Assembly (NCBI GenBank): GCA_902727865.1
Contig: CACVAQ010000177.1
Coordinates: 1-32,740, forward strand
Length of the DNA stretch: 32,740 bases
Direction: 5' to 3'
Origin: an uncultured Aureispira sp.
GTDB taxonomy: Bacteria > Bacteroidota > Bacteroidia > Chitinophagales > Saprospiraceae
Notes under the pieces: model-generated
What the model saw: the letters and a program-made list of their open reading frames with translations, nothing else
Databases searched by the model: none
Told to the model about the DNA's origin: nothing
Part shown: positions 1 to 32,740 of the stretch, one piece after another
How the letters are laid out: every line of letters starts with the position of its first letter
Numbering within the stretch: the first letter of the stretch is position 1
Made by a program: the position numbers and the translations under genes

Positions 1-6
1 TCTATA

Positions 7-142
7 AAAAACATAAAAAAGCATCTTGCATTAGTTTGATTATCAGCTTTTTAACACTTTGACAATTAAAAACTCATCTTACTGATAATCAAAGCGAAGC
101 ACTCATGCAATAAACTAATACGATTTTCCAACGGAGTAATGA
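7..142. repeat. Dispersed palindromic intergenic repeat, copy A
   Basis: TTAGTTTGATTATCA (31-45) pairs with TGATAATCAAA (83-93); ends ACGGAGTAATGA. Aligns to 32441-32555, including the flanking AAAAAACATAAAAA. Confidence 0.7.
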
Positions 143-286
143 GTAGACTTAAGCCGCTTAAATAAGCTTTAAGTCATATTTTTTTTAGTTCAACAAAACA
201 TCTAGTTAACAAAAGTAAGTGAATTATATTGATAATTCCTAACATCAGAATAAATATTGCTTAAATTTACACATAATTTTTATTCT

Positions 287-967
287 ATGCAAAACAAGAA
301 TTTTATACAATTTAGCAATGTATCAATTAGCCGAAATAAAATATTAATATTAAAAGACATTAATATTTCGATTCGAAAAGGCGATTTTATATACTTGCTC
401 GGTAATACTGGCAGTGGAAAGAGTGCCTTGCTTCAGGCAATCTTTGCCCAACAATCTATTCAACAAGGAAACCTAGTAGTAGATGACATTTTAGTACACC
501 AAATTGAGCACAATACGCGCCCTTACTTAAGGCGAAAAATTGGCCTTGTCAGCGATTCTTTTCCATTGAATAATCATCTATCGGTCGGTCAAAACCTTGA
601 ATTTGTCTTAAATGCAACGGACTGGTCTGATACAGCGAATAAGAATGCAAGGATTCGTCAAGTCTTAGAAGTCCTAAACATTTCTAGCTTAGAGCATCAA
701 CCAATAGCTCGATTAACTAAAAAGGAGTATGTTCAGGTGCTCATCGCTCGAGCATTACTCAACGCCCCCGCTATCTTATTGTTAGATGCACCTGTACAGT
801 ACTTAGATATACAAGCCGCACAAGAGGTTTTACAATTCCTCTATCAATATGCTCAAAAAAATGCAACAACGGTACTTTTGGCAACGGTAAATAATAAAAT
901 CCCTCAATTTATACCTGGCGATCAAGTCTTTTTCTGCCAAGACCATACGGTTAAGGCAATCGACTAA
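287..967 (+). CDS. ftsE: FtsE-like ABC transporter ATP-binding protein with degenerate catalytic motifs
   Basis: Walker A GNTGSGKS, PYLRRKIGLV and IARALLN are FtsE-like. ATG at 287 is preferred over the TTG at 257. Confidence 0.75.
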   Translation: MQNKNFIQFSNVSISRNKILILKDINISIRKGDFIYLLGNTGSGKSALLQAIFAQQSIQQGNLVVDDILVHQIEHNTRPYLRRKIGLVSDSFPLNNHLSVGQNLEFVLNATDWSDTANKNARIRQVLEVLNISSLEHQPIARLTKKEYVQVLIARALLNAPAILLLDAPVQYLDIQAAQEVLQFLYQYAQKNATTVLLATVNNKIPQFIPGDQVFFCQDHTVKAID

Positions 968-1063
968 AAAGCAGTCCATTACTCCTAATTTCTTAGGTGT
1001 TTGCCCCTTTTTTATACGACTTGTACTTCGCCAAATCATCGAGCCTATATTCCAACTTGGAAT

Positions 1064-1453
1064 TTATTTTTTATATTGACTCCATGCCGTGTAGCCTCCG
1101 TCCAAATCATAGATCGCTTTAAAACCTAATTCTTTGCAGATCGTACTTGCTTTTCCACTGCGACGCCCACTAGCACAAAAAATAAAAAGCGGTTGCTCTA
1201 CGTCTAATTTAGACATTTCGTCTTTGAAGTTTTCGCCAAAAAAATCAATATTTACAGCAGCTCCAATCGTTCCTGTGGCAACCTCCTCTGCCGTTCGAAT
1301 GTCAATTAACTGAACAGGACTTGTTCCTTGAGTTTTTTGATCAAAGTCTTTACAAGACAATAATTCCACTCCTTCTACTGGAGTAGCACTACCACAGGCA
1401 ATTAATAAGGTTAAAGACAATAAGCTTACGGCAAATAAATTCAATAATTTCAT
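1064..1453 (-). CDS. Rhodanese-like domain lipoprotein
   Basis: Signal peptide with lipobox LLIACG; VQLIDIRTAEE and active-site loop FCASGRRSGKA. Confidence 0.85.
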   Translation of the reverse strand: MKLLNLFAVSLLSLTLLIACGSATPVEGVELLSCKDFDQKTQGTSPVQLIDIRTAEEVATGTIGAAVNIDFFGENFKDEMSKLDVEQPLFIFCASGRRSGKASTICKELGFKAIYDLDGGYTAWSQYKK

Positions 1454-1568
1454 TTTTTAGTTATTTTTGTTGTGTTATTATTTTTCAGTACTTAGCTACC
1501 CTTTTAAGTATAGTATTTTCAGAATTTTCTAATACTTCACTTCTATAATACAAAATTATTAAATAAAA

Positions 1569-2003
1569 ATGGAAAAAGTGATTGCTTTAGGTTGTGACCA
1601 TGCAGGCTTTGATTATAAAGAAGCTGTAAGCAACTTATTAAAAGAACGTGGATACACGATCAATGACAAGGGAACCAACTCGCTAGATTCTGTTGACTAT
1701 CCTGATTTTGTACACCCTGTTGCCAACGATATTGAGGCGGGTAAAGCGGTTTATGGAATTGTGATGTGTGGTAGTGGCAACGGTGTTGCCATAACGGTTA
1801 ACAAACACGCTGGAATCCGTGCGGCGCTTTGTTGGAACATAGAATTAGCTACTTTAGCTCGTCAACACAATAATGCGAATGTCTTGGCTATTCCTGTTCG
1901 TTTTGTAAGCGAAGCCTTGGCTTTGGATATGATTCGGGCCTTTTTGGATACGGACTTTGAAGGAGGTCGCCATCAGCGCAGAGTGGACAAAATTGCTCTT
2001 TAA
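1569..2003 (+). CDS. rpiB: Ribose-5-phosphate isomerase B
   Basis: GCDHAGFDYKE, DYPDFVHPVA, MCGSGNG and NNANVLAIPVR motifs of the RpiB/LacA family. Confidence 0.92.
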   Translation: MEKVIALGCDHAGFDYKEAVSNLLKERGYTINDKGTNSLDSVDYPDFVHPVANDIEAGKAVYGIVMCGSGNGVAITVNKHAGIRAALCWNIELATLARQHNNANVLAIPVRFVSEALALDMIRAFLDTDFEGGRHQRRVDKIAL

Positions 2004-2118
2004 ATAAGACGGATTCTTTGACGACTCGAAAGAGGACGATCCTAATTTACTTCGTTTAGCAGGGATTTGTCCTCTACACAGATTAAAAACATTCAACCAA
2101 CAATCAATCAATTATTTT

Positions 2119-2889
2119 ATGAAGACATTAAGCATCCAATCTAAAGACAATTATATTGTTGTACAATTAGACCGAGGCAAAGCCAATGCCCTAAATCAGG
2201 AAATGGTTACGGAGTTGCGGCAGGTAATTCGTGCAACAGAAGCCGATGACAGTATTGGTGGAATCGTTTTAACAGGCAAAGCGCATTTTTTCAGTGGTGG
2301 GGTCGATTTATTAGAAGTCTATTATTACGACTCAGAAGGTATTCGCAATTTTTGGGGGTCGTTCTTGCAACTCGCTGCCGAAATGTTAGCCTTTAGCAAA
2401 CCTTTAGTCGCTTCCATTACGGGACATAGCCCTGCTGGCGGATGTATTTTAGCTTGTGCTTGTGATTATCGTGTGATGGCGGAAGGTGATAAGTATCAAA
2501 TTGGGCTCAATGAAATGGCCGTTGGAATTTCTCCTAGGGCAAGTATTCTACATCTTTATGCCTTTTGGATTGGGGAACACAAAGCCTATCAATATCTATT
2601 AGAAGGTTATTTGATGAAGGGCAAAGAAGCCTTGGAAATTGGATTGGTTGATGCCCTAGTTCCTTTGGATCAAACATTATTACAGGCAGAACAAAAAATA
2701 CAACAGTATTTAAAATTGCCGACAACCGCTTTCCGCCAAACTAAGAAATCGCTTAAATCGGGCTTGATACACGCTATGACAGCGAACTTTGAAACAGACT
2801 TGGAGTTGTTGCATCAACAGTTAATGTCGGAAGAGAGTCGTACAATTATGGGGCAAGTGGTTCAGTTTTTGGAATCTCGAAAAAAGTAA
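2119..2889 (+). CDS. Enoyl-CoA hydratase/isomerase family protein
   Basis: Crotonase fold: FFSGGVDL, GHSPAGGCILACACDYRVM, GLNEMAVG; similar to 3,2-trans-enoyl-CoA isomerase. Confidence 0.88.
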   Translation: MKTLSIQSKDNYIVVQLDRGKANALNQEMVTELRQVIRATEADDSIGGIVLTGKAHFFSGGVDLLEVYYYDSEGIRNFWGSFLQLAAEMLAFSKPLVASITGHSPAGGCILACACDYRVMAEGDKYQIGLNEMAVGISPRASILHLYAFWIGEHKAYQYLLEGYLMKGKEALEIGLVDALVPLDQTLLQAEQKIQQYLKLPTTAFRQTKKSLKSGLIHAMTANFETDLELLHQQLMSEESRTIMGQVVQFLESRKK

Positions 2890-2941
2890 GCACTTGTTTG
2901 GCTTTTATGCTTTGATAAATAACGAGTCCTGTTAAAAAAAA

Positions 2942-2986
2942 TGAAGATTTGAAAATTTACTATAAAAGTTCATTTTCAAATCTTCA
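2942..2986. terminator. Bidirectional intrinsic terminator between convergent genes
   Basis: TGAAGATTTGAAAAT ... ATTTTCAAATCTTCA perfect 15-bp stem. Confidence 0.7.
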
Positions 2987-3017
2987 ATTTCTCTAAAAAT
3001 AGTCTATTTCAATCCAA

Positions 3018-4382
3018 CTAGCTCATTGCTTGAATGATGTCGTATTTAGTGATAATGTGACTGATACCTGCTTTGTCGATTGTAATCACCGCCGAAGATT
3101 TTTTGTTGACGTACAAGTTCAATTTATTAATTGGCAAGCTTTCGTCTACCATCGGAAAAGGATCAACCATGATTTTTTCAATAGATTGGTCGCTGTTCTC
3201 AATTGGATTTGCCAACAAACAAGTTAACACATCGTTTTCGTTTAAAGCACCCACAATTTTACCATCTTGAAGTACTGGCATTTGAGAAATGTCATTTTCC
3301 TTCATTAATTTCAAGGCTTCTTTTACTGTTTGGTTGGCATCAATAGAGAAAAATGTTTGGTTTTCTTTTTGACCAATAATGTCTTTTACCGTCATGACAT
3401 CGTCCAAAAATCCACGCTCACGCATCCACTCATCGTTAAACATTTTACCAATATAACGACTAGCATGATCGTGAAACAAAACAACCACTAAGTCATCTTC
3501 TTTCAATTCCTTAGCTAATTGTTTCACGCCAGCGATAGCTGCACCCGCAGAATTTCCAACCATAATACCTTCGACAAGCGCTAATTCACGGGTTGCCAAA
3601 GCCGCATCTTTATCTGTTACTTTCTCAAAAAGATCAATGGTTTCAAAATCTACATTTTTAGGCAAAATATCTTCTCCAATCCCCTCTGTAATGTACGGAT
3701 AGATTTCATTTTCATCAAAAATACCTGTTTCGTGATATTTTTTGAAGACAGACCCGTAGGTATCTATTCCCCAAATTTTGATATTTGGATTTTTTTCTTT
3801 TAAGTATTTTCCAACACCAGAGATCGTTCCACCTGTACCAACACCCACTACAAAATGTGTAATCTGTCCTTCTGTTTGTTCCCAAATTTCAGGTCCAGTA
3901 CTTTCATAATGTGCTTCACGATTCGATAAGTTATCGTATTGATTTGCCCAGTAAGAATTTGGAATTTCGTTGTTCAAACGCTCTGCGATAGAGTAATAAG
4001 AACGAGGATCATCAGGCGTTACATTGGTTGGACAGACAATTACTTCTGCTCCAACAGCACGCAACAAGTCAATCTTTTCTTTAGATTGTTTGTCACTTGT
4101 TGTAAAAATACATTTGTAGCCTTTTACCACTCCAGCAATGGCAAGTCCCATTCCTGTATTACCTGACGTACATTCAATAATTGTTCCTCCAGGCTTTAAA
4201 TCGCCTCGTTTTTCAGCATCAGCAATCATTTTGAGCGCCATGCGATCCTTCACAGAATTACCAGGATTGGTTGTTTCTACTTTAGCCAACACCGTACAAG
4301 GTACGTCTTTTACAATTTTATTCAGTTTAACAAGCGGTGTATTTCCGATAGTTTCCAGAATGTTATTATAATACTTAGCCAT
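3018..4382 (-). CDS. Pyridoxal-phosphate-dependent cystathionine beta-synthase/cysteine synthase with C-terminal CBS domains
   Basis: NTPLVKLN, PGNSVKDRMA, ECTSGNTGMGLA, GVGTGGTISG; C-terminal CBS pair (QMPVLQDGKIVGALNENDVL). Confidence 0.93.
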   Translation of the reverse strand: MAKYYNNILETIGNTPLVKLNKIVKDVPCTVLAKVETTNPGNSVKDRMALKMIADAEKRGDLKPGGTIIECTSGNTGMGLAIAGVVKGYKCIFTTSDKQSKEKIDLLRAVGAEVIVCPTNVTPDDPRSYYSIAERLNNEIPNSYWANQYDNLSNREAHYESTGPEIWEQTEGQITHFVVGVGTGGTISGVGKYLKEKNPNIKIWGIDTYGSVFKKYHETGIFDENEIYPYITEGIGEDILPKNVDFETIDLFEKVTDKDAALATRELALVEGIMVGNSAGAAIAGVKQLAKELKEDDLVVVLFHDHASRYIGKMFNDEWMRERGFLDDVMTVKDIIGQKENQTFFSIDANQTVKEALKLMKENDISQMPVLQDGKIVGALNENDVLTCLLANPIENSDQSIEKIMVDPFPMVDESLPINKLNLYVNKKSSAVITIDKAGISHIITKYDIIQAMS

Positions 4383-4703
4383 TTTTTGTTTTTATTTTGT
4401 TAATAGTAGTTTGTTATTTAACTAATAAGTCGTTGAAATATTAGAACTTATTTGTGGGTAAGAAACACAACAAATTATTAGACAGCACAAAGGTAATAAA
4501 AGTATCCTTTGAAATCGTTTAAAAAGTATCTTAATCAATAAACTATATTAGAGATCATCAGGAATGAAATGGCATCCCTAGCCCATCAGCTTCAAAGCCT
4601 ACACTGCCTTCGCCCTTAGGATACTTGGAATTTCGAAATTTTCAGCGGCTAATTTGCTTAGGCACGTTCCTTCCGTAAAATTTTATTCAATACATGAAGT
4701 CAA

Positions 4704-4735
4704 AAAAAACGCCTACCAGCTGGTAGGCGTTTTTT
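4704..4735. terminator. Perfect palindromic bidirectional terminator
   Basis: AAAAAACGCCTACCAGCTGGTAGGCGTTTTTT is a 32-nt perfect palindrome. Confidence 0.75.
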
Positions 4736-4838
4736 GGAGAGCAACAAACAGAACGAAAGTTGTTCCTTCTATTATTAACACAATGAAAATAGGCTATCTT
4801 ATTCAAAATCAAGGATTGAAGCATCCTTTAAGCATTTT

Positions 4839-5279
4839 TTAAAGGGCACTATCAGCATGCTGCTTAACTTCGACCATTAAGATGGATTCACCCATTGAAA
4901 TTTCTTTACCAACACGTATAGGATCTTCCATTTTAATAAGAGAACTTAACGTAATTCCTTTCATATTCTCATCAATTTCAAAAGACGCACCTAAATCAAG
5001 TTGATACATCGTAATGGCTTGATAAAGTGAACTAGATTCATCTAGTAGAAGCGCATCCAAATCTCCTGTATAAATAACAGAAAGAGACGCTCTACTATCT
5101 TCCTTTAGTGCATTCTCCATGTGTTGAGTCGACCGATTAACAAGATCATTTGTTACCGATTTAGCTTCAACCGTGTCGATCAAAGAGGCACTCATCATAC
5201 CTTGGTCCAAACAAGACGTCGTCAATGTAAGGATGAAAAGTATTAGTATAAAGAAAGAATATTTTATCTGTGTAATCAT
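4839..5279 (-). CDS. Hypothetical lipoprotein
   Basis: 146-aa ORF with signal peptide and lipobox-like LTTSC; no family recognised. Confidence 0.6.
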   Translation of the reverse strand: MITQIKYSFFILILFILTLTTSCLDQGMMSASLIDTVEAKSVTNDLVNRSTQHMENALKEDSRASLSVIYTGDLDALLLDESSSLYQAITMYQLDLGASFEIDENMKGITLSSLIKMEDPIRVGKEISMGESILMVEVKQHADSAL

Positions 5280-5429
5280 GTTTAGGTTATACTTTTTTTA
5301 TAAAACTTAGCTTTTGGCTTAGCTAAAAAAGACAATATTTTGATATTGTGGCACTAAGGTATTTATTTTTTTCCACTAAATTTATTTTTTCTGCCAAAAA
5401 TGGTTGTTTTTAACTAAATTGAATCGCTC

Positions 5430-6533
5430 TTACCAATTATACCCTAATAAAACCTCTACAAACTCCGCTTCCCCTGCATAAGCGCGCACATGACAGCCTA
5501 ACCAAAGTTGACTTTTAAACTGTTTGAAATAATTTTGCAGGTAGAAATTAAACCCAATTTTACTTAAAAGAACACTTCTTTGGTACTTATGTTCATTTAG
5601 GTAGACTCCAAAGCCTGTAACCAAGCCCCAATGTCCAAACAAAAACTCATGTGTTGCCGCAACAGAAAACCGAGCATAATTCAGATGTTTTAGTTCAACT
5701 GCTCCATTTTGTCGATCGAACGCATAGGGAGACGTATTGTACATATATTCTACCGACAAGCTGAGTTTACTAATTCGAGCCATCAATCGAGAAACCCCAA
5801 AAGCAATACTATAAATTGGATATTTAGGTCCTTTGGTCGCTGCGGTTTCTGTCAAGCCAAGTCCAATTTGTACAAAGGGACGAAAACTTTGATTCAAACG
5901 AGGTAGTTCAGCCATTAATTGTTGAGATACACGATCTGCAACAATTGGTTTTTGAAAACTATACTGGATGCCAACTTGGGCAAAAGGAATATTAATACCT
6001 AAATTAGGATTTGTAAACCCTGCATTGGAATAATGTGTAATCCCTCCTCCTACCTGCAAATATAGTGCCTCTAAAATGCGATATCGAAATAAGGCTCGTA
6101 AACTTACACAAGCATTAAGGTTAGAACCAATGACTATATTATCTTTATTATAAAAACTATCATGTCTTTTTGTAATCATTCCGCCTCCCCAGCCCACTCT
6201 TACCCTCATATCTAGGCGCTTCACCTTGAACACCTTGAAATCAAGGCTTGGAATAAAATAAAAGGCATTGCCTAAAATAGCCTCATTCCCTAAGGTTTGA
6301 TACGCAAAGGAATACCCCACCGTCGGTTGTCCATATAAAATTGTCCATATTTTATTGGCTTGTGTGTGTTGTAATAATGTCATCTCTCCTGTGTGAGAAG
6401 AAGATTCAATTGTCGGGTATCTAGGATGAATTGGGATGTTTGTCCCATATTGATAACTCCATTCAAGCGCATATTGTTGTGCAAATACTACGGTGCCGCA
6501 AAAAAATTGAAATATTAATAAAAGTGTTTTCAT
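5430..6533 (-). CDS. PagL-like acyloxyacyl hydrolase / outer-membrane lipid A deacylase family
   Basis: Signal peptide, beta-barrel pattern, GGGITHYSNAGFTNPNLGIN motif (HxS of the PagL family). Confidence 0.75.
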   Translation of the reverse strand: MKTLLLIFQFFCGTVVFAQQYALEWSYQYGTNIPIHPRYPTIESSSHTGEMTLLQHTQANKIWTILYGQPTVGYSFAYQTLGNEAILGNAFYFIPSLDFKVFKVKRLDMRVRVGWGGGMITKRHDSFYNKDNIVIGSNLNACVSLRALFRYRILEALYLQVGGGITHYSNAGFTNPNLGINIPFAQVGIQYSFQKPIVADRVSQQLMAELPRLNQSFRPFVQIGLGLTETAATKGPKYPIYSIAFGVSRLMARISKLSLSVEYMYNTSPYAFDRQNGAVELKHLNYARFSVAATHEFLFGHWGLVTGFGVYLNEHKYQRSVLLSKIGFNFYLQNYFKQFKSQLWLGCHVRAYAGEAEFVEVLLGYNW

Positions 6534-6776
6534 GGTTATAAGTGGCTGTCTAGCATAACTGATAAGTAATATTGTACCTAAATACCCTGTAACATAAATC
6601 CCATACGACCAACGGAAGGCGCTTGCGTCCTACAATAGTTGCTTTTTTGTATTTTAGTATAACAGAAAAACAAGCCTATCCTCCAAGTCAATTGGAGCTT
6701 TTTAATAGGTTTTGGCAACATTTAACCGTCAATCGATTCTCCTTTATTGTGTCCAACTACTTACTTTTAATGGTTC

Positions 6777-6823
6777 TTTGACAACTCAAAAATTAGCTCC
6801 GCTGAGTCTTTGAGTTGTCAAAA
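6777..6823 (-). terminator. Intrinsic terminator of TPR gene
   Basis: TTTGACAACTCAAA ... TTTGAGTTGTCAAA stem immediately downstream of the minus-strand CDS. Confidence 0.6.
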
Positions 6824-6830
6824 AATCCTT

Positions 6831-8159
6831 TTAATTATCACCAGCAGCCCCTCCACCTACAAAATCATCAAAATCATCAAGGTCGTCGTCATTCTCCTCA
6901 AGAGAATCAGCATCGTCGGGGTCGTCACTTAAATATTCTGAAATTTGACGGAGTAGTTTTAGTCCCGCTTCGTTCTCCGCATCAATCCGTAAAGCCTGTT
7001 CTAATTGCACTTTTGCAAAAGCATAATCATGCATGTATTTAATTAAAAAACTTGCGTAATCTATATATAAAGTAGGATCTGTTTTTTCTGTCACAAAATA
7101 CGTTTCGTAACACATAGAAACCGCTCCATAATCTTGATAAATATTTTCTAAAATGAGCACCAGTTTCCGCAGCGTTTGCGCTTGTCTAGGATCTACCTTC
7201 AATGATTTTTCATAATAAATTTTTGCTTTATCATGCTCCCCTAAATGCGTGTTGTACAAATCGCCTAAACTCGCCAACAACAAGCTACTATCCCCATGTA
7301 TTTCGTGATCCAGTCCTTTTTCAAAGGTTTCTATAGCGGCATCAATATCTTTTTCATTATGCCATTGAATTTGCCCCAATAAATTTAAGGCCTCTTCTTG
7401 ATATTCGTTAATATCTAAGGCGATATCAATAAATTGTCGAGCCCGTTTAATGTCTTTTAGCGCATAATGTGCTTCTGCGATTCGTACATATATTTCTGCC
7501 ATAAATGGCTCCAGCTCAACTACTTTATCATAACAAGTAATCGCTCCTTTGTAATCTTCAAATATAGTTGCTTTCAAGATTCCCAACTGCAACAAGCCAT
7601 AAATATGGTTTGGGTTATTTGCAATACAGTCTTCATAATACTTTAAAGCCGTTTCCATCTCATGGTCTCGTTCTGCTAAGCGACCCAAGGCATAAAGCGC
7701 CTCTTCGTTTTTGGGGGCATATTGAACAATGCCTTCAAAACAAACCTTGGCTTCTTCGACCAAATCAAACATCATGTATAGCTTTCGCCCCAAGTCAAGA
7801 TAATACTCGACCCAAATCGTCGACCCGACAATAATCGGCTCATAATGTGCTTTACCTTTTATAAATTGAGCGAAATTTTCGGCTTGCAAGGACGTATAGT
7901 CTCCCATCCAAGGCATAAAATCCAGTATCGACTTGAATACACTAAACGTTGTTTCAACTTGATGCCTTTCTGCCTCTTCCAATAAGGGAGCTAAATGTGC
8001 TAAAGCTTTGTCCTTGATTTCCTCATCAGGATGGATTTGCCACAATAGAATCAAAGCATCTTTGGCTTCCTTTATAGTAGCTGCATCTAATTGATCTAAT
8101 GTGCTTAATATCCTTGCATCATCAGCGTTTAATAAGGTATGTATTAACGTATTTGCCAT
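6831..8159 (-). CDS. Tetratricopeptide repeat protein with acidic C-terminus
   Basis: Repeated TPR helices (e.g. EEALYALGRLAERDHEMETALKYYEDCIANNPNH); tail DDPDDADSLEENDDDLDDFDDF. Confidence 0.85.
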   Translation of the reverse strand: MANTLIHTLLNADDARILSTLDQLDAATIKEAKDALILLWQIHPDEEIKDKALAHLAPLLEEAERHQVETTFSVFKSILDFMPWMGDYTSLQAENFAQFIKGKAHYEPIIVGSTIWVEYYLDLGRKLYMMFDLVEEAKVCFEGIVQYAPKNEEALYALGRLAERDHEMETALKYYEDCIANNPNHIYGLLQLGILKATIFEDYKGAITCYDKVVELEPFMAEIYVRIAEAHYALKDIKRARQFIDIALDINEYQEEALNLLGQIQWHNEKDIDAAIETFEKGLDHEIHGDSSLLLASLGDLYNTHLGEHDKAKIYYEKSLKVDPRQAQTLRKLVLILENIYQDYGAVSMCYETYFVTEKTDPTLYIDYASFLIKYMHDYAFAKVQLEQALRIDAENEAGLKLLRQISEYLSDDPDDADSLEENDDDLDDFDDFVGGGAAGDN

Positions 8160-8629
8160 TTTTGTTCTGATAAATTCTATAGTCTCTTGTTCCTCTAATC
8201 TTATCCTAAAAACCTACATTGGATGGATTCCCCTACAAATTTAATCTAATTAATTGTATTTTCTATAAATTCTAAGTCCTCAAAAAAAAACATTCGTTCT
8301 CTGACTCCTCCAAGCTCTCTGAGGCTAACGCACGTAAGGATAGCGCAGCTCAAGCGCTCCTACCGAACCATAGAGACAAGGTAAATGGTCTCTAAAAAGT
8401 CCTTAAGAGTTGCCTTCTACTTAAAAACGCCACTCGATTTAGCTTCCCTGAAACTAAACCTTGTCAAATAACCATAAATTTGAATTGTATTTTATCCCTA
8501 AATTACCCAAGAACCACTATGAATTTAGTACATTTGCCTATATTTAATCTTGTTATGTTTGCATTTGAACTAAATTAGACTCCAGACAAAACAACCACTC
8601 TACATACTAACGATAGCAGAATTTATCCT

Positions 8630-9793
8630 ATGTTGCCTAAGTGCTCTTTACCCAATCTATTACCATTCTTTCGACAAGAATCTTTAAAAAAGCAGACCTC
8701 AAATGCACCATTTGGAGGGCTCTACTGTTTAAAAATGTGTCTAGTATTTGTTTTTTTTATTTCGGGAAACACCATTTTAAGTGCGCAAAAAACACCATCC
8801 AACACAAAACAAGACAGTACACAGAAGGCCGTCCAAAGTATCCCTAAACGAAGCATTATTTCTATTCCTAGATCGATCAGAAAAAAAACTACTTGGGTCG
8901 AAACAGACGATTTTGATCTTGCAAAAACCAATACAATTTCTTATTTTTCAAAGGCTTTCAAGGTAAAAAAAGATGCCTTGAGTAGAAAATATTACAACAA
9001 TAACCTTTTTGACATAGCAGAGTCCGACAATCCCTTTGCCTTACCTATTGGAGATCACAAGTCGAAGCAAAAAATAAAAACCACAACAAAAACAGAAAAT
9101 CAACTTGTTTTTTCAGAATTATTTGCCTTAAATGGAAATGATGACGAACAAGGAATTGCCAAATGGCTGATTTTTGTCTTGCTAGGTTTACTTTCGTTGA
9201 TGTCTATAATTGTAGCGATTTACAAAAAAGAAGTGTCTAGTATTTTTCAGGCATTTATAAGTACTAGTTCAAGCCAAAATGGACAAAGAGAGCAAGCAAG
9301 CGTTTTGACCATAAACCGTTTCTCTAGTTATATCCTTTTTGTGTTGAGCATGGGTACGTTTTGCTTTTTAATCCCTCAAATTCTACTACAAGAATTTCAA
9401 CTGAACACTTTTGGAGCGCTTTGCTTATTTATTTTAGGGCTTGGAGCAATTTATTTTCTCAAGCATGTTCAACTCAAAATACTATCTTACATTCTTCCCT
9501 TTCCGCAAGAAATTGAAGCCTATAGTTTTATTATCTCTAATACCAACAAAGCACTTGGTTTTATCATTGTTCCCTTACTTTTTTTGATTGCTTATACTCC
9601 CGCTACAGGGCAGATAATGTCCTTGTATTTTAGTTTTATCTTACTCAGTTTAATTTATATTTATCGGATATTAAAGGGCTTAGCAACAGCTGGAAGTATA
9701 ATCTTATTTCATAAGTTCCATTTTTTTGTGTACCTTTGTGCCGTTGAAATAGCCCCGATAGTAATCTTATTGAAGATATTGTCTATTTTATAA
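8630..9793 (+). CDS. DUF4271-like integral membrane protein
   Basis: Multiple TM helices, located directly upstream of hemD as typical in Bacteroidetes. The true start may be internal (Met at about 8735, before a signal peptide). Confidence 0.7.
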   Translation: MLPKCSLPNLLPFFRQESLKKQTSNAPFGGLYCLKMCLVFVFFISGNTILSAQKTPSNTKQDSTQKAVQSIPKRSIISIPRSIRKKTTWVETDDFDLAKTNTISYFSKAFKVKKDALSRKYYNNNLFDIAESDNPFALPIGDHKSKQKIKTTTKTENQLVFSELFALNGNDDEQGIAKWLIFVLLGLLSLMSIIVAIYKKEVSSIFQAFISTSSSQNGQREQASVLTINRFSSYILFVLSMGTFCFLIPQILLQEFQLNTFGALCLFILGLGAIYFLKHVQLKILSYILPFPQEIEAYSFIISNTNKALGFIIVPLLFLIAYTPATGQIMSLYFSFILLSLIYIYRILKGLATAGSIILFHKFHFFVYLCAVEIAPIVILLKILSIL

Positions 9794-9809
9794 CGATAGT
9801 AAACATTAA

Positions 9810-10601
9810 ATGTCAGTAGATTTAGAAGATAGATTAGAGAAAGTTCAGAGTATTTTGGTCACACAATTAACAACCAAAAATAACCGAACTCCATACGATA
9901 AGTTAGAAGAAAAGTTTGGTTTAAATATCGATTATCGCCCATTTACAGAGGTAAAGCCTGTTAGTTCAAAAGAATTTAGAAAGCAAAAAATTGCTTTAGA
10001 AGAGTTTACAGCAATTATTTTAACTAGTAAAAGTGCTGTAGATCATTTTTTTAGACTTTGTGATGAAATGCGCTACAAGGTTCCCACAGACTTAAAATAT
10101 TTTTGTAAGTCTGAGGCGGTTGCATTGTACTTACAAAAACACATTGTTTATCGCAAACGAAAAGTGTTCTTTGGCAAACGTGTCTTGGATGACCTTAAAC
10201 CTTCTTTACTTAAGCACAAAAGCAAAGATAAGTTCTTGTTGCCTTGCTCCAACTTTGGGGGACGCAATTTTGCTTCTTTCTTAGAAGAGAACGAGTTTGA
10301 TTTTAAGGAATCAATCATGTATCTAGCAGCTAGTAGCGACATTTCGGACTTAGAAGATGTATTTTACGATATTTTGGTCTTTTTTAGCCCTCTAAGCTTA
10401 CAATCCTTGTACGATAACTTTCCTGAATTTCAACAGAAGGAAACTAGAATTGCTGCCTTTGGCAATAGTACTGCTCAAGCTGTTTTGGATAGAGGTTTGA
10501 CTCTAGACATCAAAGCTCCTGCGCCAGAATCGCCTTCTATGACAATGGCGATTGAAAAATACATTCGCAAGGTACTAAAAGCAGCTCCTACGAGAAAGTA
10601 A
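9810..10601 (+). CDS. hemD: Uroporphyrinogen-III synthase family protein
   Basis: AIILTSKSAVDHFF, DILVFFSPLSLQSL, RIAAFGNSTAQAVLDRG motifs of HemD-like proteins. Confidence 0.8.
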   Translation: MSVDLEDRLEKVQSILVTQLTTKNNRTPYDKLEEKFGLNIDYRPFTEVKPVSSKEFRKQKIALEEFTAIILTSKSAVDHFFRLCDEMRYKVPTDLKYFCKSEAVALYLQKHIVYRKRKVFFGKRVLDDLKPSLLKHKSKDKFLLPCSNFGGRNFASFLEENEFDFKESIMYLAASSDISDLEDVFYDILVFFSPLSLQSLYDNFPEFQQKETRIAAFGNSTAQAVLDRGLTLDIKAPAPESPSMTMAIEKYIRKVLKAAPTRK

Positions 10602-10615
10602 TAAACAGAACCACT

Positions 10616-10660
10616 GAAAAAAAAATGTTAGATGCTTATAGCATCTAACATTTTTTTTTT
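10616..10660. terminator. Intrinsic terminator between convergent genes
   Basis: ATGTTAGATGCT-TAT-AGCATCTAACAT flanked by A and T tracts. Confidence 0.8.
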
Positions 10661-10708
10661 ACAAACGGGATCGTCTATTCAAAAGCAAAATTTATCCTAA
10701 AAAATCAT

Positions 10709-12244
10709 TTATTTTTTCTTCTTTTTAAGTACGGCCAATCGTTCCTTTGCTTGGCTATGCAAACTTACTTGATATTGATCTGGTTTCTCTTTGAGACACA
10801 TTTCATAAAACACCTTTGCCTTTTCAAACTCCTCTCTCGACTCATGAATTTTCCCTGACTGAAGGGCTGCATTACAAGCGTAGTAATAGGGTTTTTTCGT
10901 TCCTTTATCAATCGTTTCTGCATAACTCTTTAACGCATCATCGTTCTTTTTCATTTTTTGCAAAATTCTTCCCGTTCGATAGGTATACTCAATTTTTTCT
11001 TGATCTGTTTTTAAGTCCTTAGCATTACAAGCTTTCATGGCATTAAACGCCTTATCATAATAGCCGCCATCGTATAACAAACGAGCTTGAAGTAGGTCAA
11101 CATTGGGCACATTTTTTTGTTTTGCTTCTTCCATTTCATTCATAGCCGTTCTATCTTGTGCGGTATTATGTTCCCCTCTTTTTTCGACCAAGGACATGTA
11201 ATAACGGTACTTCGATCCATCTTTTCGTAATAAATAAATCCACGCTAATCTATGATACGCTTCTTTAATCCCATTAACACCTCTATATCTAGATAAGAAA
11301 TTATTAAAGTCTTTTTCTGAATCTAAATCCAAGCGATACAGTTTACACATTCCGACCATAACATCCATGTACGGAAAATGGTAATATTCCTCCCCTTTTG
11401 GGTATTTATCCAAAATCATGATGGCCTGCTTACTTTTACCTGTTTTAATGCTTCTATTTGCCAGAATATAAGCTGCCATTGGATTCTTAGTATAATCTAA
11501 TATTTCTGTATTAATAGCGCCCCATGCTTTTAAGTCACTATTCCCCATGTACAAAAGCAACATGCCATAAATCACTTGTACTTCCTCATTAAATTCAAAC
11601 TCTGGGTGACGCTTACCGTGATCAATGACTTCTTCTATTTCACCCAAACCCTGTCTAATATTCCCTCGTAAACCAGCCAAGGATGCTCCCCACTGGTATT
11701 TGCCAGGTATCGCACCAACCATTGTGTGAAGGATTCCCATCGCACGTTTATTGGGCAAAAACTTAGGGAATTTTTTATCGTTTCGCTCCAACAGAACGGC
11801 TGCTTTTTTAATACTTTTAAAGGCTTCCATATTATCTTGAAACAAAGCATAAATCATCCCCCAGCGCAAATGAATATCTGCCTGTGTAAATAAAGTATAT
11901 GGATCAGCCTCTGCACCTTGTTCTAGCCACAACAAGCGTTTTTCTTTCCGCTCTAGGTATTTGCCATAAATATCTTTCGGCTTACCATCTATAAAGGCAT
12001 GAAAAAAGTCGATATAGTCTTCCAAATAATGTGGAATCAAGTTAAAGCTATTTTGTTTTTTCTCTTGAATCAATCGAGGAATTACGGCATTAAACTTTAA
12101 GGTCATCACATCGTGAAACATACCATCCAAATCATCATTCCATTTAAAAAAACCAGCATGATTCAATTCTTCAGGGCTTGTTTGTGCATACCCAGAAAAT
12201 GTGGGGGCTAGTAGTAAAAAGCAAAGGCTATAAAAATAGTTCAT
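10709..12244 (-). CDS. Secreted TPR-containing protein
   Basis: Signal peptide (FLLLAPTFSGYAQ); TPR-like repeats throughout; lysine-rich C-terminus. Confidence 0.7.
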   Translation of the reverse strand: MNYFYSLCFLLLAPTFSGYAQTSPEELNHAGFFKWNDDLDGMFHDVMTLKFNAVIPRLIQEKKQNSFNLIPHYLEDYIDFFHAFIDGKPKDIYGKYLERKEKRLLWLEQGAEADPYTLFTQADIHLRWGMIYALFQDNMEAFKSIKKAAVLLERNDKKFPKFLPNKRAMGILHTMVGAIPGKYQWGASLAGLRGNIRQGLGEIEEVIDHGKRHPEFEFNEEVQVIYGMLLLYMGNSDLKAWGAINTEILDYTKNPMAAYILANRSIKTGKSKQAIMILDKYPKGEEYYHFPYMDVMVGMCKLYRLDLDSEKDFNNFLSRYRGVNGIKEAYHRLAWIYLLRKDGSKYRYYMSLVEKRGEHNTAQDRTAMNEMEEAKQKNVPNVDLLQARLLYDGGYYDKAFNAMKACNAKDLKTDQEKIEYTYRTGRILQKMKKNDDALKSYAETIDKGTKKPYYYACNAALQSGKIHESREEFEKAKVFYEMCLKEKPDQYQVSLHSQAKERLAVLKKKKK

Positions 12245-12279
12245 TAATAAGGGATTTTTTTAACATGATTACAAATAGA

Positions 12280-12614
12280 CATTACTCCGCTAAAAACCCG
12301 AAGCGAGCTAACAAACGTAGTGAACGAATCAACAGGGTCTTAACAAAACAAGAGTTCGGTAATTTATTGAGCCAACCAAAGTGAACTAGCCCACTTGTAG
12401 TAGTAATACAAAAGTTCTGCCGAAGAAGTGATAAGTAGCGGAAATAGGCATTTTTATTACGATAGAAATTATTCAATTTCGTTAAACCACTACTCCGTTG
12501 AAAACCCGAACTAAGCAAACTAAAGCGCAGCGCTTAGGAGCTTAGCGACTCACAAGGCGACGGCACGGATTAACAAAGGCTCCCCGTAGCTAAATCGTAT
12601 TACTTTGATAAAAC
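12280..12614. repeat. Cluster of dispersed intergenic repeat modules (copies B and F)
   Basis: CATTACTCCGCTAAAAACCCGAAG at 12280 and CACTACTCCGTTGAAAACCCGAACTAAG at 12488, plus GGCTCCCCGTAGCTAAATCGTATTACTTTGATAAAA at 12578. All have relatives elsewhere in the window. Confidence 0.65.
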
Positions 12615-12709
12615 GTAGAAAACCTGCATAGACTACATTCGTTACAAAAAATGGACCGCCAAATCGATAGACTCCTATTCAAGGGATATCAAAAGTTATT
12701 TTTAAGCCA

Positions 12710-12749
12710 AAAAAAACCTCAAGGAATAAAATTCTTGAGGTTTTTTTTT
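12710..12749. terminator. Intrinsic terminator of zinc-ribbon gene
   Basis: AAAAAACCTCAAGGAAT-AAA-ATTCTTGAGGTTTTTTTTT. Confidence 0.75.
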
Positions 12750-12765
12750 ATATATTTTCATCCAA

Positions 12766-13578
12766 TTATTCTGCTGCTGCCGCCGCTGCTGCTGCTGCTT
12801 CCTCTTCTTGTTGTTCTATTTCTTCCAAAGAAGTTCGGATGTTCGCTGCGACCAAAACTCTAGCACAATGCTCACAGTTGATGATACGTTTACGTTGTCC
12901 AAGCTCTAATTGCGTTTGAGGCGGTACTTGACTAAAACAACCACCACAAGCATCCCGCTCAACAATAACAACCGCCAAGCCATTTTTATAAGTGGTTGCC
13001 AATCTATCGTATACCGCTAACAAAGCATCGTCAATTTTCTTACGAGCACGTTTTTCTTTTCTTAGAAATTTTTGCTCATCTTTTTCTGTCTTAGCAGTAA
13101 TTTTTTCTAATTCTTCCTGCTTCAATGTCATGTCAGCACGCTTCTCTTCTTGTCTACCTTTAGAAGCGTCTAGCGTTGTATCCTTGTTACCCAACTTTTG
13201 TTGCGTTTCTCTGATACGTTTATTAGCAAGTTGAATATCCAACTTCTGAAGTTCTACCTCACGCGTCAAAGCTTCAAACTCACGGTTATTTTTAACATTA
13301 TTTTGTTGCTTGTTGTACTTTTCAATCAAAGCTTCCGCCTCCTTGATTTTATTTTCATGCTGCACAATACTCATCTGTAAGCCTTTGTGCTCATCTTCTA
13401 ATTTAGCAATCTTTTTATCTAAAGTAACAATCTCTGTTTCTAATGCACTTACTTCCAAAGGAAGTTCCCCTTGCAACTTTTTGATGTTGTTCAACTGAGT
13501 GTTGACAATTTGCAACTCATATAAGTTTTGTAACTTTTCTTCTACTGGTAAGTTAGAATTAGCATTTTTCTTTGCCAT
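12766..13578 (-). CDS. Coiled-coil protein with C-terminal C4 zinc ribbon and polyalanine tail
   Basis: Long heptad coiled coil, then CGGC...CEHC zinc ribbon (DUF164/CdsZ-like), tail EEEAAAAAAAAAE. Confidence 0.85.
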   Translation of the reverse strand: MAKKNANSNLPVEEKLQNLYELQIVNTQLNNIKKLQGELPLEVSALETEIVTLDKKIAKLEDEHKGLQMSIVQHENKIKEAEALIEKYNKQQNNVKNNREFEALTREVELQKLDIQLANKRIRETQQKLGNKDTTLDASKGRQEEKRADMTLKQEELEKITAKTEKDEQKFLRKEKRARKKIDDALLAVYDRLATTYKNGLAVVIVERDACGGCFSQVPPQTQLELGQRKRIINCEHCARVLVAANIRTSLEEIEQQEEEAAAAAAAAAE

Positions 13579-13582
13579 AATA

Positions 13583-14692
13583 TTATAGATAATTTATTGG
13601 ATTTGTATTTACTTGCGTACAGTGGATTGCAAAATTACGAAATTTTTGCGTTAATAACTCATAAAACAGTTCAATTGTATACTGTTCACTCTCATAATGC
13701 CCAATATCGGCAATAATTATGCGATTTTCGGCATCAAAAAACTGGTGATATTTATAATCTCCAGTAATAAATATATCGGCTTGCACTCCAAGAGCATTTC
13801 TCAGCAAGAAACTTCCTGCTCCTCCACAAAGCGCAACACGTTTAATTTCTTTTTTACACAAAGCAGTATAGCGAATACCATCTGCTTTCATATTCTGTTT
13901 TAACAGGTTCAAAAAGGCCATCGTTTCCATTGGTTCTTCTAGTTCTCCAACTAATCCCGAACCAATTTCTTGATGCACATTATCCAAAGCATAAATATCA
14001 TAGGCCACCTCTTCGTAAGGATGTGCTTGTATTAAAGTTCGGATAACCGCCTGTTGCAAATAAGCAGGAAAAACAACTTCCAAGCGATGCTCTTTTTCTT
14101 CGTGTTGTGTTCCTATTTCACCTACAGTAGGGTGACAAGAATCGTTGGCTTTAAAAGAACCAATTCCTTCTGTCCTAAAGCTACACTCTGAATATTTGCC
14201 AATACTTCCTGCTCCTACAGCAAATAGCTTATTTTTGATACTTTCGGTTGCCTTAATCGGCACAAAAACAGATAACTTTTTCAACAAACCCTTCTTCGGA
14301 TTAAGAATTCGAGTTTTTGTCAAGCCTAATTTTTCTGCAATTTTGCCATTGACTCCATTTTGATAAACATTATCCAAATTGGTATGCGCAACATAAATCG
14401 CAATATCATTCTTAATCGCTTTTATGATAACACGCTCTACATAGCTTTTCCCTGTAAAAGTTTTTAAGCCACTAAAAACAATTGGATGATGTGCCACCAC
14501 TAAATTACAACCTTTCTGTATCGCCTCCTCTAAAACAGCTTCGATCGTATCCAAAGCAATAAGAATACCTGTTACCGCTAAATTCTTATCTCCAACAATC
14601 AACCCCGCATTGTCGTAACTCTCCTGCAAAGATCGAGGGGCAATCGACTCTAAATATTCAACTACATCTTTTATTTTCATTTTACTAATCAT
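13583..14692 (-). CDS. Nif3-like dinuclear metal center protein
   Basis: YDNAGLIVGD, VVAHHPIVFSGLK, YVAHTNLDN, HPYEEVAYDIY, ITGDYKYHQFFDAE, DIGHYESE. Confidence 0.93.
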   Translation of the reverse strand: MISKMKIKDVVEYLESIAPRSLQESYDNAGLIVGDKNLAVTGILIALDTIEAVLEEAIQKGCNLVVAHHPIVFSGLKTFTGKSYVERVIIKAIKNDIAIYVAHTNLDNVYQNGVNGKIAEKLGLTKTRILNPKKGLLKKLSVFVPIKATESIKNKLFAVGAGSIGKYSECSFRTEGIGSFKANDSCHPTVGEIGTQHEEKEHRLEVVFPAYLQQAVIRTLIQAHPYEEVAYDIYALDNVHQEIGSGLVGELEEPMETMAFLNLLKQNMKADGIRYTALCKKEIKRVALCGGAGSFLLRNALGVQADIFITGDYKYHQFFDAENRIIIADIGHYESEQYTIELFYELLTQKFRNFAIHCTQVNTNPINYL

Positions 14693-14730
14693 TCGTTCCT
14701 AAAATACCAGTCAACATATTGAAGTTGTTC

Positions 14731-15141
14731 TTACGAATCCAACTCATCTTCAATCAAATGTCGATCAAGGTTCAACTCTGGATTATTTAAAACCAAACAA
14801 TCTCGAATACGTTCAAAGTCTGCTTCTAAATAGGTAAATAAATGCTTATAAACTCGTTTATCGTCTAAATAAATTGCTTTGTCTCTGACAACTACCCTAC
14901 TTTCTTTGTAGGAATAACGCTTCGCAACCACTCCTAATCCATTTCTAAGAATCAACTCCTCATCGGTTAACTCTAGGATGGAATTATTATAAATATTGTT
15001 CAAACTTATTAACATCCAAATCGCTCCTAACCCAACTCTATATAAACTATGCGTATACCATGACAGCAGAATTAACAAAAAAGCCATGATTATATTTACT
15101 GCCAAAAACCAACTCTGATATCGAATCTTTAATGGTAGCAT
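14731..15141 (-). CDS. Small membrane protein with PH-like C-terminal region
   Basis: Two hydrophobic helices followed by a soluble domain (ILELTDEELILRNGLGVVAKRYSYKES). Confidence 0.55.
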   Translation of the reverse strand: MLPLKIRYQSWFLAVNIIMAFLLILLSWYTHSLYRVGLGAIWMLISLNNIYNNSILELTDEELILRNGLGVVAKRYSYKESRVVVRDKAIYLDDKRVYKHLFTYLEADFERIRDCLVLNNPELNLDRHLIEDELDS

Positions 15142-15210
15142 AATTTTTTGTTTATAGACTTGTTTTCAGCAAGCAAGTGATCGTCCAAAAATAATTTAGA
15201 CGCTATTCTT

Positions 15211-15257
15211 AAACTAAAAAGAGGGTAACAGTTAAACTGTTACCCTTTATTTAGTTT
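15211..15257. terminator. Intrinsic terminator of OmpA-family gene
   Basis: AGGGTAACAGTT-A-AACTGTTACCCT with T-rich flank. Confidence 0.75.
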
Positions 15258-15308
15258 ATGCTCATACATTTAGTGTAAATTATACAACAAACATACAAGG
15301 CACTATTT

Positions 15309-17159
15309 TTAGTATTTCCACTTTCTGTTCACACCACCGTCACCAGCAGGCTTGTTTTGCTCTTGAGCATTATCCTCAGCAATGTAGAATTCTACCCGAC
15401 GATTCATGAAATGTTCGTTTTCTTTCTTGGCATTATCAATCAAGTTCTCAGCCTCACCATTGTATTTAACAACGAAACGGCTACGATCAATACCGTATTT
15501 ATTAACCAAATGATCAATACAAGTCATGGTACGATTGTACGACAACATATCGTTGTACTCTGTACTAGAACGTACATCTGTGTGACCATGAACCACAACT
15601 TTTAGTGTTGGATAACCTTTCATGACACTAGCAACATGTTGTAATTGCTCATATGCTTCTGGACGCATGTAATATTTATCCAAATCAAAATGAACCATTG
15701 GCAAGTACCAATCTTTCAACGTCCCTGTACCCGCTCCGTTTCCGTCTCCAGCACCTAGTGGATCATAGACTTCATCACCAATAACCAATGTTGGGTGTTT
15801 ACCTGTTTCAGGATCCCCAGGCATTACTTTAATATCCGTTTGTGTAATTGGCTTCGGTACTTGAGCAACACCATCTTCATCTGTAGGATATCCTGGTGGA
15901 GAATAAGGCTCTTTATCTTGGCTGTTTACAACACCATCACCATCAGAATCCAAAGAACGACCTTTGCTGTCTACTTCTGTATCTGGAGGCGTGTCTTTTT
16001 CTTCATCCAACGCATCTGGCACACCGTCATTATCTGTATCACGGAACCAATCATCGTCTAATTTCTCTTTCAAATCAGCAATATCTTGCATTGGGTAAAT
16101 CAAAGGATTCACAAACCATAAAGGCTGAATCGCTTTATCTTTTCTACCAATATTAAATCCTAAACGCAAACTTGTGTAATGAGGAATATCAATATTAGAA
16201 GTACGAGCTCCATTTTCTTTACGGCTTTTTCCATCAAAAAAGTCATCATCAGAAATGAAAGACTGGTGTTCTAAACCAATAGAAATACGAGGCGTAATCA
16301 AGTATTCAAATGACAAACCAACACTCACGAATGGGTTTAAAACCATACGGTCGTCGTTTTCGCCAATTGTGACTAAGTTATTCGCATTTTGTTGTGCAAG
16401 TGTTTCGTATTTTCCATCTAGAAAACCTTTCACTTCTTGCAATACAGCATCACGATCTGCTAATTTTGTAATATCATATTGTTGTCCTGCGGCACCACCA
16501 CCAGCAGAGTTCGCTAACATAGTCATTTGACCAGCATACGTTTGACCATTTTCGTCCAATGCATCAATTTTTGTGCTATATAAGTTTGCACCCAAACCAA
16601 GGATTAAATTCAAACTCCATTTGTTACTTTTCTTGTGGAATTTGATGTTGTTCAAGTTAAACACCATTTGCAAAGAAAGTGCATGGTGTTGCTCAATTTT
16701 GTAGTTGGCATAAAAAGCATCACTTGTCGTGTAGTCTCCAGGAGTTACTACATTTCCAACTGAAGAAGTGATTGTAAATGGATCTACATTAGGAAATGCT
16801 TTGTAATAAGATGGCGCGTAGTTAAATCCACTTGCCTGACCAAACATATATTCTGCTTTTATTGAGAATACATATCCAATTGATTTTCTTACATGAACAG
16901 ATGCTCCCCAACCAAATGAGGGTTTAACATCACCACTGACTAAGAAGCTACCTCCACCGATACCTAACTGCCACCAATCTCTTGGACGGCCAGGGAATTG
17001 GCTTTTACCTTCTTTCCAGTCAGCATGCTGTACCTGGTCTTTCTTGGTAATAAAATTGTCATCTGTTGGACGAACAGACACTTGTGCTTCAGAAGTATTC
17101 ATGGAGAGCAAAAATAAGGCTCCAGCAAAAACACCTCCTAATTTGTTGATTTTTTTCAT
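15309..17159 (-). CDS. OmpA family outer-membrane protein with thrombospondin type-3 calcium-binding repeats
   Basis: Signal peptide, barrel, DTDNDGVPDALDEEKDT...DSDGDGVVNSQD, OmpA_C (VVVHGHTDVRSSTEYNDMLSYNRT...NRRVEFYI). Confidence 0.9.
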   Translation of the reverse strand: MKKINKLGGVFAGALFLLSMNTSEAQVSVRPTDDNFITKKDQVQHADWKEGKSQFPGRPRDWWQLGIGGGSFLVSGDVKPSFGWGASVHVRKSIGYVFSIKAEYMFGQASGFNYAPSYYKAFPNVDPFTITSSVGNVVTPGDYTTSDAFYANYKIEQHHALSLQMVFNLNNIKFHKKSNKWSLNLILGLGANLYSTKIDALDENGQTYAGQMTMLANSAGGGAAGQQYDITKLADRDAVLQEVKGFLDGKYETLAQQNANNLVTIGENDDRMVLNPFVSVGLSFEYLITPRISIGLEHQSFISDDDFFDGKSRKENGARTSNIDIPHYTSLRLGFNIGRKDKAIQPLWFVNPLIYPMQDIADLKEKLDDDWFRDTDNDGVPDALDEEKDTPPDTEVDSKGRSLDSDGDGVVNSQDKEPYSPPGYPTDEDGVAQVPKPITQTDIKVMPGDPETGKHPTLVIGDEVYDPLGAGDGNGAGTGTLKDWYLPMVHFDLDKYYMRPEAYEQLQHVASVMKGYPTLKVVVHGHTDVRSSTEYNDMLSYNRTMTCIDHLVNKYGIDRSRFVVKYNGEAENLIDNAKKENEHFMNRRVEFYIAEDNAQEQNKPAGDGGVNRKWKY

Positions 17160-17303
17160 AATAGTTTTTTCTCTTTTTGGATTTAATTGGACTTAGAATT
17201 CCTTAAAATCGAATATTTTCTGTACAAATCTTAAGCCAAGAAGTCACAAATTTACATTTTTTTTTTCTCTAAAACAATAAATTATTGTACTAAGTAGCTA
17301 TAA

Positions 17304-17338
17304 AGGCTTAATTCTATTCATTTTATAGAATTAAGCCT
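17304..17338. terminator. Putative terminator hairpin downstream of dehydrogenase gene
   Basis: AGGCTTAATTCTAT-7 nt-ATAGAATTAAGCCT; 14-bp perfect stem. Confidence 0.5.
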
Positions 17339-17546
17339 AATTAGTTCTTGTTCAAATATACATTAGTTCAGTAAAAACCTTGTTAGATATATACATCAAG
17401 TATTTTTCAAAAATTGACTGGTAGAATGCAACTCCATAACGTACAAGTTTATTCGTGTAATCCAAATTATCAACGTCATTTAACAGCCTATATCCCTAGC
17501 AAACTCTGAAGATAAAATAGTTCCCTAATTTACCTGATTCGTTATT

Positions 17547-18794
17547 CTATTTTGTATTAGTTTCTGTTCCTAAAAGTTTTTCTAAAGCGATCGTTAATGC
17601 TGTTTTTGAAATTAAAACGCTCTTAGAATCTACTTTTCGAGTATTTTCCAATGCTTGTCTAATCACTTGTGAAACATCTGAAAAAATACTTTCATCGGTC
17701 AATAAGGCATGTGGTTGCATTAAGTACGCAAATACTCTTGCCATGCCACAATTCGCAATAAAGTCAGGAATGACACTAATTCGCTCGTCTACATTTTTAG
17801 CCGTAGGGCCAAAAAACACTTGGTCATCAATAAAAGGTACATTAGCACCACAAGAAACCACTTGCAAGCCGTTTTCTATCAAAGAATCCATTTGTCCTCT
17901 AGTGACTAACTTTGATGCTGCACCAGGAATAAATACGTCGGCTTCCAAATTCCAAATTTGGGCACTTGCTTCCTCAAAAGACAGCATATTTAACGCAGAC
18001 AGTTTATTACCATCTTTATTCAAATACAAACCAACCACCTCTGCAAAAGAAAGTCCTTCTGGGCTAATAATCCCTCCAGCAACATCAATAATTCCTACAA
18101 TTTTAGCGCCATCTTCTGCCAAATAATAAGCAGCAGCAGCAGCCACATTTCCCCAACCCTGAATAATTACCTTTTTGTCTTTCAAGGTGGTATTGTGATA
18201 CAAATCGTAGTAATGCACGACCGATTCAGCTACTCCATATCCTGTAATTAAATCAGCAACAGCTAATTTAGCTTCTATAGAAGGCGTAAATCTAGGGTCT
18301 TCTACAATTTTACTCACTCCTTGACGCAATTGCCCCAAAATTTCAATGCGATCCCCTTCATGAGATTTAAAATGTCCATTCACAATTCCCTGTTGAGGAT
18401 GCCACAAGCCTAAATCCTGTGTAATTGGAATAACATCTTTAAGTTCATCTATATTCAAATCACCACCTGTTCCGTAGTAATTTTTGAGCAATGGAATAAC
18501 CGCTTTGTACCAACGCTTTAGCACCTCATCTTTGCGAGGGTCGTTGGGGTCAAAATTAATTCCTGATTTTGCGCCACCAATATCCGGACCACAAACAGAG
18601 AATTTCACTTCCATTACTTTTGCTAGAGAAATCACTTCTTCTCGATTCAAGCCTTTTCGCATACGAGTACCACCTCCAGCAGCTCCACCTCTTAAAGAGT
18701 TAATTACCACCCAGCCTTTCGCAGTCGTCTCCTGATCTGTCCATTCAAAAACAATTTCAGGTTCTTGCTCTTTGTATTTTTGTAGTAGTTCCAT
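17547..18794 (-). CDS. Glu/Leu/Phe/Val dehydrogenase
   Basis: SLRGGAAGGGTRMRKG, GGAKSGINFDP, GTGGDLNIDE, IQGWGNVAAAAA; Bacteroidetes-type amino-acid dehydrogenase. Confidence 0.92.
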   Translation of the reverse strand: MELLQKYKEQEPEIVFEWTDQETTAKGWVVINSLRGGAAGGGTRMRKGLNREEVISLAKVMEVKFSVCGPDIGGAKSGINFDPNDPRKDEVLKRWYKAVIPLLKNYYGTGGDLNIDELKDVIPITQDLGLWHPQQGIVNGHFKSHEGDRIEILGQLRQGVSKIVEDPRFTPSIEAKLAVADLITGYGVAESVVHYYDLYHNTTLKDKKVIIQGWGNVAAAAAYYLAEDGAKIVGIIDVAGGIISPEGLSFAEVVGLYLNKDGNKLSALNMLSFEEASAQIWNLEADVFIPGAASKLVTRGQMDSLIENGLQVVSCGANVPFIDDQVFFGPTAKNVDERISVIPDFIANCGMARVFAYLMQPHALLTDESIFSDVSQVIRQALENTRKVDSKSVLISKTALTIALEKLLGTETNTK

Positions 18795-18964
18795 TATATC
18801 TTATTTTTGCGTGCAAATATAGGCTATTTGGATTAAAAACTACCTTTATCTTTAAAATCTTTTTGCTAATTGATATTATCTTGTATTATTACACGTAATA
18901 CTCTAAAAACAGCCTTAGTAAGTACAATTTTTTACTATAAAAATTCGCCTTTCAACGATTTATA

Positions 18965-20050
18965 ATGATCCAGAATCTTGTCAAAAACACAGCCTCCTCG
19001 TTCCTAGAACCAACAACCTTTGAAACCTATCAATATGGGCAATCCATTCTACAATATCAAGGAGGGGCGATTGATTTAAAACCAGTTGACATTGCCATTT
19101 TTAGTTGGGGAAATGCGGAACAATACCAAGATATTCGAACCGCTCTTTATCAATTGAGCACTAATTTTAATTCTAAAAAAATCGTTGATTTAGGAGTCGT
19201 AGATCAGAACTTGGTTCCTTTAGTAGAATTAATTGATTTGCTCTTACAACAAAATGTCTTTCCTATTATTATCAGTGCAGACAATAGAGCTATTGAAGCG
19301 CAGCTAAAAGCCTATGAGCGAAAAGACGAGTTGCTCAATTTAGCTTTATTTGACAGTACAGTTCCCTACGCCTTAGAATCCCCCCCTTTATTAATCAACC
19401 GATTGCTGAAATATCATCCTCAACTATTATTTCATTTAAATTGCATTGGTGCGCAATCCTATTTAACGAATAAACAAGCCGTTGACTTTCTGGAAGATAA
19501 GTATTTTGAAGTACATCGTTTGGGAAAAATACAATCTAGGCTAGAGGAAATAGAGCCCATGGTTCGAAATGCGGATTTGACCGCCTTTAGTCTTGCCAGT
19601 ATTCGGGCAGCAGATGCCCCCGCTCAAGTGTACAAAAACCCAAATGGTTTATTGGCCGTTGAAGCCTGCAAAATTATGCGTTACATCACCATGAGCGACC
19701 AAATCTCGTCCTTGTGCATCCATAGTTTTGACTCAACAGCCAGCGATCAGGCACAAACAGCCAATATGATTGCTCAGTTAATCTGGTTTGCCGTAGAAGG
19801 TTTTTTTGCTAGAACGCAGGAACTTCCTGTAGACAAAAAAGAGCTAAGGGCTTATGTTGTAGACAATAAGACGCTAGGCGTTCCCATTGCATTTTATAAA
19901 AGTTCAAAAAGTGATCGTTGGTGGTTCGAAATTCCAAAAACATTACACCCAAAACATCAATTATTGGCTTGTTCTTATCGAGACTATCAAATTGCTTGTG
20001 ATGGAGATTTACCTGACCGTATTTTAAATGCGATTAATCGACTTACTTAA
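18965..20050 (+). CDS. Arginase/formimidoylglutamase-fold protein lacking metal ligands
   Basis: IRTALYQL, KIVDLG, SIRAADAPA, PNGLLAVEACKIMRY, AQLIWFAVEGF, FYKSSKSDRWWFEIP match the Bacteroidetes arginase family. Confidence 0.75.
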   Translation: MIQNLVKNTASSFLEPTTFETYQYGQSILQYQGGAIDLKPVDIAIFSWGNAEQYQDIRTALYQLSTNFNSKKIVDLGVVDQNLVPLVELIDLLLQQNVFPIIISADNRAIEAQLKAYERKDELLNLALFDSTVPYALESPPLLINRLLKYHPQLLFHLNCIGAQSYLTNKQAVDFLEDKYFEVHRLGKIQSRLEEIEPMVRNADLTAFSLASIRAADAPAQVYKNPNGLLAVEACKIMRYITMSDQISSLCIHSFDSTASDQAQTANMIAQLIWFAVEGFFARTQELPVDKKELRAYVVDNKTLGVPIAFYKSSKSDRWWFEIPKTLHPKHQLLACSYRDYQIACDGDLPDRILNAINRLT

Positions 20051-20804
20051 TCAATTCTAAGACTCGAACAACTTCTATCTCTTCGTATTTTTTTTGAATC
20101 AGGGCATTTAGTGTAATCAATTGACCGGCACGCATTTTTTTTAGGCTTTTTAACATCTCTTTACTCAAGGTATTTCCTCTTGTCTCTAAGCGTAGTTCGT
20201 TTCCTTTGTGCTCTATTTTCAAAGTCAAAAAGCGAACCTCATAGGTATTACCATAATAATCTCGAACCAATAAATAACGCTTCAACAAAGGTTTTAGTTC
20301 TTCTTTGGTAATTTTATTTTGATACATTGTCCCCCAATGTATTTGGTATGTTTTTTTGTTACTTGCACTGGCTGTCGCTATTTTTTTAAACCGAATAGGC
20401 AAGGTCATCTTTGTAGCAACAGGTATTCCATCCCTTAGAGCAGGTCTAAAATCGGGCATCATACGCACGACTCGCATCGCTTCCTGTCCACAGCCTGCTC
20501 CTATATTTCGGATCAACTCCAAATGAGTAATTTTCCCTTCTGCTGTTACAGAAAAACGGACCACGACCACACCTTCCACATTTCGAGCTCTAGCGCTATC
20601 TGGGTAGACGATATTTTCATTGATAAAGGCTTGTATTTTAGGCACCGAACAAGCTTGTCGTTGTTCTTCACTAATCAAAGGGTCATCACAGCCCTCAAAT
20701 AAAGGTGGAATATCTACGCTTGTTAAAATAGAAGAATCTTGCGGTTGAGCAATTAGGCTTCCTCCAAACAAAAATAAAAAAAAGGCAAATATATACTTGT
20801 TCAT
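20043..20804 (-). CDS. TonB C-terminal-domain protein with additional C-terminal domain
   Basis: Signal peptide; FEGCDD, YPDSARARNVEGVVVVRFSVTAEGKITHLELIRNIGAGCGQEAMRVVRMMPDFRPA. Confidence 0.8.
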   Translation of the reverse strand: MNKYIFAFFLFLFGGSLIAQPQDSSILTSVDIPPLFEGCDDPLISEEQRQACSVPKIQAFINENIVYPDSARARNVEGVVVVRFSVTAEGKITHLELIRNIGAGCGQEAMRVVRMMPDFRPALRDGIPVATKMTLPIRFKKIATASASNKKTYQIHWGTMYQNKITKEELKPLLKRYLLVRDYYGNTYEVRFLTLKIEHKGNELRLETRGNTLSKEMLKSLKKMRAGQLITLNALIQKKYEEIEVVRVLELIK

Positions 20805-20894
20805 AGTTATCTATTCAGTGTCCATTTTGAAAACGCCCCCAAATGCTTGAATCATTGTCCCCCAAAAAGGCTATTTTCTGCTTGCTTAATAAAA

Positions 20895-20930
20895 AAAGAG
20901 AAAACTTACTGGACAGTAAATTTTCTCTTT
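20895..20930. terminator. Intrinsic terminator
   Basis: AAAGAGAAAACTTACT-GGAC-AGTAAATTTTCTCTTT downstream of the minus-strand CDS 20971-21351. Confidence 0.65.
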
Positions 20931-20970
20931 TAATCCTTAAATTAGTCAACAGGTAACCCTGTAAACTTTT

Positions 20971-21351
20971 TTATTTTGCAGTAAATTTAACAACTAGCTC
21001 CCATTCCATTTCTGCTGTTGCGCCATCTACTTTTGCAGGCAACCAAGCTGGCATTAAATTTATGATTCGAATTACTTCTTGATCACAAGCTTCTGTTAAA
21101 TTTTCAACAATAGTAATATCGGTTAGCTCACCAGAGCTTTTCACCATAAATGAAGCGACAACCTCGCCTCCTGGATTACCGTCAGGATGTTTTAGATTGC
21201 TAAAAACAAACTGCATCATTTTCATATCAGCGCAATCTACATCTGCGGGATCATCACAACCTGGAAATCTAGGTTCGTCCTCTTGGGCAGAAGCACCGTG
21301 AGCAAGTAAGACAAAAACACAAACGAGTATAGAGGAAAATATTTTTTTCAT
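20971..21351 (-). CDS. Small TonB C-terminal-domain protein
   Basis: Signal peptide; RFPGCDDP, GGEVVASFMVKSSGELTDITIVENLTEACDQEVIRIINLMPAWLPA. Confidence 0.8.
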   Translation of the reverse strand: MKKIFSSILVCVFVLLAHGASAQEDEPRFPGCDDPADVDCADMKMMQFVFSNLKHPDGNPGGEVVASFMVKSSGELTDITIVENLTEACDQEVIRIINLMPAWLPAKVDGATAEMEWELVVKFTAK

Positions 21352-21638
21352 TAGAATGTTTTTTAAGCAAAAGAAGTCCTTATTTTAAAGGTACCTATTT
21401 TTTAAATAGTCAATAGAATTGTATCCATCTACATCAAAAAATCATACCATAAATGGTTTTCAGCTAAAACAAATTTAATTTTTTTTTTTGAATACTTCTA
21501 ATCTTTCTATATTATTTAACCTAAAAGTTTAGTTAAAAAGTATGTAAAAGGATGAAAATATTGTTTTTTTTACTCTTTTTAGCAATTATTTTTTTTGTAG
21601 ATAAACAAGACGCTCCAAAATAGAACACCTTTCTTCGT

Positions 21639-22292
21639 TTATTTGATCTCTAAATTCTTTTTTGCTAATCGTTTCGCTCGACGATGATAGGCTTTTTCTG
21701 AATCAAAGAGCGTATAACCTATGTAGGTCGTTAGGGCGGAATGACGAAGGGTGGACTCCTCATATACTCTAAATTTAGTTACGCCTATTTGCAAGCGAGT
21801 ACCAAATCTAAATTGGTTCCAACTTCCTTCTACACCTAAGACTGCATTAATATTCCCCCAAAGACTGCCATCGCCACCATCATACAGACCAACTCCTTGT
21901 TGATAACCAATCTCTACACCTGTCTCTACTATTAGCCCCCAATTCTTTGGGAACTCCCAGTGCAAACCTCCATATATTGGTAAGGTAATATACCAGTTTT
22001 TCCAAGCAAAACCAACCAAAGGATGGTTACTTGTTCCCATCGCAACCCAGGAGCATCCAGTTGAAAACTGGAAACGTTTCCAACTATATTCGTATTCAAA
22101 GCTAAAATATTCTGCATGTAAGATTGGAAATCTATTTAATTCGTCATATAGAGGTCCTTTCTTAAATCCTTCATGCATTTGAGATTGAAGTTTGGACATT
22201 GTCCAGCCTCCATAAAGGCTTATCTTATGTTGTGCTTGAGTACTTAAGGTCAAAAAACTAAGCAGTATAATAATTAATTGTATTTTTTTCAT
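21639..22292 (-). CDS. Outer-membrane beta-barrel-like hypothetical protein
   Basis: Signal peptide MKKIQLIIILLSFLTLSTQAQ; alternating aromatic/hydrophobic strands. Start moved from 22346 to the Met before the signal peptide. Confidence 0.6.
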   Translation of the reverse strand: MKKIQLIIILLSFLTLSTQAQHKISLYGGWTMSKLQSQMHEGFKKGPLYDELNRFPILHAEYFSFEYEYSWKRFQFSTGCSWVAMGTSNHPLVGFAWKNWYITLPIYGGLHWEFPKNWGLIVETGVEIGYQQGVGLYDGGDGSLWGNINAVLGVEGSWNQFRFGTRLQIGVTKFRVYEESTLRHSALTTYIGYTLFDSEKAYHRRAKRLAKKNLEIK

Positions 22293-22296
22293 AATC

Positions 22297-23325
22297 CTAT
22301 TGATTGTATAAATCATTAAATACTCTATCATCTGCATAACACCCATCCCATATTGCTTTAATTCTAAGGCTTGAGATTTGGTCGTTCATGTGGCCACAAA
22401 AAGGCCCACGAACCCATACCTCATTTAGCATACTAAAACATAATCCTGGAGCAGCATTTATATTGTTTTTCTTAATAATTTGAATAGAAAAACCACAACT
22501 ATAAACAGCGTAATCTTTATCTTTGTAGTACCCAATTGCCATAGCGTCAGCTCCAGCGATATAGTTTGAGCATTTCGAAGAAATACAATCGTTCCAATTA
22601 TTTCCATTAGTTTGAAATTCAAAACTTAAATCAGGGTTTGCTGCCATTGTAAAACAGTTCCAATCTCCATAGCTCCAAATAACTGTATTAGGAGCTGTTT
22701 CAACAACCAGTTCAGAACCATTATAATTATCATGCTCATAAACAGTTAAAACAGGGTTACGTTGATGACTTAATTGTCCTCCTTTAATTCCTATAAATTG
22801 TTCTAAATTTCTTGGTAGGTCTTTGTTAATTTGTAACTCTTCATAAATAGCTTCAACACCTTCTAGTGCATTTGTATAAATAGACGGATTATTATAATCT
22901 ATATCTGTGCCATATTTGTTCAATAGCCTAGTTCTTAATTCATCAATTCTCAAAGATACTTTAAAACGTCTTCCAATGAATGGGTTTTCATCATGCTTCT
23001 CCATATAATCATAACCATCAAACTCTGAATCAAATAAATAATAATGACCAGCAGGTTTATCTGGCAGCAAAAATGTAACAAAGTTACTAGTACCACTCAA
23101 AGCCTCCAAAGCCAAAGCATTTTCATCTTGTACTACCTCAGTAGTACTTCCGTCCACATAATAAAGTGGATAAGCCTTGCCTTGATAATGGTACACCACA
23201 TCAGGTTTGGGCGTATTTCTTGCTGTTGTTTCTTGTACAGCTTCTCTAGTCGTCAGTTCAGCTTCTTTCTTGGAACAGCTAAAAACTATTGTGAGTAGCA
23301 ATAAGGAACATAAAATCGTTTTCAT
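22297..23325 (-). CDS. Lipoprotein with beta/gamma-crystallin-like domains
   Basis: Lipobox IVFSC; VYEHDNYNGSELVVE...NNWNDCISSKC and HMNDQISSLRI crystallin-like motifs. Confidence 0.65.
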   Translation of the reverse strand: MKTILCSLLLLTIVFSCSKKEAELTTREAVQETTARNTPKPDVVYHYQGKAYPLYYVDGSTTEVVQDENALALEALSGTSNFVTFLLPDKPAGHYYLFDSEFDGYDYMEKHDENPFIGRRFKVSLRIDELRTRLLNKYGTDIDYNNPSIYTNALEGVEAIYEELQINKDLPRNLEQFIGIKGGQLSHQRNPVLTVYEHDNYNGSELVVETAPNTVIWSYGDWNCFTMAANPDLSFEFQTNGNNWNDCISSKCSNYIAGADAMAIGYYKDKDYAVYSCGFSIQIIKKNNINAAPGLCFSMLNEVWVRGPFCGHMNDQISSLRIKAIWDGCYADDRVFNDLYNQ

Positions 23326-23530
23326 AAAAATTTGTTTTTTAATTGTGAAATTATTTAATACAAAAAATATCAGAATCAAGTTACATTCTCCAAAAGTGCA
23401 TTTGATTTAACGAATAGAATAATTAAAAATTAATTATTTTTACATAAATATATATTAAAAATAACATATTTAATTAATCAACCAACAATCATTGCATTTA
23501 AATATATTTCTATCAACATCAAAACAACAA

Positions 23531-23572
23531 AAAAGGTCTTCTACACTGATTTAACAGCATAGAAGACCTTTT
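23531..23572. terminator. Intrinsic terminator of atpC
   Basis: AAAAGGTCTTCTA ... TAGAAGACCTTTT. Confidence 0.75.
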
Positions 23573-23611
23573 AATTCTTAACAAGTAAGAATTAGCATTC
23601 AAATGAAGAAC

Positions 23612-23860
23612 TTATTGTTCTACCGTTTCCAACAAAATAGAAACATTATTAGACAACACCTCTAAGAAACCTCCAGTAGTAACAAACTCAACGACTTTGT
23701 TTTCTTGGGTAGTAACTGTGATTGTGCCTTCTTTCAGAGAAGCGACAATAGGGGCGTGATTTTCTAGAATTTCTAGTTTCCCACTTGTACCTGGAGTATT
23801 GATAGCTTTTACAGCGCCACTGAATACCGTTTTCCCAGGTGTTAATATGATCAATTCCAT
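23612..23860 (-). CDS. atpC: ATP synthase F1 subunit epsilon
   Basis: LIILTPGKTVFSGAVKAINTPGTSGKLEILENHAPIVASLKEGTI. Confidence 0.93.
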   Translation of the reverse strand: MELIILTPGKTVFSGAVKAINTPGTSGKLEILENHAPIVASLKEGTITVTTQENKVVEFVTTGGFLEVLSNNVSILLETVEQ

Positions 23861-23980
23861 ATTAAGTATATTTGGTAATACTTTGTCGTATTTTTTAGTG
23901 TTTTAATAAAAACATAAAAACCCATCATGCAGCAGTTTAAGGATTACTGTTGTCGTGTTTTGACTAGCAAAATACATTTT

Positions 23981-24026
23981 ACAGTTTATCAAACTGACAT
24001 AATTTAGCTTCGTGGAGCCTTTGGGG
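23981..24026 (-). repeat. Dispersed repeat remnant, copy C (between atpD and atpC)
   Basis: Reverse complement GGCTCCACGAAGCTAAATTATGTCAGTTTGATAAAC resembles GGCTCCCCGTAGCTAAATCGTATTACTTTGATAAAA at 12578. Confidence 0.6.
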
Positions 24027-24095
24027 TTTACACAAAGTATTGATTTGAGATCAGTCAATTTTAAAAATCAACCCATCGTATAATTTATAAAGAGA

Positions 24096-24130
24096 TTAAG
24101 AATTGTATGTAAGATACATACAATTCTTAA
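24096..24130. terminator. Hairpin directly downstream of atpD
   Basis: TTAAGAATTGTATGTA-AGA-TACATACAATTCTTAA; 16-bp perfect stem with 3-nt loop, weak T tract. Confidence 0.55.
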
Positions 24131-24155
24131 TTCTAATGCTTTAATTCATTGTTTA

Positions 24156-25685
<1,530 letters not shown>

Positions 25686-26070
25686 TTATATTTGTGTTCG
25701 ATTAATAATCTATTTCTAATTTGCGGCAAAGATAGCGCTTTATATTATTTTTCAAAATAGTTTCAAAATAAAGTTTCAAAAACTTTCAGATTATCAAGCA
25801 AAAGAAGCACAAACGACCCTAAATGCCTAGTTTCTAGTCTAAAAATATTTTTTTCTTGAATCGTTTTGTTATAAATCTTAAGGAACAAAACTCCGCTTTT
25901 GATTTTATATTCTTACCTTTAGGTAGACCGTCAAAGCCGCATTAATTTGTCTTAAATACAAGATTTCCTTTCTTCTAATTTCAGATCGGGTTATTGGAAC
26001 AAATCAGCGTATTTAGCCTAAAAAAAACGACTCGCTAGTATTTTTCATACCCATGAATTTTTGTATATAA

Positions 26071-27477
26071 ATGATACCACGTTTATTAATTTTTAGTATT
26101 TTTTTTCTAGGTTATTCTGCCCTTTCTAGTGCTCAAATCACCAAGGTTTGCATCCAATCTATTGACATTATTGGGCATAAAAAAACGAACACAGCACTCA
26201 TTGAGAACGAATTGAACATTTCTGTTGGAGATTCTATTCCTTTAGAAGTTTTGATGCCTACCTTAGAACAGAACCAACGTTTCTTGGTGAATACCTTGCT
26301 TTTTAATCAAGTTACCGTAAAAATTGCCAAATGGGAAGGTCAAGCGGTTCATATTTTAATTGTCTTAAAAGAATCTTGGTATATTTTTCCTTTGCCACAA
26401 TTTGAGCTGGCAGATCGAAATTTTAATGTTTGGTGGACCAGGCACCATCGAGATATTCGACGGGCAAACCTTGGCATGTGGCTAATTTGGCGCAACTTAA
26501 CGGGATTCAATGACTTAGTAAAAGTAATTGTACAGTTTGGCTACACCCGCAAATTTGAATTGGATTACACGCTTCCTCCGATGGGGCGCAAACGGAAATT
26601 TGGATTCAATGTCAATGCTTTATATTCTGATAATAAAGAATGGGCGTACAACACGCTTGACAATAAATTGGTTTTTTATACCAATTTTGATATTCCTGAA
26701 CGGCAATTTCAACGCATAAGAGGAGGATTAACAGGCTATTACCGTCGCACCTTATTTGAAACGCAGCGTTTGGGACTCACTTTTTTGCAACTTAGTATCG
26801 GGGATTCTATTGTTGCCTATAATCCAGACTTTTTTCTGGATCAACGCAAAACCCAACGTTCTTTTAATTTAAAATATACGTATACCTTAGACAAAAGGGA
26901 CCTCCAAGTTTATCCATTAAATGGCTTTTATTTTGAAGCGACCTTGGAAAAACAAGGCTTGGGCATTTTTAAAGACATCAATCAATTGCAGCTCACCGCA
27001 AATTTTAATTATTACCTTCAAATCTGGAAATTTTTAAGCGTTTCAACCAAACTAAAAGGACGTTATAGCTTTATTCGTTCTAAGGTGCCTTATTATAATA
27101 ACCAGGCTTTAGGCTTCGAGGAAAACTTAGTACGAGGGTATCAATATTATGTAATCAATGGACAAGATTATTTATTATTCCAAACCGACATCAACTTTAA
27201 GGTTTTAGATACTAAGATTCCCTTGTTCAAAAAATTTCCAGTAAATTACCTGCAAGCACTTCCTTTAAAAATACATCTTCGCTACCATATAGATTTTGGT
27301 TATGTTTGGGATCGTTTCTATGCACAAGGAAATCAACTAAGTAATACAGATTTGATTGGAACAGGGATCGGAGTCGATTTTATTTTCTATTCTTACAATA
27401 TAATTGTGCAATTTGAATACACTTTTAACAAAAGTGGCGAAAAAGGCTTATATTTACGTTATCGTTTTAATTTTTAA
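26071..27477 (+). CDS. BamA/Omp85-like protein with POTRA-like N-terminus
   Basis: Signal peptide, QSIDIIGHKKTNTALIENELNISVGD (POTRA), C-terminal barrel ending in YRFNF. Confidence 0.78.
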   Translation: MIPRLLIFSIFFLGYSALSSAQITKVCIQSIDIIGHKKTNTALIENELNISVGDSIPLEVLMPTLEQNQRFLVNTLLFNQVTVKIAKWEGQAVHILIVLKESWYIFPLPQFELADRNFNVWWTRHHRDIRRANLGMWLIWRNLTGFNDLVKVIVQFGYTRKFELDYTLPPMGRKRKFGFNVNALYSDNKEWAYNTLDNKLVFYTNFDIPERQFQRIRGGLTGYYRRTLFETQRLGLTFLQLSIGDSIVAYNPDFFLDQRKTQRSFNLKYTYTLDKRDLQVYPLNGFYFEATLEKQGLGIFKDINQLQLTANFNYYLQIWKFLSVSTKLKGRYSFIRSKVPYYNNQALGFEENLVRGYQYYVINGQDYLLFQTDINFKVLDTKIPLFKKFPVNYLQALPLKIHLRYHIDFGYVWDRFYAQGNQLSNTDLIGTGIGVDFIFYSYNIIVQFEYTFNKSGEKGLYLRYRFNF

Positions 27478-27498
27478 CACCCAATCCTCTATTCTATT

Positions 27499-28383
27499 TT
27501 GAAGATAGCCATCTATAGTCGTTTTTTAAAAAAAGATCACATTTCTTTTGTCCAAACTCTCTTTGATATTTTGGCGAAAAGAGATGCTGAATTATTTATA
27601 TTCGAAGACTATTATAAAAGCTTTAAAGACCAAATCAAAATTCAACAAAAATTAGAATGGTTCAAAGAGCACGAAGATTTTAAAGCGCAGGGTATTGACT
27701 TTATGATCAGCCTAGGAGGCGATGGTACGATTCTAGACGTGGTCACTATTGTACGAGATACTGGTGTTCCAATTATGGGAATTAACCTAGGGCGATTGGG
27801 TTTTTTAGCTATGATCGAAAAAAACCGTATTGAACAAGCCTTTGATGCTATTTATAATGATAGCTACATTTTAGATCAACGCTCTATTTTGTATTTAGAA
27901 TCCAGTCCTTCTATTTTTGGGGATAAGAATTTTGCCTTAAATGATTTTACCATTTTAAAGCGGGATACCTCTTCGATGGTGATTATTCATACGTATGTGA
28001 ATGGTGAGTTTTTAAATTCTTATTGGGCAGATGGTATTATTGTCGCTACTCCAACAGGTTCTACTGGATATTCCTTAAGTTGTGGCGGTCCTATTATTTT
28101 TCCAAAATCGGGAAATTTTATTATCACGCCTGTAGCGCCACACAATTTGAACGTTCGCCCGATTGTTTTGTCGGACAATGCGGTCATTTCTTTTGAAGTA
28201 GAAGGACGTGCTAAAAACTTTTTGTGTACCTTAGATTCTCGTTATGAAACGATTGATACGCATTTTCAACTAGCGGTACGTAAAGCTGACTTTCATGTAA
28301 ATTTAGTTCGATTTACAGACCGAAATTTCTTGTATATGATTCGAGAAAAATTAAAATGGGGAATTGATTCTCGAAATTATTAA
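27499..28383 (+). CDS. nadK: NAD kinase (TTG start)
   Basis: SLGGDGTILD, MGINLGRLGFLA, ALNDFTI, SYWADGIIVATPTGSTGYSLSCGGPI. Confidence 0.94.
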   Translation: MKIAIYSRFLKKDHISFVQTLFDILAKRDAELFIFEDYYKSFKDQIKIQQKLEWFKEHEDFKAQGIDFMISLGGDGTILDVVTIVRDTGVPIMGINLGRLGFLAMIEKNRIEQAFDAIYNDSYILDQRSILYLESSPSIFGDKNFALNDFTILKRDTSSMVIIHTYVNGEFLNSYWADGIIVATPTGSTGYSLSCGGPIIFPKSGNFIITPVAPHNLNVRPIVLSDNAVISFEVEGRAKNFLCTLDSRYETIDTHFQLAVRKADFHVNLVRFTDRNFLYMIREKLKWGIDSRNY

Positions 28384-28700
28384 GCTATGTTAAGTAGATG
28401 GACAAATCTTAGTAGCGTACAATAATAACGTGTAGCATTTCCTTCTTCTTTTAGGTATATATGCCTACTTTCATCCTATAATTGTCATCCTAATTTTATA
28501 AAAGAGCGAAAATAGCGCCTCTATTCACAACAAAACTGAATTTCACTTCGTTTTTAAATGTGTGCCGCTCTTTTTCATTCCTAAACACTTCTATTATAGT
28601 AATAATCTTCTACACCTCTTTAATTTATTATAAGTACAGTAAACATTATTACAAATAGTTTTGTATGTCAAAATAGCATTTTTCCATTTCTTATCGCTTC

Positions 28701-28743
28701 AAAAAACGCCTACCGATTGGTCGTCTTATTTTTGGAAGCTCAA
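28701..28743. repeat. Degenerate second copy of the 4704-4735 palindrome
   Basis: AAAAAACGCCTACCGATTGGTCGTCTTATTTTTGGAAGCTCAA resembles AAAAAACGCCTACCAGCTGGTAGGCGTTTTTTGGAGAGCAA. Confidence 0.5.
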
Positions 28744-28906
28744 TAAATGAAAAAATCAGTATTTCGCCTCTATACAATTCTATTCGTAATAATGTTTAGT
28801 ATTTAGTCACCATAGGACGTTCTTTTTTAAACGGCCTAGTAATTTAGGACAGATTTTTGTTACCTCAAATCTTTGTTAGAACTCTAATTGCTTAAAATAA
28901 TCATCA

Positions 28907-29734
28907 GTGAGAAACATATTATTATTAAGTTGTATTGCTTTTTTGGCAACAACAAACACAACAAATGCTCAATATTGGGAAGTGAGCGGAATGGGTGGCA
29001 CCACGCTTTATCATGGAGATTTAGCGCCTGATTTTTCAATGCAATTGCCTGGTGCGGCTGCCAGTTTTTTTGTTCGCCGCAATGTCGATCCTAGAGTTTC
29101 TTTGCGTTTTGGAGCTAGTTTTGGAAGTATTAGCGCTTCCGACAAAAATTCCTCTAATGAATACAACAACGCTAGAAACTTAAGCTTCCAATCCACCGTA
29201 TTTGAAGGTTCTGTAGGTTTAGAATTTAACTTTTTGCCCTTTCATCATAGTTCTCAAAATGGAAGAAGTCGGAATCAATTTACCCCTTACTTAGTTGCAG
29301 GATTTGGTGTTTTTCATCATAACCCCAAAGCTCAATACAAAGAAAGCTTGTATGAATTGCAACCCTTAGGAACAGAAGGTCAAGCTATTGGAGAAGAATA
29401 TTCGCTTGTTCAACCCGCTTTAATTATCGGTGGAGGGCTCAAAATAGACATTAACTCAGAATGGGGCATTGTGATTGAAGGCGCTACTAGGATTTTATTC
29501 TTTGATTACTTGGATGATGTTTCTGGAGAATATGCAGATGCTCGTTTGATCGCTTCGCACAGAGGCTCTTTGGCTAGTGCAGCGATTGGTTTGGCCGATC
29601 GATCTGGAGAATTAGGTCAAAACTTAGGTCGTCCTGGACGCCAACGAGGCGATTCTAACACCAACGACGGTTACACGATGTTTACGATTGGCGTTTTATA
29701 TACGATGCATCAATCGAACTGTCCTTCTTGGTAG
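28907..29734 (+). CDS. DUF6089-like outer-membrane protein (GTG start)
   Basis: Signal peptide; TTLYHGDL, RNLSFQSTVFEGSVGLEFNFLPF, FTPYLVAGFGVFHHNP; downstream of nadK as in other Bacteroidetes. Confidence 0.75.
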   Translation: MRNILLLSCIAFLATTNTTNAQYWEVSGMGGTTLYHGDLAPDFSMQLPGAAASFFVRRNVDPRVSLRFGASFGSISASDKNSSNEYNNARNLSFQSTVFEGSVGLEFNFLPFHHSSQNGRSRNQFTPYLVAGFGVFHHNPKAQYKESLYELQPLGTEGQAIGEEYSLVQPALIIGGGLKIDINSEWGIVIEGATRILFFDYLDDVSGEYADARLIASHRGSLASAAIGLADRSGELGQNLGRPGRQRGDSNTNDGYTMFTIGVLYTMHQSNCPSW

Positions 29735-29773
29735 CTTAGCCTTCTAAAAGTTGGGCTATTTTTATAAAAAAAG

Positions 29774-29810
29774 AAAACCTTTTGGGGCAGCAATTGCCAA
29801 AAGGTTTTTT
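29774..29810 (+). terminator. Intrinsic terminator of DUF6089-like gene
   Basis: AAAACCTTTTGG...CCAAAAGGTTTTTTTT. Confidence 0.8.
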
Positions 29811-29876
29811 TTATGCCTTCAGACTCCGTATCTTGTAACGCAAACGAAACAGAAACACCAAATATAGATCATACCA

Positions 29877-31271
29877 ATGCGCAAACTCTTACTAGTTGTC
29901 TTAATTTTCATATTAAGTATTGTAAGCTTAGTTCTTTTATTCAATACCTTTGTCAATACTTCCAAGCAAGATCAAATTCAAACGGCAAAGAAATTCCCCC
30001 CTTACCCAGAAGCCAATGAGCGACTCGCTAGCGTATTGCGTATTCCGACAACACTTGACAGCAGTAGCTTGAATAATTTCAATCGTTTTCATGCTAGGTT
30101 GAAACAATACTATCCAACACTTTTTAACAATCCGAATGTAGAATGGCAACATTTTGAAGGCTTAAGCTTGGTCGCCAAATGGGTCGGTCGAACGTCTGAG
30201 TTAGCACCAATTGTCTTGGTCGCAGAACAATATACTGAAGAGCCAAGTTTAGCGTCCATTCCAGACTGGAGTTTTAATCCCTTTATGGGAAAAATAGAGC
30301 AAGGCATTATTTACGGGCAAGGTACTCAAGGTGGGAAAACTGCTTTGATGGCCATGTTGGAGGTTTTTAACAAGTTGGTTGAACAAGACATTCTTCCCAA
30401 TCGAACCATTTATTTTGCATTTCCTCACAATTCGGAACAAGGAGAACAGGCGATTATCAATGCCCTAAAACAAGCAAAAATTCATCCTGACTTTATTCTA
30501 AAAACAGGAGGCTTAATTAGTCAAGATATGTTGTGGGATATTACGATGCCTACGGCATTAATTGGCATTGGTGCGCCTTCTATTTCTACAATCACCCTAG
30601 AATCCAAAGATATTTCTAAGGAGGTCTTAGAGCAACAGATTCAGCAATTGCGCACTGTTCTGCCTTTTGTAAAGATCGAAGGCAATGCCGTACAACATTT
30701 CATCAAGCACCTTAGCCCCGAAATGAATTTTAGTAGACGGTTAGTCTTTTCGAATCAATGGTTGCTGAGTAATGTTCAACAAAAATGGTTGCAAAAAAAT
30801 GCGTTCTCTAAAGCTACTTTTGGGCATAATATTTACACGCAAGCAACGACGGTAGACAGCTCGAATACTCGCATTACTGAATTGCAATATGTTGCACCTC
30901 ATATACCAACTAATTTAGAACAATGGCTCAAAAATCATTTGCAACATCCTCAAATTAGATTATTAAAAGCACCTAAAATCCAATATACCAACCAAATATT
31001 ATCTCCTGTTAACAATCGTACGTATCGGTTTATTAGCAATACCTGTAAGGAAGTTTTTTCAGACGTAATTACAGCTCCAACATTAGTTCAAACGCCTTCT
31101 AAAGTTAATTGGCAGACAACTATTGCTGCCGACATTTATTACTTCCACCCTGTCGTTTATACTTCAGATACCTGGGCACAACATCAAAAGAAAGTGGATG
31201 CTAAAATTAGTGTTAAAAACTACCAACAGATGATCCAGTTCTATTATCAGTTGATTAATAATAGTATTTAA
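29877..31271 (+). CDS. M20/PM20D1-fold protein lacking zinc ligands
   Basis: N-terminal TM; IPDWSFNPFMGKIEQGIIYGQG, NRTIYFAFPHNSEQGEQAI and KISVKNYQQMIQFYYQLI match the PM20D1-type M20 scaffold. Confidence 0.75.
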   Translation: MRKLLLVVLIFILSIVSLVLLFNTFVNTSKQDQIQTAKKFPPYPEANERLASVLRIPTTLDSSSLNNFNRFHARLKQYYPTLFNNPNVEWQHFEGLSLVAKWVGRTSELAPIVLVAEQYTEEPSLASIPDWSFNPFMGKIEQGIIYGQGTQGGKTALMAMLEVFNKLVEQDILPNRTIYFAFPHNSEQGEQAIINALKQAKIHPDFILKTGGLISQDMLWDITMPTALIGIGAPSISTITLESKDISKEVLEQQIQQLRTVLPFVKIEGNAVQHFIKHLSPEMNFSRRLVFSNQWLLSNVQQKWLQKNAFSKATFGHNIYTQATTVDSSNTRITELQYVAPHIPTNLEQWLKNHLQHPQIRLLKAPKIQYTNQILSPVNNRTYRFISNTCKEVFSDVITAPTLVQTPSKVNWQTTIAADIYYFHPVVYTSDTWAQHQKKVDAKISVKNYQQMIQFYYQLINNSI

Positions 31272-31272
31272 T

Positions 31273-31392
31273 AATACTCCGTTGCTTTTTTAGTTTTTAC
31301 TTAGCTGCGCTGCTACTCCGTGGTCGTGGTCGTGCCCCTTTGTTAATACGAAAAGTCGCTACGCTTAGTTCGGGTTTTCAACGGAGTAATGA
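31273..31392. repeat. MITE-like intergenic repeat with terminal inverted repeats, copy E
   Basis: AATACTCCGTTG (31273-31284) and CAACGGAGTAAT (31379-31390) are inverted with one mismatch; TTAGTTCGGGTTTTCAACGGAGTAATG matches the inverse of 12488-12515. Confidence 0.65.
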
Positions 31393-31440
31393 TTTAAGTA
31401 AATCGAAACTAATTTTTGATTGATAAAAGGACGTGAATTA

Positions 31441-31962
31441 TTATTTTTCGATGCCATAAACAACGACTTTCATGCCTAGAAATTCTGTATTAAAAAGAGC
31501 AGACATTCCATTCTTTTTTGCCACATGAATAGAGTCCTCATTTTCGATTTCAATGATAGAGATCAGTCGATCTGTATCAATATTTTTCAGCCCAAAAGCT
31601 TTCATCTGTTTGGCCATTTCAGTTCCGTATCCTTTTTTCCAAAACCTTGGTTTTAGAGAATAAGAAACCTCATATTCCTTTTTGCCATTTAACTCTCTAG
31701 GCAAAACACCGCCCATTCCTATAAATTCTCCACTCTCTTTTACTTCGACGGCTAAATGCCCCAAGCCTTGTTTTTCATAGCGATCCAATTGTGCTAGGAC
31801 CCAATTTTCTGCAAGTACTTCTTTGCTTTTTGACCAATCTCTTATGCCTAAAAAACGGAGTCGATCATTATCTACAAAAAATTCAACCCAACTAGGGATG
31901 TCCTCTTTCGTCAATTTTCTAAAGATAAGTCGTTCGCTCTCTTGGTTGAAATAATCCATCAT
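31441..31962 (-). CDS. GNAT family N-acetyltransferase (RimJ/RimL-like)
   Basis: SERLIFRKLTKEDIPSWVEFF, YEVSYSLKPRFWKKGYGTEM, NEDSIHVAKKNGM. Confidence 0.9.
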   Translation of the reverse strand: MMDYFNQESERLIFRKLTKEDIPSWVEFFVDNDRLRFLGIRDWSKSKEVLAENWVLAQLDRYEKQGLGHLAVEVKESGEFIGMGGVLPRELNGKKEYEVSYSLKPRFWKKGYGTEMAKQMKAFGLKNIDTDRLISIIEIENEDSIHVAKKNGMSALFNTEFLGMKVVVYGIEK

Positions 31963-32115
31963 TTGTTTGCTTGTTTCTTTCCTAATTTAAGACAACACTT
32001 AGCCTATGATTCGTTCTTTTTATCTTAGTTGAAGCGATGTAGAGGTCCGAATTAGGTCCTCTCCTTAGCCCTGCCTCAACGCAATTATCAAGAGCTTGTC
32101 GTCAATAATTTTATG

Positions 32116-32463
32116 TTAGAACGTTTTTCCAGTCTCTATTTGTTTGCTTAACATAAGGCTAAGTTCCTCAAACGCTTGTTCGCTTTGAAGCAGCATACTT
32201 GGTATAGATAATTTTCCTTTAGAGTGAACTAGGACTATACTTTTGTTTTTATTGAAGGTTTCAACGTAACACTCCGTAATGTCTGCGAAATTAAGTTGAA
32301 CCATTTTGCCACTAACTAAGCTTTTAGGAGCAGAGATATGATTTTTATGTATGGTAATTTCTAAATCTTTTTGAAATCGTCTATACAAAGAGGCCAGTCC
32401 TACAATAATAATACTTCGTGGGATTTTTAGTTTTTTTACCAAAAAACATAAAAACCATTTCAT
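32116..32463 (-). pseudogene. C-terminal (PH-like) part of a membrane protein gene probably interrupted by a repeat
   Basis: Same reading frame as the upstream TM-coding ORF (32494 to window edge); separated from it by in-frame stops inside a palindromic repeat. Confidence 0.5.
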
Positions 32464-32555
32464 ATTAGTTTGATTATCAATGACTTAATTGAATTAATAA
32501 TTAAAAGCTATCTCATTGATAATCAAACTAATATAATTTCTCCACGAAGTAATGA
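32441..32555. repeat. Dispersed palindromic intergenic repeat, copy D
   Basis: ATATTAGTTTGATTATCAATGA (32462-32483) and TCATTGATAATCAAACTAATAT (32513-32534): 22-bp perfect stem; aligns to 7-142. Confidence 0.75.
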
Positions 32556-32740
32556 CAATAAGGAATATTCCAAAAAAGAGCGGGAGGCTCCATAAAAAAA
32601 TAGTTGCGGATTCTGGTGATAATTCAAGTAAGTGAAAAAATACAATTCCTTTTTCATTGGTAAAAGCGATAAAGATTCCTAGACACATGAATACGATAGC
32701 GAATACGATGATAAAAATTGTTTGTGATAATTTAGGCTTA
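32494..32740 (-). pseudogene. N-terminal transmembrane part of the interrupted gene (open to the window edge)
   Basis: Frame is open to the right edge (KPKLSQTIFIIVFAIVFMCLGIFIAF...LPLFFGIFLIVITSW), then enters the repeat and stops at 32494. Confidence 0.5.

Follow-up and report, generated by a model that had tools for sequence, protein, structure and literature searches.

A conserved FtsE with dismantled catalytic motifs in Aureispira, predicted to be unable to hydrolyse ATP

The FtsEX division complex is held to depend critically on ATP hydrolysis by FtsE, and the purpose of this hydrolysis is debated (PMC7343993). In both Streptococcus pneumoniae and Escherichia coli the coupling helix of FtsX binds FtsE (PMC7468199, PMC11139282); the contacting residues are E213, I216, L219 and V220 in the pneumococcal protein (PMC7468199), with E. 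coli equivalents that include V257, I261, T264 and F267 (PMC11139282). E. coli FtsE(D162N)X, taken to bind ATP without hydrolysing it, still recruits EnvC and promotes cell separation once the FtsA block is suppressed (PMC7343993), and FtsX is stated to localise without FtsE (PMC11139282). Hydrolysis-dead E. coli FtsEX blocks septal peptidoglycan synthesis (PMC7343993). We found no description of a natural hydrolysis-dead FtsE, or of a natural FtsX without FtsE, in a literature search of partial coverage that took in few subscription journals. Degenerate sites do occur in heterodimeric ABC proteins such as CFTR (NBD1), where the catalytic Glu and the His are replaced and the P-loop is kept, and where a second, canonical site hydrolyses ATP. 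FtsE, in contrast, is a homodimer, and with no second FtsE found in the genus studied here both of its sites would be dead.

The gene in question lies near the start of a 32,740-nucleotide stretch of DNA (the window) from an uncultured Aureispira sp., a genus in which strain CCB-QB1 is described as filamentous (PMC8868019); the present lineage probably grows as filaments too. The genome that holds it (G000) is 92.6% complete in 556 contigs. Among 18,950 NCBIfam models, TIGR02673 (FtsE) ranked first for the encoded protein with an E-value of 1.5e-37; the score of 129 bits and that of an intact canonical relative (L051, 231.7 bits) both lie under the model cut-off of 264.85, which is non-discriminating here. 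An AlphaFold2 model, built from an input alignment with 45 Bacteroidota FtsE sequences, has a mean pLDDT of 94.5 and matches S. pneumoniae FtsE best in the PDB (6z4w, TM 0.90), with TM values of 0.85-0.90 across the canonical structures 6z4w, 8tzj, 8ymc and 8hd0. In the gene tree the degenerate FtsE clade (100/100) is separate from a 29-row clade of non-FtsE ABC ATPases (100/100). Gene order in the genus runs from a small secreted-protein gene through ftsE, rhodanese, rpiB and enoyl-CoA hydratase to a cysK/CBS gene; at the G001 locus only the upstream neighbour is conserved. Together, synteny and phylogeny identify the protein as the organism's true FtsE ortholog. The small secreted proteins (about 140 residues, KTLHQTFTLDAAEKVN...) form a family with 5-12 copies in each genus genome, and two of these adjoin ftsE (family loci L081:8624-9049, L081:7828-8250 and L140:109-534).

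Table 1. Features of the ftsE locus, in window coordinates
Feature	Position	Strand	Remarks
Conserved upstream block	260..286	+	Kept in four genus members, mostly in the sister genus
TAATTTTT, within the upstream block	274-281	+	Resembles the Bacteroidota -7 element
Degenerate ftsE, 226 aa	287..967	+	ORF translation, TIGR02673 top model, AlphaFold fold
A-loop position	329..331	+	Ser15 vs canonical Phe/Tyr
Walker A (P-loop) GNTGSGKS	401..424	+	Residues 39-46; intact
PYLRR, adjoining the Q-loop	521..535	+	Residues 79-83; invariant in 6/6 degenerate genus sequences
Q-loop VSDSF	548..562	+	Residues 88-92; vs VFQDF
ABC signature LTKKEYVQ	713..736	+	Residues 143-150; vs LSGGEQQR
Walker B and D-loop LLLDAPVQYLD	776..808	+	Residues 164-174; vs ILADEPTGNLD; Asp167 kept, Glu168 to Ala
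H-loop ATVN	881..892	+	Residues 199-202; vs ATHD
Rhodanese-like lipoprotein gene	1064..1453	-	Adjoins ftsE; synteny marker
rpiB-like gene	1569..2003	+	Synteny marker
Enoyl-CoA hydratase-like gene	2119..2889	+	Synteny marker

The original prediction described an intact Walker A motif in a protein that had lost the Q-loop Gln, the signature, the catalytic Glu and the H-loop His, and the translation and an alignment with 45 canonical Bacteroidota FtsE sequences bear this out (Table 1). That reference set defines 63 columns conserved at 95% or more, of which the protein keeps 42, including the P-loop GxTGSGKS, PxLRR, Walker B Asp167 and the D-loop LD, and loses 21. Fifteen of the 21 losses fall in the hydrolysis motifs: F89S, Q90D and D91S in the Q-loop, S144T, G145K, G146K, Q148Y and Q149V in the signature, A166L, E168A, T170V, G171Q, N172Y and P175I in Walker B and the D-loop, and H201V in the H-loop. 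Such a protein could in principle still hydrolyse ATP, slowly or through other residues. The protein retains its P-loop Lys and its Walker B Asp, and the FtsE of a sister genus (G107) retains the Walker B Glu without the Gln, signature or His, both of which would fit an altered cycle of this kind. Against it, this protein has lost four separate catalytic elements at once, and the genus sequences hold no conserved Glu or His at the lost catalytic positions that could act as a substitute, which makes continued hydrolysis quite improbable.

The further suggestion that nucleotide binding is kept proved weaker than claimed. Only the intact P-loop carries this claim, since the A-loop aromatic has gone as well, a loss that the original prediction did not mention; most genus members lack that aromatic, and the P-loop Ser is absent in one of them (G004). 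Loss of the A-loop aromatic and the signature may weaken nucleotide binding, and given the A-loop and P-loop Ser losses ATP binding itself may be fading too. With canonical FtsE the protein thus shares its fold, P-loop, Walker B Asp, PxLRR region, phylogenetic position and the presence of FtsX in the same genome, but it differs in lacking the Q-loop Gln, signature, catalytic Glu, switch His and A-loop aromatic. The family is known, its catalytic state new: by descent the protein is an FtsE, but filing it among FtsE ATPases would be wrong.

The motif losses are found in all seven genus genomes that carry ftsE, and the reading frame is intact in every one. Nearly identical replacements, LTKKEY(V/L)(Q/K), LL(L/V)DAPVQ(H/Y)LD and ATVNNKIPQ, occur in the orthologs of G006 (80% identity), G003 and G008 (both 73%) and G002 (65%), while the more distant G001 (42%) and G004 (38%) have lost the same motifs to different letters. 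Chance is a very poor account of such a recurrence. Alignment of close relatives thus shows the losses to be conserved, with the replacement letters kept in the four closest species. In a tree built from AtpD, enoyl-CoA hydratase and the cysK/CBS protein, G107 is the sister of the genus and G001 lies at its base, with a core clade of G000, G002, G003 and G006 and a second clade of G004, G005 and G007. Sequencing or assembly error is ruled out, since the losses recur in the near-complete G002 and G003 assemblies (2-3 contigs), and a pseudogene is ruled out for the core clade by the intact frames and a dN/dS of about 0.1.

It had also been proposed that the gene might be a paralog that has taken another role, which synteny and phylogeny do not support. 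No second canonical FtsE was found in the genus. The other TIGR02673 matches examined there, including higher-scoring ones, are MacB/LolD-type ABC ATPases in a separate clade that keep an intact LSGGQ, DEP and H-loop; this rules out both a paralog beside a canonical FtsE and a genome-wide decay of ABC motifs. When this FtsE is used as the query, G000 yields its next best matches at E-values of about 1e-18, against 1e-30 to 1e-43 for most canonical FtsEs of relatives. A second degenerate ABC ATPase, an exporter, lies near ftsE (L081:5942-7675 in G003; L140:1498-3225 in G000, contig C114). Its Walker A (GASASGKS) is intact, but it reads GDHVTEE at the Q-loop, LPQSVIKK in place of the signature, VVTEP in Walker B and AVSRS in the H-loop, and its neighbours are HlyD-like and TolC-like genes.

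Selection on the degenerate gene was estimated by the NG86 method. The dN/dS was 0.106 for G000-G006, 0.06 for G006-G003 and 0.07 for G006-G002, and lay between 0.04 and 0.11 in the core clade wherever computable, other pairs being at or near synonymous saturation. Across the four core species, 26 of 35 columns in the motif regions are invariant, compared with 106 of 197 elsewhere (Fisher p 0.018). The roughly 27 bp before the start codon are likewise conserved in the core species and mostly so in the sister genus; the block includes TAATTTTT, similar to TAnnTTTG, the consensus of the Bacteroidota -7 element, which the G107 counterpart, TAATTTTG, matches exactly. On the strength of the low dN/dS, the motif-column conservation and this upstream block, the dead motifs are judged to be maintained, without drift, in the core clade.

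Outside the core clade the picture differs. The G001 and G004 genes evolve faster (pN/pS 0.43-0.58), and in G005 and G007, which share a clade with the most eroded FtsE (G004), ftsE has been cleanly deleted: the syntenic site reads secreted-protein gene, about 200 bp, rhodanese, and a search with a canonical FtsE turned up none elsewhere in either genome. Fast change and deletion together fit a slow decay in part of the genus, and FtsEX could be decaying in the lineage, with FtsE having lost its function first and persisting with little or no role until it is deleted, as G005 and G007 would already show. We regard this as unlikely, as the low core-clade dN/dS, the seven intact frames, the conserved upstream block and replacement motifs that are more conserved than the remaining protein all argue against it.

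Comparison with the sister genus suggests an order for the losses. The G107 FtsE, whose gene adjoins the same upstream gene as in the genus, has lost the Gln (VSLDF), the signature (LSKLNYVR) and the His (ATNT) and keeps the Glu (LLVDEP). By parsimony, FtsE would have been dismantled stepwise, with the Glu lost last.

The check for a partner, raised together with that for a second ftsE, found FtsX in eight of the nine genus genomes, the ninth being 88% complete; in G000 it lies at G000:C212:3121-3999 (E-value 7.9e-127). All the sequence tests made, namely the genus-wide losses, the dN/dS of about 0.1 for the closest pair, the presence of FtsX and the failure to find a second FtsE, support the main reading of the protein as an FtsE predicted to lack ATP hydrolysis and retained by selection. 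Both ftsE-deleted genomes also retain ftsX, adjoining uppP. The coupling helix conforms to (M/L)(Q/H)x(V/S)GAT in the six readable genus members with a degenerate FtsE, reading MQMVGAT in G003 and G008, MQVVGAT in G000, MQLVGAT in G002, LQMVGAT in G001 and LHLSGAT in G004; the sister genus has MQLVGSN. In the two ftsE-deleted genomes the same stretch is wrecked (LKIAETS in G005, LQKKEVA in G007), and G007 has a Lys at the site where the pneumococcal V220K mutation disrupts function. The helix losses number two, both within one clade. Because the helix is kept with a dead FtsE and lost with the deletion, these data suggest continued docking of the dead FtsE on FtsX.

The least probable of the explanations we considered is that FtsE has left FtsX for another role needing only a folded NBD, for instance in binding FtsZ or FtsA or as a regulator outside division. 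Since ftsE and ftsX lie far apart in the genus genomes, their joint action is not required, and the conserved replacement motifs would fit a new surface. The behaviour of the FtsX helix in genomes with and without ftsE speaks against such a departure, as does the invariance of PxLRR and its neighbouring positions.

One further genus, g80 (G088, G182, G245 and G288; FtsX at L272-L275), has near-complete genomes and an intact-looking helix (LQIVGAN), and no FtsE was detected in the two members checked, G088 and G245. A strict rule by which FtsE loss leads to a broken FtsX helix is ruled out by this exception; the helix can persist for other reasons, because g80 keeps it without a detectable FtsE.

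A scan of 398 Saprospiraceae genomes with a profile of the degenerate FtsE returned only seven genus members above 340 bits, followed by G107 at 226 bits; the next one examined was canonical. Catalytic motifs are kept in the other FtsEs examined, about 60 from the family and order together with the 80 best relatives, on named contigs, among the matches listed by a species-wide contig scan, all of them canonical. Two further groups have a dismantled FtsE. In g92 (G100 and G192; L315 and L357) the motifs read VFE at the Q-loop, LSAGEQRR, LIADTP and STRD. In g106 all six species have a dead FtsE (L353, L355 and L381-L384), with IS(D/G)xY or VSPKY, LPSG(L/M)RQK or LSSGQIQK, LADNP or LADAP, and the H-loop His missing. 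Sequence identity is 67-77% in five of the species and drops to 46% in the sixth. G100, G192 and G203 all have FtsX. A single clade for all three dead-FtsE groups was rejected (AU p 0.015); g106 and the source genus were joined weakly (86/85) on long branches, and their gene neighbourhoods differ. Independent dismantling of FtsE has taken place in at least one and probably two further Saprospiraceae lineages (g92 and g106). Retention of a dead FtsE throughout g106 again argues against mere decay. Many genomes in g7, g18, g55, g58 and other Saprospiraceae genera lack FtsE, and most of those checked also lack FtsX, a repeated loss of the complex that would sit well with decay.

Our preferred explanation, which we consider reasonably probable, is that the protein is a conserved, hydrolysis-dead pseudo-ATPase still docked on FtsX as a fixed scaffold. 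It retains the NBD fold, the P-loop and the FtsX-facing side, and lacks the groups needed for ATP cycling: the Q-loop Gln, the signature Ser-Gly-Gly, the catalytic Glu and the switch His. Most likely it would sit under FtsX, perhaps with nucleotide bound and without turnover, holding FtsX in one state while peptidoglycan hydrolysis is timed from elsewhere, so that FtsEX would serve peptidoglycan hydrolases as a static adaptor and not as an ATP-timed switch. We infer all three elements, the absence of ATP hydrolysis, the binding to FtsX and the adaptor role, from sequence and models.

The E. coli D162N and E163Q laboratory mutants (PMC7343993, PMC11139282) are alike in being hydrolysis-dead and able to assemble with FtsX, as predicted here. 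The Aureispira FtsE differs from them in being natural, kept across species and stripped of several motifs at once; without the signature, moreover, its ATP sandwich dimer would be weaker, in contrast to the mutants, which are thought to be ATP-locked. A scaffold role is favoured because FtsE(D162N)X still promotes separation with the FtsA block suppressed and because FtsX is stated to be able to localise in the absence of FtsE. A point against it is that hydrolysis-dead FtsEX stops septal synthesis in E. coli, so that the divisome here must differ.

Natural lineages thus appear to keep FtsE after losing hydrolysis, and the selected motif loss suggests that FtsX may be served by an FtsE motor that no longer runs. 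Close relatives stand at each step, from canonical FtsE through the Glu-keeping G107 and the fully dismantled G000 to the deletion with FtsX retained in G005 and G007, and this series makes the purpose of hydrolysis testable by swapping natural variants. It also warns that not every FtsE match merits annotation as an ATPase. More tentatively, and with somewhat less than even confidence, we propose that the Saprospiraceae have repeatedly replaced the ATP-driven FtsEX switch by a complex that is static or consists of FtsX only, passing from a selected hydrolysis-dead scaffold, in which Gln, signature and His were lost before Glu, through gene deletion to decay of the FtsX helix. If this is true, these bacteria would time the hydrolysis of septal peptidoglycan without FtsE hydrolysing ATP.
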